DNA of 64,000 nt from Egicoccus halophilus (GTDB lineage Bacteria; Actinomycetota; Nitriliruptoria; Nitriliruptorales; Nitriliruptoraceae), in assembly GCF_004300825.1 (NCBI RefSeq), contig NZ_CP036250.1, forward strand, positions 744,001 through 808,000, given 5' to 3'. The notes beneath the pieces are model-generated. The model was not told the DNA's origin, searched no databases, and was given only the letters and a program-made list of their open reading frames with translations. The position numbers and the translations under genes are program-made. Positions 1-64,000 of the stretch are shown here, one piece after another. The first letter of the stretch is position 1. Each line of letters begins with the position of its first letter.

Positions 1-1341
1 TCCCTGGCGCTCGAGATCCGGACCACGCTGGCGTCGGTGCTGCGCGAGCTCGGCCGCTACCGCGCCGCCGCGGTGGAGCTCGACGCGATCCTCGATCGCG
101 CGGCCCAGGCCGGCGAGCTGCGGGCCGAGGCCCATGCCCTGGGGGTCCTGGGCACGGTGCGCATGGAGACCGGCGACCATGCGGACGCCAGCACGCTGTA
201 CACCCGGGCCATCGACGGATTCTCCGCTCTCGGACTGCCGCAGGGGATGGCGATCGCGCAGGTCAACCTGGCCAACGTCCGCTACGTCCAGGGACGGATC
301 GGTGAGGCGCTGGACGCCTACGAGGCCGCGGCCACGACGTTCGCGACCATCGACGACCGACGGGGGGAGGCCACCGTCCGGCTCAACCTCGGTGTCGTGG
401 CCGCCGACGTGCTCGGCGACGACGCCCGCGCGTCCCGTGCCCTCGTGGCCGCGCTCGACCATTTCGCCGAGGCCGGCGACCGGGCGTTCGAGGCGGCGTG
501 CCGGGAGACGCTCGCCCGTCTCGCCCTGCGGGCCGGTGACCTGTCCGAGGCACGACGGCAGATCGGGGCGGCGCTCGCCCTGGACGTGGCGGACGAGGAT
601 CTCCGCGGGCAGGTGCAGATCCTGTTGCGCGCCGGCGAGGTCGAGCTCGCCGCGGGGGACACGGCCGCCGCCGCCGCCGCGGTCGCGCGGGCGGAGCTGC
701 TCGTGGGGCGCGCCGAGCTCGCCGACCGCCGCGTCGAGGTCCGCGCCCTCGAGGGGCGCATCCTGCTCGCCCGGGGCCGACCGCACGCCGCGCTGGAGGC
801 GACCCGCGCGGCGGTCGACGGCCTCACCGGGTCGGTCGAACGCCCGGAGCTGGTGCGACTGGCCCACGCCGAGGTCCTCGCCGCCCTCGGGCACGAGGCC
901 GAGGCGGCGACGGTCGCCACCCGGGCGGCCGACGAACTCGGCAGGTTGCTCGTCGACCTGCCGCCCGAGTTGCGTGCGCAGGCCGAGGCGGTGCCCGAGC
1001 ACCGTCGGATCCTGACCGCCGCGGCGCGGTCGCCGGCGTCACGCGTGCGGCTGGTCGTCGCGGCGCGCGGTGCACCGCGCGGACGTCCCCTGCGACCGGC
1101 CGAGCGCCTCGAGGTCGAGGTGTCACTGACGACCGACGTCCCGCTCCCCGACGATCCGGTGGAAGCCAGGCGGGCGCGACTCGCCCTGGTCGTCGCGGAC
1201 ATCGAGGACCAGGGGGGTGCCCCGACCACCCTCGACCTGGCGGCGCTGCTCGGGGTCAGCGAGGCCACCGTGCGTCGGGACCTGCAGGCGCTGCGCGCGG
1301 CCGGGCGGCCCTTGACGACCCGGGGCAGCCGCACGGGATGA
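1..1341 (+). CDS. TPR-repeat regulator with C-terminal DeoR-like winged helix (5' partial)
   Basis: The reading frame is open from base 1, so the N-terminus lies outside the window. The visible 446 residues are mostly helical pairs in a TPR-like pattern (for example GRYRAAAVELDAILDRA and GRIGEALDAYEAAATTF), covering roughly visible residues 1-330. The last ~45 residues hold a DeoR-type winged helix (LAALLGVSEATVRRDLQALR). TPR arrays of this kind sense peptides or partner proteins, and the C-terminal helix-turn-helix implies DNA binding. The missing N-terminus could be a kinase or AAA/NB-ARC-type ATPase domain, as in large TPR regulators; that part is unknown. A small hairpin follows the stop, and then a gene for a tiny exported peptide. 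Regulator function is inferred from the domains only. Confidence 0.75.
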   Translation, partial: SLALEIRTTLASVLRELGRYRAAAVELDAILDRAAQAGELRAEAHALGVLGTVRMETGDHADASTLYTRAIDGFSALGLPQGMAIAQVNLANVRYVQGRIGEALDAYEAAATTFATIDDRRGEATVRLNLGVVAADVLGDDARASRALVAALDHFAEAGDRAFEAACRETLARLALRAGDLSEARRQIGAALALDVADEDLRGQVQILLRAGEVELAAGDTAAAAAAVARAELLVGRAELADRRVEVRALEGRILLARGRPHAALEATRAAVDGLTGSVERPELVRLAHAEVLAALGHEAEAATVATRAADELGRLLVDLPPELRAQAEAVPEHRRILTAAARSPASRVRLVVAARGAPRGRPLRPAERLEVEVSLTTDVPLPDDPVEARRARLALVVADIEDQGGAPTTLDLAALLGVSEATVRRDLQALRAAGRPLTTRGSRTG

Positions 1342-1350
1342 CGCCTGGCC

Positions 1351-1366
1351 GACCCCGGACGGGGTC
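1351..1366 (+). terminator. Hairpin after the TPR regulator gene
   Basis: GACCCC and GGGGTC form a 6-bp stem around a GGAC loop, 10 bases after the stop codon. There is no T-tract. It may end or attenuate transcription between the regulator and the micropeptide gene. Confidence 0.35.
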
Positions 1367-1447
1367 GGGATCTGAGGTAGTTCCGAGACACCGCACCGGC
1401 ACGCTCGTGCCGTCGTCTCCCTCCCCGATCCCGCGAGGAACCCGCTC

Positions 1448-1552
1448 ATGTCGCGTCTCAAGGCCCGCCTGACCACCGTCGCACTGCTCGCCACCACGGC
1501 CGTGCTGTCCGCTTCACCGGCGTTCGCCGGCATCAAGAACATGGGCCTGTAG
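1448..1552 (+). CDS. 34-aa exported micropeptide, candidate signalling peptide
   Basis: This ATG-to-TAG frame encodes 34 residues. A basic N-terminus (MSRLKAR) is followed by a hydrophobic core (about residues 9-22) and a typical signal-peptidase site, ASPAFA. Cleavage after A27 would release the heptapeptide GIKNMGL. A Shine-Dalgarno sequence (GAGGAA) sits at the right distance before the ATG. The same kind of site precedes the glycosyltransferase gene at 12182. A hairpin follows the stop. The gene lies 106 bp downstream of the TPR regulator and upstream of a secreted protease. The coding call rests on the signal peptide, the RBS and the context. The signalling role is inferred from similarity of layout to RRNPP systems, not from sequence homology. 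Confidence 0.6.
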   Translation: MSRLKARLTTVALLATTAVLSASPAFAGIKNMGL

Positions 1553-1573
1553 TCCGGCCTCGCAACGGGGGGC

Positions 1574-1604
1574 GGCGCCCGGCGGTGTCGGCCGGTCGGG
1601 CGCC
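1574..1604 (+). terminator. Hairpin after the micropeptide gene
   Basis: GGCGCCCG (1574-1581) pairs with CGGGCGCC (1597-1604), an 8-bp perfect stem starting 22 bases after the micropeptide stop. No T-tract follows. A second inverted repeat, GGATCCG/CGGATCC (1615-1621 and 1643-1649), lies between it and the protease gene. Confidence 0.45.
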
Positions 1605-1736
1605 GACTTGAGCAGGATCCGCGGCTACGCGCGCTGACGCGTCGGATCCGCTGCCGAAGCACCGTTCGGGCGTGCTCGGCCGTACCGTCCCGCCAGCGGC
1701 CGGGCGCCACGGAGGGCGCCGCGCAGGGGACCGACG

Positions 1737-3806
1737 ATGGCAGTGTTCGGGGCGATGGCGGTGTCCGGCGTCGGACGTGGGGTCCCGCGTCGGTTGCTGG
1801 TGATGGCGACCGCGCTCGCGCTCACGGTGCCGTCCGTCCCGGCTGCCGCTGCCACGGTCGCCGCCGACGAGACCGCGGCCGAGACGAGCGCGGCCGGCAC
1901 GAGGGCGTCGGGCGCGTCCGTCGACGGGGCCGTCGACGACGGCGCGACGTACTTCGTCGAGGGGGAGCGCGCGGCCGTCGAACGCGCCGTGGGCGCGGTC
2001 GGTGGGACCGTCCTGGACCGCTTCGACGACGCCTTCGACGGCGTCACGGTCCACGTGCCGCCCGACGCGGCGCAGGCCCTCGACCGGCACCCGGCCCTCG
2101 AGGTGACCCCGGACGTCGTCGTGCGTGTGCAGTCGACCACCACCGGTGGCACGCAGACCTCGCCGCCCTGGGGCCTCGACCGGCTCGACCAGGTCGGTCT
2201 CCCGCTCGACGGGCGCTACACCTCCACCAACGCGGGCACCGGTGTGCGCGTCTACGTGCTCGACACGGGCGTGAACGCCGCCCACACCGACCTGGTGGGC
2301 CGGCTGGAGGCCGGCGTGGACCTGGTCCCCGGTGGCGCCGGCACCGACGACTGCAACGGCCACGGCACGCACGCGGCGGCGACGGTCGCCGGACACACCT
2401 TCGGGGTCGCCAAGCAGGCGACCATCGTGCCGGTCCGGGTGCTCGACTGCGCCGGGGCGGGGATGTCGAGCGCCGTCGTCGCCGGTCTCGACTGGATCCT
2501 GGCCAACCACCCGGCGGAGCGCCGTGGGGTGGTCAACCTGAGCCTGGGCGGACCGGCGAGCGCGGTGCTCGACGCCGCCGTCGCCCGCACGGTCGCGGCC
2601 GGTCTGCCCGTGGTCGTCGCCGCCGGCAACAGCAACGTCGACGCGTGCAGCCAGTCGCCGGCCCGGGAACCGTCGGCGGTCACGGTCGGGGCCAGCACCA
2701 ACGTCGATCAGCGCGCGTCGTTCAGCAACTTCGGTCGCTGTCTGGACGTGTTCGCCCCCGGGCAGCAGATCCGCTCGGCCTGGGTCGGCTCGGCGACGGC
2801 GAGCGCGACCATCAGCGGCACCTCGATGGCTGCGCCGCACGTCGCCGGCGTGCTGGCGCGGGCGCTGGAGGCGGCCCCGACCCGGTCGGCCGACGCGCTC
2901 ACGACGGCGATGCTCACCGGCGCCACCCGAGGGCGGATCGCCTCGGCCGGAACGGGCAGCCCCGACCGGTTGCTCAACACCCGGTTCGTCGACCTGCTGG
3001 TCGCCCCCTCCTCGCTGCCGCCGGCCGTCCTGGCCGTGGATGGACGACCGCTGCCTCCCGCCACCCGTGGCAGTGCCTTCAGCCATCGCTTCCAGGCCAA
3101 CCACGCGACGTCCACGGTCAGCTGGCGCATCGTCGCCGGGACCCTGCCGGCCGGGCTGTCACTGACGACCGACGGGCTGCTGCGCGGGACCCCTTCCTCG
3201 AGCGCGGTCACCCGAACCGTGACGGTGCAGGTCACCGATCAGCGTGGCGCGGTCGCACGGCGTGACGTCCGGGTCGACGTCGCCCCGGCGGTGACGCTTC
3301 CGGTGACGAAGTTCCCACTCGGGCGCGTCGGGGACGACTACCAGCAGCGGGTGACCGCCAGCGGGGGGAGCGGTGCGCTGACGTTCAGCGTCGCCAGCGG
3401 CGCACTGCCCGCCGGGCTCCGGCTGGGAGCCGACGGGCGACTGGCGGGTCGGCCGACGGCCGCACGCACGACGACGGTGCAGATCCGCGCCACCGATCCC
3501 GCGGGACGTACGGGCTCGCGGACCTTCACGCTGCAGGTCGTGCCGCAACTGCAGGTCACCACCACCGCCGTGCCCTCCGCCCGGGTGCGTGCCGCGTACC
3601 GGGCCTCACTCACCGCGTCGGGTGGCACCGGTGGTTACCGGTGGCGGGTCACGGCCGGCACCCTGCCCGCCGGGCTGAAGCTCTCGACCACCGGGATCGT
3701 GAGCGGCACGCCGACCACGGCCGCCACGACGCGCACGGTGAACGTCCAGGTCACCGACAGCGGTGGCCGTGCCGTCGTCCGTCAGTTGACGATCCGGGTC
3801 GGATGA
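1737..3806 (+). CDS. Secreted subtilisin-like serine protease (S8) with Ig-like repeats
   Basis: This 689-residue protein has a signal peptide with a hydrophobic core near residues 20-36, an inhibitor-I9-like propeptide (about 65-120) and a complete S8 catalytic domain. The triad is Asp176 (VLDTGV), His209 (GHGTH) and Ser363 (SGTSMAAPH). Three C-terminal modules of about 90 residues follow. Each carries the putative-Ig (He_PIG) signature GTLPAGLSLTTDGLLRGTP or a close variant, and they probably bind substrate or wall. The family cleaves proteins outside the cell. A downstream ATG (1755) is an alternative start. A strong hairpin follows the stop. The protease may mature or depend on the micropeptide encoded upstream (inference). 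Confidence 0.93.
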   Translation: MAVFGAMAVSGVGRGVPRRLLVMATALALTVPSVPAAAATVAADETAAETSAAGTRASGASVDGAVDDGATYFVEGERAAVERAVGAVGGTVLDRFDDAFDGVTVHVPPDAAQALDRHPALEVTPDVVVRVQSTTTGGTQTSPPWGLDRLDQVGLPLDGRYTSTNAGTGVRVYVLDTGVNAAHTDLVGRLEAGVDLVPGGAGTDDCNGHGTHAAATVAGHTFGVAKQATIVPVRVLDCAGAGMSSAVVAGLDWILANHPAERRGVVNLSLGGPASAVLDAAVARTVAAGLPVVVAAGNSNVDACSQSPAREPSAVTVGASTNVDQRASFSNFGRCLDVFAPGQQIRSAWVGSATASATISGTSMAAPHVAGVLARALEAAPTRSADALTTAMLTGATRGRIASAGTGSPDRLLNTRFVDLLVAPSSLPPAVLAVDGRPLPPATRGSAFSHRFQANHATSTVSWRIVAGTLPAGLSLTTDGLLRGTPSSSAVTRTVTVQVTDQRGAVARRDVRVDVAPAVTLPVTKFPLGRVGDDYQQRVTASGGSGALTFSVASGALPAGLRLGADGRLAGRPTAARTTTVQIRATDPAGRTGSRTFTLQVVPQLQVTTTAVPSARVRAAYRASLTASGGTGGYRWRVTAGTLPAGLKLSTTGIVSGTPTTAATTRTVNVQVTDSGGRAVVRQLTIRVG

Positions 3807-3817
3807 CGTCGGGCCGG

Positions 3818-3844
3818 GCACCACGGCCGGCCGGGCCGTGGTGC
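3818..3844 (+). terminator. Terminator hairpin after the subtilase gene
   Basis: GCACCACGGCC (3818-3828) pairs perfectly over 11 bp with GGCCGTGGTGC (3834-3844) around a 5-base loop, 11 bases after the stop. There is no T-tract, which is usual for high-GC actinobacteria. Confidence 0.6.
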
Positions 3845-4068
3845 GACGGGAGGTCGACACCGGCTCCGGTACCGGGCCGACGAGGCTCCACCGTCCCGAC
3901 ACCGTGCCGTTGCCCGGCGTGCCGCGATCGGCCGCCGGTGTTGCCGACGTCGCCCGGCGGCGCGTCCGGAGCGCGGTGTCCGCACGACACGTGCTGCGGC
4001 GGCGGTCTCGGACGTTGTCTTTCTTCGGCGCGGGTCTCGCGCGGCGCAGCACAGGGAACGGGGAACGG

Positions 4069-6570
4069 ATGACGACGGCGACACGGCTGCTCGGCGCGGT
4101 GCTGGCCGGCGCGATGACGCTGACCGTGCTGGGGGCGACGCCCCCGTCGGCGGCGTCGGCCCAGACCGAACCGGCCCCGGACGCCGCCCCCGACGGTGTG
4201 CCTGCTGCGCCGGACGGGGCGCCGCCAGCGCCCGACGGGGATTCTCCGGCGCCGGGGGAGCTCGAGCTCGCGCCGCCCGTCCTCGCGCCACCGGACGAGG
4301 AGGCAGCGGAGCAAGCGCCCGATGCCGCGACCACCCAGGACGCCACGACCGCGCACGGGTCGCTGTGCCTGGGCTTCTCGGGCATCGACCGCGACAACCC
4401 CGTCGCGCAGGTGCTGCGCGGCGAGGTGGTGCTCACCAGCCGGCCGGCGGTGCAGGTGGTGCGCAACGGTCGGGTCGACTGGGACCTGGACCCCTACGAC
4501 GACGCGACGTGGCGGCTGTGGTTCTCGTCGCTGCGCTGGACCGGCGCGCTGATCCGCGCCGACGACCCGGCGGCGGTGGACCGCGCGGTCGAGATCGCCC
4601 ACGACTGGGTCCGGACCCACGACGTCGCCCGCCTGCGTGGCCAGGACGCCGAGGCGGTGCGCCACCGGGCGAACGTGCTGCTGTGTCTGCGCGAGCGCGT
4701 CGGCGGACGCGACTGGCTCGACCGGTCGCTGGCCGACCACGCCGACTTCCTGCTCGCCAACTACAGCGGGGACTGGAACCACGGCCTCGATGACAACCTC
4801 GCGCTGTACGGCGTCGGTTGCACCCTCGGGCGGACCGACCTGCGCCGCGCCGCCCTGCAGCGCAACGACAACCTGGCGCGGGTCGCGCTGCACCCGGGCG
4901 GCGGGAGCAACGAGCAGGCCGTCGGCTACGACCTCTACGTCAACCGGCGCTTCCGGCTCCTGCTGGACATGGCGCAGCGGTGTGGCGACCCGGTCGACGC
5001 GACCACCCGTCGGCTCGTCGACGCCATGCCCGCCTTCCTCGCCCATGCGACCAAGCCGAACGGCTACCTGCCCAACATCGGCGACGGCTACGCCTACGAC
5101 CGTCCCGACGACCTCGTCGGCACGCCGATGGAGTACGCGCGCACGGCCGGGGAACGGGGCACGCCCCCCGGCGCGCGCGCCGCGATCTTCGAGGTCGGCT
5201 ACGCGTTCGGGCGCAGTGGCTGGGGGCAGGGCACCCGGAGCTTCGCCGACGAGAGCTGGTGGTCGGCCCGGTTCGGCCCCGCGCGCGACGTCCACGGTCA
5301 CGAGGACCGCACGTCGATCCTGTGGCACGCCCGCAACGCCGACCTGCTGGTCGACTCGGGCCACGTCGGCTACGAGACCTCGGCCTACCGGCAGTTCCTG
5401 CGCAGCCCGCAGGCCCACAACGTCCTGACGGTGGAGGGCGAGCCGTGGCGCAGCAGCCCCACCCGCCTCACCCGCTCCGAGCTGCGTGCCGGCGCGGACT
5501 TCTTCGAGTTCGACGACCGCTCGTACCCCGGCGCCCCTCGTCAGCGCAGCGTGCTGGTGGCGTCCGACCCCGAGGTGGTGGTCGTCTTCGACCGTGCCAG
5601 CACCCGCACCGACCGCACCTTCGTGCAGCGGTGGCACCTGGCACCGGACATGACCGCCACGCCGGTCGGCCGCTCGTACGCGGACGCACGCACCGCCGAC
5701 GGCCGGACCCGGCTCGTCGTGCAGCAGGTGCCGCTGCCCGGCCAGCAGTTGCCGCCCGGCTCGACCCAGGTCGTCCGCGGCCGCACGGAGCCGCTGCAGG
5801 GCTGGCGGTCGTTCCGCGTGCGTGAGCGCACCCCCGCGCCCACCGTGGAGCTGCGGCGCGTCGGCACCTCGACCCAGCAGCTGACCGTGCTCGCCGCCGG
5901 AGACCCGTCGGCGGACGTCTCCACCGACCTGCGTCGTCTCGACGACGGCTGGCTGCTGCTGCGGGTGCGCGTCGGCGCCGAGTCGCTCGACGTGCGCATC
6001 AGCCCGGGTGGCTACCTCGGACGCGCGTCGGCACCACGCCACCGGGGCACGTTCGTCGACGACGACGACAACGTGCACGAGGACGCGATCGAGCGACTCG
6101 TCGCCCGTGGGATCACCGCCGGGTGCTCCACGATCGGGCCGCGCTACTGCCCCGACGCGAACGTGACGCGCGGGCAGCTGGCCTCCTTCCTCGCGCGGGC
6201 GTTGCAGCTGCCGCCGGCGACGGGCGACCACTTCACCGACGACACGGGCAGTGCCCACGAGGCGGCCATCAACCAGGCCTACGAGGCCGGCATCGTCCGC
6301 GGTGTCGGCGGTGACCGGTTCCGCCCCGACGTCCCGGTGAGCCGGGCCGCGGCGGCGACGATGCTGGTCAACGGCTTCGACCTGCCGCCGGCGAGTCGTG
6401 ACCACTTCCGCGACGACGACGGCACCACGCACGAGGACGCGATCAACCGGCTCGCCGAGGCAGGCGTCACCAGCGGGTGCACGCGTGACGGTGGGAACTA
6501 CTGCCCGAGCCGGAGCCTGACGCGTGGGCAGGTGGCGACGCTGCTGGTCGCCGCCCTCGAGCTGCGGTGA
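4069..6570 (+). CDS. Secreted heparinase II/III-like protein with three SLH repeats
   Basis: The 833-residue protein starts at the ATG followed by MTTATRLLGAVLAGAMTLT, which gives a clear signal peptide; the open frame continues upstream but without a signal. A Pro/Asp/Ala-rich linker follows to about residue 90. Next come an alpha-helical toroid-like region and a heparinase II/III C-terminal beta domain (about 350-640), recognisable from FGRSGWG, HGHEDRTS and SPQAHNVLTV. Three SLH-type repeats start near residues 662, 722 and 779, each with F-x-D-D/D-D and a Gly-Ile/Val-x-x-G motif. Family members cleave uronic-acid polysaccharides by elimination or act on related sugars; SLH repeats hold proteins to wall polymers. 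It may trim the polysaccharide made by the downstream locus (inference). Confidence 0.85.
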   Translation: MTTATRLLGAVLAGAMTLTVLGATPPSAASAQTEPAPDAAPDGVPAAPDGAPPAPDGDSPAPGELELAPPVLAPPDEEAAEQAPDAATTQDATTAHGSLCLGFSGIDRDNPVAQVLRGEVVLTSRPAVQVVRNGRVDWDLDPYDDATWRLWFSSLRWTGALIRADDPAAVDRAVEIAHDWVRTHDVARLRGQDAEAVRHRANVLLCLRERVGGRDWLDRSLADHADFLLANYSGDWNHGLDDNLALYGVGCTLGRTDLRRAALQRNDNLARVALHPGGGSNEQAVGYDLYVNRRFRLLLDMAQRCGDPVDATTRRLVDAMPAFLAHATKPNGYLPNIGDGYAYDRPDDLVGTPMEYARTAGERGTPPGARAAIFEVGYAFGRSGWGQGTRSFADESWWSARFGPARDVHGHEDRTSILWHARNADLLVDSGHVGYETSAYRQFLRSPQAHNVLTVEGEPWRSSPTRLTRSELRAGADFFEFDDRSYPGAPRQRSVLVASDPEVVVVFDRASTRTDRTFVQRWHLAPDMTATPVGRSYADARTADGRTRLVVQQVPLPGQQLPPGSTQVVRGRTEPLQGWRSFRVRERTPAPTVELRRVGTSTQQLTVLAAGDPSADVSTDLRRLDDGWLLLRVRVGAESLDVRISPGGYLGRASAPRHRGTFVDDDDNVHEDAIERLVARGITAGCSTIGPRYCPDANVTRGQLASFLARALQLPPATGDHFTDDTGSAHEAAINQAYEAGIVRGVGGDRFRPDVPVSRAAAATMLVNGFDLPPASRDHFRDDDGTTHEDAINRLAEAGVTSGCTRDGGNYCPSRSLTRGQVATLLVAALELR

Positions 6571-6592
6571 CCGCGGGGCGGGCGCGAACGGC

Positions 6593-7600
6593 TCAGCCCC
6601 AGGCCCGACGCCAGGCGTCGGCCGTCGCCCAGAAGTCGTCGGCGGGCGCCTCGGGGGCGAACAGCCAGTTGAGGTACTCGTAGCCGGTGTCGCCGGTCAC
6701 CGGTGCCTCGGCGTCGGGGCCGTTGCCGTCGAGGCGGTAGGTGCGGTAGCCGAGCTCGTCGAGCTGCGGCTGCAGGCGCTCCTCGGCCCCGCGTCCCGGC
6801 AGCACCTCGCAGACGAGCCACGGACGATGGTCGGCCAGCGTCCTCGCCGCCCCCTCGAGCACGTCCGGTTCGGTCGTCTCGGTGTCGATCTTCAACAGCG
6901 TCGGGGTGGCGCTGCGGGCGGCGACGTCGTCGTCGAGCCGTCGGATGCGCACGTCGATCTTGCGGGTCGAGGGGCGGAACCGCTCGTTGAGCGACGACGA
7001 CGCGTCCGACTGGTCCGAGAGGTGGAAGGTCGCGGCCGCGTCCTCCCGCCCGAAGGCGAGCTGCAGGATCTCGATCTCCAACCGGTTGCGCCGTACCAGC
7101 CGGCGGCCGACCTCCACCAGCTCCGGCGTCGGTTCGACCGCGATCAGTTCGTGCGCGGGCGCGAGGCCGGCACGCACGAGCAGTCCGGCGGTCAACGCGA
7201 ACACGCCGATGTTGGCCCCGATGTCGTACACCAGCCCCGCCGGCCGGTGTTGCAGCGCGGCACACCACACGGCCAGGGTGTCGGGTTCGTAGCCGGCCAG
7301 TCCGACCTCCTGCAGCCGCCGGGCGACGAACGCCCGCGGTGGGGCCTCGATCACCAGCGGCGGCAGCGGAGCCGTGCCGGCGGGGACCGGGAGCCGGGTC
7401 GTGAACCGCCGCTGGGTCAGCATCGGGGCCGGTGCCGGCCGTTGGGCTGCCTCCGGCGGGCCGCTCACCGCGGCGGCCGCGCTCGGCGCCGTCGTGCGGC
7501 CCGTGGCCGCGGTGGCCGGGCCGCCACGCCCGGGGCCGGCGCCCCACCGGCGGCGGGCACGTCGCAGCAGACCACGGGCGATCCGGACCGCGACGTTCAT
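6593..7600 (-). CDS. FkbM-family methyltransferase
   Basis: This 335-residue protein carries the SAM-binding signature LVYDIGANIGVFALTAG and the FkbM features AVEPTPELVE and LLKIDTETTEPDVLEGA, followed by LVCEVLPGRG. FkbM enzymes O-methylate sugars or small metabolites. The ATG overlaps the stop of the upstream glycosyltransferase by 4 bp (ATGA, 7597-7600), so the two are probably translationally coupled. It is the last gene of a three-gene minus-strand operon (12182 to 6593), and it probably caps or decorates the surface polysaccharide. The first ~55 residues are Ala/Gly/Arg/Pro-rich and without recognisable fold. Confidence 0.88.
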   Translation of the reverse strand: MNVAVRIARGLLRRARRRWGAGPGRGGPATAATGRTTAPSAAAAVSGPPEAAQRPAPAPMLTQRRFTTRLPVPAGTAPLPPLVIEAPPRAFVARRLQEVGLAGYEPDTLAVWCAALQHRPAGLVYDIGANIGVFALTAGLLVRAGLAPAHELIAVEPTPELVEVGRRLVRRNRLEIEILQLAFGREDAAATFHLSDQSDASSSLNERFRPSTRKIDVRIRRLDDDVAARSATPTLLKIDTETTEPDVLEGAARTLADHRPWLVCEVLPGRGAEERLQPQLDELGYRTYRLDGNGPDAEAPVTGDTGYEYLNWLFAPEAPADDFWATADAWRRAWG

Positions 7601-9816
7601 GGCATCAACCGTGTCCCTGGAGCGTCGGTGGGCAGGTCCTCGACGAGGATCCGCCGCCACTGCTCGACCACCGCCGGGAGGTCGAAGGCGTCGGCGACCT
7701 GCCGCCGGGCGACGTGCGCTGCCTCGTCCCAGTCACCGCCGTGGACGAGGTCGAGGATGCGCTCGACCATCGCCTCGACGTCGGTCTGGATCCACTGGTC
7801 GGCGTAGATGGTGTCGGCCCCCGGCCAGTCGCGCACCAGCGGCACGGCGCCCGAGGCCATGCCCTCGGCGGGGGAGAGGTGGAACGACTCGTCGTCGCTG
7901 GTCGAGAGCACGAAGCCGATCTTGCGCAGCCACGCCGCCACGTCGGGGCCGAACCCGTCGAAGACGACGCCGTCGCGCAACGACGACGAGGACTGCAACC
8001 GGTCCAGGCTGGCCTGCAGTTCCCGCTGTTCGTCGTGGTTCTTCCAGATCCACCAGTAGTCCCACGACAGCTTCGACTTCACGAAGAGGGTGAACCGGGG
8101 GTCGACGGCCCGCAGCCGCTCGACGACGTCGATGCCGAGGTCGAGACGCTTGCGGGTGACCGGCGACACCCCGATCATCCCGAGGTGGAAGCGGGCCGCC
8201 GGGTCCTTGGGCCGGTCGAAGGCGTGGACGTCGACCCAGTTCGGGATCGTCACCACGCGTTCGGGGGCGAAGTCGGTCAGCTCGCGGGTCAGCTTCGCGT
8301 AGTGCGGGCTGACGGCGATGACCTGGTCGACGGCGTCGTGCTGGACCTCGGCGGGGTAGCCGGTGTAGAGCTCGAAGCGGTGCAGGCGCAGGATCAGGCG
8401 CTGCCCGTCGCGCTTGTGGCGCGAGTACCAGGCCGCGTTGCGGCCGCACCACTCCAGGATCACGACGTCCGCCCAGGCCACCAGCTCGCGGGAGGTCGCC
8501 TCGTCGTGGTCGTTGAGCGACGCCCAGGTGTCGAGGCGCACCTCGACCTGGGGCAGGGCGCGGAGGTCGTCGAGGATGCGGGTGAAGAACTTCAGGTCGT
8601 GGCTGGCCACCACGACCCGCAACGGTCGCCCGCCGTCGCGGGTGAGCTCGGGCGCGTCGGGGAAGACCCGGTCGAGCTCGGCGCGCAGGTCCTCGCTGGC
8701 ACGCCGCAGGGTGTAGGCCGCCGCGGCCGTCCGGCAGCGTTCCGCGGCCAGCTTCCACCGCTCGCCGTCGCGGGTCACCTCGACCAGCGCGTCGACCACG
8801 TCGTCCTCGCTGGCGGCGAACAGCGGGTAGTCGGCGCCGAGCAGGGCCTCGTGGGCCGGCGTGCGATTGAGCACCACCGGCAGGCCGAGCGAGCCGTACT
8901 CGAGCACCTTGGTCGACAGCTCGAGGCTGGCGTCGAGCTCCGCGTCGCGCCACGACAGGCCCACGTGGGCGAGTGCCGCCTGCGCCATCGCCTCCGCGCG
9001 TGGCCGGCCGCCGTGCCAGACCACGCCCGGGGCCTGCTCGAGCCCCTCGCGCATGCGCTGCGGGAAGTCGGGCAGCACCTCGTCGCCGCGGTGGATCTTG
9101 TCCCCGACGGCGTGCAACTGCGCGGTGACACCGTGCTCGGCCAGGCGGGCCGGCAGGCGGGTCATCTCGAGGGTGTTCCACCGGCGGGCGAACTTGCCGA
9201 TGTAGACCAGCTGCAGGTCCTCGGGCGTCGGGGGCTCCTCGGGCGCGGCGACCAACGCCTCGGGCACGATCGGCGGGAACAACGCGGTCTTGCCGCAGGT
9301 CGCCGGTACGCCGTGCTCGAGGAAGCTGCGCAGCTCCTCGGTTTGGCACAACACGATCCGTGAGGCGTCGGCGATCTCCGTGAGCGGGGCCACGGCCTCG
9401 TCGGTGAGCTCCACCACCGTCTGCGGGATGTCGGTCAGATACGTCCACAGCCGGCCGTGCAGACGCCCGTCGGCCACGACCTCGCGCACGAGCCCGAACC
9501 CCCGCAGCACGACCAGGTCGAAGCGCTCCTGCGCGTCCAGGGAGGCGGCGAGCGCGGCGAACTGGGCCGGGGTCAGCTGCCGTTGCCCGAGCCCGGGGAC
9601 ACTGCCCTGGTCGTGGGGCGCATGCAGCACGACGCGGTCGTGGTCGGCCAACGGTTGCAGCAACCGGTCGGTGGTCACGGCCGCCTTGAGGACCAGGGTC
9701 ACCTCCACGCCGGCGTCGGCGAGCGCCAGGGCGGTGGACTGGGCCCACACGGCGGAGCCGTCGATCACGTTCATGTCGACGTCGCCGTAGAGCAGTGCGC
9801 GCAGCCGGCGGGTCAC
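7597..9816 (-). CDS. Double-domain glycosyltransferase (two GT-B halves)
   Basis: The 739-residue protein contains two glycosyltransferase-like halves. Residues ~1-375 resemble a GT-B enzyme (LVYIGKFARRWNTLEM and DASLELSTKVLEYGSLGLP). Residues ~400-725 form a second GT (ASHDLKFFTRI, FDRPKDPAARFHLGMIGV, SDDESFHLSPAEGMASGAVP). The second half is clearly related to the C-terminal part of the 544-residue protein at 16587-18221, sharing EWxxxNAxWYS, AFDRPK and ESFHLxPAEGMAS. Its GTG/ATG-region start overlaps the previous gene by 4 bp, and its stop overlaps the next. It probably adds sugars in the exported polysaccharide; donor and acceptor are unknown. Confidence 0.85.
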   Translation of the reverse strand: MTRRLRALLYGDVDMNVIDGSAVWAQSTALALADAGVEVTLVLKAAVTTDRLLQPLADHDRVVLHAPHDQGSVPGLGQRQLTPAQFAALAASLDAQERFDLVVLRGFGLVREVVADGRLHGRLWTYLTDIPQTVVELTDEAVAPLTEIADASRIVLCQTEELRSFLEHGVPATCGKTALFPPIVPEALVAAPEEPPTPEDLQLVYIGKFARRWNTLEMTRLPARLAEHGVTAQLHAVGDKIHRGDEVLPDFPQRMREGLEQAPGVVWHGGRPRAEAMAQAALAHVGLSWRDAELDASLELSTKVLEYGSLGLPVVLNRTPAHEALLGADYPLFAASEDDVVDALVEVTRDGERWKLAAERCRTAAAAYTLRRASEDLRAELDRVFPDAPELTRDGGRPLRVVVASHDLKFFTRILDDLRALPQVEVRLDTWASLNDHDEATSRELVAWADVVILEWCGRNAAWYSRHKRDGQRLILRLHRFELYTGYPAEVQHDAVDQVIAVSPHYAKLTRELTDFAPERVVTIPNWVDVHAFDRPKDPAARFHLGMIGVSPVTRKRLDLGIDVVERLRAVDPRFTLFVKSKLSWDYWWIWKNHDEQRELQASLDRLQSSSSLRDGVVFDGFGPDVAAWLRKIGFVLSTSDDESFHLSPAEGMASGAVPLVRDWPGADTIYADQWIQTDVEAMVERILDLVHGGDWDEAAHVARRQVADAFDLPAVVEQWRRILVEDLPTDAPGTRLMP

Positions 9817-12182
9817 GGGCGTCCCTCGTCGGTCGGAGCGTCGGCCAGGTGGATCGGCGGGACGCCGAGCGTGCGCCGTCCCAGGGGCATCGCACGGTCG
9901 CTACCGCCAGCACGACGGCCGACCAGCGCCGAACGCAGCAGCGTGCCGGTGGGCGGGAGGTCCTCGGTCGGACCCAGCCGGCCGGCGAAGCCGACGACGT
10001 CGGGGCGCGGCCCGAGCTCGGCCGCCAGCAACAGCTCGTGCAGGTGGTCGGGGTGCAGGCGGGTCCCGGCGTCGAGCCGCACCGTCCACGGGGTGTCCAC
10101 GGTGGACGGCAGCGCCCCGTCGGCGCGTGCGGTCGCGACGACCTGGATCCCGGCCGCCTCGAGCTCGGCGAGCGCCCGGTCGCGGTGACCGGGGCGCACC
10201 CCGCGGGCGACCAGCACCTGCGGGCGGTCACGCTGTGCCAGCACGCCGTCGATCAGGGCATCGGGGTCACCGGGGGCGCGGTCGTCGACGACCGCGTCGT
10301 GCCCACCGAACTCGGCCACCACCGTGACCGCACGCTGCGGGGCCGGGTCGAGCGCTCCGCCGACCGCGCTTCCGAGGCGGCGCAGCGCGGTGTAGGGCGA
10401 GGCCACGGCCGCCAGCCGACGCAGCTGCCGCCACCGTTGGGCGTCGTCCATCGGTTCGGCCGCGAGTGCTGCCTCGAGCGCCCCGGGGAGCTCGTCCGCG
10501 CCGGTCACCACCGTGACGAGCTCGCCGACCAGCTCCTGCAGGGCCGGATTGGGACCCGTGATCACCCGGGCACCGGCGAGCAGCGCGGCCAGGGTCGGGC
10601 CGAGCGCATCGGTGCCGTCGGGCGCGACGGTGAACGGCGAGGCGAGCACGACCGCGGCGTCGGCGTAGACGGCGGAGGCGTCGTGCGGATCGGCGAGGGC
10701 CAGCTCGGCGCCGGTCTCGACGGTGATGTCGGCCAGTCGGGGGTGGTCGAGGACGTCGACGACCACCCGGGTGCGGGCGCGCTGGGCGGCGACGCGTAGG
10801 GCGTCGCGCAGCAGGCCGACCGGAGCGCGTGGGCCACCGGTGTGCACGTGGACGACCCCCCCGCCGGCCGCAGCGGCGTGGTGGGCGGCGAGGTCGAGCG
10901 CGTGCAGGTCGGCGCCGGGTGTCCACGCCGGACCGAGGCGACCGTCGGCGGAGAACACGACGTCGCAGGTCGCGGCGACGGCGCGCAGCAGGGGCAGCGC
11001 CGCGGCCGGCGCGTCCCACCACCACACCGTCGGCACGCCCGCGGACGAGGCGGTGGTCAGCAGTCGGGCGAGGTCGCGGTCGCGCTCGACGGACACGCTG
11101 GTGCCCGCGCCCGCCCACGGCGAGCCGCGCAGCACCGCGCTGGCCTGGACGACCAGGGCGGCGGGCCGCAGACGCTCGAGCAGCAGGTCGGCGTCGTGGG
11201 GCAGCAGGGTGGTCACCGACGCGTGCCGGCCCAGCAGGGTGGCCAGACGCGGGGTGCCGACCAGCGCGAGGTTGGGGGCCACGTCGGCCGTGTGCGCGAC
11301 GCTCAGGCCGTCGACGAGCCGACGTCGCTCGGCCGGCTGCGGGCCACGCGCGTCCGCCGACGTCGCGTCGGGCGGACCCGTGCCGTTCCCCGGCACGGTC
11401 ACCGACGCCGAGGTCCCCCGGTCGCGGACGGCGCGTGCCACCTCGCGCGGCAGGCGCGTGACGGCCTTCGGGTTCTTCGACGTGCGCACCAGCGCGTGTC
11501 CGACGCGGTAGCTCGTGGACGCCTCCATCTGTGCCAGCCTGCGACGGGCCTGGCGTAGTTCGCGCTCGAGCGAGCGTTCGCGTCCCCGCCGCTCGGAGGC
11601 GTCGTCGCGCAGCCGTTCGAGCTGCCGCTCGAGCTGTGCCAGCCGGTCACGCAGGTGGCCGGCGTCGTCGACCTGTCCGTCCTCGTCGGCGTCGAGCCGG
11701 GCCAGCAGCAGCGGCACCAGTGCCCGCTCCAGCACCCGACGGTTGTCCTCACCGAGGTCGTCGCCGTCCTCGTCGCGGACCGCGACCAGGGCCCCGGGCG
11801 CGAGCTCGTAGAGCAGTTCGCCGAAGGCGAGGACCCGCCAGCCGGCCTCCGCCAGCGCGCTGCCCAGGCCCAGCACGGGCAGGGACTCCGGCGGACCGAG
11901 CAGCAGCACGAGGGCACGGGCACCGGGCCCGGCGTCGTCGAGGTCGCCGGCGACCTCGGCCGGGTCGCCGCCGACGCGCAGCCGGGTCACGAGCAGGCAG
12001 GACGCGTCCCGCGCCGCGGCGAGCGGGGAGGTCACCGGCACGTGCGCGACGTCGGCCGGCAGGCCCAGCACGCCACGCAGGTCGGGGTCGCCCGGGTGCA
12101 GGTCGAGGGCGTGGCCCACGCCCGTCAGGTGCGGGCGCAGCAGATCGACGGTGCGCAGCGGTCGTGCGGGCGAATGGCGCAT
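9813..12182 (-). CDS. Large fusion: methyltransferase-like, coiled coil, CgeB-like GT
   Basis: The start ATG (12182) was chosen because MRHSPARPLRTVD follows a GAGGAA Shine-Dalgarno; the open frame upstream is low-quality. The 789-residue protein has a SAM-methyltransferase-like remnant (about 1-165, GSALAEAGWRVLAFGELL), a charged coiled coil (about 170-245) ending in the ASTSYRVGHAL motif common in polysaccharide GT fusions, a CgeB/GT-B-like region (PTVWWWDAPAAALPLL and FSADGRLG), and a weak C-terminal GT-A-like segment (WTVRLDAGTRLHPDHL). The same order recurs in the 790-residue protein at 14218. It is first in the minus-strand operon and divergent from the ABC exporter. The enzymatic role is inferred. 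Confidence 0.7.
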   Translation of the reverse strand: MRHSPARPLRTVDLLRPHLTGVGHALDLHPGDPDLRGVLGLPADVAHVPVTSPLAAARDASCLLVTRLRVGGDPAEVAGDLDDAGPGARALVLLLGPPESLPVLGLGSALAEAGWRVLAFGELLYELAPGALVAVRDEDGDDLGEDNRRVLERALVPLLLARLDADEDGQVDDAGHLRDRLAQLERQLERLRDDASERRGRERSLERELRQARRRLAQMEASTSYRVGHALVRTSKNPKAVTRLPREVARAVRDRGTSASVTVPGNGTGPPDATSADARGPQPAERRRLVDGLSVAHTADVAPNLALVGTPRLATLLGRHASVTTLLPHDADLLLERLRPAALVVQASAVLRGSPWAGAGTSVSVERDRDLARLLTTASSAGVPTVWWWDAPAAALPLLRAVAATCDVVFSADGRLGPAWTPGADLHALDLAAHHAAAAGGGVVHVHTGGPRAPVGLLRDALRVAAQRARTRVVVDVLDHPRLADITVETGAELALADPHDASAVYADAAVVLASPFTVAPDGTDALGPTLAALLAGARVITGPNPALQELVGELVTVVTGADELPGALEAALAAEPMDDAQRWRQLRRLAAVASPYTALRRLGSAVGGALDPAPQRAVTVVAEFGGHDAVVDDRAPGDPDALIDGVLAQRDRPQVLVARGVRPGHRDRALAELEAAGIQVVATARADGALPSTVDTPWTVRLDAGTRLHPDHLHELLLAAELGPRPDVVGFAGRLGPTEDLPPTGTLLRSALVGRRAGGSDRAMPLGRRTLGVPPIHLADAPTDEGRP

Positions 12183-12391
12183 GGTGCGGGCGGTTCCTCG
12201 CGGCGAAAACGACCGTCGCCACCAGCCGGCGGCGACGTCGCCGGACGATAGCAGCGGCCCTGTGCCCCGGACCGCGCCGCCGGTGGCGCACGGACAGGCC
12301 TGCGCGACCTGCGCCGCCACGGGAACCGGGCGGGAGCGCAGTAGCATGGCGAGCCGTCCCCGCCCGTCGCTGACTCGACACGAGTGTCCCC
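12183..12391. promoter_or_regulatory. Divergent promoter region for the exporter and the left glycan operon
   Basis: This 209-bp gap separates the minus-strand glycosyltransferase operon from the plus-strand ABC exporter. A -10-like TAGCAT lies at 12342-12347 on the plus strand, about 45 bases before the permease start. No convincing -35 box was seen. Confidence 0.35.
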
Positions 12392-13279
12392 GTGGCCCAA
12401 CGCACCTCGCCGCCGCGCGGCCTGATCCCGCTCGGCGGCAAGCCCCGTGCGCGTGACTACCTGCGTGCCCTGTGGGCGCGACGACAGTTCGCGGTCAACC
12501 TCGCGACCGGGCAGCTGCGCGGCGAGCACATGGACACCGTGCTCGGCAGCCTGTGGAAGCTGATCAACCCGATCCTGCTGATCGGCATCTACTACTTCAT
12601 CTTCGGGGTGCTGCTCGACGCCGGCACGGCGAACGTCGACCCGGCCGAGGACGTCCGTCCGCCGAACTACATCGCGTTCCTGACCGTGGGCGTGATGATC
12701 TACGGCTACATGCAGCGCACGATCAGCGGGGGCGCGAGCTCCATCGTCAACAACGTCGGCCTGCTGCGCTCCCTGCAGTTCCCGCGCGCGATCCTGCCGC
12801 TGTCGGTGGCGATCAAGGAGGCGATCGGGTTCTGGCCCTCGCTGCTGGTCATCCTCGCCACGATGGTGCTGACCGGCGAGGGGCTGTACCTCGGGATGCT
12901 GGTGTTCCCCGTCGTGTTCGTGCTGATGACGCTGTTCGACATCGGCGGCGCCATGGTGACCGCGCGGTTGACCGACACCGTCCGCGACATGCGCAACCTG
13001 CTGCCGTTCGTGTTCCGGCTCGGCTTCTACCTCTCCGGTGTGCTCTACGACATCACGCGCTTCACCGACAACGCCCCGGACTGGCGCTGGTTGGAGCCGG
13101 TGTTCCTGCTCAACCCGTTCTACGTGTTCATCTCGTTGTCGCGGGAGTACCTGATGCACTCGCACGGGCACTTCGACCTGACCTGGCTGTGGGTCTCGGC
13201 GCTCGCGTGGACGAGCGTGGCGCTGGTCGGCGGCTTCTTCTTCTTCACGTCGGCCGAGAAGCGGTACGGCCGTGGCTGA
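12392..13279 (+). CDS. Polysaccharide ABC exporter, permease subunit (Wzm/TagG type)
   Basis: This 295-residue integral membrane protein starts at GTG. It has about six hydrophobic segments and the ABC-2 permease pattern of the O-antigen/teichoic-acid exporters: LGSLWKLINPILLIGIYY near the N-terminus and FYLSGVLYDITRF in the middle. It would move lipid-linked polysaccharide across the cytoplasmic membrane together with the ATPase encoded next, whose start overlaps this gene by 8 bp. The position at the centre of the glycosyltransferase genes supports the role. No carbohydrate-binding extension is seen on either subunit. Confidence 0.93.
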   Translation: MAQRTSPPRGLIPLGGKPRARDYLRALWARRQFAVNLATGQLRGEHMDTVLGSLWKLINPILLIGIYYFIFGVLLDAGTANVDPAEDVRPPNYIAFLTVGVMIYGYMQRTISGGASSIVNNVGLLRSLQFPRAILPLSVAIKEAIGFWPSLLVILATMVLTGEGLYLGMLVFPVVFVLMTLFDIGGAMVTARLTDTVRDMRNLLPFVFRLGFYLSGVLYDITRFTDNAPDWRWLEPVFLLNPFYVFISLSREYLMHSHGHFDLTWLWVSALAWTSVALVGGFFFFTSAEKRYGRG

Positions 13280-14081
13280 GTCGACCGCGCCCGCCGCGCA
13301 GGACCGGCGGCCCGACGCGCCGCTCGCGGACGACGACGTCAACGTCTGGCTCGACGACGTCCACGTCACCTACCGCATCTACGAGGACCGCGCCCTGCGG
13401 CTGCTGGACCTCGCCCGCGGCAAGCGACGCCGCTTCCGCGAGATCCAGGCGGTCCGCGGTATCGACCTGGTCGCCCGCCGCGGCGAGACGATCGGGATCG
13501 TCGGGCGCAACGGCTCGGGCAAGTCCACCCTGCTGCAGGCGCTGTCGGGCCTGCTGCCGGTCGACGCGGGTGAGGTCTACGCCCGCAGCCAGCCGACCCT
13601 GCTCGGCGTCGGCACCGCCCTGCAGCCCAACCTGTCGGGACGCCGCAACGTCGAGCTCGGCTGTCTCGCGCTCGGGATGAACGGCCGGGAGGTCGACGAC
13701 GCGATCCCACGGGTGCTCGCGTTCGCCGGCGTGCAGGACTTCGGTGACCTGCCCCTGCGGGCCTACTCGTCGGGCATGCGGGCCCGGCTGCTGTTCGCCA
13801 TCGCCACCACCGTCATCCCCGACATCCTGGTCATCGACGAGGCGCTCGCCGTCGGGGACGAGGAGTTCCGCGACAAGTCGCGCAACCGGATCAAGGAACT
13901 GCGCGAGGGGGCGGGCACGGTGTTCCTGGTCAGCCACGCGCTCGACACCATCCTGGACACCTGCACCCGGGTGTTGTGGCTCCACGACGGGCAGCTGCGC
14001 GCCGACGGCGATCCCGGACAGGTCGTCGACCAGTACAAGGCCGACGTCGAGGATCGCCGCCGCCGGGCCGCCGGCGGGTGA
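13272..14081 (+). CDS. Polysaccharide ABC exporter, ATPase subunit (Wzt/TagH type)
   Basis: This 269-residue ABC ATPase starts at GTG inside the end of the permease gene. It has Walker A (GRNGSGKST), the ABC signature (YSSGM) and Walker B (ILVIDEALAVGD), with the Wzt-family variant YSSGMRARLLFA. The short C-terminus shows no Wzt-like carbohydrate-binding domain, so export probably does not depend on a terminal cap recognised by Wzt; it is more like the teichoic acid TagH or KpsT mode. It energises export of the locus polysaccharide. Confidence 0.94.
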   Translation: MAESTAPAAQDRRPDAPLADDDVNVWLDDVHVTYRIYEDRALRLLDLARGKRRRFREIQAVRGIDLVARRGETIGIVGRNGSGKSTLLQALSGLLPVDAGEVYARSQPTLLGVGTALQPNLSGRRNVELGCLALGMNGREVDDAIPRVLAFAGVQDFGDLPLRAYSSGMRARLLFAIATTVIPDILVIDEALAVGDEEFRDKSRNRIKELREGAGTVFLVSHALDTILDTCTRVLWLHDGQLRADGDPGQVVDQYKADVEDRRRRAAGG

Positions 14082-14217
14082 GCAGGCGCAGGGGCGGTCG
14101 GCGGGCGACCGCCCGGCCGCCGGCGGCGACGACCCGCCGGAGCGGTCCTCCGCGCCGCTAGGTTCCCGGCCAACAGACGTCGTCGACCGCGACGGCGAGG
14201 TGACGGGAGCCGGAAGC

Positions 14218-16590
14218 GTGGTGGATCCGCAACAGACCGGCGCACGGCAGGCGTGGCTGGCGGCCAACGGTGGGGACGGTGCCGTCGTGCTCGACGACGC
14301 CGGCACCGCCGCGGGGCGTCTCGGTGACCTCGGCGACGAGGCGACGACGGTGGTCGTGCTCGCCGACGTGCTCGACTCCCTCGACGACCCCGGGGTCGTG
14401 CTGGCCGAGCTGCGCCGCGTCCTGGCCGCCGACGGTCGGGTGCTGGTCGTCCACCGGGTCGCCGGAGCGGGGAGTGCGGAACCGCGTCGCTGGTCGACGC
14501 CGGCGGCACTCGCGTACGGGCTGGCCGAGCACCTCGCCCCGCGTGAGCTGAGCCTGGCCGACGGCGAGCTCCGGATGATCGCTTCCACCGGCCCGGCCGA
14601 CCGCGCGGTCCTCGACCGCCTGGTCGCGGCGGTGTCCGACGCGGCGGAGCAGGCGTGGCAGGACGTCGCGGCGGACCTGCACCGGGGTCGGGAGGAACTG
14701 CGCGGGATGCGCGAGCGTCTCGAGGGGCTCCAGCCGGCCATCCGGGGTCGCAGCGTGGCCGCCCGGGACCGGGGACGACTCGAGCAGCAACTGCAGGAGC
14801 TGGTCGACGAGGCCGAGCAGCAGTTGTCCACGATGGCCTACGAGCGCGACGAGGCCCGCCACAAGCTCGCGGCGCTGCGGGCACGACGCTGGCAACGGCT
14901 CGGGTCCCTGCTGGCCGCCGCACGTTCGAGCCGCTCGGCCCTGCTGCTGCTGCCGTGGCGGCTCTGGCAGGTGCTGACCGGACCGCCGGCCCGCCCGAGC
15001 CTGCCCCCGCCGACGCACCGTCACGTCGAGCTGACCGTCGACGAGGAGCTGCCGGTGGTGACCGGCATGCGGCCGCGGGCCATCGATCCGGTCGAGCCGG
15101 TCGCGGTCGCCGACCTGCGCGTCGCCGGCATCCTCGACACGTTCACGCGGGCGTGCGTGGCCCCCGAGGTCGACCTCGTCACCTTCAGCCCGGAGAGCTG
15201 GCGCGACCAGCTCGAGCAGCGGCCACCGCACCTGCTGTTCGTGGAGTCGGCGTGGCAGGGCAACGACGGCAGTTGGCAGTACCGCATCGGTCAGTACGAC
15301 GACGTGGCCTCGATCGGGCACCCGGACCTGGCGGCGCTGACCGCGTGGTGTCGCGACCGGGGCGTCCCGACGGTCTTCTGGAACAAGGAGGACCCGATCC
15401 ACTTCGACCGGTTCCGGCGGGCGTCGACGCTGTTCGACGTGGTGCTGACGACCGATGCCGAGCGGGTGCCGGAGTACACGCGGCTGCAGCTGCAGTCGGC
15501 CGAGATCGTCGAGGCGCTGCCCTTCGCCGCCCAGCCGGTCCTGCACCATCCGACCGGCGGGATGGGGGTACGTGACCCGCGGCCGGCCTTCGCCGGCACG
15601 TACTACAAGCAGCGCCACGAGGCCCGCAAGCGCTCGCTCGAGCAGCTGCTGGACGCGGCCCGGGCGTTCGACCTGGTCATCTACTCGCGCACGCACGGCG
15701 ACGGTGACCCCTCGACGGGCTTCCCGGAGCGCTTCGATCCGTACGTCGTCGGTGGTCTGCCCTACGACGAGATGGTGCGCCACTACCGCCGTCACCGGCT
15801 GTTCCTCAACACCAACTCGGTGGTCTCGTCCCCGACGATGTTCTCGCGCCGGGTGTTCGAGCTGCTCGCGTGCGGCACCCCGGTGGTGTCCACGCCGAGC
15901 CTCGGGTTGTCGACCATGCTCGGGGACGTCGTCGACGTCGTCGACGACGAGGAGGCGGCGCATGCCGCGATCCGACGTCTCGCCGAGGACGACGACTGGT
16001 GGCGTCGACGCAGCCTCGCTGGCCTCGAACGCGTGATGTCGGCGCACACCTACGCCCACCGGCTCGCGCAGGTCGGCCGCTGGTGCGGTTACGACGTGGC
16101 CGCCCACCGTGACGAGCGGATGGCCGTGCTGCGCCCGTCGGTCGCGACCGGTGTCCCCGTCGCGACCGACGAGGGCGAGCAGGAGGTGCTGCTGGCCGAC
16201 GACGCCACCGGGACGGCCCCCGGCGCCGCGCACCGGGTCGCACTCGCCGGCACCGACGAGCGGGCCCGTTACCGCGAGCTGGCGGACCTGGCCGGCGCCG
16301 GATGGGTGCTCGTCGGCGAGGGCGCCCCGGATCCCGCGCTGGTCGCACGGTTGGCGACCGCGCGGCGCTACACCCGGGCCGAGGTGCTCGGTGTGGCCGT
16401 CGACGGCGGGCCGAGCCACCGCTACGTGACCTCGGTCGCGGTCGGTCCGGCCCTGGTACGCCGCGAGCTGGTGGCCCGGATCGGCTGGTCCTCGGACCCG
16501 ACCGTGCTCGCGCCGCTGCTCGCCGAGCTGCGCGACGAGGGCGCCCGCCTGTACGCCGTCGAGGCCGCTGCGCCGGGCGGCACCGCATGA
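14218..16590 (+). CDS. Large fusion: methyltransferase-like, coiled coil, CgeB-family GT
   Basis: The 790-residue protein probably starts at GTG 14218 (or the adjacent GTG 14221) after GGGAG. The first ~100 residues look like the second half of a class I methyltransferase (VVVLADVLDSLDDPGVVL, LAADGRVLVV) without the glycine-rich SAM motif. A coiled coil spans about 150-225. A CgeB-like glycosyltransferase follows (about 310-640: LLFVESAWQGNDGSW, PTVFWNKEDPIHFDRF, SRRVFELLACGTPVV). The C-terminal 150 residues carry a weak GT-A-like pattern. It has the same architecture as the 789-residue protein on the other side of the exporter. The TAGGTT at 14159 may be its -10 box. Its stop overlaps the next start (ATGA). 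Confidence 0.78.
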   Translation: MVDPQQTGARQAWLAANGGDGAVVLDDAGTAAGRLGDLGDEATTVVVLADVLDSLDDPGVVLAELRRVLAADGRVLVVHRVAGAGSAEPRRWSTPAALAYGLAEHLAPRELSLADGELRMIASTGPADRAVLDRLVAAVSDAAEQAWQDVAADLHRGREELRGMRERLEGLQPAIRGRSVAARDRGRLEQQLQELVDEAEQQLSTMAYERDEARHKLAALRARRWQRLGSLLAAARSSRSALLLLPWRLWQVLTGPPARPSLPPPTHRHVELTVDEELPVVTGMRPRAIDPVEPVAVADLRVAGILDTFTRACVAPEVDLVTFSPESWRDQLEQRPPHLLFVESAWQGNDGSWQYRIGQYDDVASIGHPDLAALTAWCRDRGVPTVFWNKEDPIHFDRFRRASTLFDVVLTTDAERVPEYTRLQLQSAEIVEALPFAAQPVLHHPTGGMGVRDPRPAFAGTYYKQRHEARKRSLEQLLDAARAFDLVIYSRTHGDGDPSTGFPERFDPYVVGGLPYDEMVRHYRRHRLFLNTNSVVSSPTMFSRRVFELLACGTPVVSTPSLGLSTMLGDVVDVVDDEEAAHAAIRRLAEDDDWWRRRSLAGLERVMSAHTYAHRLAQVGRWCGYDVAAHRDERMAVLRPSVATGVPVATDEGEQEVLLADDATGTAPGAAHRVALAGTDERARYRELADLAGAGWVLVGEGAPDPALVARLATARRYTRAEVLGVAVDGGPSHRYVTSVAVGPALVRRELVARIGWSSDPTVLAPLLAELRDEGARLYAVEAAAPGGTA

Positions 16591-18221
16591 GGGTCGTCGT
16601 CCTGGACACCACCACCGACGTCGGGGCGATGGCGGCGTGGACCGCGGCGAGCGCCCGGGCGCTGGTCGCCGCGGGCGCCGAGGTCCGGGTCGTCGCCCGC
16701 AGCGGGCGGCTGCGCACGCTGCTCGCGGACGCCACCGGCGAGGTCCCCGGGCTCGAGGTGGCCTCCGACGGCGGGACCGCACCGGCCTCCGCGGCACGGC
16801 TGCTCACCGTCGCGACGGGGGCCGCGACCGCCGGCGACGCGATCCTGGCCCGCGGGCCCGAGGCGGTCCGCGAACTCCTGGCCCGCCGGTCGGCGGCACG
16901 ACGCTGGGTCGCCCCGGACCCGCAGCTGCTGGCCGCCGACGACGGCCTGTGGCGCAGGATCGCCGCGGACGTCGAGGTCGTCCTGTGTCGGGACGAGGAC
17001 GAGCGCGCGCGGGTCGTCGGACGGTTCCCGGCCGTCACGTGGCGGACGCAGGTGCTGGGCACCCCGCCGCTGGCCCGACGCATCCGGGCGACGGCGGACG
17101 GTGGCAGACCGCGTCTGCGGGGACGGCGCATCGCCGTCGCCGGACACGACCAGAAGTTCCTCGCGCCGCTGATCCCCGCGCTCGAGCGGGCCGGGGCGCA
17201 GGTACGCGTCGACCCGTGGCGCGGCCACACCCGTCACCACCCGCCCCGCTCACAACGGCACCTCGACTGGGCCGACACCGTGCTGTGCGAGTGGGCGCTG
17301 GGCAACGCCGTCTGGTACAGCGAGCGTCGCCGTCCCGACCAGCGGCTGGTGGTGCGCCTGCACCTGCAGGAACTCGCCACGCCCTTCCCGCACCGCATCC
17401 GGTCCGAGGCCGTGGACGCCACCGTCTTCGTCTCGGGCTTCACCCGCGACCGGGCCGTGCGGGAGATCGGCTGGCGCGACCGACTGCACGTCCTGCCCAA
17501 CGCGGTCGACGCCGACGCCTTCGACCGGCCCAAGCTCCCCGGCGCCGAGCACGTGCTCGGTCTGCTCGGTGCCCTGCCCGAGCGCAAGCGGCTCGACCGG
17601 GCGCTGGACCTGCTCGAACGCCTGCGGGCGGCCGACGACCGGTTCCGGCTCGAGGTGGCGGGAGCGCTGCCGTGGGACAGCGCCTGGGTGCGGCAACGGC
17701 CGACCGAGCAGCGCTACTACGAGCGGCAGTTCGAGCGGATCCGTGCCACCCCCCGGCTGCGCCACGCCGTGCGGTTCGTCGGGCCGGTCGCGGACGTCCC
17801 GGGGTGGTTCCGGCACGTGGGCTGGATCCTGTCGCCGTCGGACGTCGAGTCGTTCCATCTCGCGCCCGCCGAGGGCATGGCTTCCCGCACGCTCCCGCTG
17901 CTGTGGGAGCGGGAGGGCGTGCACGAACTGTTCCCCGCCGAGCACGTCGTCGCCGACACCGCGGCGGCGGCCCGCCGCGTCCTCGACCTGCGCGCCGCCG
18001 GCGAGCTCGCCGCCCGGGGGCAGGCCGCACGCGACGTCGTCGTCGCGCGCTACGACCTGCCGGTCGTGGCGGCCCGGTGGGTCGACCTGCTCGCCGAGCT
18101 GCCCACGCGCCCGGCGGCGGTGTCGACGGTGCCCGACGGCGTGCGTCGGCTCGTCGGCCGTCTGCCGGCGCCGGCGAAGACGCTGGCCGGACGCGCGGCC
18201 GTCCGCCTGGGCGTGCGCTGA
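16587..18221 (+). CDS. GT-B glycosyltransferase
   Basis: The start ATG overlaps the previous stop (ATGA, 16587-16590), giving a 544-residue protein. The N-terminal ~190 residues are an Ala-rich Rossmann-like domain. The C-terminal part is a GT-B fold with AGHDQKFLAPLIPAL, EWALGNAVWYS, FVSGFTRDRAV, AFDRPKLPGAEHVLGLLG and ESFHLAPAEGMAS. The ExxxxHLxPAEGM segment corresponds to the nucleotide-sugar-binding region of GT4-like enzymes. It is paralogous to the second half of the 739-residue protein at 7597-9816. It probably extends the exported glycan. Confidence 0.87.
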   Translation: MRVVVLDTTTDVGAMAAWTAASARALVAAGAEVRVVARSGRLRTLLADATGEVPGLEVASDGGTAPASAARLLTVATGAATAGDAILARGPEAVRELLARRSAARRWVAPDPQLLAADDGLWRRIAADVEVVLCRDEDERARVVGRFPAVTWRTQVLGTPPLARRIRATADGGRPRLRGRRIAVAGHDQKFLAPLIPALERAGAQVRVDPWRGHTRHHPPRSQRHLDWADTVLCEWALGNAVWYSERRRPDQRLVVRLHLQELATPFPHRIRSEAVDATVFVSGFTRDRAVREIGWRDRLHVLPNAVDADAFDRPKLPGAEHVLGLLGALPERKRLDRALDLLERLRAADDRFRLEVAGALPWDSAWVRQRPTEQRYYERQFERIRATPRLRHAVRFVGPVADVPGWFRHVGWILSPSDVESFHLAPAEGMASRTLPLLWEREGVHELFPAEHVVADTAAAARRVLDLRAAGELAARGQAARDVVVARYDLPVVAARWVDLLAELPTRPAAVSTVPDGVRRLVGRLPAPAKTLAGRAAVRLGVR

Positions 18222-18224
18222 CGC

Positions 18225-18250
18225 CCGTCCCGCCGGGTCATGCGGGACGG
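18225..18250. terminator. Bidirectional terminator hairpin between convergent genes
   Basis: CCGTCCCGC (18225-18233) pairs with GCGGGACGG (18242-18250), a 9-bp stem with an 8-base loop. It starts 4 bases after the plus-strand glycosyltransferase stop and includes the last codons of the minus-strand membrane protein. Confidence 0.5.
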
Positions 18251-19851
18251 TCCCAGCGCAGCTCCAGACGGGCGTCGGAGGCGTCGGGAGCCCGGCTCGG
18301 CGGGCACGGCGTGGGACTGTCGGCCGGATCCGGGATCGTCGGTGGGTCGGTGGGGCCGAGGTCGGCGGGGCGCTCGTAGAGCCCCCAACCGCCGTCCTCG
18401 ACGTCCTCGACCGGCCGGACGTCCCACCCGGCCAGTCCCTCGCCGGCCGGCGGCCGCCCGCGTGCCAGCGCGAAGACCCGGTGGCCGTCCTCGGCCAGGG
18501 CCGCGAGGTCGCGGCGCGCGTCGTGACACTGCAGCAGGGGTGCGTCGAGGTGCAGGACCTCGCCGAGGCAGCCGGAGTGCCACTGGATCTCGGGCCACTG
18601 GGTCTCGGAGACGAACGCGCACGGGGCGCCGTCGGCCTGCTCGGCCAGGGCCTCCCCGAGGCCGCGCGCCCGCGCCTGCAGCGGGGCGATCTGCTCGCTG
18701 TTGACCCGGGCGAGCACGCCCTGCCAGCCGACCACGACCAGGGCGACGACGAGCACCACCACCGACGTGGCGCGTGCCCGTGACCGCCGCAGCGCCGCGA
18801 CCACGGTCGTCACGCCGGCGCCGACCGGCAGGGTGGCCAGCAGCATCGCGGGCAGCACGTAGCGCAGGTTGACGCCGGCGTTGAGCACCAGGTACGGCGT
18901 CGCCGTGGCCGCCGCGGTCACCAGGCCGGCGAGCGCCGCGACGCGCCGCTCGCGATCGAGCCGTTGGACGACACCGAGCAGCGCGAGCAGCGCGAGCCCG
19001 ACCAGCAGCGCCAGGGCCCGGTAGGTCAGCACCGGCTCGGCCGTCACCTGCCGCACCGGTCCCTCGACGAGGTTGAGGTACTGGATCAGCTGGTCGCGGT
19101 CGGCGCCGGAGGCGGATTCGCCGGCGGCGGCGCCCAGCCGCGCGAACGGCCCGCCGAACCGGACGATCGCCTCGACGAGCCACGGCAGCCACCCCACGAA
19201 CCCGCCGACGGCCAGTGCCAGCAGGCCGCGCAGGGACCGACGCCCGGCCAGGACCAGCAGCACCGGCGTCAACCCGAACGCGAGCCACACGCTCTCGGCG
19301 GGCCGCAGCCAGGCGACCACGGCCAGGGCCAGGGCCGTCGCGGCGAGGTCGCGTGGCCGGCGGTCGCGACACCACACGACCAGGTGTCCCGCCGTCGCGA
19401 CCGCCGCGAGACCGGCCAGCAGGTTCGGGTAGAGCTCGACCGCGAAGTACTGCGGGACCCACCCGACGGCGGCGACCACCGCCGCGGCACCACCCGTCCA
19501 GCCCGCGAACCGGGCCCACGGGCGGAAGGCCAGCACCAGTGCCACCGAGGACACCAGCACCAGCCACAGGCGCAGCAGCGTGAGCGGCGCGCCGAGCAGC
19601 GCGACGGGCAGCGCCACCAGCGACATGCCGCGGGCCCGCTGGGGGCCGAACCAGACGTCGGTCTGCCCGGGCGTGACCTGCGCCAGGTAGGTCACCTCGT
19701 CCCAGCGCAGCTCGCGGTCCAGTCCGACGGTGACCACGGTGAGGACGCCGAAGAGCAGGCCGGCGAGGGTCACCAGGCCCAGCGGGGTCACCGTCCGACG
19801 CCGCCGGCGCTCCCGCGACGGCCGCGAGGCGACCGCACGCACGTCGGTCAC
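18238..19851 (-). CDS. Polytopic membrane protein, GT-C (PMT-like) glycosyltransferase candidate
   Basis: The start is taken as GTG 19851, which overlaps the wecB stop (GTGA), giving 537 residues. The first loop after transmembrane segment 1 contains RELRWDEVTYLAQV; an acidic residue there is typical of GT-C enzymes that use polyprenyl-linked sugars. About ten hydrophobic segments follow up to residue ~400, and then a soluble C-terminal domain of ~130 residues with two conserved-looking Cys (PCAFVSETQ, SGCLGEV). No family motif beyond the GT-C layout was recognised. It is probably co-transcribed with wecB and acts on the outer face of the membrane. Confidence 0.7.
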   Translation of the reverse strand: MTDVRAVASRPSRERRRRRTVTPLGLVTLAGLLFGVLTVVTVGLDRELRWDEVTYLAQVTPGQTDVWFGPQRARGMSLVALPVALLGAPLTLLRLWLVLVSSVALVLAFRPWARFAGWTGGAAAVVAAVGWVPQYFAVELYPNLLAGLAAVATAGHLVVWCRDRRPRDLAATALALAVVAWLRPAESVWLAFGLTPVLLVLAGRRSLRGLLALAVGGFVGWLPWLVEAIVRFGGPFARLGAAAGESASGADRDQLIQYLNLVEGPVRQVTAEPVLTYRALALLVGLALLALLGVVQRLDRERRVAALAGLVTAAATATPYLVLNAGVNLRYVLPAMLLATLPVGAGVTTVVAALRRSRARATSVVVLVVALVVVGWQGVLARVNSEQIAPLQARARGLGEALAEQADGAPCAFVSETQWPEIQWHSGCLGEVLHLDAPLLQCHDARRDLAALAEDGHRVFALARGRPPAGEGLAGWDVRPVEDVEDGGWGLYERPADLGPTDPPTIPDPADSPTPCPPSRAPDASDARLELRWDRPA

Positions 19852-20936
19852 CGGAGGCGGTCGAGGAACGCCACGATCTCCCGGGCGCACCGCTCACCGG
19901 CGTGACCGTCCCAGAACGGCGGTCGGTCGGTCGGGAAGACCGCCTCGCCCTGCAGCACCGCGGCGGCGGCGTCAGCGAGCTGCTCGGGGGTGACCAGCCG
20001 GTTGGTGCCGTGGGTGATCGTGATGGGGCGCTCGGTGTTGGGCCGCACCGTCAGGCAGGGGACGTCCAGGATGGTGGTCTCCTCCTGCACACCACCGGAG
20101 TCGGTGATGACCAGGTCGGCGCCCGACACCAGCGAGACGAAGTCCACGTAGCCCAGTGGGTCGATGACGTGGATGCCCTCGCCCGAGACCAGGCCCAGGT
20201 CGGCGAGTCGCTGGCGTCCACGCGGGTGCAAGGGGATGGCCACGTCGATGGTCTCGGCGACCTGCTTGAGGGCGTCCACGATCTGCTTGGCGACGACGGG
20301 GTCGTCGACGTTGGCGGGTCGGTGCAGCGTGGAGACGGCGACCCGCTCCGGCAGACCGGCCGCCGCACGGACCGGACCGGGGGCGAAGCGGTCGCGGTTG
20401 CGCAGCAGCGTGTCGATCATCGGGTTGCCGACCAGGCGGATCCGCTCGACGTCACAGCCCTCGTTGGCCAGGTGCGCGTACGCCTCCGGCGAGGTCACCA
20501 GCAGCAGGTCGGCCAGCACGTCGGTGACCCGGCGGTTGACCTCCTCGGGCATGGTCATGTCGAACGAGCGCAGACCCGCCTCGACGTGCACGACGGGGAT
20601 CGACAGCTTGGCACACACCAACGTCGCCGCGATGGTCGAGTTGACGTCGCCGTAGACCACCATCGCCGCCGGTCGGTGCTCGAGGACGGTCGCCTCGAGA
20701 CCGGTCAGCAGGGCCGCCGTCTGCGCCGCGTGCGACCCCGAGCCGACGCCGAGGTTGACGTCCGGCTCCGGGATGCCGAGCTCGCGGAAGAAGACGTCGG
20801 ACATCTTCTCGTCGTAGTGCTGGCCGGTGTGGATCAGCAGCTGGGGCTGGTCGAGCGCTGCCAGGGCGTCGAAGACCGGCGCCATCTTCATGAAGTTCGG
20901 GCGGGCGCCGACGACGTGGGCGACGGTACGGGGCAT
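19848..20936 (-). CDS. wecB: UDP-N-acetylglucosamine 2-epimerase (non-hydrolysing)
   Basis: This 362-residue protein converts UDP-GlcNAc to UDP-ManNAc. Family motifs are complete: GARPNFMKMAP at the N-terminus, IHTGQHYDEKMSDVFF, VHVEAGLRSFD, MPEEVNRRVTD, TSPEAYAHL and DSGGVQEE near the C-terminus. Length matches bacterial WecB/MnaA. UDP-ManNAc is used for linkage units and ManNAc or ManNAcA-containing polymers, and a UDP-sugar dehydrogenase is encoded at 24015. It is the first gene of a two-gene minus-strand unit with the GT-C protein. Confidence 0.96.
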   Translation of the reverse strand: MPRTVAHVVGARPNFMKMAPVFDALAALDQPQLLIHTGQHYDEKMSDVFFRELGIPEPDVNLGVGSGSHAAQTAALLTGLEATVLEHRPAAMVVYGDVNSTIAATLVCAKLSIPVVHVEAGLRSFDMTMPEEVNRRVTDVLADLLLVTSPEAYAHLANEGCDVERIRLVGNPMIDTLLRNRDRFAPGPVRAAAGLPERVAVSTLHRPANVDDPVVAKQIVDALKQVAETIDVAIPLHPRGRQRLADLGLVSGEGIHVIDPLGYVDFVSLVSGADLVITDSGGVQEETTILDVPCLTVRPNTERPITITHGTNRLVTPEQLADAAAAVLQGEAVFPTDRPPFWDGHAGERCAREIVAFLDRLR

Positions 20937-21059
20937 GGAAGGACGTCCGGGGTCTCGAGGAGGGCTGCGGCTGGCAGACTACCGCCGCCCCCGTCCCCGA
21001 CCGCGGTAGCCGCTGCGTGCCCACCGGCGCGCACGGTCGGGTCCGGCACAGGAGAATCC

Positions 21060-22877
21060 ATGACCCTCGCGCGCCTGCTGCGTGCCCTGGCCCGACGTGC
21101 CACCACCGACCCGGTCGGTGCGGCCAACCTGGTCGTCACCCGGGTCCGCGACGAGCCCGCGCACGTGCTGGTGCGGGTGCTCGGCATGCTGCCGACCGCG
21201 GCGCGTCGCCGGCTCGTGGTCCCGCTGCGCACCGTCGGACGCCTCGTCGCACTGGTCGCCCCCCACGCCGGCTGGCCGCTGCTGCTGCAACTGGTGGCGC
21301 TCGACCTCGCCGGCGAGCGCGACGCCGCCGTGGCCGTCGCCACCCGGCGCGGCGAGCGCCTGTCGGCCACCGGGCGGCTGACGGTCGCGGGCTGGCTCGC
21401 GGAGGTGGAGCGGCCGCATCCCGCCCTGGCGTTGGTCGAGCCGCTGGCCGCCGTACCGCGCGTCCAGCGGGTGCGGGGGCGCATCCGCTGGCGGGCGGGC
21501 CACTGGGAGGCGGCCCGCGACGAGCTCACCGCCGCCCTCGACGCCGACCCGCGACCGACCACCCGGCGCACCCTGCACCGCGTCGCCGAGGATCTGCGTG
21601 CGCTCGAACCCGGCTGGTTGCCGAGCGTCGGTCGGCTCGCCCGCCAGGCGCCACGACCCGGACGCGCCGTGCACCTGCTCAACAACGCCCTGCCGCAGGT
21701 GCAGGCCGGCTACACGCTGCGGGCCCACCGCGTGGCCCTGGCCCAGCGCGACCAGGGCATCGACCCGGTCATGGTGACCAAGCTCGGCTTCCCGTGGCGC
21801 CAGGGGCTGGCCGACGCCGGCGAGCGCGACGTCGTCGACGGCATCCCCTACGTGCACGTCCCCGACCCCGGCGGCGACACGGTGTTCGGCACCGCCGAAC
21901 GGGTGGAGCGGTCGGTCGCACGCACCGGGCCGGTCGTGGCCGCCCTGCGCCCGGCGGTGCTGCACCCGACCACGCCGTACGACAACGCCCAGGTCATGCT
22001 GGCCCTCGGCCGCGCCCTCGACGTCCCGGTCGTCTACGAGGTCCGCGGCTTCCTCGAGGAGACCTGGCTGTCGCGCCACCCGGGTGTGCGAGGGCTGGAG
22101 CAGGTCGACCGCTACCGACGCATGCGGGCCACCGAGGGATGGTGCGCGGCCCAGGCCGACCACGTCGTCACCCTCGGGGAGGCGATGAAGGCCGACCTCG
22201 TGCGCCGCGGGGTCGAGGCGCGGCGCATCACGGTCGTGCCCAACGCCGTCGACACCGACGTGTTCCGGCCGCAGGGCCGGGGTGGGCCGGTGCGCGACCG
22301 GCTCGGGCTGCCCGAGGGCCGCGTGCTGCTCGGCTACATCTCGTCGCTGGTGCCCTACGAAGGGGTCGAGGTGCTGCTGCGGGGCGTGCGCCACCTGCTC
22401 GACCGCGGCCGTGACGTCGCCGTGGTCGTCGTCGGTGACGGCACCGCCCGCGCGGGGTGGGAGCACGAGGCCGCCGAACTCGGGCTCGGCGAGCGCGCCA
22501 CGTTCACCGGACGCGTGCCGCACGAGGAGATCCAGGCCTTCTACGAGGCCATCGACGTGTTCGTCGTCCCCCGCCGCGACGAGCGGGTGTGCCGCAACGT
22601 CACCCCGCTCAAGCCGGTCGAGGCCATGGCGCTCGAACGCTGCGTCGTCGTCAGCGACCTCCCGGCGCTCGCCGAGATGGTCGAGGAGGGCGTGACCGGC
22701 CGGACCTTCCGTGCCGAGGACCCGGTCGACCTCGCCGACGTCGTCGAACCGCTCCTCGACGACCCCGGCACGCGCGCCCGCTTCGGTCGGGCCGCCCGCG
22801 GACGCGTCGTGGCCGAGCGCACCTGGGCCGCCAACGGTCGTCGTTACGCCGAGATCTACCGCGCCCTGGGCGGGTGA
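21060..22877 (+). CDS. GT4 glycosyltransferase with N-terminal helical extension
   Basis: The start at ATG 21060 follows a strong AGGAGA Shine-Dalgarno 5 bases away; the open frame upstream lacks coding signs. The 605-residue protein has an unusual Arg/Ala-rich N-terminal ~200 residues (possible TPR-like helices, GRIRWRAGHWEAARDELTAA). A GT4 enzyme follows: LPQVQAGYTLRAH, DVPVVYEVRGFLEETW, VPNAVDTDVF, GYISSLVPYEGVEVLL, and the acceptor/donor-site stretch PLKPVEAMALERCVVVSD. The central part resembles enzymes transferring hexoses or HexNAc from UDP-sugars. It runs divergently from wecB. Confidence 0.88.
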   Translation: MTLARLLRALARRATTDPVGAANLVVTRVRDEPAHVLVRVLGMLPTAARRRLVVPLRTVGRLVALVAPHAGWPLLLQLVALDLAGERDAAVAVATRRGERLSATGRLTVAGWLAEVERPHPALALVEPLAAVPRVQRVRGRIRWRAGHWEAARDELTAALDADPRPTTRRTLHRVAEDLRALEPGWLPSVGRLARQAPRPGRAVHLLNNALPQVQAGYTLRAHRVALAQRDQGIDPVMVTKLGFPWRQGLADAGERDVVDGIPYVHVPDPGGDTVFGTAERVERSVARTGPVVAALRPAVLHPTTPYDNAQVMLALGRALDVPVVYEVRGFLEETWLSRHPGVRGLEQVDRYRRMRATEGWCAAQADHVVTLGEAMKADLVRRGVEARRITVVPNAVDTDVFRPQGRGGPVRDRLGLPEGRVLLGYISSLVPYEGVEVLLRGVRHLLDRGRDVAVVVVGDGTARAGWEHEAAELGLGERATFTGRVPHEEIQAFYEAIDVFVVPRRDERVCRNVTPLKPVEAMALERCVVVSDLPALAEMVEEGVTGRTFRAEDPVDLADVVEPLLDDPGTRARFGRAARGRVVAERTWAANGRRYAEIYRALGG

Positions 22878-23018
22878 ACGCGGCGGAGCGGGTCAACGCG
22901 ACCGGGCGGGTGGTGAGCGCTGCCGGACGGTCCCGCCCCCGACGTCGGTGGGGCGTCCGGGTGGCACGTGCGAGGCTGCCCTAGCCTCGGCGCGTCGAGG
23001 CGAGGCGAAGGAGCCGGG

Positions 23019-23873
23019 ATGCCGAGGACCCCTGCACTGGCCGGGCTGCGCTCGCGCGTGGCCGACTGGCGCTGGCACCGCAGCGTCGACACCTACCTGG
23101 TGTCCTATCCGAAGTCGGGACGTACCTGGCTGCGGTTGATGCTGGGCGAGCTGTTGCGGGTCGACCACGGCGTGGACACCGACGACCCCACCGACCTGTA
23201 CGGGATCACCGCCCCGCGGTCCGACCTGCCGACGTTGGCGGTCCGCCACGAGGGGCGGCCACACCGCTCGCGCCGCGAGGAGATCCGGTCGGACAAGCGC
23301 CGGTTCCGTTCCAAGGACGTGATCCTGCTCGTGCGCGACCCCCGCGACGTGGTCGTCTCGTCCTACTTCCAGGCGAGCCGCAGGGACGCCCGCTTCACCG
23401 GCACGCTCGAGGAGTTCATCGCCGCGCCGGTCGGCGGGTTCGACACCATCCTGCGCTTCTACGGCACCTGGGCGGCCGCACGCTCGGTCCCTCGTCGGTT
23501 CCTGCTCGTCCGCTACGAGGACCTGCACCGGGACACGCGTGGGGAGCTCGCGCGGGTGGTCGACTTCCTCGGGCTGCGGGCGAGTCCCGAAGGACTCGAC
23601 CACGCGGTCGCGGCCGGGGACTTCGACCGCATGCGCGAGCTGGAGTCCAGCGGCGCGATCGCGGCCAAGCGCATGCGCCCCGGCGACGCGTCGGACGCCG
23701 AGTCGTACAAGATGCGTCGCGGCGAGGTCGGCGGCGCGGCCGACTACCTCGACGCCGAACAGTTCGCGCAGCTGACCGAGCGGGTCCGCCGCGAGCTGCC
23801 GCCGATGTTCGGCTATCCCGTCGCGCTCGACGGGACGACGCGTCCCGGCACCGACCCCGACGGCGGCAGCTGA
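23019..23873 (+). CDS. PAPS-dependent sulfotransferase
   Basis: This 284-residue protein starts at ATG 23019 after AAGGAG. It carries the 5'-phosphosulfate-binding loop SYPKSGRTWLR (residues 29-39) and the 3'-phosphate-binding region LLVRDPRDVVVSSYFQ, both diagnostic of the sulfotransferase_1 family, and a late motif RRGEVGGAADYL near the PAPS-closing loop. It moves sulfate from PAPS to a hydroxyl group. Lying inside the polysaccharide locus, it probably sulfates the glycan or a lipid carrier product (inference). A -10-like TAGCCT lies at 22982-22987. Confidence 0.9.
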   Translation: MPRTPALAGLRSRVADWRWHRSVDTYLVSYPKSGRTWLRLMLGELLRVDHGVDTDDPTDLYGITAPRSDLPTLAVRHEGRPHRSRREEIRSDKRRFRSKDVILLVRDPRDVVVSSYFQASRRDARFTGTLEEFIAAPVGGFDTILRFYGTWAAARSVPRRFLLVRYEDLHRDTRGELARVVDFLGLRASPEGLDHAVAAGDFDRMRELESSGAIAAKRMRPGDASDAESYKMRRGEVGGAADYLDAEQFAQLTERVRRELPPMFGYPVALDGTTRPGTDPDGGS

Positions 23874-24014
23874 CACACCGAACGCTCGACATCGGGCCGT
23901 GCACGGGGAGCGGGCACTATCCTCGCCGGCTGCACGCGCCCCCGGCCGGTGGGTCCGCCGACGGCGACCACCCGGCGCACGGTGCGCTCCCTCCGCGCTG
24001 CGAAAGCGACCTCC

Positions 24015-25310
24015 ATGCATCCTCGCGCCTCCGAATTCGCGTCCCAGCGGTGGACCGCCGGCGTCATCGGCCTCGGCTACGTCGGGCTGCCGCTGGCCGT
24101 CACGGCCGCCAGCCGCGGCCTGGACGTCATCGGTTTCGACGTCGCCCAGGCGAAGGTCGATGCCCTCAACGCCGGCGGGAGCTACGTCGAGGACGTCTCG
24201 GACGACGAGCTGCGCCAGGCGCTCGACAGCGGGGCCCGGTTCACGGCCTCCGAGGCCGACCTCCGCGAGGCCGACACCCTGTTCATCGCGGTGCCCTCGC
24301 CGCTGGGTCGCAACCGCCAGCCCGACATGTCCTTCATCGAGGCCGCGGCGGAGACGGTCGCACGCGTCGCCCGTCCCGGACAGCTGGTGACGCTCGAGTC
24401 GACGACCTACCCCGGCACCACCGAGGACTACCTGCTGCCGGCCATCGAGAAGGCGGGCCTGACCCTCGACGAGGACGGGTTCGTCGCGTTCTCGCCCGAG
24501 CGGGTCGACCCGGGCAACGTCCTGCACACCCACCAGATCCCCAAGGTCGTCGGTGGCGTGACCGACACCTCGGGTGAGGTGGCCGCCGCGGCCTACCGTC
24601 GCCTGGTCGACAACGTGCACGTGGTCTCCTCCGCGCGCGCCGCGGAGCTGACCAAGCTGCTGGAGAACACCTACCGGGCCGTCAACATCGCGATGATCAA
24701 CGAGTTGGCACAGGTGGCCAACGTGTTCGACATCGACATCTGGGAGGTCGTGGACGCGGCGGCGACCAAGCCGTTCGGCTTCCAGCCGTTCTACCCCGGC
24801 CCGGGCGTCGGCGGACACTGCATCCCGCTCGACCCGCAGTTCCTCGCCTGGCGCGCCCGCGAGCTGCGTGTGGCGACGCGGTTCATCGACCTGGCCGAGG
24901 ACGTCAACCTCCACATGCCCGACTACGTCGTCAACCGCGTCACGGAACTGTTGAACAACACCGGCAAGGCGCTGTCGTCGAGCCGCGTCGTCGGCCTCGG
25001 CGCCGCCTACAAGAAGAACATCGGTGACGACCGCGAGTCGCCGTCGATGGACGTGCTGCGGCTGCTCGAGCGCCGGGGTGCCGAGGTCGGCGTCCTCGAC
25101 GTGCACGTCCCGACCGAGCGGCTGGCCCGGCACGGCTTCCACGCGCTGGAGAACGACGCCGACCTGTCCGACTGGGACCTCGCGGTGGTGCTCACCGACC
25201 ACGACGACGTCGACTACGCGGCCGTCGCCGCGCAGGTGGACCTGGTGTTCGACACGCGCGGCATCTACCGCCGCAAGGGCATCGAGGCCGACAACGTCGT
25301 CGCGCTCTAG
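24015..25310 (+). CDS. Nucleotide-sugar dehydrogenase (UDP-GlcNAc/ManNAc 6-dehydrogenase type)
   Basis: The 431-residue protein has the NAD-binding N-terminus VIGLGYVGLPLAVTAASRG, the middle motifs ESTTYPGTTEDYLLP and AFSPERVDPGN, and the active-site segment GPGVGGHCIPLDP with Cys269. These motifs fit the WbpA/TviB/WecC branch, which oxidises C6 of UDP-GlcNAc or UDP-ManNAc twice to give uronates. With wecB in the same locus, UDP-ManNAcA or UDP-GlcNAcA is the likely product. ATG 24015 was chosen over an upstream frame. A TATCCT -10 box lies at 23918-23923. Confidence 0.93.
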   Translation: MHPRASEFASQRWTAGVIGLGYVGLPLAVTAASRGLDVIGFDVAQAKVDALNAGGSYVEDVSDDELRQALDSGARFTASEADLREADTLFIAVPSPLGRNRQPDMSFIEAAAETVARVARPGQLVTLESTTYPGTTEDYLLPAIEKAGLTLDEDGFVAFSPERVDPGNVLHTHQIPKVVGGVTDTSGEVAAAAYRRLVDNVHVVSSARAAELTKLLENTYRAVNIAMINELAQVANVFDIDIWEVVDAAATKPFGFQPFYPGPGVGGHCIPLDPQFLAWRARELRVATRFIDLAEDVNLHMPDYVVNRVTELLNNTGKALSSSRVVGLGAAYKKNIGDDRESPSMDVLRLLERRGAEVGVLDVHVPTERLARHGFHALENDADLSDWDLAVVLTDHDDVDYAAVAAQVDLVFDTRGIYRRKGIEADNVVAL

Positions 25311-25329
25311 CAGCCGAGCGCCGGAACGG

Positions 25330-26460
25330 ATGAGGCGCGTGCACGTCCTCGTCGTCACGACCGTCCACACGCCGCTGGACGCCCGTGTCCACCACCGACA
25401 GATCCGGTCGTTGGTGGCCGCGGGCGTCGAGGTGACCTACGCCGCGCCGTTCCGTGCCACCGGCACCGACCCGGGACAGGTCCTCGCCGGGGTGCGGACC
25501 ATCGACCTGCCGCACGCGGTCGGTCGCCGACGGCTGGGCGCGCTGCTGGCGGCCCGCCGCCTGCTGGCCAGCGTCGCCCGTTCCGGCGGCGTCGACCTCG
25601 TGCTGCTGCACGATCCCGAGCTCGCCGCGGCGGTCGTGGGCCGCCTGGGCGGACTGCCCCCGGTCGTGCTCGACGTGCACGAGGACCTCGTGGGCAGTCT
25701 GCCGGACCGGCCGTGGGTGCCAGCGGCACTGCGACCGCCGGCGACGGTGCTCGCCCGAGCGCTGGAGCGGTGGGCCGAGGGCGCGCTGCACCTGCTGCTC
25801 GCCGAGGACGCCTACCAGCGACGGTTCCTGCGTCCCCATCCGGTCGTGCCCAACCTGCCGTGGGCCCCCAGCGGTGCGCTGCCGGCCGCCGGGAGCGCCG
25901 AGCGGGTCGTGTACGTCGGACGCGTGTCACGGTTCCGTGGCGCCTTCGAGCTCGTCGGCCTGGGGGAGCGCCTGCACGCCGCGGACGGCCCGCACCTCGA
26001 GGTGGTCGGTCCGGCCGACGCCGAGGTCCGGCCCGTCCTCGTCGAGGCCGAGGCGCGGGGCGTGCTGACCTGGCGGGGGTACCTGCCCAACGACCGCGCG
26101 CTCGCCCGGGTGCACGGCGCCGTGGCCGGACTCAGCCTGCTCCACGACGTGCCCAACTACCGCGTCTCGATGCCCACGAAGGTGGTCGAGTACCTCAGCC
26201 TCGGCGTCCCCGTGGTCACGACCCCGCTGCCCGCCGCGACCGCGCTGGTCGAGGCCGCCGGCGGCGGCGTCGTGGTGCCCTTCGCCGACGCCGACGCGGC
26301 CGCCGACGCGGTGCTGGCCCTGGCCGCCGACCGCGAGCGGTGTGCGTCGCTGGGCGCGGCGGGACGGGCCTTCGTCGTCGCCCACCACAGCTGGGACGCG
26401 GCGGCGCCCCGGTTCGTCGCCCAGCTCACGGACTGGGCCCGGGACGGAGCCGCCGCGTGA
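25330..26460 (+). CDS. GT4-like glycosyltransferase
   Basis: This 376-residue protein begins at an ATG 19 bases after the dehydrogenase stop. It has a GT-B layout: VTTVHTPLDARVHHRQIRSL at the N-terminus, LLHDPELAAAVV and VLDVHEDL in the acceptor domain, then VVYVGRVSRFRGAFELV and MPTKVVEYLSLGVPVVTTPL in the donor domain. It is similar in plan to enzymes of teichuronic and exopolysaccharide synthesis. It overlaps the next gene by 4 bp (GTGA), which indicates an operon. Confidence 0.9.
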   Translation: MRRVHVLVVTTVHTPLDARVHHRQIRSLVAAGVEVTYAAPFRATGTDPGQVLAGVRTIDLPHAVGRRRLGALLAARRLLASVARSGGVDLVLLHDPELAAAVVGRLGGLPPVVLDVHEDLVGSLPDRPWVPAALRPPATVLARALERWAEGALHLLLAEDAYQRRFLRPHPVVPNLPWAPSGALPAAGSAERVVYVGRVSRFRGAFELVGLGERLHAADGPHLEVVGPADAEVRPVLVEAEARGVLTWRGYLPNDRALARVHGAVAGLSLLHDVPNYRVSMPTKVVEYLSLGVPVVTTPLPAATALVEAAGGGVVVPFADADAAADAVLALAADRERCASLGAAGRAFVVAHHSWDAAAPRFVAQLTDWARDGAAA

Positions 26461-27400
26461 GCGCCTCCGACGGTGTCCTCGACCCCCTGCCCGCCGGCGC
26501 AGGCGTGTCGGTGGTCGTGCCCGCCCTGCACGCGCAGGCCGCCGTCGGACGCGCGGTGCGCTCGGCCCTCGCGCAGGACCTCGTCGACGAGGTGGTGGTC
26601 GCCGCCGGTGACCCCGACACCGCACGCGCCGTGACGGTGGCGGCCGACGGTGACCCGCGCGTCCGGGTGGTCGACAACCCCTCGGGCCGCACACCCGACG
26701 CGCTCAACGCGGCCATCGACGCCAGCAACGGTGAGGTGGTCGTCCGCCTCGACGCCCACGCCGTGCTGCCTCCCGGCTACGTCGCCCGCGCGGTCGAGAC
26801 CCTGCGGCGCACCGGCGCCGCGAACGTCGGCGGGAAGCAGGTCCCGGTGGCCGAGCGGGGGTTCGCGCGTGCCGTGGCCGTCGCCATGGCCTCGCCGGCC
26901 GGCGCCGGTGGTGCCACCTACCGCGTCGGCGGCGCGGAAGGTCCGGTCGACACGGTCTACCTCGGCGTGTTCCGGCGATCGGCGCTCACCGCCGTCGGCG
27001 GTTACGACCCCCGCTTCACGCGCAACCAGGACGCCGAGCTCAACGTCCGGCTCGCCGCGGCCGGCTACACGGTCTGGTTCGACCCGCGGCTGGCCGTCGA
27101 CTACACCCCACGCGACTCCGTCCGCGGTCTCGCCGCGCAGTACCTGCAGTACGGCCGCTGGCGACGGTTGACCGCCCGTACGCACCGGAACTCGCTCGGG
27201 CCGCGCCAGCTCGCCGCGCCGTTGCTGGTCGTCGGGCTGGGGACCGCCTTCGTGCTGTCCGCGCTGAGCGCGTTCTGGCCGCTGTTCGGACTGGCGGTCG
27301 CGACCTACGTCGCGGCACTGGTCGTCGCGGCCGCACCGGCCGTGCCGGCCCTGCGTCTGCTGCCCGAGGTCGTCGTCGCACTCGGGACGATGCACGTGTC

Positions 27401-29008
<1,608 letters not shown>

Positions 29009-29106
29009 CCGTGGTCGCCGCCGGTTGCTCGTCGCGGGTGTCGGCGAGCGGACGTCGGCGTGGGGGAACGCTCACCGACGGCGGGCGGACGCACCTCGTC
29101 CGGGCG

Positions 29107-29709
29107 TCAGCCGGGCAGGCCGGCGCGGCGGAGTACCTGCAGCACCTCGTCACCGGTCAGCCCCGCCTCCTGCAGGGCCACCGTCAGGCGGCCGGCCAGC
29201 AGCGGGTTGCCGCACCGCGGACAGAAGTTGCCCTGACCGAGGGCCTCGGGCAACGGGAAGCCACAGCGGTGGCACGCGGCGACGTCGAGGCGCTCCTGCA
29301 CCCCGGCGTCCCGCAGCGCGTCGACGTAGCCCCGCGCGTACTCCCACTGCACGTAGCGGTCGGGCTCGGGCGCGTAGGCCGGCTCGTGCACCGGCGTCTC
29401 GCCGGTGTCGAGGAGCAGCTGCAGGTTCTCCCGCAGCATGTCCCACGGGTAGTAGTGCTCCTCCGCGCAGTCGTGGCACCACACCGCCACGCCGCGGTAG
29501 CCCTCCGGACGGAACGTGGCCTCGAAGTCGGCCAGGTCGTGCAGGTCCTGGCGGATCATCGCCGTCTCGTGCTCGTCGAGGGGCTCGTCGGAGAAACCGT
29601 CCGCGTCGTCGTCGAGGCCTTCGTCCTCGAAGCCCTCGTCGTCGAAGCGCTCGTCGTCGAAGTCGTCGTCCGCCACCGAGAGCCTTTCGGGTCCGACCGT
29701 CTCGGGCAT
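29107..29709 (-). CDS. DUF5319-family protein with zinc ribbon
   Basis: The 200-residue protein (start MPETVG) has a highly acidic N-terminus (DDDFDDERFDDEGFEDEG), a middle part with WCHDCAEEHYYPWDMLRENL typical of DUF5319, and an added C-terminal zinc ribbon, CHRCGFPLPEAL...FCPRCGNP. DUF5319 proteins are restricted to Actinobacteria and are often next to IMP dehydrogenase genes, as here with guaB3 divergently encoded 120 bp away. Function is unknown. The extra zinc ribbon may be particular to this lineage. Confidence 0.8.
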   Translation of the reverse strand: MPETVGPERLSVADDDFDDERFDDEGFEDEGLDDDADGFSDEPLDEHETAMIRQDLHDLADFEATFRPEGYRGVAVWCHDCAEEHYYPWDMLRENLQLLLDTGETPVHEPAYAPEPDRYVQWEYARGYVDALRDAGVQERLDVAACHRCGFPLPEALGQGNFCPRCGNPLLAGRLTVALQEAGLTGDEVLQVLRRAGLPG

Positions 29710-29790
29710 GGCCACCCAGCGTACGCCGGCCCCGACCCCGGCGGGCGCGCTCGCCCACACCCGCACGACACCGGGCGACGCGGCGGCCAG

Positions 29791-29796
29791 TAGGCT
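29791..29796 (+). promoter_or_regulatory. -10 box candidate for guaB3
   Basis: TAGGCT lies 34 bases before the guaB3 GTG. It matches the TAnnnT pattern seen before other transcription units in the window. No clear -35 was seen. Confidence 0.4.
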
Positions 29797-29829
29797 CCGG
29801 GCTCGTCCACGACCCGGGGTCCATCAGCC

Positions 29830-30948
29830 GTGCACACGACCACGATCGGCGGCAACCGTCAGGCGTCCGTCGGCTACGAGCTCGACGACATCTCGCTCGT
29901 CCCGAGTCGACGTACCCGCGACGTCGAACTCGTCGACGTCAGCTGGTCGCTGGACGCCTACCGCTTCGCCCTGCCGGTCCTCGGTGCACCGCTCGACGCG
30001 GTCGTCTCGCCCGGCACCGCCCGGCAGCTCGGGGAGCTCGGCGGTCTCGGCGTGCTCGCCCTCGAAGGGCTCTGGACCCGCTACGAGGACCCCGAGGAGG
30101 TGCTCGCCGAGATCGCGTCGCTGCGGCCCGGCCCGGAGGCGACCGTGCGCCTCCAGCAGCTCTACCACGAGCCCGTCCGCGAGGAGCTCATCGGTCGTCG
30201 CATCGAACAGCTCAAGGCGGGCGGTCAGCTCGCCGCCGGCAGCCTGACCCCGCAGAAGGTGGAGCGCTACCACCACGCCGCGCTCGAAGCCGGTCTGGAC
30301 CTGCTGCTGGTCAACGGCGTCACCGTCACCGCCCAGCACGTCGGCAAGCCCGGGACCGAGCCGCTGGACCTCAAGTCGTTCACCGCGCGCTACGACATCC
30401 CCGTCGTGGCCGGTGGCGTCGCCTCCGCCAAGTCGGCCCTGCACCTGATGCGTACCGGTGCCGTCGGCGTGCTGGTCGGCACCGGCTCGTCGGCCTCGAC
30501 CACCGCCGACGCGCTCGGGGTGCACGTGCCGCTGGCCACCGCCATCGCGGAGGTCGCCGCCGCCCGGACCCGGTACCTGGAGGAGTCCGGCCGCTACGTG
30601 CACGTGATCGCCGCCGGTGGGATCCGCACCGGCGGGGACCTGGCCAAGGCGATCGCCTGCGGCGCCGATGCGGTCATGCTCGGTCGCGCGCTCGCCGCCG
30701 CCGACGAAGCCCCCGGACGCGGGGCCTACTGGGGCCTGGCGGCCGCACACAACACCCTGCCCCGCAGCCGCTTCGACCTCGTCGAGCCGGTCGGTCCGAT
30801 GCAGGCCGTGCTCGAGGGACCGGCGCACCGGGCCGACGGCACCCTGAACCTCGTCGGCGGCCTGCGCCGCGCGATGGGCGTCACCGGCTACCGGTCGCTG
30901 TCCCGCCTCCGCGAGGCCGAGCTCGCCGTCCGCGCCGGGCGGCGCTGA
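29830..30948 (+). CDS. guaB3: GuaB3-type IMP dehydrogenase/GMP reductase family protein
   Basis: This 372-residue (beta/alpha)8 protein starts at GTG and belongs to the GuaB3 branch of the IMPDH/GMPR family. Seen motifs are YELDDISLVPSRRTRD, LPVLGAPLDAVVSP, VVAGGVASAKSALHLM, VHVIAAGGIRTGGDLAKAIACGADAVMLG and a C-terminal RRAMGVTGYRSL. No CBS domains are present. The loop where classical IMPDH carries its catalytic Cys reads GTGSSASTTADALG and has no Cys. Substrate and reaction therefore remain open; cyanobacterial GuaB3 has been reported as a GMP reductase. It is divergent from the DUF5319 gene and close to guaA, a synteny common in Actinobacteria. Confidence 0.9.
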   Translation: MHTTTIGGNRQASVGYELDDISLVPSRRTRDVELVDVSWSLDAYRFALPVLGAPLDAVVSPGTARQLGELGGLGVLALEGLWTRYEDPEEVLAEIASLRPGPEATVRLQQLYHEPVREELIGRRIEQLKAGGQLAAGSLTPQKVERYHHAALEAGLDLLLVNGVTVTAQHVGKPGTEPLDLKSFTARYDIPVVAGGVASAKSALHLMRTGAVGVLVGTGSSASTTADALGVHVPLATAIAEVAAARTRYLEESGRYVHVIAAGGIRTGGDLAKAIACGADAVMLGRALAAADEAPGRGAYWGLAAAHNTLPRSRFDLVEPVGPMQAVLEGPAHRADGTLNLVGGLRRAMGVTGYRSLSRLREAELAVRAGRR

Positions 30949-30976
30949 CCGCTCCACCACCCGCCAGGTGGCCACG

Positions 30977-32152
30977 ATGCCCGGTGACGCGGTGGAACCC
31001 GTCGGCAGCGGTCCGCCGCCCGACCGCCAGCCGGGCGCGGCCACGGCGTGGCGGGACCCGGCCGTGGTCGCCTACGCGGTAGCGCTCGGCGTCGCGATCG
31101 TCCAGTGCACGGCCGCGCTCGCCGGCGTGGCGCCCTTCGCCGGCCACGCCGATCGACTCGCGCGCGCCGGCGTGCCCTACCTCGCCGCGTTCGGGCTCCT
31201 GCTCGCCCTGCGGCGCGGCGGCCGACGGGCCGACGTGTCGGGACCGCCGCTGGATCCGTGGCTGATCGCCCTGGCCGTCGCCGGCGGAGTGCTCGCCGGC
31301 TGGCTGCTGGTGCGCTTCGGTCTCGCCCTGCCGGCGGCGGTGGGTGCCGAGCACGGCTTCTACCGGCTCAAGGGACGGATCACGAGCCCGCTCGGGGACC
31401 ACAACACCGCCGCCGGACTGCTGCTGGTGCCGCTGGTGGCGAGCGCGGTGCTGGGCGCCACCCGACACCCCCGGTGGTGGCTGCTCGGCGCCCTGGTCGC
31501 ACTCGGGACCGCGGCGACGCTGTCCCGCGGGGTCGCGGTCGTGCTCGCCGGCATGGTCGTCCTCGCGGCGTTCACGGCCAGTCGTCGACGGGTGACGCTC
31601 GGGCTCGCCGGCGCGCTGGCGATCGTCGTGCTCGGTCTCGTCGCCACGAGCCTGACGCTGGACACCTCGGTCCCGGCCGGCACCGCCCCACCCGGACCAG
31701 CGACCCAGGCCGGTGCCGGCCCACTGGGCGCGTCGGTGCTGGGGCGCATCGACCTCGCCGTTCGTGGGGTCGAGACCGGGCTCGACCACCCGCTGCTCGG
31801 CATCGGCCTGGGGCGCTTCGCGTCCGCAGCCGGCGACCTGCCGCGCCCCAACGACCACGCCCACCAGGCCGTCGCGCACGCCCTGGCCGAGGGCGGCGTG
31901 CCACTGGCGGTGGCCACGGTGGTCGCGGCGCTCACGCTCGCGGTCCGCGGGCTCCGTGCTCCCCGCTCCGGGCGGCGGGACCTGGTGCTGCTCGCCGGCG
32001 CGGGCCTGCTGGTCCACGCCCAGATCGAGATTCTGTCCGGCCGGCTCGGTCACGAGGTCCTGCTGGCGGTGCTGCTCGGCCTCGGAGCGCCGGCGACGAA
32101 CCGTCCCGCGAGGGCCGGTCGCGAGCCGGGAGCCGGCTCCACCGGCGGATAG
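30977..32152 (+). CDS. O-antigen ligase/polymerase-like membrane protein
   Basis: This ~391-residue integral membrane protein has about ten hydrophobic segments. The Wzy_C/O-antigen-ligase signature lies in the large loop after the middle helices: a GDHNTAAGLLL segment, then LDHPLLGIGLGRFASAAG and NDHAHQAVAHALAEGG. ATG 30977 is chosen because AGGTGG sits just upstream; GTG 30968 is an alternative. The family joins or polymerises lipid-linked glycans outside the membrane. It may serve the polysaccharide locus although it lies among purine genes. Confidence 0.78.
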   Translation: MPGDAVEPVGSGPPPDRQPGAATAWRDPAVVAYAVALGVAIVQCTAALAGVAPFAGHADRLARAGVPYLAAFGLLLALRRGGRRADVSGPPLDPWLIALAVAGGVLAGWLLVRFGLALPAAVGAEHGFYRLKGRITSPLGDHNTAAGLLLVPLVASAVLGATRHPRWWLLGALVALGTAATLSRGVAVVLAGMVVLAAFTASRRRVTLGLAGALAIVVLGLVATSLTLDTSVPAGTAPPGPATQAGAGPLGASVLGRIDLAVRGVETGLDHPLLGIGLGRFASAAGDLPRPNDHAHQAVAHALAEGGVPLAVATVVAALTLAVRGLRAPRSGRRDLVLLAGAGLLVHAQIEILSGRLGHEVLLAVLLGLGAPATNRPARAGREPGAGSTGG

Positions 32153-32236
32153 CCTGCGCGCCATCCCGGCCGCAGGTCGCGGAGTCGGTCCTCCGTCTCG
32201 ACCGTTCCCCGCCCCGGCCGTCCGCCAGGAGCTGCC

Positions 32237-33811
<1,575 letters not shown>

Positions 33812-33819
33812 CCCGAGGT

Positions 33820-33835
33820 CCGACGGTGTCGTCGG
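33820..33835. terminator. Short hairpin between guaA and the convergent glucosaminidase gene
   Basis: CCGACG (33820-33825) pairs with CGTCGG (33830-33835) around GTGT, in the 24-bp gap between convergent genes. The stem is short, so support is modest. Confidence 0.35.
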
Positions 33836-35002
33836 TCAGGGCAGGGCGCGGGTGACGAAGGTGGCGGCCTGGGCGCGGTTCACGGGCTGGTCGGGGCGGA
33901 AGGTGTTGTCGTCGTAGCCGGTGGTGATACCGGCCTGGGCGACGGCGCCGATCGCGAGCCGGTGACGGGTGCCCCGGACGTCGGTGAAGGTCGGCTCCGC
34001 GTCTGGCAGGCCCAGCGCCCGCTGCAGCATCGTGGCAAGTTGGGCGCGGGTGACGGGTTGGTCCGGGCAGAACCGGTCCGGGCCGCAGCCGGACGTGATG
34101 CCGGCGGCGTACAGCGCACCGATGTTGGCACCGTGCGTCGCGCCGGCGTCGCGGAACGGATGCGGCGCCGCCGGCAGGTCGAGCGACCGGGCCAGGATCG
34201 TGGCCAGCTGCCCACGCGTCACCGGCGCCTCGGGGCAGAAGTGCGTGGAGGTGCAGCCCTGCACGACGCTCCGCCGGACGAGGTTCTCGATCGCGGGGCC
34301 GTGCGCGTGACCGCTGCCGACGTCGGCGAACCGCGGACGGCTCAACCCGCCGTTGACCTCGGCGTGGGCGAGCATCGACCGGTGGATCGAGAGGATCTTG
34401 CTCGCGTAGAGCGGGTCGGTGGCCCAGTTGCCGCTGCCCATCTGCTCCCAGGTGCTGGCCCTGCCCTTGGGGGTGACGAGATGGAAGCGGGGACTCTCCA
34501 GCGGGTGGGCGAGACGGGCGATCGTCACGGTCGGGTCCGCGTAGGCCCGCAGGTGCTGGATCTGCGCCCGGACCCCGATCCGGGCGTCGCGGAACTGCGC
34601 GACGGTGCAGGTGCCCCCGTCGCAGGCGCCGATGCCGGAGAAGTTGTTGTAGGTGGCGTGGACCTGGCCGTGCGAGGGCCAACGGAACCAGCCGGTCTCG
34701 AGCACCGACTGGGCGAACGCGAGGTCGCCGGCGACCCCTTCGGCGCGGCCCTCCTCGACGAAGTACTGCGCGAGGAGCTCGGGGGACACCGTCGCCCGGT
34801 AGCCGGCCGGTGCACTGGCCTGGAACCAGGCGGCGATACCCGCGGCACTGACCCGATCGGGTTGCAGGACCGGGGTGTGCGTCGAGGCCTGCGCCGTGGC
34901 CGGGGCGACCAGCGCGCCGACGGCGACGGCGAGCGCGAGCAGGGCGGCCAACGCGGCGGCGGAGCGCCGGCGCGAGCCGGTGGGAGCGGGGGCGGACGAC
35001 AT
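33836..35002 (-). CDS. Secreted N-acetylglucosaminidase with three SLH repeats
   Basis: The start at ATG 35002 gives a good signal peptide (AALAALLALAVAVGALVAPATAQA) and a 388-residue protein. Residues ~40-215 form a FlgJ/GH73-like glucosaminidase: GDLAFAQSVLETGWFRW contains the expected catalytic Glu, followed by YNNFSGIGAC, FRDARIGVRAQIQHL and DPLYASKIL. Three SLH repeats occupy about 225-388 (FADVGSGHAHGPAIE, FRDAGATHGANIG, FTDVRGTRHRLAIG, each followed by a G-I/V-x-x-G-C/Y motif and TRxQLAT). It should hydrolyse peptidoglycan glycan strands while held on the wall polymer. Confidence 0.9.
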   Translation of the reverse strand: MSSAPAPTGSRRRSAAALAALLALAVAVGALVAPATAQASTHTPVLQPDRVSAAGIAAWFQASAPAGYRATVSPELLAQYFVEEGRAEGVAGDLAFAQSVLETGWFRWPSHGQVHATYNNFSGIGACDGGTCTVAQFRDARIGVRAQIQHLRAYADPTVTIARLAHPLESPRFHLVTPKGRASTWEQMGSGNWATDPLYASKILSIHRSMLAHAEVNGGLSRPRFADVGSGHAHGPAIENLVRRSVVQGCTSTHFCPEAPVTRGQLATILARSLDLPAAPHPFRDAGATHGANIGALYAAGITSGCGPDRFCPDQPVTRAQLATMLQRALGLPDAEPTFTDVRGTRHRLAIGAVAQAGITTGYDDNTFRPDQPVNRAQAATFVTRALP

Positions 35003-35232
35003 GGGGAACGACACGGGCGGCCTGACACTGGGGAGCGGGGATGGGGCGTGCTGTCGGGTAACCGAGGTCTCGTCGTCGGCGTCGGTCGCGGCCCCGGGGA
35101 TCGGCCGCATCGCGCGGCCGACACCCGGCATGGTCGGCCGGCCCTGCGGTAGGTTGACCGCGCGTGCGCGCAGCGCCGCCGTATGGGCACCCGAGGCAGG
35201 CTGCGCCCTCACAACTACGGGAAGACACGGAC

Positions 35233-35787
35233 ATGGAGTGGCTGATCGTCCTGGCCGTCGTGGTGGTGCTGGTCGTCGCCGTGGTCGCCATGTACAACCG
35301 GTTGGTGCGCGCCCGGGTGCGGGTCGACGAGGCCTGGGCCCAGATCGACACGCAGCTGCAGCGGCGACACGACCTGATCCCCAACCTGGTGGAGACGGTC
35401 AAGGGCTACGCCGCTCACGAGCGGGAGACCTTCGAGGAGGTCACCGCCGCGCGGTCCCGCGCGCTGCAGGTCGCGCAGCCGGGTGAGCTCGCCGAGGCGG
35501 AGAACGAGCTGACGCAGGCGCTGGGCCGCCTGCTGGCCATCAGCGAGAACTACCCCCAGTTGCGTGCCGACGCGAACTTCCGGCAGCTGCAGGAGGAGCT
35601 CGCGCACACCGAGAACCTGGTCGCCGGCGCGCGCGGTCACTACAACGCCAGCGTGCGGACCTACGACGAGACCCGGCAGGTGTTCCCGACCTCGCTGATC
35701 GCCGGCATGTTCAACTTCGAGGGACGCGAGTACTTCGAGGTCGAGACCGTCGAGGTCCGCGCGGTGCCCGACGTCTCGTTCGAGTAG
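35233..35787 (+). CDS. LemA family membrane protein
   Basis: The 184-residue protein starts at MEWLIVLAVVVVLVVAVVAM, a single N-terminal transmembrane helix, followed by the conserved LemA helical bundle: RVRVDEAWAQIDTQLQRRHDLIPNLVETVKGY and YNASVRTYDETRQVFPTSLIAGMFNF. LemA proteins are often paired with HtpX-type proteases, and this one overlaps the M48 protease start by one base (TAGTG). The molecular function of LemA is unknown. Confidence 0.95.
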   Translation: MEWLIVLAVVVVLVVAVVAMYNRLVRARVRVDEAWAQIDTQLQRRHDLIPNLVETVKGYAAHERETFEEVTAARSRALQVAQPGELAEAENELTQALGRLLAISENYPQLRADANFRQLQEELAHTENLVAGARGHYNASVRTYDETRQVFPTSLIAGMFNFEGREYFEVETVEVRAVPDVSFE

Positions 35788-36977
35788 TGGCCGACGGCGG
35801 AGGCCCTGACCGGGACGGCGCACGACGACCCGAGCCCGCCGTCTACGACGAGCTGCAGCGTGCCAACCGGCGGGCGACCCGGTTGCTGCTCGGCGCAACC
35901 GTGTTCCTCGCCCTGGTGCTGGTCTGGATCCTGGTCGGCTGGTTCGCGCCGCAGGCGGCCCTGGACCCGGTGACGGCTGTGCCCATCACCGCCGGCGGCG
36001 CCCTGCTCGGGGTCGGCGGGACCTACCTCGCCTACCGCGGGGGGCCGGCCATCGCCCTGCGGGCCGCGAAGGCGCGGCCCGCGCCGCGCGAGCAGTACCC
36101 GCAACTGCACAACGTGTTCGACGAGGTGTGCGTGTCGGCGGGGATCGCGAACACGCGACCCAAGCTGTACGTGGTCGACGACCCGGCCCCCAACGCGTTC
36201 GCGACCGGTCTGCGCCTCGAGGACAGCCACGTCGCGGTCACCACCGGCCTGGTCGAGCGCCTGCCCCGCTACGAGTTGCGGGCCGTGTTGGCCCACGAGG
36301 TCGCGCACATCGTCAACGACGACATCCGCGCGGTCACGGTCGCGGTCGCCACCGCCGGTCTGGTCGCCCTGCTGGCCGACGTGCTGGTCCGGGCGATGTG
36401 GTTCGGTGGCCGCGGCGGGCGTGGCGGCAACCGCGGCGGCAACAGTGCCGGCGCCGCCCAGGTGGTCTTCCTGGTCCTCGGGCTGCTCGCCGTCGTGCTC
36501 GCGCCGATCGCGGCCCAACTGATCCGCTTCGCCGTCTCGCGGCAGCGCGAGTACCTCGCCGACGCCACCGCGGCGGACCTGCTGCGTGACCCGCAGTCGA
36601 TGGTCAACGCGCTGCGGCGTCTCGACGCGGACCGGACCGAGATCCGGCAGTTCGAGGTCGCGACCGCCCACCTGTGGTTCGAGGAGCCCAACGACACCAA
36701 GGGCAAGGACCGTGGCGCGAAGATGGCGCGGCGCTTCGCCACGCACCCGTCGATCGGCGAGCGCATCGAGCGGCTCGCCCGGCTCAACGCCGGCACGGTG
36801 CGCCTCGACGACCCGCTGCCGCCACCGCCGCAGTCGCCGGGTCCGTCCGCGCCACCACCGTCGTCGGGCCCACGGGGCGGCTCCGACGCCCTCGACCCCC
36901 TGCGCTTCCCGGGCACCGGTGGCCGGCATCCCGGCTCCCCGGGGGCCTCGGGACCGCCGCCACCCCCACGCTCGTGA
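35787..36977 (+). CDS. M48 family (HtpX-like) membrane metalloprotease
   Basis: This 396-residue protein starts at GTG overlapping lemA. It has two N-terminal transmembrane helices, the zinc-binding motif HEVAH (His170, Glu171, His174) within LRAVLAHEVAHIVNDDI, a further hydrophobic pair around residues 190-255 separated by a GGRGGRGGNRGG linker, and the third zinc-ligand region SRQREYLADATAADLL. A Pro/Ser/Gly-rich tail of ~70 residues ends the protein. HtpX-like enzymes degrade misfolded membrane proteins. The LemA-M48 pairing is common. Confidence 0.93.
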   Translation: MADGGGPDRDGARRPEPAVYDELQRANRRATRLLLGATVFLALVLVWILVGWFAPQAALDPVTAVPITAGGALLGVGGTYLAYRGGPAIALRAAKARPAPREQYPQLHNVFDEVCVSAGIANTRPKLYVVDDPAPNAFATGLRLEDSHVAVTTGLVERLPRYELRAVLAHEVAHIVNDDIRAVTVAVATAGLVALLADVLVRAMWFGGRGGRGGNRGGNSAGAAQVVFLVLGLLAVVLAPIAAQLIRFAVSRQREYLADATAADLLRDPQSMVNALRRLDADRTEIRQFEVATAHLWFEEPNDTKGKDRGAKMARRFATHPSIGERIERLARLNAGTVRLDDPLPPPPQSPGPSAPPPSSGPRGGSDALDPLRFPGTGGRHPGSPGASGPPPPPRS

Positions 36978-37076
36978 CCCCGTCGCAGGTGGGGGACCCG
37001 CCCTCGCCCGGCGCCACGTCGCACAGCGGGTGTCGCTGACGGCGGCGCCGTGCGTCGCGAGCGGCGCCGACGCAGG

Positions 37077-38372
37077 TCAGGATCGGGGCACGCGCAGGGC
37101 GGCCAACGAGCGGCTGAGTCCGGCGAACGTGCGCGGGTCCCACCCGGTCAGCTCGGCCCAGCGGTCGAGCCGGTAGGCGACGGTGTTGGCATGCAGGGAC
37201 AGCAAGCGGCCGGCCTGGCTCACGCTGAAGCCGGCGTCGGCGAACGCCCGCACGGCCTCGGCCAGGTGCGGGTGCCGCTGAGCGGCCCCGGCACCGTCGG
37301 CCAGCAGCGGCTCCAGGCGCTCGCGGGCGCCGGTCAGCGTCGCCCACAGCCAGGCGTCCTCGAACCGGCCGGTGCTCGACGCCGCCGTGACGGCGAGGGT
37401 CAGCTCGGCGTCCGTGAGCGAGGCGCGGGCGCCCCGCAGCCCGCGGCGCGTGGCGCCCAGCGCGACGGCTGCGGACGGGTAGGTGGAGCGGGCAGCGGCC
37501 GCGACCGCCGACTGCTCCGCGTCCTGCGACAGGCAGACGAGCTGGGTGCCGCGGGCGACCACCGCATGGCGGCCGGCACCGTCGTCCAGCGCGTGCTGCA
37601 GGTCGACGACGTCGAGGTCGACGTCGTCCACCCGGAGCACCGACACCAGGAACCCGCCGGCGGGGTCGAAGCCGAGGGAGGCGGCCAACCGCGGCACCTC
37701 GTCGCTGTCGAGATCCCCGCCGACGAGCAGTTCGACCAGGCGTTGTCGGGCACCGACCGTGCGGGCCTCCAGCGAGCGGACCGTGGACGCGTGCGACTCG
37801 GCGAGCGCGTCGGTGACCTCGTGGACCCACTGCCACACCAGGGTCGCGGCGGTGAGCAGCTGCGTCGCCGTCTCCGGCTGGTCGGCAGGCACGGCGTCGA
37901 CCAGCGCCAGCCACAGTTCGCGATAGCCGATGTGGTACGCCTTGATGACCGCGTCGACGGGCATGCCCTGGAGCGCCCGGCGCGACCCGAGCTCGCCGCG
38001 CACGGCCAGCTCGTCGTCACGCGGGGCCCGGTGTTCCGCCAGGCCGGCCAGGGTGTTCTGGATGTTGCGCAGCACGGAGTGGCGCAGGTCGCTGGTGGGG
38101 ACCAGCCCACGGCGGTAGGTCGGGATCTCGGCCTGGATGTCGTCGGTGACCCGGTCGGCGAGCGTGTCGAGCCGGCGCTCGACGCTGGCCGCCAGTTGGG
38201 CGATGCCCTCCCAGCCGTCGGGAATCGCGCGCCGTGACGACGCCGCGGCCGGCGGCACGCGCAGGTCGGCCGGCAGCAGGTCCCCGGTCGGCAACGCGGC
38301 GTCCTCGTCCGTCCGCGAGCGCGGCGCCTCCGCGTCGGTCCCCGTCGGCGGTCGGCCGGTCTGCTGGCTCAT
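37077..38372 (-). CDS. PucR-family transcriptional regulator
   Basis: The 431-residue protein (start MSQQTGRPP) has an N-terminal sensor-like region of ~150 residues, a central GGDEF-like/CdaR module (about 215-330), and the C-terminal PucR helix-turn-helix (AVRAFADAGFSVSQAGRLLSLHANTVAYRLDRWAELTG). PucR/CdaR proteins typically activate catabolic or transport genes in response to a metabolite. It is divergent from the Liv/acyl-CoA-ligase operon. Palindromes with a shared TCGTG-N5-CACGA core lie before both its own start and the operon, so it is the obvious candidate regulator (inference). Confidence 0.9.
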   Translation of the reverse strand: MSQQTGRPPTGTDAEAPRSRTDEDAALPTGDLLPADLRVPPAAASSRRAIPDGWEGIAQLAASVERRLDTLADRVTDDIQAEIPTYRRGLVPTSDLRHSVLRNIQNTLAGLAEHRAPRDDELAVRGELGSRRALQGMPVDAVIKAYHIGYRELWLALVDAVPADQPETATQLLTAATLVWQWVHEVTDALAESHASTVRSLEARTVGARQRLVELLVGGDLDSDEVPRLAASLGFDPAGGFLVSVLRVDDVDLDVVDLQHALDDGAGRHAVVARGTQLVCLSQDAEQSAVAAAARSTYPSAAVALGATRRGLRGARASLTDAELTLAVTAASSTGRFEDAWLWATLTGARERLEPLLADGAGAAQRHPHLAEAVRAFADAGFSVSQAGRLLSLHANTVAYRLDRWAELTGWDPRTFAGLSRSLAALRVPRS

Positions 38373-38393
38373 CGTGTGCTCCCGCCCGACACG

Positions 38394-38412
38394 CCTCGTG
38401 AATAGCACGAGG
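38394..38412. promoter_or_regulatory. Operator candidate 1, proximal to the PucR gene
   Basis: A perfect inverted repeat, CCTCGTG-AATAG-CACGAGG, lies 22 bases before the regulator start. Its core TCGTG-N5-CACGA is identical to that of the palindrome at 38536-38556. Confidence 0.6.
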
Positions 38413-38492
38413 TCTCCCAACCCGTGGTCGGTGATCCTACGAGTTGCCCCGTTGGTGCGTCCATCCCGGATTCGCCCGAACGCGCGAAGTCG

Positions 38493-38521
38493 TTGACACC
38501 CGAGTCGCCGCCCGGTACCAA
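38493..38521 (+). promoter_or_regulatory. Sigma-70-type promoter of the Liv operon
   Basis: TTGACA (38493-38498), a 17-base spacer and TACCAA (38516-38521) form the best -35/-10 pair seen in the window. Transcription would begin near 38528, just before operator candidate 2. Confidence 0.65.
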
Positions 38522-38535
38522 TCCGCACCGGGAGT

Positions 38536-38556
38536 GTTTCGTGGGAACCACGAAAC
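38536..38556. promoter_or_regulatory. Operator candidate 2, start of the Liv operon
   Basis: GTTTCGTGG-GAA-CCACGAAAC is a perfect 9-bp inverted repeat placed 14-35 bases downstream of the -10 box, where binding would block transcription. It shares the core TCGTG-N5-CACGA with the site at 38394. A second, imperfect palindrome centred on TCCGTACGGA spans 38563-38582. Confidence 0.6.
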
Positions 38557-38602
38557 GACGGGCCGGATCCGTACGGAACCGGGCCGTGGCTGGGAGGCCG
38601 CG

Positions 38603-39430
38603 GTGCTCGTCGTCGAGTGGTCGCACACGCTGGGAGAGCTCGTGCTGACCGTGCAGAATCTCGAGGTGGTCTACGAGGACGTCATCCTCGTGCTCAAGGG
38701 CGTGAGCATCGATGTCCCGAAGGGATCGATCGTGGCGCTGCTCGGGGCCAACGGCGCCGGCAAGACCACGGTGCTGCGGGCGATCACGGGGCTGCTCGAC
38801 ATCCACCGGGGCGAGGTGACCAAGGGCTCCATCACCTTCGACGGTGAGGCGATCCACCGGCTCGACGCGCCGAGCACGGTGGCCGCCGGCATCGGGCAGG
38901 TCATGGAGGGCCGCCGCGCGTTCGCCGAGTTCACGGTCGAGGAGAACCTGCGCATCGGCGCCCACACGGCCGACCGCGGCTCGGTGAACGCGGGCCTGGA
39001 CCGGGTCTTCACCCTGTTCCCGCGGCTCGCGGAGCGTCGCCGGCAGATGGCCGGCTACCTCTCGGGCGGCGAGCAGCAGATGCTGGTCATCGGTCGTGCG
39101 CTCATGGCGGACCCGAAGCTGCTGCTGCTCGACGAACCGTCCCTGGGGCTCGCACCGTTGATCGTGCAGCAGATCCGTGACCTCATCGTGGACATCAACC
39201 GTCAGGGAACGTCGGTCCTGCTCGTCGAGCAGAACGCCAACATGGCCCTGTCGATCGCCAGTCACGGCTACATCATGGAGACCGGCAAGGTCGTGATGGA
39301 CAAGCCGGCGGCCGTGCTGCGCGAGGACGAGGACGTACGCGAGTTCTATCTCGGCCGCCACGGCGGCGAGGAGGCGACCTCCTTCCGGGACGTCAAGCAC
39401 TACAAGCGACGGAAGCGCTGGTTGTCCTGA
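38603..39430 (+). CDS. livF: Liv-type ABC transporter ATPase (LivF-like)
   Basis: This ATPase has Walker A (GANGAGKTT), the signature LSGGEQQML, Walker B (LLLLDEPSLGLAPL) and the LivF-typical MEGRRAFAEFTVEENL. GTG 38603 follows GGGAGG at 5 bases and gives 275 residues. GTG 38642 (GGGAGAG upstream) gives a start closer to the usual family start, LTVQNLEVVYEDV. The C-terminal tail, TSFRDVKHYKRRKRW, is an extension rich in basic residues. It is first in the operon, downstream of the palindromic operator. Confidence 0.92.
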   Translation: MLVVEWSHTLGELVLTVQNLEVVYEDVILVLKGVSIDVPKGSIVALLGANGAGKTTVLRAITGLLDIHRGEVTKGSITFDGEAIHRLDAPSTVAAGIGQVMEGRRAFAEFTVEENLRIGAHTADRGSVNAGLDRVFTLFPRLAERRRQMAGYLSGGEQQMLVIGRALMADPKLLLLDEPSLGLAPLIVQQIRDLIVDINRQGTSVLLVEQNANMALSIASHGYIMETGKVVMDKPAAVLREDEDVREFYLGRHGGEEATSFRDVKHYKRRKRWLS

Positions 39431-39472
39431 CGGCGACGTCCACAGCCAGGCCCAGCGACGGGAGAGCGACGC

Positions 39473-40366
39473 GTGGCACAGATCCGACCGCTGTCGGAGG
39501 CCCTCACGGGGACCTCGGTGGACGTTCCCGCGGGGCAACCGGTCCTCCAGGTGGACGACCTCGTCCTGCGCTTCGGTGGCACGACGGCCGTCGGGGGGGT
39601 CAGCTTCGACGTGCAGCGCGGCGAGTTGTTCGCGGTCATCGGCCCCAACGGGGCGGGCAAGACGTCGATCTTCAACTGTCTCTCCGGCGTCTACCGGCCG
39701 CAGGAGGGGCGGGTGCGCTTCCTCGGTGAGGACCTGCTCGGGCTCAAGCCCGACGTCGTCGCCGACCGCGGTGTCGCCCGGATGTTCCAGAACATCGAGC
39801 TCTTCGACAACCTCACGGTGCTCGACAACCTCATGCTCGGCCGCCACCAGCACGTCGGGTACGGGATGCTGGCCGGCATGCTGTGGGTGGGGCGGGCCAA
39901 GCGCGCCGAGCTCGACAACCGGCGCATCGTCGAGGACATCATCGACTTCCTCGAGATCGAGGCGTTCCGCAAGCTGCCGGTGGGGATGTTGCCCTACGGC
40001 GTCAAGAAGCGGGTCGAACTCGGACGCGCGCTGGCGATGGAACCGAAGCTGCTGCTGCTCGACGAGCCGGTCGCCGGCATGAACGTCGAGGAGACCGAGG
40101 ACATGGCGCGGTTCATCCTCGACATCCGCACCGAGCTCGAACTGGCCATGATCATGGTCGAGCACGACATGGGCCTGGTCATGGACCTCGCCGACCGCAT
40201 CCTGGTCGTCGACTTCGGCAAGCCGATCGCACTCGGCACCCCCGACGTGGTGTCCAACGATCCCGAGGTGATCCGGGCCTACCTCGGCGAGGGCGACGAC
40301 GGTCCCGACCTGCAGACGGAGGCGGCCACCGCAGCCGCCGTGACGACCGAGGAGGCCGGACGATGA
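39473..40366 (+). CDS. livG: Liv-type ABC transporter ATPase (LivG-like)
   Basis: The 297-residue protein starts at GTG after GGGAGAG. It has Walker A (GPNGAGKTS), Walker B (LLLLDEPVAGMN) and the LivG-type end (MVEHDMGLVMDLADRILVVDFGKPIALGTP). In place of the usual LSYG signature it reads LPYGVKKRVELGRAL. The Ala/Thr-rich tail overlaps the acyl-CoA ligase start by 4 bp. It pairs with LivF to power the LivHM permease. Confidence 0.93.
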   Translation: MAQIRPLSEALTGTSVDVPAGQPVLQVDDLVLRFGGTTAVGGVSFDVQRGELFAVIGPNGAGKTSIFNCLSGVYRPQEGRVRFLGEDLLGLKPDVVADRGVARMFQNIELFDNLTVLDNLMLGRHQHVGYGMLAGMLWVGRAKRAELDNRRIVEDIIDFLEIEAFRKLPVGMLPYGVKKRVELGRALAMEPKLLLLDEPVAGMNVEETEDMARFILDIRTELELAMIMVEHDMGLVMDLADRILVVDFGKPIALGTPDVVSNDPEVIRAYLGEGDDGPDLQTEAATAAAVTTEEAGR

Positions 40367-42342
40367 GCGCGACCCTGGAACAGACCGCGTCCCGGGCCAG
40401 CGGCCCCCGCGGGATCCGGACCGTCCCGGCCCGCGTCCGTGAGCATGCCGAACGCGACCCGCAGCGGGTCTGCATGCGCGAGAAGCGCTACGGCATCTGG
40501 CAGGACATCACCTGGGCCGACTACTGGGAGCACGTCAGCGTCGTCGCCCACGCCCTGTGCGCCCTGGGCGTGCGGGCGGGTGACCGCGTGGCCGTCCACT
40601 CCGAGAACCGGCCCGAATGGCTCTACGGCGACGTCGGTGCGGTCGCGATCCGGGCCATCACGATGGGGCTGTACCCGACCAATCCCGCCACGGAGGTCGC
40701 CTACCTGCTGCGCGACTCGGGCAGTCGGGTGCTGATCGCCGAGGACCAGGAGCAGGTCGACAAGGCACTCGAGGTCGAGGCGCAGTGTCCCGACCTCGAA
40801 CACATCGTCTACCTCGAGCCCCGCGGCGTGCGCGAGTACGACCATCCCAAGCTGCTGGCGTGGGACGACTTCTTCGAGCAGGGGCGTGCCCACCGCGAAC
40901 AGCATCCGGACCTGCTCGAGCGCTGCGCCACCGAGGCCACCGAGGACGACGTCGTCACCCTGATCTACACCTCCGGGACGACCGGACCACCCAAGGGCGC
41001 GATGCTGACGGTGGCCAACGTCGAGTTCGCCATCGAGACGCTGGTGTCCGGTGGCGGGTTCTACAACCCGCCGGCGAGCCCGGATGACGTCATCCTCAGC
41101 TACCTGCCGTTGTGCCACGTCGCCGAGCGGGCCGCCACCGAGTGGGTCAACGCCGAGGCCGGGGTCACGGTCCACTTCGCCGAGTCGATCGAGACGGTGA
41201 CCGCGAACCTCAAGGAGGTGCAGCCGACGCTGTTCTTCGCGGTCCCCCGGATCTGGGAGAAGCTGCACGCCGGCATCCACATCAAGATGAACGCCGCCTC
41301 ACCGCTCAAGCGGGCCGTGTTCGGGTTCTGGATGCGCATCGCCAACCAGATCGGTGACGAACTGGTGCGCAACGACGGCCGCCACACCCCCCGGACCCGG
41401 CTGCTGTACGCGCTCGGCTACCCGTTCGTGTTCCGTGCCCTGCGCGATCGACTCGGACTGCGCAAGGTGCGTTCCGCGGGGTCGGGCGCCGCGCCGATCG
41501 CGCCGGAGGTGCTGAAGTTCTTCTTCGGCATCGGCGTGATCATCTACGAGATCTACGGCATGACCGAGAACGCCGCGGTCGGCACGGTCAACCGGCCCGG
41601 ACGCGTCAAGCTCGGCACCGTCGGCGAGCCGCAGCCCGGCATCGAACTGCGCATCGACGAGCAGACGGGCGAGATCCTCACCCGGCACCCGGGCGTGTTC
41701 GCCGGCTACTGGAACCTGCCGGACAAGACCGCCGAGACGATCGACGAGGACGGGTGGCTGCACACCGGCGACGTCGGGGAGTGGGTCGACGGCAGCCACG
41801 TCAAGATCGTCGACCGGATCAAGGACATCATCATCACCGCGGGTGGCAAGAACATCTCGCCCTCGGAAATCGAGAACTCGCTCAAGACCTCGCCGTTCGT
41901 CAAGGAGGCGGTGGTCATCGGCGACAAGCGGCCGTACCTGACCGCGCTGATCGGCATCGAGCTCGACACGGTCGGTGACTGGGCGCAGCGCCGGAAGCTG
42001 CCCTACACCACCTATCGGGACCTGTCGGAGAAGCGCGAGGTCCTCGAGCTGGTGCAGCGGGTCGTCGCGGAGACCAACGACAAGTTCGCGCGGGTGGAGA
42101 ACATCCGCAAGTTCCGCGTGATCCCCAAGGAACTCGACCACGAGGACGGCGAGCTCACGGCGACGCAGAAGGTCAAGCGCGCCTCGCTGCACGAGATGTT
42201 CGGCTACCTCGTCGACGACATGTACGCCAACCGCACCGAGCATGCCGGCGGCGACCTCGTCGACGTGCACACGCCGGCGGGTGACGAGCAGACCGAGGGT
42301 GCCGGCGCCGGCGCCGGACGCGGACAGGGGGTGGTCGCGTAG
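40363..42342 (+). CDS. AMP-forming long-chain acyl-CoA ligase-like enzyme
   Basis: This 659-residue adenylating enzyme starts at the ATGA overlap with livG. It has the AMP-binding signature LIYTSGTTGPPKGAML, the core YEIYGMTENAA, the hinge region HTGDVGEWVDG...VDRIKDIIITAGGKN, and a C-terminus that fits the long-chain (FAA1/bubblegum-like) branch. It would activate a carboxylate to its CoA ester at the cytoplasmic face. Sitting between Liv ATPase and permease genes, it suggests that the transported substrate is a carboxylic acid captured as a CoA thioester rather than an amino acid (inference). Confidence 0.92.
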   Translation: MSATLEQTASRASGPRGIRTVPARVREHAERDPQRVCMREKRYGIWQDITWADYWEHVSVVAHALCALGVRAGDRVAVHSENRPEWLYGDVGAVAIRAITMGLYPTNPATEVAYLLRDSGSRVLIAEDQEQVDKALEVEAQCPDLEHIVYLEPRGVREYDHPKLLAWDDFFEQGRAHREQHPDLLERCATEATEDDVVTLIYTSGTTGPPKGAMLTVANVEFAIETLVSGGGFYNPPASPDDVILSYLPLCHVAERAATEWVNAEAGVTVHFAESIETVTANLKEVQPTLFFAVPRIWEKLHAGIHIKMNAASPLKRAVFGFWMRIANQIGDELVRNDGRHTPRTRLLYALGYPFVFRALRDRLGLRKVRSAGSGAAPIAPEVLKFFFGIGVIIYEIYGMTENAAVGTVNRPGRVKLGTVGEPQPGIELRIDEQTGEILTRHPGVFAGYWNLPDKTAETIDEDGWLHTGDVGEWVDGSHVKIVDRIKDIIITAGGKNISPSEIENSLKTSPFVKEAVVIGDKRPYLTALIGIELDTVGDWAQRRKLPYTTYRDLSEKREVLELVQRVVAETNDKFARVENIRKFRVIPKELDHEDGELTATQKVKRASLHEMFGYLVDDMYANRTEHAGGDLVDVHTPAGDEQTEGAGAGAGRGQGVVA

Positions 42343-43241
42343 TGGAGGACCTGCTGACGATCCTCGTACGGGGTGTCGCCCAGGGCAGCGTGTACGCGCT
42401 GCTGGCGGCCGGTTTCGTGGTGATCTACCGCGCGACCGACGTGGTGAACTTCGCGCAACCGGCGCTGATGGTGCTCGGTGCCTATTTCACCGCCCTGTTC
42501 GTACGCACCTACGAGATCCCGTTCCCGCTCGCGATCCTCGGCTCGATCCTGGTCGTCGGCATGATCGGGGCCGCCTGTGAGCGCATCGCGCTGCGGCCCA
42601 TGGTCGGCGAGCCGCCGTTCAGCGCCGCGATGGTCACCGTCGGTGTCTTCCTGGTGCTCACGATCGTGGCCAACCGACTCATCGGCTCCAACGTGCTCAC
42701 CGTCGGTGACCCGTGGGGGCTGGACACGGCCGTGCTGGCCGGCGGGGTGCGCATGCGGGTCGCCGACGGCTGGCGCATCGCCCTGACCGCCGGGGCGTTC
42801 GCCGGGGTCGGACTGTTCCTCGCCCGCTCGCGGGTGGGGCTGGCGATGCGCGCCACCTCGCTGGACCAGGAGGTGGCCCTGGCGCAGGGCGTGAACGTCG
42901 GCCGCATGTTCGGACTGTCGTGGGCGATGGCCGGTGGCCTGGCCGGGTTGGCCGGGATGATGGTGGGCAGCGGTGGGCAGGGCGTGGACAACACCACGGC
43001 GTTCGTCGCGCTCAAGGCCCTGCCGGTGATCATCCTCGGCGGCCTGGACTCGCTCAAGGGGGCCTACATCGGCGGGCTGGTCATCGGCGTGGCGGAGGCC
43101 TTCACGCGGGCGAACTCGGCGGCGCTGACCGGCTACGTGGGTGCCAACGTCGACGTGGTCGTGCCCTACGTGATCATGATCCTGGTGCTGATGGTGCGGC
43201 CCTACGGCCTGTTCGGCACCCCGGAGGTCCAGCGCGTATGA
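42342..43241 (+). CDS. livH: Liv-type ABC permease (LivH-like)
   Basis: The 299-residue integral membrane protein starts at GTG overlapping the ligase stop by one base. It has about eight hydrophobic segments and the LivH motifs QGSVYALLAAGFVVIYRATDVVNFAQ near the N-terminus and ALPVIILGGLDSLKGAYIGGL near the end. It forms half of the permease channel with LivM. A 27-codon frame bridges it to livM. Confidence 0.94.
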   Translation: MEDLLTILVRGVAQGSVYALLAAGFVVIYRATDVVNFAQPALMVLGAYFTALFVRTYEIPFPLAILGSILVVGMIGAACERIALRPMVGEPPFSAAMVTVGVFLVLTIVANRLIGSNVLTVGDPWGLDTAVLAGGVRMRVADGWRIALTAGAFAGVGLFLARSRVGLAMRATSLDQEVALAQGVNVGRMFGLSWAMAGGLAGLAGMMVGSGGQGVDNTTAFVALKALPVIILGGLDSLKGAYIGGLVIGVAEAFTRANSAALTGYVGANVDVVVPYVIMILVLMVRPYGLFGTPEVQRV

Positions 43242-43321
43242 GCAGCGACCACCGCGGACACCGGCGCGGCACGCGTGGCGGGGGCACGGCCGCCGTCGCG
43301 GTCGGACAGGAGCGGGCATGA
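43238..43321 (+). CDS. 27-aa bridging micro-ORF between livH and livM
   Basis: ATG 43238 overlaps the livH stop (ATGA), and the TGA at 43319 overlaps the livM ATG (ATGA). The 27-residue product (MSSDHRGHRRGTRGGGTAAV...) is basic and low-complexity with no recognisable fold. Its role, if translated, is more likely translational coupling across the gap than a protein function. The double overlap could also be chance. Confidence 0.3.
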   Translation: MSSDHRGHRRGTRGGGTAAVAVGQERA

Positions 43322-44481
43322 CCGAGCGTCGCACGTCACCGATCGGCAACCGGCGGGCCGTGACCCTGCGGGGGCGACCCGAGCTCTACACCGACTACGC
43401 GACCGACCAGGCGATGCTCAACACGCCGGCCAAGCGGGCCTGGACGGCGTTGCTGGTCGTCGGCCTGCTCGCGGCTCCGTTCTTCCTCGGCCGGGACCTG
43501 ACCAGCCTGCTCACCACCGTGTTCATCTTCGGCATCGGGGCGATCGGGCTCAACCTCGTCACCGGCTACGCCGGCCAGGTGTCGCTCGGGCACGCGTTCT
43601 TCGTCGGACTCGGGGCCTACACCGCGGCGTTCGTCGGCAACGAACCGACCGGATCGTTGCGGGGCCTGGGCCTCGAGCTGTGGGTCTGGCTGCCGCTGGC
43701 CGGGCTCGTGCCGGCCGTCGTCGGCTTCCTGGTCGCGCCGATCGCGGCCCGGGTGCGCGGGCTCTACCTCGCGATCCTGACCCTCGGCCTGGTGTTCATC
43801 GGCGACCACGTCTTCAAGGAGGCCCGCACCTTCACCGGTGGGCCCGGCGTGGGACGTCGCGCCGCCGCCCCGATCGTCGGGGGGCTGGACCTCAGCCGGC
43901 GACAGGAGTTCTTCGGCGTCACCTTCGAGGGCGCCGACCTGTTCTACCTGCTGTGCTTCGTGCTGCTGTTGGTCGCGGCGGTGCTGGCCCGCAACCTGGC
44001 CCGCTCGAAGGCCGGGCGCGCCTTCGCCGCCGTCCGTGACCGCGACATCGCGGCCGAGGTCATGGGCGTGCCGCTGACGCGGACCAAGGTGCTCGCGTTC
44101 ACCATCTCCTCGTTCTACGCCGGTGTCTGCGGCGGTCTGCTCGCGATCACCTACGGCGTGATCGAACCCGCCAGCTTCGACCTGCTGCTCTCGGTCGACT
44201 TCCTCGCGATGATCCTGATCGGCGGCGTGGCGACCATCAGCGGCTCGCTGGCCGGAGCGGCGTTCGTGGTGCTCCTGCCACGCCTGGTGCAGACCTACGC
44301 CCACTACGTCCCGGGCATCAGCCGCGGATCGACCGGAGACGGGCTGCTGACCGTGTTCCAGTTCGAGGGGCTGCTGTTCGGCGCGCTGATCGTGGCCTTC
44401 ATCGTCCTCGAGCCGCGGGGGCTGTACGGCCTGTGGCTGCGGGTCCGCAACTACTGGAAGGCCTGGCCCTTCTCGTACTGA
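43318..44481 (+). CDS. livM: Liv-type ABC permease (LivM-like)
   Basis: This 387-residue membrane protein has the LivM motifs GIGAIGLNLVTGYAGQVSLGHAFFVGLGAYTAA and AFAAVRDRDIAAEVMGVPLTRTKVLAFTIS, plus LIGGVATISGSLAGAAFVVLLP. It has about nine transmembrane helices and a ~50-residue cytoplasmic N-terminus. It completes the permease with LivH. The substrate-binding lipoprotein gene follows after 234 bp with its own likely promoter. Confidence 0.94.
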   Translation: MTERRTSPIGNRRAVTLRGRPELYTDYATDQAMLNTPAKRAWTALLVVGLLAAPFFLGRDLTSLLTTVFIFGIGAIGLNLVTGYAGQVSLGHAFFVGLGAYTAAFVGNEPTGSLRGLGLELWVWLPLAGLVPAVVGFLVAPIAARVRGLYLAILTLGLVFIGDHVFKEARTFTGGPGVGRRAAAPIVGGLDLSRRQEFFGVTFEGADLFYLLCFVLLLVAAVLARNLARSKAGRAFAAVRDRDIAAEVMGVPLTRTKVLAFTISSFYAGVCGGLLAITYGVIEPASFDLLLSVDFLAMILIGGVATISGSLAGAAFVVLLPRLVQTYAHYVPGISRGSTGDGLLTVFQFEGLLFGALIVAFIVLEPRGLYGLWLRVRNYWKAWPFSY

Positions 44482-44715
44482 GACGCGATCTCGCGCCGGC
44501 GACGCGGAGAACCCGGCCCGGTCGGGCGCGCCGACGTCTACGCTCGATGATCTACGACCCATGTAGTACTCCTCCCGCCGCCGTACCGGTGGACGGAAGG
44601 GGAGGCAGGCGTCGCACGGCCCGGCCGGGAACCGGGTCGGCACGACGGCAGTTCTCGTCCGCCCCGCTCGGGTCGGACGTCGGGAGACCCTTCAGACGAC
44701 AGAGAGGACGAAGGG
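44482..44715 (+). promoter_or_regulatory. Intergenic region before the binding-protein gene
   Basis: This 234-bp gap contains an AT-richer patch around 44548-44572 with a small inverted repeat CTAC-N7-GTAG (44552-44566), suggesting a separate promoter for the abundant binding protein. An RBS-like GAGAGGACGAAGG precedes the ATG. No TCGTG-N5-CACGA site is present here. Confidence 0.35.
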
Positions 44716-46083
44716 ATGCGGGAGACAAGGCGACTGCGGCGCACGGTGGCCGCACTGGGTGTGGTCGCGCTGGTGGCGACGGCATGTGGCGGAGGGGACG
44801 AGGGCGCCGCTCCGGCCGGCGAGGACGACGCGCCGGCGGCCGGTGAGGGCGACGACGCCGCCGGTGGGGAGATCCAGACCGACATCGGCGTCACCGACGA
44901 GCCCTGTCCGGAGGAGGTCAACCCGGACAACGGCTGCATCTACCTCGGCACGCTCTCGGACCTGACCGTCGGCCCGTTCGCGGCGCTGGGCGTGCAGATC
45001 GTCGAGGGCCAGGAGGCGTTCTGGCAGCGCGTCAACGAGCAGGGCGGCATCGGCGGCTACGACGTCAACGTCACCGAGTACACCCGCGACAACGAGTACA
45101 ACCCCCAGACCCAGTCCCAGCTCTACCGCGAGATCGAGCCCGACGTGCTCGCGCTCGCGCAGACGCTGGGCACGCCGCCGACCGAGGCGATCCTGCCCGA
45201 CATGGACGAGGACAACGTGGTCGGCGTCCCGGCGTCCTGGTGGTCGGGCTGGGACCACGAGTCCGCCGACTACGGCCTGATCCTCAACTCCGGGTACTCG
45301 TACTGCATCGAGTCCCAGATCGCGCTCGACTGGTCCGACGAGAACGAGGGCGAGATCACGAGCGTGATGGCGGTCGGGTACCCCGGCGACTACGGCGGTG
45401 ACGCGGCGGCCGGTGCCGAGGCCTGGGCCGAGGCCAACGACGTCGAGTACCTCGGCTTCGTCGAGACCGCCCCCAACGCGGTGGTCGGCTCGCAGGACGC
45501 CGCCATCGGCCAGGTCGTGGGCAGTGGCGCGGACCGCGTCATCGTCGCGGTCGGTCCGGCGGAGACCGCCGAGCTCGTCGGTGGGGCGATGGCCAACGGC
45601 TTCGAAGGGCGCTTCATCGGCTCCGTGCCGACCTGGAACCCGGCACTGATGGACTCCCCGGCCGCGCCCGCGCTCGAGGCGGTCTTCACGCACGTCGGTC
45701 CGTGGGAGCCCTTCACCGGGGACTCCGAGGCGCACCAGGCCATGCAGGAGCACCTGGGCGAGGGCAACCTGCCGACCAACGACGGCTGGACCTTCGGTTG
45801 GGTCTGGTCCTACCCCATGAAGTCGCTGCTCGAGCAGGCGGCGGCCAACGGCGACCTGACCCGCGAAGGGGTGCGCAACGCCATCGACGGGTTGACCATC
45901 GACTACGAGGGTGCGCTGCCCGAGCGCACGCTGACCGGTGACGCCAACGAGTCGGCCGTGCGCACGGCCGTCTTCGGCCAGCCCGACGCCGACGAGCCGC
46001 TGCGCCTGCGCACGATCGCGACCGGCGTGACGGGTCCGACGGCGGACGAGTACGACTACAGCTCCCCCTGCTCGGGCACCTAG
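44716..46083 (+). CDS. ABC transporter substrate-binding lipoprotein (Liv family)
   Basis: The 455-residue protein has a lipoprotein signal (VALVATAC, Cys24), an acidic Gly/Ala/Asp linker, and a periplasmic-binding-protein type I fold: YLGTLSDLTVGPFAALG, FWQRVNEQGGIGGYDV, VVGVPASWWSGWDHESA and GRFIGSVPTWNPALM. It delivers substrate to LivHM. The sequence between the two lobes (WWSGW) is aromatic-rich, which fits a ligand other than a plain branched-chain amino acid (inference). A strong terminator follows. Confidence 0.93.
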   Translation: MRETRRLRRTVAALGVVALVATACGGGDEGAAPAGEDDAPAAGEGDDAAGGEIQTDIGVTDEPCPEEVNPDNGCIYLGTLSDLTVGPFAALGVQIVEGQEAFWQRVNEQGGIGGYDVNVTEYTRDNEYNPQTQSQLYREIEPDVLALAQTLGTPPTEAILPDMDEDNVVGVPASWWSGWDHESADYGLILNSGYSYCIESQIALDWSDENEGEITSVMAVGYPGDYGGDAAAGAEAWAEANDVEYLGFVETAPNAVVGSQDAAIGQVVGSGADRVIVAVGPAETAELVGGAMANGFEGRFIGSVPTWNPALMDSPAAPALEAVFTHVGPWEPFTGDSEAHQAMQEHLGEGNLPTNDGWTFGWVWSYPMKSLLEQAAANGDLTREGVRNAIDGLTIDYEGALPERTLTGDANESAVRTAVFGQPDADEPLRLRTIATGVTGPTADEYDYSSPCSGT

Positions 46084-46101
46084 GCCCGACGGGACGAGCG
46101 T

Positions 46102-46132
46102 GGCTGGGGCGGTCCGACGGACCGCCCCAGCC
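46102..46132 (+). terminator. Terminator after the Liv operon
   Basis: GGCTGGGGCGGTCC (46102-46115) pairs with GGACCGCCCCAGCC (46119-46132), a perfect 14-bp stem with a 3-base loop, 18 bases after the stop. No T-tract follows. The remaining ~195 bases to the next gene show no other feature. Confidence 0.75.
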
Positions 46133-46328
46133 GTGTGTCAGCGTCTCGATGCCGACGATCCGGCCCGCTGCCGGGGCCTGCCGTCGCGGTGGCCCCTGAG
46201 GATCCGGGGCGGTCTCAGGGCCGGGCAAGGGTGCTCCCCGATGGTCGTCGCGACGGCGGACGACGACGCTGGAGGCAGCGGATCCACGGCCACCACCTCC
46301 CGAGCGGCCGCCGAACGAAGGAACGACG

Positions 46329-47105
46329 GTGACCTGCCAGCACTGCGGCGCGAGCCTCGAGACGACCGCGACGACCTGCCCCGTGTGCGGGACGAACGTG
46401 CCCGGCACGCCGGGCGCCTCCGGACAGCCCAGCGGGCACGAGGCGTGGCGGCAGCCCGGCGACCGGGCGTCCGGCGGGCGACCGGGCGATCCGACGGCCT
46501 GGGAGCAGCCGGGCGGGTCGGCGGCCTGGGAACCGTCGTCGGGTGACCTCGGTCGGGGGATGCCCCCCGGTGGTGCGGACCCGGGCACGTCGGGCGGCGG
46601 CTACGAGGGTGGCCATGGCGGCTCCAGCGGCTCCGAAGGTGGCTCCGGCGGTTATGGCGGCTATGGCGGCGGCTATGGCGGCGGCTACGGCGGCGGCTAC
46701 GGCGGCGGGGCTGCGTGGGGGCAACCGACGCTCCACCCGTCCGGCCTGCCCAGTGACATCCGGGCCTGGGGCATCGGCGCCCACGCGTCGGCGTACCTGG
46801 CCTTCATCGGTCTACCGATCGTGGGACCGCTGCTGACGTGGCTGATCAAGCGCGACCACCCGTTCGTCGACCATCACGGCAAGGAGTCGCTGAACTTCAA
46901 CCTCTCGTTCGCGCTGTACGCGGTGGTGCTGTTCGTGTCGGGCATCGTGTTCGGCGTGGTCACCCTGGGCATCGCGCTGTTGCCGATCGGCCTCGCCGGT
47001 GCCGTGCTGGGCGTGGTCTGGCTGGTCCTGCCCGTCGTTGCGGCCGTCAAGGCGGCCAACGGGGAGGGCTACCGCTATCCGTTGACCGTCCGCTTCGTGA
47101 AGTGA
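46329..47105 (+). CDS. DUF4870 membrane protein with N-terminal zinc ribbon
   Basis: The 258-residue protein starts at GTG. An N-terminal zinc ribbon (CQHCGASLETTATTCPVCG) is followed by a Gly/Ser/Tyr-rich stretch with repeated GGYGGGYGG units (about residues 75-125). The DUF4870 domain comes last: an IRAWGIGAHASAYLAFIG segment, KRDHPFVDHHGKESLNFNLSF, and three hydrophobic helices. DUF4870 proteins are small membrane proteins of unknown function. The fusion of a zinc ribbon with a low-complexity linker is common in actinobacterial membrane proteins. Confidence 0.85.
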   Translation: MTCQHCGASLETTATTCPVCGTNVPGTPGASGQPSGHEAWRQPGDRASGGRPGDPTAWEQPGGSAAWEPSSGDLGRGMPPGGADPGTSGGGYEGGHGGSSGSEGGSGGYGGYGGGYGGGYGGGYGGGAAWGQPTLHPSGLPSDIRAWGIGAHASAYLAFIGLPIVGPLLTWLIKRDHPFVDHHGKESLNFNLSFALYAVVLFVSGIVFGVVTLGIALLPIGLAGAVLGVVWLVLPVVAAVKAANGEGYRYPLTVRFVK

Positions 47106-47187
47106 GTCCGGCGCCGCTGGCGCCACCGACCGCGCGTCGTCCTCGGGGGCGGCGCGCCGTCGTGTCGCGCGCAGCCGTGCGGTGGGG

Positions 47188-47610
47188 TCACTGCACGAGC
47201 ACCTCGGTCAACAGCACCCGGTCGAGCCGGGTGTCGGGCGCGATGCCCCGGACGGCGTCGAGCAGGTCGCTGCGCAACTGGAGCTGACCGTCACCGCTGC
47301 GCAGCGTCGCGGCGTCGAGGGCGAGCCCCCGGTCGACGAGTGCGGCCCGCACGAGCTCGTCCCCGGCCTCGACCGGGCCGATGCCGTCCGTACCGACCAC
47401 CACGACGGCGAGTCCGATCCGGGCGTGGGCGCCGTCGCGCAGGGTCACGGTCTGCGGCTCGAAGGTCACGACGTGCTCGGAGACGTCGGGTTCTGCGGCG
47501 AACCACTGGAGTCGGACGCCCCACCAGCCGATGCAGAGGAGCGACACCACGATCGACACGGCGACGACTCCGCGCAGGCGGCGGTTCGACGGGACGGTCT
47601 GGGTGGTCAC
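47188..47610 (-). CDS. FliL-like single-pass membrane protein
   Basis: The 140-residue protein starts at GTG and has one N-terminal transmembrane helix (GVVAVSIVVSLLCIGWWGV). The extracellular domain ends with LRSDLLDAVRGIAPDTRLD and VLLTEVLVQ, which matches the end of FliL proteins (a helix followed by V-x-x-V-x-F/L-T-E/D-x-x-V-Q). FliL stabilises flagellar stators, but no flagellar gene is present in the window. The match is to the C-terminal pattern only. It is divergent from a large subtilase gene. Confidence 0.55.
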   Translation of the reverse strand: MTTQTVPSNRRLRGVVAVSIVVSLLCIGWWGVRLQWFAAEPDVSEHVVTFEPQTVTLRDGAHARIGLAVVVVGTDGIGPVEAGDELVRAALVDRGLALDAATLRSGDGQLQLRSDLLDAVRGIAPDTRLDRVLLTEVLVQ

Positions 47611-47736
47611 GGCAGGGCTCCGGTTCGGTCGACGCTCGGCGTCCGGGCCGCAGTTCGGCCCGGCAGGCGGAGGGGCCAGGTCCCTCGACCCATCCGCCCC
47701 GACCCGTCGGCAGGGACACGGAGGTCCTCAAGCGCC

Positions 47737-50658
47737 ATGGTCCGTACGACAGCAGGTTCTCTGCACCGGTTCGCGTCCTCGCGGCACGCGGCCATCGCCG
47801 CGCCCGTGGTCGCGCTGCTCCTGGTCGCCTCCGTCGTGGCCGCCAACGTCGGCCCGCCGAACGAGGAGCGGGGTGTGCTCGGCGCGGGCCCGATCGTCAC
47901 GCTCGACGGCGTCCCGCTCGAGCAGGTCGGATCCGCCGCCGTCGTGCGCGTCGACCCGGTCGACGGCCCTGGCGACGACCCGGCCACGACCGCCGATGCG
48001 CTGGCCGCACATCCGGGTGTGGGAGAGGTCCGGCGGCTGTTCGGGGACTGGTACGCGCTCGACGGGGTCGACGGCGCCACCGCGGCGACCTTCGACGGCG
48101 TGCTCGCCGCCCAGGACGACGCCCACGCCCAACTCGCCGCCACCGCCCGGCCCGAGCAGTGGCACCTGCACAACCGTGGTCAGCGGGTCGCGGGTCAGCC
48201 AGGCGCCGAGCCGGGTGCCGACATCGACTGGGAACGCACACAGCAGCCGTCGCTGGCCGCCACCGGTGCCGACGTCGTGGTCGCCGTGGTCGACAACGGC
48301 GTCGATGTCACGCATCCGGCGCTCGCGGGCCGGATCTGGCAGGACCAGGACGACGAGACCTGCGTCGAACTCGACACCTGCTACGGCTGGGACTTCGTGG
48401 CCGACGCGCCACTGGCCCTCGACCGCCCGGCGCAGGGGGCGGCCCACGGCACGTTGATCGCCGGAGCCATCGCGGCGGCGCCCGTGGTGGGCGGCACGTC
48501 GCGTCCGGGTGGCGTCGCCGTCGACGCCCGCATCATGCCCCTGACGATCACCTACGGCGACGACGGGTTCCTCGTCTCCCGCGCGGCGGCGGCCATCCGC
48601 TACGCCGTGGACCACGGCGCCGACGTCGTCAACGCGTCGTGGGGCACCCTGCCCGGGCAGGCACGGCCCGACGACGTGCCGGTCCTCGAGGACGCGATCC
48701 GCTACGCCCGGGACGCCGGCGTCGTGGTCGTCGCCGCAGCCGGCAACCAGCAGTCCGACCTCGACGTCGCGCCGGTCTACCCGGCGTCGTTCCCGCAGGA
48801 CAACCTGCTGACGGTCGCCGCGACGACGCCGAGCGACACCATCGCGACCTACAGCAACGTCGGGCGGGCCACCGTCGACGTCGCCGCCCCCGGATCGTCG
48901 ATCGTCGGGCCGAGTGTCGGCGGCGGGTACGCGACCCTGTCCGGGACCTCGATGGCGGCCGCGGTCACCTCCGGCGTGGTCGCGCAGACCCTGTCGGCCC
49001 GGCAGGACCTCGGAAGCGATGCCGCCGGTGCGGCCGCGCGCCAGGCCGTGGTGGCGGGCGCGACCCGGCTGTTCGGTCTGCGCGACCACGTGCGCAGCTC
49101 CGGGCGCGTGTCCGCCGCCGGTGCGCTCGGACTGCCGCCGCGACTCGACGGCGGGCTGGTCGTCACGGGCGAGGGCTTCGAGGCGATCGACCCGGACCGG
49201 GAATTCGTCGCGCGCCTGAACGTGCTGGCCCCCCGGACCAGCGAGCTGGCGTTCACGCTCGGTGTCTGGCACGACGGTGCCGTGCACGCCGTGGTCGGTC
49301 GTGACGTCGAGGTGACCGCCACCGGTCACATCGCGTCCGTCGGCGGTCCCAGCAGTGGCGCGGGCCGGCTCGGCCTGCCCCGGTTGCCGGACACCTCCGA
49401 CCTCGAGACGACGGGACGCGACTTCACGGTCGGCTCGCTGCTGCCCACGGGCCGCTACGTGCTGCTCGTCGAGGAGACCGCTCCGACCCGCCGGGCCGGC
49501 TACCTCGCGTTCCACGTCGGTGAACCACCGCTCGAGCACGACCCGGACACGTCCGGCGGACCGCTCGATCCCCTCGACCCCACGCGGCCCGACGACGGGT
49601 CGCACGCCGGTGACCCGGCGTGCGACGTGTCGGCCGCCGACTGCGACCTCGACGCCGCACCCGACTGCGACACCGAACCCCGTCCCGCGGCCTGTGACAC
49701 CGAGGGGCTGCCGCTCGACCCAGCCCCCGGTGACGGGGATCCGGGTGACGGGGACCCGGCCGACGGCGCGCCGGTGGGCGACGGCTGTCCGACCAACGCG
49801 ACGCTCGACGGCAACGGGGTGTGCGTCCCGTCGCTGCAGAACTGTGCCGATGGCCGCGCCCCGACCGACGGCACGTGTGCCCCGCAGCTCGCCGCCTGCC
49901 CGACGGGGACCACGCCACAGGGCGGCACGTGCGTCCCGGTGGGTGCGCCCGCGACCGGGACCCCGACGGCGGACGCGCCCGCGTCCGGCACGCCGTCACC
50001 GACCGAGAAGGAGTTCGTCCCGGTGTTCCCGCCGGAGGGGCCGATGAGCGGTCGGACGGTCGACGTCAAGGGGGACTGGAACGCGCCCGAGTGGGCCGGC
50101 GCCCGCGTGTTCTTCAATGAGCGCGAGGCCGTCGTGCTCGCCCCGCTGCGCACCGTCGCCGCGGTGCGGGCACCGGCCTACCCACGCCCCGGCTCGGTCC
50201 ACGTCAGCGTCCGGGCGCCCGGCGGCCGGCTGTTGGAGGCCTACGAACACGCCTTCACCTACGTGGACGGTTCGTCGACGACCGGCCCCTCGGCCCCGGG
50301 GTCGGGCTCGGGCGGCACCGGGACCGGTTCGGGCGGGAACGGCTCCGAGGGCGGCGGTTCGGACGCGACCGACGGCAACGACGGCGGCAGCAGCGGTGGT
50401 GGCGGCAGCGATGGCGGTGGCGGTGGCGACTCCGCCCCCGCGCCGGCGCCCGCACCCGGCACCGGACCGGCTCCGACGGACGAGGCCGGCTGGACCAGCG
50501 GGCAGCCCACGACGCTGCCGAACGGCCTGACGGTCGACCGCTTCACCGACGACCACCCGTTGAGCCGACTCACCGCCAGCGCATGGGGCGACGACCAGCG
50601 CTGCACGACCTCCCCGTGCCGCGGGACCTGGATCGACACCCGCAAGGGCCGGTTCTAG
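47737..50658 (+). CDS. Large secreted subtilisin-like protease with Cys-rich and IPT-like modules
   Basis: The 973-residue protein has an N-terminal signal/anchor (residues ~17-40), an S8 domain with Asp186 (VVDNGVDVTHPAL), His237 (AAHGTLIAGA) and Ser405 (SGTSMAAAV), and a beta-rich region to ~600. A Cys-rich segment of repeated 'C-x(n)-DG-x-C-x-P' units follows (about 625-740; GNGVCVPSLQNCADG, APTDGTCAP). Next are an IPT/TIG-like domain (about 755-840), a Gly/Ser-rich linker and a short terminal segment with two Cys. The subtilase is likely surface-held. A hairpin at 50680 follows the stop. Confidence 0.88.
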   Translation: MVRTTAGSLHRFASSRHAAIAAPVVALLLVASVVAANVGPPNEERGVLGAGPIVTLDGVPLEQVGSAAVVRVDPVDGPGDDPATTADALAAHPGVGEVRRLFGDWYALDGVDGATAATFDGVLAAQDDAHAQLAATARPEQWHLHNRGQRVAGQPGAEPGADIDWERTQQPSLAATGADVVVAVVDNGVDVTHPALAGRIWQDQDDETCVELDTCYGWDFVADAPLALDRPAQGAAHGTLIAGAIAAAPVVGGTSRPGGVAVDARIMPLTITYGDDGFLVSRAAAAIRYAVDHGADVVNASWGTLPGQARPDDVPVLEDAIRYARDAGVVVVAAAGNQQSDLDVAPVYPASFPQDNLLTVAATTPSDTIATYSNVGRATVDVAAPGSSIVGPSVGGGYATLSGTSMAAAVTSGVVAQTLSARQDLGSDAAGAAARQAVVAGATRLFGLRDHVRSSGRVSAAGALGLPPRLDGGLVVTGEGFEAIDPDREFVARLNVLAPRTSELAFTLGVWHDGAVHAVVGRDVEVTATGHIASVGGPSSGAGRLGLPRLPDTSDLETTGRDFTVGSLLPTGRYVLLVEETAPTRRAGYLAFHVGEPPLEHDPDTSGGPLDPLDPTRPDDGSHAGDPACDVSAADCDLDAAPDCDTEPRPAACDTEGLPLDPAPGDGDPGDGDPADGAPVGDGCPTNATLDGNGVCVPSLQNCADGRAPTDGTCAPQLAACPTGTTPQGGTCVPVGAPATGTPTADAPASGTPSPTEKEFVPVFPPEGPMSGRTVDVKGDWNAPEWAGARVFFNEREAVVLAPLRTVAAVRAPAYPRPGSVHVSVRAPGGRLLEAYEHAFTYVDGSSTTGPSAPGSGSGGTGTGSGGNGSEGGGSDATDGNDGGSSGGGGSDGGGGGDSAPAPAPAPGTGPAPTDEAGWTSGQPTTLPNGLTVDRFTDDHPLSRLTASAWGDDQRCTTSPCRGTWIDTRKGRF

Positions 50659-50679
50659 GTCTCCTCGAGGCGGCCCGGA

Positions 50680-50696
50680 AGGGGTGTCGGACCCCT
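50680..50696 (+). terminator. Terminator hairpin after the second subtilase
   Basis: AGGGGT (50680-50685) pairs with ACCCCT (50691-50696) around a 5-base loop, 21 bases after the stop. Confidence 0.4.
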
Positions 50697-50700
50697 GCAC

Positions 50701-50740
50701 TACCCTCGGTCGGCGACCCCGCGACGCACGCGTCGCGGGG
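50701..50740 (+). promoter_or_regulatory. pcrA promoter -10 and adjacent perfect hairpin
   Basis: A TACCCT -10-like box (50701-50706) is followed at once by a perfect 10-bp stem, CCCCGCGACG (50717-50726) with CGTCGCGGGG (50731-50740) and a CACG loop. The hairpin would lie in the 5' leader of the pcrA message, 30 bases before the GTG start, or be part of the upstream terminator. Confidence 0.4.
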
Positions 50741-50770
50741 CGTCGTCCACGACCGACCGAGGCCGCGCCC

Positions 50771-52948
50771 GTGTCCGCCGATCCCCGCCTGCTCGAAGGG
50801 CTCAACCCCGCCCAGCGCGACGCCGTCGAGACCGTCGACGGCCCCGTGCTGGTCGTCGCCGGCGCCGGGTCGGGCAAGACACGCGTGCTGACGCACCGCA
50901 TCGCGCACCTGATCCGCGACCGCCACGTGAGTCCCTTCGAGCTGCTCGCGATCACGTTCACGAACAAGGCCGCGGGGGAGATGGCGGCCCGCGTCGGCGG
51001 GCTGGTCGGGGACCGACTCTCGGACCGGATGTGGGTCACCACGTTCCACAAGGCGTGCGTGCGGATCCTGCGGCGCGAGCTGACGCGGCTGGGCTACCGC
51101 AGCGGGTTCACGATCTACGACGCCCAGGACTCCCAGCGACTGATCACGCAGATCGCCAAGGACCTCGGGCTCGACGACAAGCGGCTGTCGCCGCGGGCGA
51201 TCCAGCACGCGATCAGCAACGCCAAGGACGAGCTGGTCGACCACGAGACCTACGCCTCGCGCGCCGGCGCATGGCCGGAGATCCAGATCGCCGACGTCTA
51301 CCAGGCGTATCAGGAGCGGCTCCTGCGGGCCAACGCGCTCGACTTCGACGACCTCATCGTCAAGACGGTGGAGATCTTCCAGCTGTTCGACCCGGTCCTC
51401 GAACACTGGCAACAGCGCTTCCGCTACCTGATGGTCGACGAGTACCAGGACACCAACCGGGCCCAGTACCACCTGGTCAACCTGCTGGCCGCCAGGAACC
51501 GCAACCTCATGGTCGTCGGTGACCACGACCAGTCGATCTACGCCTTCCGGGGCGCCACCGTGCAGAACCTGCTGGACTTCGAGCAGGACTACCCAGACGC
51601 CACGGTCATCCCGCTGGTGCAGAACTACCGGTCGACCCAGACCATCCTCGACGCCGCGAACGCGGTCATTCGCAACAACGCCTCGCGCTACCCGAAGGAC
51701 CTGTGGACCGACCAGGGCCTGGGCGAGCAGGTCGTGCGCTACCACGCCGACGATGAGCACGACGAGGCCGCGTTCGTCGCCGAGGAGCTCGAGAAGCTGC
51801 GGACCGAGGGCTTCACCTTCGACGACGCGGCGGTCTTCTACCGGACCAACGCGCAGTCACGCGTGCTCGAGGACGTCTTCATCCGCGTCGGCGTCCCGTA
51901 CCGGGTGATCGGCGGGGTGCGCTTCTACGAGCGCAAGGAGATCAAGGACGTCCTCGCCTACGCCCGGCTGCTGGTCAACCCCGACGACGACGTCTCGGCG
52001 AGGCGGATCGTCAACACGCCGCGTCGCGGCGTGGGCGACCGGACCATCGAGGCCCTGGACTGGCACGCCCGCCGCGAGGGCGTCAGCTTCCTCGACGCGT
52101 GCCGTCAGGCCGAGCACGTCCAGGGGCTGGCGACCCGAGCGATCGGCGCGGTCACGTCGTTCGTCGAACTGCTCGACGGGCTGCGCACGGCGCTGGAGCA
52201 CGATCTCGCCGTCCCGGAGCTGATCGAGGAGATCTGGGACCGGACCGGCTACCTGCGCGAGCTCCAGGCCGAGCGCACGGTCGAGGCGCTCGGTCGCGAG
52301 GAGAACCTGCGCGAGCTGAAGTCGGTCGCCACCGAGGTCCACGAGCGTGGCGGTGGCGTGGTCGGGATGCCGGGGCTGGAGACGTTCCTCGAGTCCGTCA
52401 CGCTGGTCAGCGACCAGGACCAGCTCGACGACGCCGAGGACGGCACGGTCACCCTCATGACCTTGCACACCGCCAAGGGGCTCGAGTTCCCGGTGGTGTT
52501 CCTCGTCGGCATGGAGGACGGGGTGTTCCCGCACGTTCGCTCCCTCGACGACACGGCCGAGCTCGAGGAGGAACGGCGGCTGTGCTACGTCGGGCTGACC
52601 CGCGCGGAGCAGCGGCTCTACGTCACCCACGCCGACCACCGCACGCTGTGGGGCGGTACCTCGTACAACCCGCCGTCGCGGTTCCTCGACGAACTGCCCG
52701 ACGCGCTGGTCGAACGGCGCGGAGCGACACGCGTCACCTCGGCGGCGTCCCGTCGCCGGGACAAGGAGCTGCTCGAGATCGCGGGCGAGGAGTTCCGCCC
52801 GGGGGACCGGGTGCTGCACACCAAGTTCGGGCCCGGAACGATCGCGTCACTGACCGGTGAGGGCGAGCGCGCGGAGGCGACGGTCGACTTCGACAAGGCC
52901 GGGCGCAAGCACCTGGTGCTCGCCTATGCCCCGCTGGTGCGGACGTGA
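50771..52948 (+). CDS. pcrA: ATP-dependent DNA helicase PcrA/UvrD
   Basis: This 725-residue superfamily 1A helicase starts at GTG. It has Walker A (AGAGSGKT, residues 30-37), motif Ia (LLAITFTNKAAGEM), motif II (MVDEYQDTNRAQ), motif III (VVGDHDQSIYAFRGA), motif IV (QNYRSTQTIL), motif V (VTLMTLHTAKGLEFPVVFLVG) and motif VI (ERRLCYVGLTRAEQRLYV). The C-terminal tudor-like domain, FRPGDRVLHTKFGPGTI, binds RNA polymerase in PcrA. It unwinds DNA in repair and transcription-coupled processes. Confidence 0.97.
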   Translation: MSADPRLLEGLNPAQRDAVETVDGPVLVVAGAGSGKTRVLTHRIAHLIRDRHVSPFELLAITFTNKAAGEMAARVGGLVGDRLSDRMWVTTFHKACVRILRRELTRLGYRSGFTIYDAQDSQRLITQIAKDLGLDDKRLSPRAIQHAISNAKDELVDHETYASRAGAWPEIQIADVYQAYQERLLRANALDFDDLIVKTVEIFQLFDPVLEHWQQRFRYLMVDEYQDTNRAQYHLVNLLAARNRNLMVVGDHDQSIYAFRGATVQNLLDFEQDYPDATVIPLVQNYRSTQTILDAANAVIRNNASRYPKDLWTDQGLGEQVVRYHADDEHDEAAFVAEELEKLRTEGFTFDDAAVFYRTNAQSRVLEDVFIRVGVPYRVIGGVRFYERKEIKDVLAYARLLVNPDDDVSARRIVNTPRRGVGDRTIEALDWHARREGVSFLDACRQAEHVQGLATRAIGAVTSFVELLDGLRTALEHDLAVPELIEEIWDRTGYLRELQAERTVEALGREENLRELKSVATEVHERGGGVVGMPGLETFLESVTLVSDQDQLDDAEDGTVTLMTLHTAKGLEFPVVFLVGMEDGVFPHVRSLDDTAELEEERRLCYVGLTRAEQRLYVTHADHRTLWGGTSYNPPSRFLDELPDALVERRGATRVTSAASRRRDKELLEIAGEEFRPGDRVLHTKFGPGTIASLTGEGERAEATVDFDKAGRKHLVLAYAPLVRT

Positions 52949-53021
52949 CCGCCGCGGCCGGCGCGCTCCCCGGCCGCCACTACGGTTGACGCACCGCGAT
53001 TCCGGCCAGGAGCGAACCACG

Positions 53022-53483
53022 GTGACGAAGCGGACACGCAGCGTGTGGGCGAGCCGGCTGGTCGAGGCCGACCGGCAGCGCGTCTTCGACCTGCTCGCCG
53101 ATCCGGCGATGCATCCCGTGCTCGACGGCTCCGGGACCGTCCGCGACGTCCAGCCCGGCGGGCCCGACCGTCTGGGCCCCGGGGTCCGGTTCGGGATGTC
53201 GATGCAGGTCGGCGTGCCCTACCGGATCCTCAACACGGTGGTCGAATTCGAGGAGGGGCGACGCATCGCCTGGCGGCACTTCCACGGGCACCGCTGGCGC
53301 TACGAGCTCGAGGACGCCACCACCGAGGACGGCCGTCCGGCGACGCAGGTGACCGAGACGTTCGACTGGTCGCAGGCGCTCACCAAGCGTTGGCTCGACC
53401 TGTCGTCGGTGCCGCGACGCAACCTCGTCGGCATCGAGCGGACGCTGGCACGCCTCGAGCGCCACCTGCGCGAGCAGAGCTGA
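53022..53483 (+). CDS. SRPBCC (START-like) family protein
   Basis: The 153-residue protein starts at GTG after AGGAG. It shows the polyketide-cyclase/SRPBCC pattern: SRLVEADRQRVFDLLADPAMHP at the N-terminus, LNTVVEFEEGRRIAWRH in the middle and TQVTETFDWSQ near the C-terminus, ending in a long helix (NLVGIERTLARLERHL). Such proteins bind hydrophobic ligands in a deep cavity. No specific ligand can be assigned. Confidence 0.88.
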   Translation: MTKRTRSVWASRLVEADRQRVFDLLADPAMHPVLDGSGTVRDVQPGGPDRLGPGVRFGMSMQVGVPYRILNTVVEFEEGRRIAWRHFHGHRWRYELEDATTEDGRPATQVTETFDWSQALTKRWLDLSSVPRRNLVGIERTLARLERHLREQS

Positions 53484-53489
53484 CCGCCA

Positions 53490-53520
53490 CGCGCCGGCGC
53501 CACCGGACGGCGCCGGCGCG
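53490..53520. terminator. Bidirectional terminator between convergent genes
   Basis: CGCGCCGGCGCC (53490-53501) pairs with GGCGCCGGCGCG (53509-53520), a perfect 12-bp stem with a 7-base loop in the 48-bp gap between convergent genes. Confidence 0.7.
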
Positions 53521-53531
53521 ATCGGGCCGGC

Positions 53532-54047
53532 TCAGCACCCCGGGGTGGCCGGGTCGGCGACGGGGGACGGGCCCGGCACCGTGCGCGTCGGGTCGAGGTA
53601 GACCACGCCGTCGTGCACGACGGTGGGGTGCTCGTCGAGGGACGGCGCACCGCCCAGACCGCGGCCGGTGAGGTTCCACACCTGCTCGCCGTCCTCGAGC
53701 CGGTTCGAGGACGGGCAGTAGGTCACCCCCGGGACGTCGGCGAACGCCCGCACCCGGCCGCCAGCCGCGACCAGGACGGCGTCGAGGTCGTCGAGCGGGG
53801 CGCTGGCCGCCAACGCGTCGAGCTCCCCGACGGCCACCCACGGGGCCGACGGCGGGTCGCCGCTGCGCTGCAGGAACAGCACCCCGGCGACGAGGACGAG
53901 CAGCCCGGCGAGCACCGACGCCACGATCCACTGCACTCCCAACGGGGCCCGCAGCACGATCTTGCGGGCACGCTTCGACGCCCGCTCGGGCAGGTAGCCG
54001 GAGGGGCCGAACTCCGGCCGTGCGCCGGTCCGCTGCGAGTCGGTCAT
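53532..54047 (-). CDS. Membrane-anchored protein with degenerate Rieske-like domain
   Basis: The 171-residue protein (start MTDSQRTG) has a basic N-terminus and one transmembrane helix (about 42-64: GVQWIVASVLAGLLVLVAGVL). The extracellular domain shows a Rieske-like beta pattern: AVLVAAGGRVRAFADV, then YCPSSNRLEDGEQVW, ending in HPTVVHDGVVYLDPT. In functional Rieske proteins the corresponding positions are C-x-H...C-x-x-H. Here only one Cys is kept and the His residues are missing, so no [2Fe-2S] cluster is expected. The family assignment is tentative. Confidence 0.55.
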   Translation of the reverse strand: MTDSQRTGARPEFGPSGYLPERASKRARKIVLRAPLGVQWIVASVLAGLLVLVAGVLFLQRSGDPPSAPWVAVGELDALAASAPLDDLDAVLVAAGGRVRAFADVPGVTYCPSSNRLEDGEQVWNLTGRGLGGAPSLDEHPTVVHDGVVYLDPTRTVPGPSPVADPATPGC

Positions 54048-54451
54048 CGTCACCGGGGACGGTACCGCCAGCCGGACCGCCACGACCCCACGGGGTGCGC
54101 GGTTCCCGGCGTGTGGGGCGGCCGCACGTGCGTCCGGGGCGGGGTGTGTGCGGATCAGGGCGCACGTGCGTCCGGGGCGGGCGTGTGCGTGCGTCCGGGG
54201 CGGGGTGTGTGCGGATCAGGGCGCACGTGCGTCCGGGCCCACCGGATGGACCGCGATGGTCCGAACCGGCGGAAAACGCCGGGCTGACCGTCGATGGTCC
54301 GGGGCGGCTTGGTCGGGGTGGCGGGGCGGTGACTATCCTCGGCGCGACGTGCCGACACGCGCGACGGGTTCGCGCCGGACGTTGAGGACCGCCTCGAAGC
54401 CGTGGGACGCGTCCGTGTCCGCCCGAACCGATCGAGCAGAAAGAGACGACG
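54048..54451. promoter_or_regulatory. 404-bp intergenic region upstream of the B12-binding subunit
   Basis: This gap holds the direct repeats at 54124-54236, a small hairpin GGCG-GAAAA-CGCC (54271-54283) and a TATCCT -10-like box (54334-54339) with a weak TTGGTC -35 at 54309 (19-base spacer). The leader to the ATG at 54452 is about 105 bases long. No B12-riboswitch B12-box was seen. Confidence 0.4.
54124..54236. repeat. Imperfect direct repeats, about 38-bp unit
   Basis: A unit of about 38 bp beginning GCACGTGCGTCCGGGGCGGG and ending GGATCAGGGC occurs at 54124-54161 and, nearly whole, at 54188-54221. Partial copies begin at 54162 and 54222. All four copies keep GTGCGTCCGGG. The repeats lie between divergent genes and are not convincingly coding. 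Confidence 0.75.
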
Positions 54452-54847
<396 letters not shown>

Positions 54848-54926
54848 CCGGCCGCCACCGTGCCGGGAGGTGCGGTGACGTGCCTTCCCGCACCACCATC
54901 GACACCCGATCTGAGGAGGCCCCGAC

Positions 54927-56108
54927 GTGGACCTCGTGGAGTTCCAGGGCAAGCAGCTGTTCCGGCGCAACGGCGTTCCGGTCCCGGCCGAGGGCACCGC
55001 GTGCCGCAGCGTCGACGAGGTCGAGGCTGCTGCCCGCCAGTACATCGAGGACGACGGGGCGACCGCCGTCATGGTCAAGGCCCAGGTGAAGACCGGTGGT
55101 CGCGGCAAGGCCGGCGGCGTCAAGTACGCCCCGTCGGTCGACGACGCACGCGAGCACGCCGCCAACATTCTCGGCCTCGACATCAAGGGTCACACGGTCA
55201 ACGTGGTCTACGTCGAGCCGGCCTCCGACATCGCCGAGGAGTACTACCTGTCGGTGATGCACGACCGCGTCAACAAGGGCGAGCTGATCATCTGCTCGCG
55301 TGAGGGCGGGGTGGAGATCGAGGAGGTCAACCGGACCAACCCCCAGGCGGTGGTCAAGCGGCAGGTCACCCCGGCCGAGCGTCAGGACGGTCTGCCCCGC
55401 GAGGTCGCCCTCGAGGTCGTGACCGAGGCGAACTTCCCCGAGGACGTGCGCGAGGAGGCGGCCGACCTGCTGGTCGCGCTCTTCGCCGCCTACCTGGCCG
55501 AGGACGCCACGCTCACCGAGATCAACCCGCTGATCAAGACCGACGACGGCCGGGTCATCGCGCTCGACGCCAAGGTCACCCTCGACGGCAACGCCGCCTT
55601 CCGCCACGACGGCTACGCCGAGTGGCAGATCGAGGGCATCGACAACGACGACCCGCTCGAGGCCGAGGCGAAGTCCAAGGGCATCCAGTACGTCAAGCTC
55701 GACGGCGACGTCGGTGTGCTCGGCAACGGCGCCGGTCTGGTCATGGCGACCCTCGACGTCGTCGCGCAGAACGGCGGCCGGGCGGCGAACTTCCTCGACG
55801 TCGGTGGCGGCGCCTCGGCCGACGCCATGGCCGAGTCGCTCGGACTGGTGTTGTCGGACCCGAACGTCAAGAGTGTGTTCGTCAACATCTTCGGTGGCAT
55901 CACCCGGGGCGAGGAGGTCGCCAACGGCATCGTCGAGGCGACCCAACGGCTCGGGGAGTTCCCGCAGAAGCTGGTCGTGCGCCTCGACGGCACCAACGCC
56001 GAGGAGGGCCGGCGCATCCTCGAGGAGGCCGACCTGCCCAGCGTCGTGTCCGAGCCCACCATGCAGGACGCCGCGGCTGCGGCGGTCCGGCTGGCGAACG
56101 AGGGCTGA
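54927..56108 (+). CDS. sucC: Succinyl-CoA synthetase beta subunit
   Basis: This 393-residue ATP-grasp protein starts at GTG after GAGGAGG. It has the N-terminal DLVEFQGKQLFRRNGVPVP, the ATP-grasp segment VMVKAQVKTGGRGKAGGVK, the metal-binding TEINPLI and NAAFRHDG, and the CoA-ligase domain motif FVNIFGGITRGEEVANG. With SucD it interconverts succinyl-CoA and succinate with substrate-level phosphorylation in the TCA cycle. Confidence 0.97.
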   Translation: MDLVEFQGKQLFRRNGVPVPAEGTACRSVDEVEAAARQYIEDDGATAVMVKAQVKTGGRGKAGGVKYAPSVDDAREHAANILGLDIKGHTVNVVYVEPASDIAEEYYLSVMHDRVNKGELIICSREGGVEIEEVNRTNPQAVVKRQVTPAERQDGLPREVALEVVTEANFPEDVREEAADLLVALFAAYLAEDATLTEINPLIKTDDGRVIALDAKVTLDGNAAFRHDGYAEWQIEGIDNDDPLEAEAKSKGIQYVKLDGDVGVLGNGAGLVMATLDVVAQNGGRAANFLDVGGGASADAMAESLGLVLSDPNVKSVFVNIFGGITRGEEVANGIVEATQRLGEFPQKLVVRLDGTNAEEGRRILEEADLPSVVSEPTMQDAAAAAVRLANEG

Positions 56109-56173
56109 GCTGAGCGACAGCACCCCGGCGACGGGGCAACGCAAACGCCCGATCGCGGCGGAAGGATCCACTC

Positions 56174-57064
56174 GTGAGCATCTTCATCGACGAGAACACC
56201 AAGGTCGTCGTCCAGGGCATCGGGTCCCAGGGCACGTTTCACGCCAAGCGCAACCAGGCCTACGGCACCAGCATCGTGGCCGGTACGCACCCGAAGAAGA
56301 GCGGCACGACCTGGGAGGAGCTCGACGTCCCGGTCTTCGCCACCGTGAAGGAGGCGGTGACCGAGGCCGGGGCGAACACCTCCATGGTCATGGTCCCGGC
56401 GCCGTTCACCAAGGACGCCATCCTCGAGGCCTACGAGGCGGGCGTGCAGACGATCGTCGCCGTCACCGAGGGCGTGCCGGTGCACGACATGACCGAGGTG
56501 TACGACACGGTCGTGCGCCGCGGCGGCGTCCGGCTCATCGGCCCCAACTGCCCGGGCCTGATCAGTCCCGGCAAGTCCAACGTCGGCATCATCCCCGCCG
56601 ACATCACCATGCCCGGCAAGGTCGGCCTCGTGTCGCGTTCGGGAACGCTGACCTATCAGATCATGCACGAGCTGGCGCAGGCCGGCATCGGGATCTCCAC
56701 CTGCGTCGGCATCGGCGGTGACCCGGTCATCGGCACGCAGTTCCTCGACGTGATCCAGGCGTTCGCTCAGGACCCCGACACCGAGGCGATCGCGTTCGTC
56801 GGCGAGATCGGCGGCTCCGAGGAGCAGAAGGCCGGCGAGTGGATCCGGGACAACATCCCGGACACCCCGGTGGTTGGCTACATCGCCGGCTTCGAGGCGC
56901 CCGAGGGCAAGCAGATGGGGCACGCCGGCGCCATCGTCAAGGAAGGCGGCCCCGGCGGTGAGTCGGCGGCCGAGAAGAAAGAGATCCTCGAGGGCTACGG
57001 CATCTCGGTGGCGATGAACCCTTCCGAAGCCGCGCAGCTGATGATCGAGCGTCTCGACAGCTGA
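56174..57064 (+). CDS. sucD: Succinyl-CoA synthetase alpha subunit
   Basis: The 296-residue protein starts at GTG 65 bases after sucC. It has the CoA-binding Rossmann motif [34 protein letters not shown] and the phosphorylated His250 in GHAGAIV. Length and motifs match the family. It forms the heteromeric enzyme with SucC. A terminator hairpin follows. Confidence 0.97.
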
Positions 57065-57091
57065 GCCGACGCGCGACCCAGTGCTCCGCGA

Positions 57092-57113
57092 CGCCCCGGC
57101 CACGGCCGGGGCG
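57092..57113 (+). terminator. Terminator after sucCD
   Basis: CGCCCCGGC (57092-57100) pairs with GCCGGGGCG (57105-57113) around CACG, 28 bases after the sucD stop and before the convergent GGDEF gene. Confidence 0.6.
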
Positions 57114-57136
57114 TCCGCCGTCCGTCGTCGGCTGCG

Positions 57137-58828
57137 CTAACGCCGTCCGCCGCGTGAGCGCAGGTCGGTCTCGACCTCGGGCACGGGTACGACGAGTGCC
57201 TCGTCCTGTCCACGCTCGTCGAGCCGATCGAGGTGGACGACCCGGTCGCGGCCGGCACGCTTCGCGGCGTACAGGGCCCGGTCGGCGCCCGCGATCAGCT
57301 GCGGGCGGTCCAGCGCCCCGCCCAGGGTCGTGGCCACGCCGAAGGAGGCCGTGATCGTGCCGAGCTCCCGACCGTCCTCGGCCTGCAGGCGCAACGAACG
57401 GATCCGTTCGGCCAGCCGTTGGCAGGCCCGGACGGCTTCGTCCGCACCGGTGTCGACGAGCACGAGTGCGAACTCCTCGCCGCCGTAGCGGCACACGACG
57501 TCGCTCGATCGCAGCAGGTCGTCGGCGGCCCGCGAGACCGCGACGAGTACCGCGTCGCCGGTTGGATGGCCGTAGCTGTCGTTGATGGCCTTGAAGTGGT
57601 CGAGATCGAACAGCGCCACCGACAGGGGACCGAGCTCGCCTTCCTCGGCGTTGCGGGTGACCCGGGCCACCTCCTCGCCGAGCCGCTGCTGCAGGTACCG
57701 ATGGTTCGGCAGCCCGGTCAGGCCGTCGGTGGTGGCCAACTCGCGCAGATCGGACTGCAGGCGGGCGTTGTCCAGCAGCAGCGCGGCCTCCTCGGCCACC
57801 ATCTGCAACCGGCGGATGTCGGCACCACGCAGGCTGGGGCGGCGCAGGACCGGTCGCGGCACCTCGGCGCTGATCAGCGCGAGCAGCCGTGAGTCGGCGA
57901 ACAGGGGCAGCAGCACCAGCGGGGCCTCGGCGCCGTGCGCGCGCTGGAGCGTCTCCGGCCGGGCGTCGCTGCGACGCAGCAGGGCCGGCGCACCGGTCTC
58001 TGCGCAGTACAGCACCGGTTGGGTGGCCGGGGACAGCGGCACGGCCAATTCGAGGTCCCCGAGGCCGGCGGCGCCGGCCGTGGCGACGGCGTGCAGACGC
58101 AGGTCCCGCATGACCCAGACCACGGCACCTCGGTAGTCGAGCTGCTCGACCATCGTGGCCGCCAGTGCCTCGCAGACGCGGTCCATCCCGCGGCGTGGGT
58201 CGAGCTCGCGGGTCACCTCACGCAGCATGTTGAGGTCGTCGAGCCAGCGTCGCAGGTCGCGTTCGGCGAGGTCGCTGAGCACACCGACCAGCCCGGTGAC
58301 CCCCAACAGGCCGATCAGCAGCCAGGCCGTGCGCAACGTCGGGTCGAGGGCCAGGGCGAGGCTCGGGTCGAGCGGTTGTGTGGCGTCGACGGCCTGCGGC
58401 AGGGCGGGAGGCGGGACGGCGTTGACCCAGAGCACCCCGAGAGCGAGCACCACCGCGGCACGCACCCCGCCGCCCCAGCCGAACACGAGCGTGACGGCGA
58501 CGGCCTCGAGCAGGAACAACCAGGCCAACGGGCTGGCGACCCCTCCGGTGACGGCCACCACGATCGCGATGGCCGCGGCGTCGACGACCGTGGTGATCTC
58601 GGTGGCCAGACGCAGCGAACCGGGCCGCACGGTGACCAGCACGAGGGCGTTGAGGGACAGGTGCGCGATCGCGGCGATGGCCAGCAGTTCCCGGCCGGCC
58701 GGGTCGACCAGGTCGTGCCCGAGCGTGGCGAGGTACAGCGCCAGTCCGGCGGCGACGACGAGCCGCCCGACCGTGATGGCATGCAGACGCGCCCGACGAG
58801 CGTGATCGTCAGAGGCGGTGATGGTCAC
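57137..58828 (-). CDS. Membrane diguanylate cyclase (GAF-GGDEF)
   Basis: The start is GTG 58828, which follows AGGAGAG at 5 bases, giving 563 residues. About six N-terminal transmembrane helices (residues ~15-200) form a MASE-like sensor. A GAF-like domain follows (about 215-385), then the GGDEF domain (about 395-540) with DGLTGLPNHRYL, DLDHFKAINDSYGHPTGD, an intact active site GGEEF at 449-453 and an inhibitory I-site R-S-S-D at 440-443, five residues earlier. It should make c-di-GMP and be feedback-controlled. Its start lies inside the end of the upstream secreted-protein gene (20-bp overlap), so the two are co-transcribed. Confidence 0.95.
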   Translation of the reverse strand: MTITASDDHARRARLHAITVGRLVVAAGLALYLATLGHDLVDPAGRELLAIAAIAHLSLNALVLVTVRPGSLRLATEITTVVDAAAIAIVVAVTGGVASPLAWLFLLEAVAVTLVFGWGGGVRAAVVLALGVLWVNAVPPPALPQAVDATQPLDPSLALALDPTLRTAWLLIGLLGVTGLVGVLSDLAERDLRRWLDDLNMLREVTRELDPRRGMDRVCEALAATMVEQLDYRGAVVWVMRDLRLHAVATAGAAGLGDLELAVPLSPATQPVLYCAETGAPALLRRSDARPETLQRAHGAEAPLVLLPLFADSRLLALISAEVPRPVLRRPSLRGADIRRLQMVAEEAALLLDNARLQSDLRELATTDGLTGLPNHRYLQQRLGEEVARVTRNAEEGELGPLSVALFDLDHFKAINDSYGHPTGDAVLVAVSRAADDLLRSSDVVCRYGGEEFALVLVDTGADEAVRACQRLAERIRSLRLQAEDGRELGTITASFGVATTLGGALDRPQLIAGADRALYAAKRAGRDRVVHLDRLDERGQDEALVVPVPEVETDLRSRGGRR

Positions 58829-59999
58829 GGCTGCTCTCCTGCCCGGGCAGCATCGCGGCGGACATGGGTAGCAGACCACGTCCCATCCGGCGTTGCACGA
58901 GGGCGTAGGCGGCGAAGGCCGCGGCGAGAACGCCGGGAAGCCCGAACGAGCGGACGGGCGGCGGAAGGAGGCCGATCAGCACACGACCGGTCTCCCGGAC
59001 GGCCGCCATGCCGGCGTCGAAGCTGTCCTGGTCATCGGCGATGCCGTCCGCCGGAACTCCGTCGCCACCGGCACGGGTGTCGGCCGAAGCGTCGCGGCGA
59101 TCCCCGGCCCGACCGCCCGCATCGGCGACCTCGTCGTGGGCGATCTCGTCGTGGGCGATCTCGTCGTCCGCGACGGTGGGGGCCGCCGACGTGTCGGCGT
59201 CCGCGGTGGTGGCGGCCTCGGGTCCGTCACCGGCAGCTGCCGGATCGAGGTCACGGTCGGCGTCCGGCAGTTCGATCGGCGCCACGGACGTCGGGCGCGG
59301 GCGCGCCGGTGACCGCACCTCGGCGACGGGTGCGGGCCGCTCCGCGGCGGTCGGCGGGGTCGTCGTCGCACCCTGGATCGGCGACACCGGTGCGCGCTCA
59401 CCGGGCCCCTCGCCGGCCGCGCGGTCGGTGGCGACCCCATTGGCAGCGCGGACTCCCTCGTCGGTCGACGGTGCCCGGGCGGCCGGCCGCCGGGTGGCTC
59501 CGGGAGACGTACGGCTGCGGTCCGCCGCGCGGTCGGCGGCGACGGACCGGCCCGGGGCGCCGGCGGCGGGCGTGGCCGCAGCGCGGCCCGGCGTCGCGGG
59601 AGCCGCAGGGGTGACCGGGCGGCTCGGAGCCGTGGGAGCCGGGGTCGTCGCGGCGCGGCCAGGCGCTCCGGCGGCGGTCTTCGCACCCTTGCCGGCGGCC
59701 CGGTCGGTCGCCTTCGCCGCCGCCTCGGCCGCGCGCGAGCGTGCCTGCTCGGCCTGGACCTCGGCGCGCTGCCGCGCCTCGGCCGCGCGCGTGTTGGCGG
59801 CCTCGGCGGCGCGCTCCGCGCGGGTGATCGCCGCGGACGTCCGCCCGGTCGCACCGGAGGTGGCATCAGCGGCTCGTCCGGCGGCGACACCTGCACCGGG
59901 GGCGGCGAGGGCCGCGCCGGGCAGGCACAGCGACAGCACGGCCGCGACGGTCACGGCTGCGGCCAGGCGTGTGGTGACCTGCACGGGACGTGGCGTCAC
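58809..59999 (-). CDS. Secreted Ala-rich protein with C-terminal RSFG/QRR membrane anchor
   Basis: The start is GTG 59999, with GGAG upstream, giving 396 residues. A signal peptide (VTVAAVLSLCLPGAALAAPG) is followed by an Ala/Arg/Glu-rich helical segment (about 50-105) and a long Pro/Ala/Thr-rich, probably disordered region. An acidic part with DDEIAHDEIAHDEVAD follows. The protein ends with VRSFGLPGVLAAAFAAYALVQRR...LPMS: a conserved tag, a hydrophobic helix, and basic residues. The same end occurs in the neighbouring repeat protein. No known domain was recognised. Its gene overlaps the diguanylate cyclase start by 20 bp. Confidence 0.7.
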   Translation of the reverse strand: MTPRPVQVTTRLAAAVTVAAVLSLCLPGAALAAPGAGVAAGRAADATSGATGRTSAAITRAERAAEAANTRAAEARQRAEVQAEQARSRAAEAAAKATDRAAGKGAKTAAGAPGRAATTPAPTAPSRPVTPAAPATPGRAAATPAAGAPGRSVAADRAADRSRTSPGATRRPAARAPSTDEGVRAANGVATDRAAGEGPGERAPVSPIQGATTTPPTAAERPAPVAEVRSPARPRPTSVAPIELPDADRDLDPAAAGDGPEAATTADADTSAAPTVADDEIAHDEIAHDEVADAGGRAGDRRDASADTRAGGDGVPADGIADDQDSFDAGMAAVRETGRVLIGLLPPPVRSFGLPGVLAAAFAAYALVQRRMGRGLLPMSAAMLPGQESSRDHHRL

Positions 60000-60135
60000 A
60001 GGGGCTCCAGGACCAGGGTCCCCCGCGGGCCGCGGGGGACGACTGCTCGTCTGCCATCGGCAGGTTCGCGCAGACCTGTAGTCGCCGTCCGTTGTGCGCC
60101 CGTTCCGGGCCGCTCGGCGGATCCCGCTCGGACGC

Positions 60136-62103
60136 TCAGAGCGGATGGCGGGTGGAGGTCCCGAACTCACCGGGGCGTTGCCCGGTCGACATGGGGAGCG
60201 CGCCGGAACGGAATCGGCGTTGCAGGGCCAGATACCCGGCGAGCGTGGCGAGCAGCGCGGTCGGCACACCGAACGAACGGGTGGGGATCGGCAGGGTGTC
60301 GGCGACCACGCGTCCGGTGTCGCGCAGTGCGCGACCACCCGATTCCAGGCCGCGGAGGACGGGCCCGGTCAGCCGGTCCAGCAGGACCAGGGCCGCGGCC
60401 CCGGTCGTCGTGGCCGTCGCGTTCCCGGACGCGGTCGTCGAGGCGGCGGCCGCGTCCGTGCCGGCGTCACCGCCGATCATCTGCGGCCCAGCACCGTTTC
60501 CGTCGGGTCCTGCGGTGACGTTTCCGTCGGGTCCTGCGGTGACGTTTCCGTCGGGTCCTGCGGTGACGTTTCCGTCGGGTCCTGCGGTGACGTTTCCGTC
60601 GGGTCCTGTGGCGACGTTTCCGTCGGGTCCTGCGGTGACGTTTCCGTCGGGTCCTGTGGCGACGTTTCCGTCGGGTCCTGTGGCGACGTTTCCGTCGGGT
60701 CCTGTGGCGACGTTTCCGTCGAATCCTGCAGCGACGTTTCCGTCGGGTCCTGTGGCGACGTTTCCGTCGAATCCTGCAGCGACGTTTCCGTCGAATCCTG
60801 CAGCGACGTTTCCGTCGACGACCACGGTCCCGGGACCGATCGTGGGCTCGTACGGGGCGTCGTCGCCGACGGCACCCCGGTCGAGCTCGAGCAGCCAGGC
60901 CGCGGCGGCCTGCAGGACCTCGGGGTCGAGGGTGGCGGCGAGGCGGATGGTCGCCTCGTGGAAGGTGGCGGCCAGACGGACGACGCCTTCGTCGAGCGCG
61001 GCGACCGCCCACAGGGTTCCCCCGTCGAGCGGGGTGCGGGCGCTCGACGCCAGCTCGTGCAGTGCGGTGACGGCGCGCAGCGTCGGCTCGTCGAGGGACG
61101 TGGCGATGCGCAGGGCGTCACCGTCGAGCCGCACGGCGGTCCGCAGGGCGCGGCTCTCCAGGACCTGGCCCTCACGCAGGGCCCGCTCCTGCAGCCCCGT
61201 GACCGCTCGGAAGGTCGTCTCGTCGAGCCGGTCGAGCCGGCGACGCGAGCGTTCGTCGAGCGAGGTCCCGGTGCGGACGCGTTCGTCGTCACGCGTGAGC
61301 ACGGCGTCCAGTTCGGACGCGTCGAGCGTGGTGAGCGCCTTGAGCGTCCAGGCGTCGAGTGCCGTGACGGCCTGCCGGGTCGGTTCGTCCAGTGTCGCGG
61401 TCAGACGCAGCGTCGGACCGTCGAGGGTCGCCGTGGCGTGGAGCGTGCGCCGGTCGAGCGCCGTGACCGCCTGCAGCGTCGGGGCGTCGAGGCCGGCGAG
61501 CCGTCGGTAGGTCTGTTCGTCGGCGGCCGCGGCCACCTTCACGGTCCGCAGGTCGAGGCTGGCGGTCGTCTGCAGGGTGGACGCGTCGAGCTTGGCGGCG
61601 GCCTTCAGGGTCTCGGCATCGAGGGTCGCGACCGTCTCGCGGACCTTCTCGTCGAGCGCGGGCCCCGTGCCTGGCGAGGCGGGGGCCGGCGTCGCGATCG
61701 TGCCGTCGGCCGGTGGGGCCACCGGAGGCGCGACCTCGTCGGCGGGTGCGTCGGCCACGGCCTCCTCCACCGCGTCGGCGGGCGCCTCGTCCTCGAGCGG
61801 ATCGGGACCGGGTTCGGTGGGCGTGGGGGCGGAGTCCGGTTCGGTGGGCGTGGGGGCGGAGTCCGGTTCGGTGGGTGTGGGGGCGGAGTCCGGTTCGGTG
61901 GGCGTGGGGGCGGATTCCGGCTCGGAAGCGTCGACGGTGGTGGCTGCCGGCTCGTCGACGTCCGCAGCCGGTGGCAGGCCGGGCGGCTCGATTGCCCACA
62001 CCGGGGTCGGGGCCAGGCCGAGCAGGAGGCCGGTCAGCACGCCGGCGGCGCAGCGGCGGCGCCGGGCCGGACACCGGTGGGCCGCGGTGGTGGAGCGGAC
62101 CAC
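60136..62103 (-). CDS. Secreted multi-repeat protein with the same C-terminal anchor
   Basis: GTG 62103 was chosen because GAGGAGGAGG lies 5 bases upstream and a signal peptide (AGVLTGLLLGLAPTPVWA) follows, giving 655 residues. Order: signal peptide (to ~37); a Pro/Thr/Glu-rich stretch with four 9-residue SAPTPTEPD repeats; 22 consecutive 11-residue repeats of the form L-D-x-x-T-L-x-x-x-x-x (residues ~161-402); 13 DGNV-x-x-G-x octapeptides plus a degenerate 14th; and a C-terminal anchor TRSFGVPTALLATLAGYLALQRR. No known family was recognised. It is probably a long extracellular stalk or adhesin-like fibre held in the membrane. It is 136 bp upstream of the second anchored protein and diguanylate cyclase genes. 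Confidence 0.72.
   Translation of the reverse strand: MVRSTTAAHRCPARRRRCAAGVLTGLLLGLAPTPVWAIEPPGLPPAADVDEPAATTVDASEPESAPTPTEPDSAPTPTEPDSAPTPTEPDSAPTPTEPGPDPLEDEAPADAVEEAVADAPADEVAPPVAPPADGTIATPAPASPGTGPALDEKVRETVATLDAETLKAAAKLDASTLQTTASLDLRTVKVAAAADEQTYRRLAGLDAPTLQAVTALDRRTLHATATLDGPTLRLTATLDEPTRQAVTALDAWTLKALTTLDASELDAVLTRDDERVRTGTSLDERSRRRLDRLDETTFRAVTGLQERALREGQVLESRALRTAVRLDGDALRIATSLDEPTLRAVTALHELASSARTPLDGGTLWAVAALDEGVVRLAATFHEATIRLAATLDPEVLQAAAAWLLELDRGAVGDDAPYEPTIGPGTVVVDGNVAAGFDGNVAAGFDGNVATGPDGNVAAGFDGNVATGPDGNVATGPDGNVATGPDGNVTAGPDGNVATGPDGNVTAGPDGNVTAGPDGNVTAGPDGNVTAGPDGNGAGPQMIGGDAGTDAAAASTTASGNATATTTGAAALVLLDRLTGPVLRGLESGGRALRDTGRVVADTLPIPTRSFGVPTALLATLAGYLALQRRFRSGALPMSTGQRPGEFGTSTRHPL
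60481..60816 (-). repeat. 24-bp tandem repeat array encoding DGNVxxGx octapeptides
   Basis: Fourteen adjacent 24-bp units, read on the minus strand from 60816 down, encode DGNVAAGF, DGNVATGP or DGNVTAGP; the last is degenerate. Several units are identical at the DNA level, so recent expansion and copy-number variation are likely. Confidence 0.95.
60898..61623 (-). repeat. 22 copies of an 11-residue coding repeat (33 bp)
   Basis: Aligned on L-D, the units read LDAETLKAAAK, LDASTLQTTAS, LDLRTVKVAAA and so on to LDPEVLQAAAA without a gap or insertion over 242 residues. DNA copies have diverged more than the 24-bp array. An 11-residue period fits a continuous amphipathic helix or right-handed coiled coil. 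Confidence 0.92.
61807..61914 (-). repeat. 27-bp tandem repeat encoding SAPTPTEPD
   Basis: Four adjacent 27-bp units encode SAPTPTEPD (last: SAPTPTEPG) near the N-terminus of the repeat protein. Copies are almost identical in DNA. Confidence 0.9.
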
Positions 62104-62290
62104 GCGCGCCTCCTCCTCGGTGGACGTCGCCACCACCGGGTCGGCAGAGGCTGGCACGTCGCCCGTCGGCTGGAAGCTCACGATCCTGAAGCATCCGTGC
62201 GGCGATCGCTCACCAGGTCCACGGCAGGCGTCCGCATCCGCAGGTCGCGTGCGCGCGACGACGTCCGAGCAGCCGTGTGGCGAGAAAGAA

Positions 62291-62322
62291 ACGGACCCCC
62301 GGCGGGGGAGCCGGGGGTCCGT
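62291..62322 (-). terminator. Intrinsic terminator with T-tract on the minus strand
   Basis: A perfect 13-bp stem (62291-62303 with 62310-62322) has a 6-base loop. Read on the minus strand it is followed by TTCTTTCTCG, a real T-rich tract and rare in this GC-rich window. It lies 188 bases before the start of the repeat-protein gene, so it ends or attenuates a transcript coming from the right. Confidence 0.75.
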
Positions 62323-62459
62323 CCAAGCCGGGACGCGCGGGGCACGGCGTCGACCGGCGGGTGAGCGACCCTTGGGGGAAGGGTGTGTGCTCACCGGCGC
62401 GCCTCCCGATGGGGCGTCGGGGTAGTTGGCGCGCGATGGCGGTCAGGGGCGGACCGCCA
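62291..62459 (-). ncRNA. Candidate structured RNA with C-rich hairpin loops
   Basis: Five hairpins are packed with 1-4 base spacers: 62437-62459, 62397-62434, 62360-62395, 62327-62358 and the terminator 62291-62322. On the minus strand the loops are C-rich (CGCCCCT, CGCCCCA, CCCCC, CGTGCCCCGC, TCCCCC). C-rich loops followed by an intrinsic terminator recall the actinobacterial 6C RNA, but identity could not be checked. No promoter was recognised. It may be a stand-alone small RNA or a terminator-controlled leader of the repeat-protein gene group. Confidence 0.5.
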
Positions 62460-62633
62460 CACCTGAGTCAACGCGGAAACGCGTGTCGGTGTGCCCGTCC
62501 GTGCGTCTTTCGCACGTCTCGGCGCGGTGGGGCGGTGCTCCTGCCGTCGTTGGCCGGCGGCGACGGCCACGTGACCGCTGACGTGCGCCATAGGCTCGCC
62601 GCTGAGAAGCGCCCCCGGCTCGAAGGATGCCCG

Positions 62634-63797
62634 TTGCGGACCGCGGCGTCGCTGTCGAGGACCCCCGAGGGCGCCCTCGCCGCCGCAGAGGCCGCCGACG
62701 CGGTCGGTGCCGACCTGGGTGACGCCTGTGACCTGGCGGTCGTCTTCGTCCGCCCGGAGCAGTTCGCGAGCCTCGAGGCCGCGGCGTTGGCCGTCGAGAC
62801 CCGGCTCGAACCGGGAGTGCTGGTCGGCGCGGTCGCGGCGGGCGTCGTCGGCCCGGGTGCGGAGGTCGAGTCCGGTCCCGGGGTCGTGGTCTGGGGCGCC
62901 CGACTGCCGAGCGGCACACCGCAGCCCTTCCGGTCCTGGTCGTTGCGGACGCCGACGGGCGGCATGGCCGTCGCCGGTTGGCCCGACACCCGACCCGGGG
63001 ACGTGGTCCTGTTGCTGGCGGACCCGTTGTCCTACCCGGCCGCCGAGGTGGTGCTGCGGACGACGGCGGACGGAGACGGCGCCGTCGTCGTCGGGGGCCT
63101 CGTGACCGGCGGCGCCGGTCGCAGCCGCCTGGTCCTGGACGGCACCGTGCACGAGGACGGTGCCGTCGGGGTGGTCCTGCGCGGTGTCGGCGCGCGGGCG
63201 CTGGTGTCCCAGGGCTGCCGCCCGATCGGCGCGCCGCTCACGGTCACGACGGTGGAACGCAACCGCATCCTCGCGCTCGGCGGTGAGCCGGCCGCCCGCC
63301 GCCTGGAGCAGGTGTTGCACGAACTCGACGACGACGAGCGTCGGCTGCTCGAACGTGGCGGCCTGCAGATCGGCCTGGTCGCCGAAGAGGTCCGTGACAC
63401 CTATGCCGTGGGGGACTTCCTCGTCCGAGGGGTGCTGGCGATCGACCCGGAGTCGGGCGGCATCACCGTGGGCGACCTGCCACGCGTCGGCCAGACCGTC
63501 CAGTTCCAGGTTCGTGACCCGTCGACGGCCGAGGAGGACCTCGCATCGACCCTCGCCCACGGCGGTCCGGCGCTGGGCAGTCTGCTGTTCACCTGCACCG
63601 GACGGGGCCGGTCGCTGTTCGGCGTCGCCGACCACGACGTGCGCGCCGTGGAGCTGGCGCTCGGCGGCCCGGTCGCCGGGGCCGTCTGCGCCGGGCAGTT
63701 CGGTCCGGCCGGCCGGGGAAGGTCCTCGCTGCACGGCTACGCCGCGTCGGTCCTGACGTTCCCGCAGCCGGACCCGAGGGGACCGAGCGGGGCGTAA
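62634..63797 (+). CDS. FIST-domain sensory protein
   Basis: The 387-residue protein matches the FIST N/C architecture: an N-terminal DLAVVFVRPEQFASLEAA, GVLVGAVAAGVVGPGAEVE and VVVGGLVTGGAGRSRLVLDG, then a C-terminal domain with LVSQGCRPIGAPLTVTTVERNRI, FLVRGVLAIDPESGGITVGD and FTCTGRGRSLFG. FIST proteins are thought to bind small ligands in signalling. TTG 62634 is taken as the start (GAAGGA upstream, typical family length); GTG 62571 and 62583 are alternatives. Confidence 0.9.
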   Translation: MRTAASLSRTPEGALAAAEAADAVGADLGDACDLAVVFVRPEQFASLEAAALAVETRLEPGVLVGAVAAGVVGPGAEVESGPGVVVWGARLPSGTPQPFRSWSLRTPTGGMAVAGWPDTRPGDVVLLLADPLSYPAAEVVLRTTADGDGAVVVGGLVTGGAGRSRLVLDGTVHEDGAVGVVLRGVGARALVSQGCRPIGAPLTVTTVERNRILALGGEPAARRLEQVLHELDDDERRLLERGGLQIGLVAEEVRDTYAVGDFLVRGVLAIDPESGGITVGDLPRVGQTVQFQVRDPSTAEEDLASTLAHGGPALGSLLFTCTGRGRSLFGVADHDVRAVELALGGPVAGAVCAGQFGPAGRGRSSLHGYAASVLTFPQPDPRGPSGA

Positions 63798-63853
63798 CGC
63801 CGCCGAAACGACGGGGACACGGTCGGGACACCGCGCTGCACGATGCTGCCGCG

Positions 63854-63872
63854 ACCGCGGCCCGTCCGCGGT
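63854..63872 (+). terminator. Hairpin after the FIST gene
   Basis: ACCGCGG (63854-63860) pairs with CCGCGGT (63866-63872) around CCCGT, 56 bases after the stop. No T-tract. Confidence 0.4.
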
Positions 63873-63937
63873 GGTGGGGACGAGCGTCGGCCGTTCCCGC
63901 GGTGACGCGGCGCCCGGCGCCGGTGAAGGAGGACGAC

Positions 63938-64000
63938 GTGAAGCTGGTCACGGCGATCGTGAAGCCGCACAAGCTCGACGAGGTCAAGGAGGCCCTCCAG
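63938..64000 (+). CDS. glnB: PII nitrogen-regulatory protein (3' partial)
   Basis: GTG 63938 follows a strong AAGGAGG. The visible 21 residues, MKLVTAIVKPHKLDEVKEAL and onward, are the conserved N-terminus of GlnB/GlnK. The gene runs off the end of the window, so the T-loop and the GlnB/GlnK choice cannot be judged. No amtB gene precedes it here. Confidence 0.9.
   Translation, partial: MKLVTAIVKPHKLDEVKEALQ

Follow-up and report, generated by a model that had tools for sequence, protein, structure and literature searches.

The intergenic region between a pucR-family regulator gene and a divergent transporter and acyl-CoA ligase operon in Egicoccus halophilus contains two matching palindromes that are probably operators of the adjacent PucR/MabR-type protein, through which it would repress both the operon and pucR itself. 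Within the window (the whole stretch of DNA analyzed, 64,000 nucleotides), this region spans 269 bp (38373–38641), from the pucR ATG at 38372 on the minus strand to the predicted operon start, a GTG at 38642. The pucR-side operator, CCTCGTG-AATAG-CACGAGG (38394–38412), has 7-bp arms around a 5-nt spacer and lies 22–40 bp 5' of the pucR ATG. The operon-side operator, GTTTCGTGG-GAA-CCACGAAAC (38536–38556), has 9-bp arms around a 3-nt spacer, and its family consensus is YTCGTGGGAACCACGAR. An earlier sequence-only reading had described these palindromes as sharing a TCGTG-N5-CACGA core with centers 143 bp apart; both were located at exactly the positions it gave, with cores at 38396–38410 and 38539–38553 and centers at 38403 and 38546. 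The window contains just two copies of the core, and this intergenic region holds both. An imperfect 30-bp palindrome (ACGGGCCGGATCCGTA/TACGGAACCGGGCCGT; 38558–38587) is also present immediately 3' of the operon-side site, and none was seen when relatives were inspected by eye at the equivalent place.

The regulator (37077–38372, minus strand) is a 431-aa protein comprising a globin-like N-terminal domain, a GGDEF-like domain, and a PucR helix-turn-helix (HTH). Its PucR family membership is evident from the HTH (PF13556, HTH_30), which scored 54.7 bits against a cut-off of 27, and GGDEF_2 (PF17853), located before the HTH, scored 36.2 bits against a cut-off of 24.5. A GGDEF-like domain is present in about half of the PucR family. 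The AF2 model of the regulator (mean pLDDT, 87.6) matched the GGDEF-like and HTH parts of the MabR C-terminal fragment 9f80 (Z 19.2, 226 residues, rmsd 3.6; profile E 1.2e-17) as well as PDB 3onq (Z 19.4). Residues ~40–192 matched globin-like folds, the best being 3pmd (Z 14.6, 150 residues), a match given moderate weight because this class is helical. Structural neighbors of the MabR N-terminal domain include phycobiliproteins, RsbR, and 3pmd (PMC11617747), and the N-terminal domain of this regulator has the same neighbors. As modeled, the protein is MabR-like in its globin-like sensor, GGDEF-like domain, and PucR HTH. Its G019 ortholog (L110 12375–13763) carries a low-complexity Ala/Pro/Asp-rich repeat insertion in the GGDEF-like region.

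Both sites lie close to promoters. The operon promoter TTGACA-N17-TACCAA (38494–38522, plus strand; hexamers at 38494–38499 and 38517–38522), noted in the sequence-only reading, is visible by eye but was missed by a strict consensus scanner because its second hexamer lacks the final T. The start point predicted from it, ~38529, places the operon-side site at about +7 to +27, in agreement with the earlier placement of this site just past the transcription start. A TTGAC[AT]-N17/18-TANN[AC]A promoter is found in all 15 loci that carry pucR; in each, the operon-side site begins 15–20 nt past the −10 hexamer and is downstream of the predicted start point. For pucR, the putative −10 is TAGGAT (38434–38439, minus strand), inside a conserved CTCGTAGSATC block that precedes the pucR-side site in most orthologous regions. 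The spacing between the two sites ranges from 137 to 303 bp across loci without helical phase. Fixed looping between them was therefore rejected, and two independent operators are the likelier arrangement.

Conservation, the check put forward in the sequence-only reading, was examined in the window genome and 14 relatives, comprising seven genera of one family. Each of the 15 loci has both sites 5' of its pucR and liv orthologs. The PucR orthologs of the relatives share about 53–76% identity with the regulator, and the named records among their genomes are Nitriliruptoraceae metagenome-assembled genomes. An ortholog of the operon lies across the intergenic region from pucR in every case, beginning with the ligase gene in G008 and G020 and spread over two contigs in G001. 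Eight of the 15 loci have TTCGTGGGAACCACGAA as the operon-side site, and the others have close variants, among them CTCGTCGGAACCACGAG in g4, CTCGTTAGAATCACGAG in G011, TTCGTGACAACCACGAA in G007, and TTCGTGGGAACCACGAG in G019 and G022; the pucR-side site, although present at every locus, is looser (CYYGTG-N5-CACGAG on the window strand). When ten representatives were anchored, information peaked at the operon-side site (1.53 bits/base versus 0.40 upstream and 0.22 downstream) and reached 1.16 bits/base at the pucR-side site versus 0.30–0.48 in the flanks. With leave-one-genus-out matrices, the true operon-side site was the best match in every one of the 15 regions (14–33 bits), and none of 300 shuffles per region attained its score. 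The G020 operon (L107 11026–18250) has been reordered as ligase, permeases, binding protein, and ATPases; it retains the same promoter-operator block, which indicates that this block goes with the regulator and not with livF. In G022 (L100 12391–14583), ~2.2 kb of inserted genes part pucR from the operators, both palindromes remain at the operon, and the pucR −10 looks decayed.

The sites also follow the presence of the regulator. The operon-side site was absent (maximum, 2.8 bits with the leave-one-genus-out matrices) from 19 homologous operons that lack pucR, of which nine come from the same family as the pucR-bearing loci. The same site thus stands at both the regulator and operon promoters and is conserved together with the regulator (15/15 versus 0/19), a contrast to which no formal probability is attached because the relatives share kinship, so that these are not 34 independent events, and which includes several incomplete drafts. 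This distribution makes it almost certain, as judged from sequence, that the sites form an ordinary type of local on/off switch. The 82% complete draft G024, in which a search for pucR detected none, has a TTGACA-N17-TAACAA promoter at the same place together with GTCGTGGCGGGATCCACGCA, which reads as a version of the operon-side site that carries 3 inserted bp and has altered ends. This locus (L118 8969–9180) is an apparent natural loss of pucR in which the promoter has been retained and the palindrome broken by 3 bp. Near-tandem copies of a ~36-bp repeat follow the broken palindrome in the G024 leader. A survey of 396 genomes from the phylum placed the operator pattern in pucR-liv loci alone, the sole exception being a match in a distant 9-Mb genome that is probably due to chance. 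At E 1e-40, PucR orthologs were restricted to the family plus one homolog of 34% identity, and a scan of genome contigs returned just four loci, all from the same group. PucR paralogs in G042, G048, G055, and G044 and the second copy in G008 (32–38% identity) were also considered; they do not adjoin the operon, and no such site was found within 600 bp upstream of them.

Chance is scarcely credible as the origin of the palindromes. A lone palindrome with arms of at least 7 bp is unremarkable, being present in 13% of Markov shuffles of the intergenic region (two in 2.9%). It is the matching pair and its conservation that are remarkable: any two N5-spaced palindromes that share a 5-bp half-site arose in just 0.12% of shuffles, and retention of the sites over seven genera already refutes a chance origin. 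The 3.98-Mb genome contains 28 exact TCGTG-N5-CACGA cores, giving an expectation of 0.0019 in the intergenic region and a Poisson estimate of ~2e-6 for two or more. The 26 cores elsewhere overlap long open frames with mostly coding-like GC3 and appear to lie within coding sequence. No further site within two mismatches of TTCGTGGGAACCACGAA was found in the genome except one TTCGTGGGCACCAAGAA, which several relatives share and which probably lies in coding sequence; with the other cores also looking coding, a wider regulon was rejected. It is also quite unlikely that the sites are bound by a regulator from another locus, with pucR merely a neighbor. The genome does encode three other HTH_30 proteins above the cut-off, and the assignment of binding to PucR is drawn from sequence, but these other genes have no site core inside 10 kb, the operator is restricted to this locus, and the sites follow this particular pucR. 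A role for the operon-side palindrome as a hairpin in the mRNA leader, controlling stability or translation rather than acting as a DNA operator, is more improbable still. The palindrome would be transcribed close to the 5' end, the predicted leader fold is a 9-bp stem with a GAA loop, and the GAA center is nearly invariant. However, g4 (C-C), G011 (T-C), and G007 (A-C) each have a mismatched stem pair, a second copy lies on the pucR side, a search of Rfam gave no match, and the presence of the palindrome tracks pucR and not the operon.

Operation of the sites as operators leaves one feature of the operon-side center in excess. The A residues at positions 0 and +1 are asymmetric and invariant in 15 of 15 loci, which exceeds the need of a simple dimer operator and counts against the explanation favored here. 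In addition, the right half-site CACGA is invariant in operon-side sites and the left half-site varies, and the GGAACC center is near-invariant there and free in the pucR-side sites. There is a slim possibility that the operator doubles, via this GGAACC center, as a directional signal in the initial transcribed region or leader RNA, in which case a single 17-bp element would be recognized as DNA by the regulator and would also be read in the transcript. More weight is given to the possibility that the same PucR-DNA pair acts in the opposite sense, with PucR activating the operon and the pucR-side site or a looped pair recruiting polymerase, although we consider this rather doubtful. Most characterized PucR-family regulators are activators (PMC7652997), MabR itself is now described as one (PMC5541348), and G022 retains a good pucR-side palindrome at the operon though pucR is ~2.2 kb away. 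Against activation, the operon-side site is past the predicted start point at every pucR-bearing locus, the −35 is consensus-like, G024 retains the promoter without a detected pucR, and the spacing between sites varies without phase.

Repression through two independent sites is favored by the position of the sites past both start points, the consensus-like −35, the free spacing, and the promoter retained in G024. The use of the pair for autoregulation and operon control, as the sequence-only reading had put it, is supported by conservation, and binding by PucR is its predicted element. We consider it very likely that the adjacent PucR binds both sites and lean toward repression rather than activation, a preference that rests on site position and the consensus-like promoter because most precedents in the family are activators. 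In this mechanism, a PucR dimer would set its two recognition helices into the TCGTG/CACGA half-sites, whose centers are separated by 10 bp (one helical turn); the recognition helices of MabR are 34 Å apart, likewise one helical turn, and fit adjacent major grooves (PMC11617747). PucR bound just past the operon start point would block the operon promoter, and PucR bound between the pucR promoter and ATG would repress its own gene. The operon would bring in a long-chain fatty acid and convert it to acyl-CoA, and either compound, at the globin-like domain, may alter DNA binding and relieve repression. We give even chances to a fatty acid or acyl-CoA as the signal, which would fit both the operon and the MabR precedent.

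The operon genes, all on the plus strand, encode a LivF-type ATPase (38642–39430; orthologs align from residue 1 of the predicted GTG start), a LivG-type ATPase (39473–40366), a FadD11-like fatty acyl-CoA ligase (40366–42342; PF00501/PF23562), LivH-type (42342–43241) and LivM-type (43318–44481) permeases, and a substrate-binding lipoprotein nearest a fatty-acid-binding protein (44716–46083). FadD11 was the best NCBIfam match of the ligase, at 415.7 bits, under the cut-off of 950. The NCBIfam equivalogs for LivF, LivG, LivH, and LivM all scored below cut-off (e.g., LivF, 235.9 versus 441; LivG, 274.5 versus 362), which counts weakly against a branched-chain amino acid transporter, these models being strict. 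The binding protein is of the 4n03 type: PDB 4n03, from Thermomonospora curvata and titled fatty acid ABC transporter substrate-binding protein, was its best match both in sequence (phmmer E 2e-32) and in the fold of its model (Z 49.3, 381 residues, 27% identity), with lower fold matches to 3eaf (ligand unstated; Z 41.1) and valine-bound 3lkb (Z 39.2). Based on this binding protein and the FadD11-like ligase, the operon more probably serves long-chain fatty acid uptake and activation than branched-chain amino acid uptake. In the earlier label of a Liv/acyl-CoA ligase operon, "Liv" is probably a misnomer.

MabR (Rv2242) of Mycobacterium tuberculosis and FasR of Streptomyces coelicolor have the same architecture of globin-like sensor, GGDEF-like domain, and PucR HTH, and there too the regulator gene adjoins a lipid operon with palindromic repeats at the promoter; DNA binding by MabR is modulated by acyl-CoAs (PMC5541348). 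They differ from the regulator described here in sharing only ~22–23% identity with it by structural alignment, in controlling fasII biosynthesis, described as activation, rather than a predicted fatty acid uptake and activation operon, and in the placement of the site, which here is downstream of the start point. GabR of Corynebacterium glutamicum, also of the PucR type, is a local regulator divergent from its operon, and the intergenic region between them contains two 21-bp inverted repeats to which it binds (PMC7652997). However, GabR lacks the GGDEF-like domain and is an activator, and its sites are grouped upstream of the −35, whereas here there is one site per promoter. PucR, PutR, and AdeR of Bacillus subtilis have the HTH family in common with this regulator and act on different substrates; the PutR and AdeR sites are inverted repeats of 17 and 24 bp (PMC7652997), and the B. 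subtilis PucR site, unlike those described here, is not palindromic. The locus thus probably adds another local, autoregulating PucR-family switch to a known type, and provides in YTCGTGGGAACCACGAR an exact candidate operator for a MabR-like PucR regulator in Nitriliruptoraceae-related bacteria. The globin-GGDEF-HTH combination has been said to be confined to Actinomycetia (PMC11617747); this regulator stands outside that class and is tied to probable fatty acid import and activation, making the locus a simple system for asking if such regulators sense acyl-CoA.

On the other side of pucR, a convergent gene (35787–36977, plus strand) is a conserved neighbor in several relatives. A 422-aa open reading frame on the minus strand (35661–36929), used as a locus marker, is probably an antisense shadow of this gene, and the relative of the gene in L118 resembles an M48-type (HExxH) membrane peptidase.
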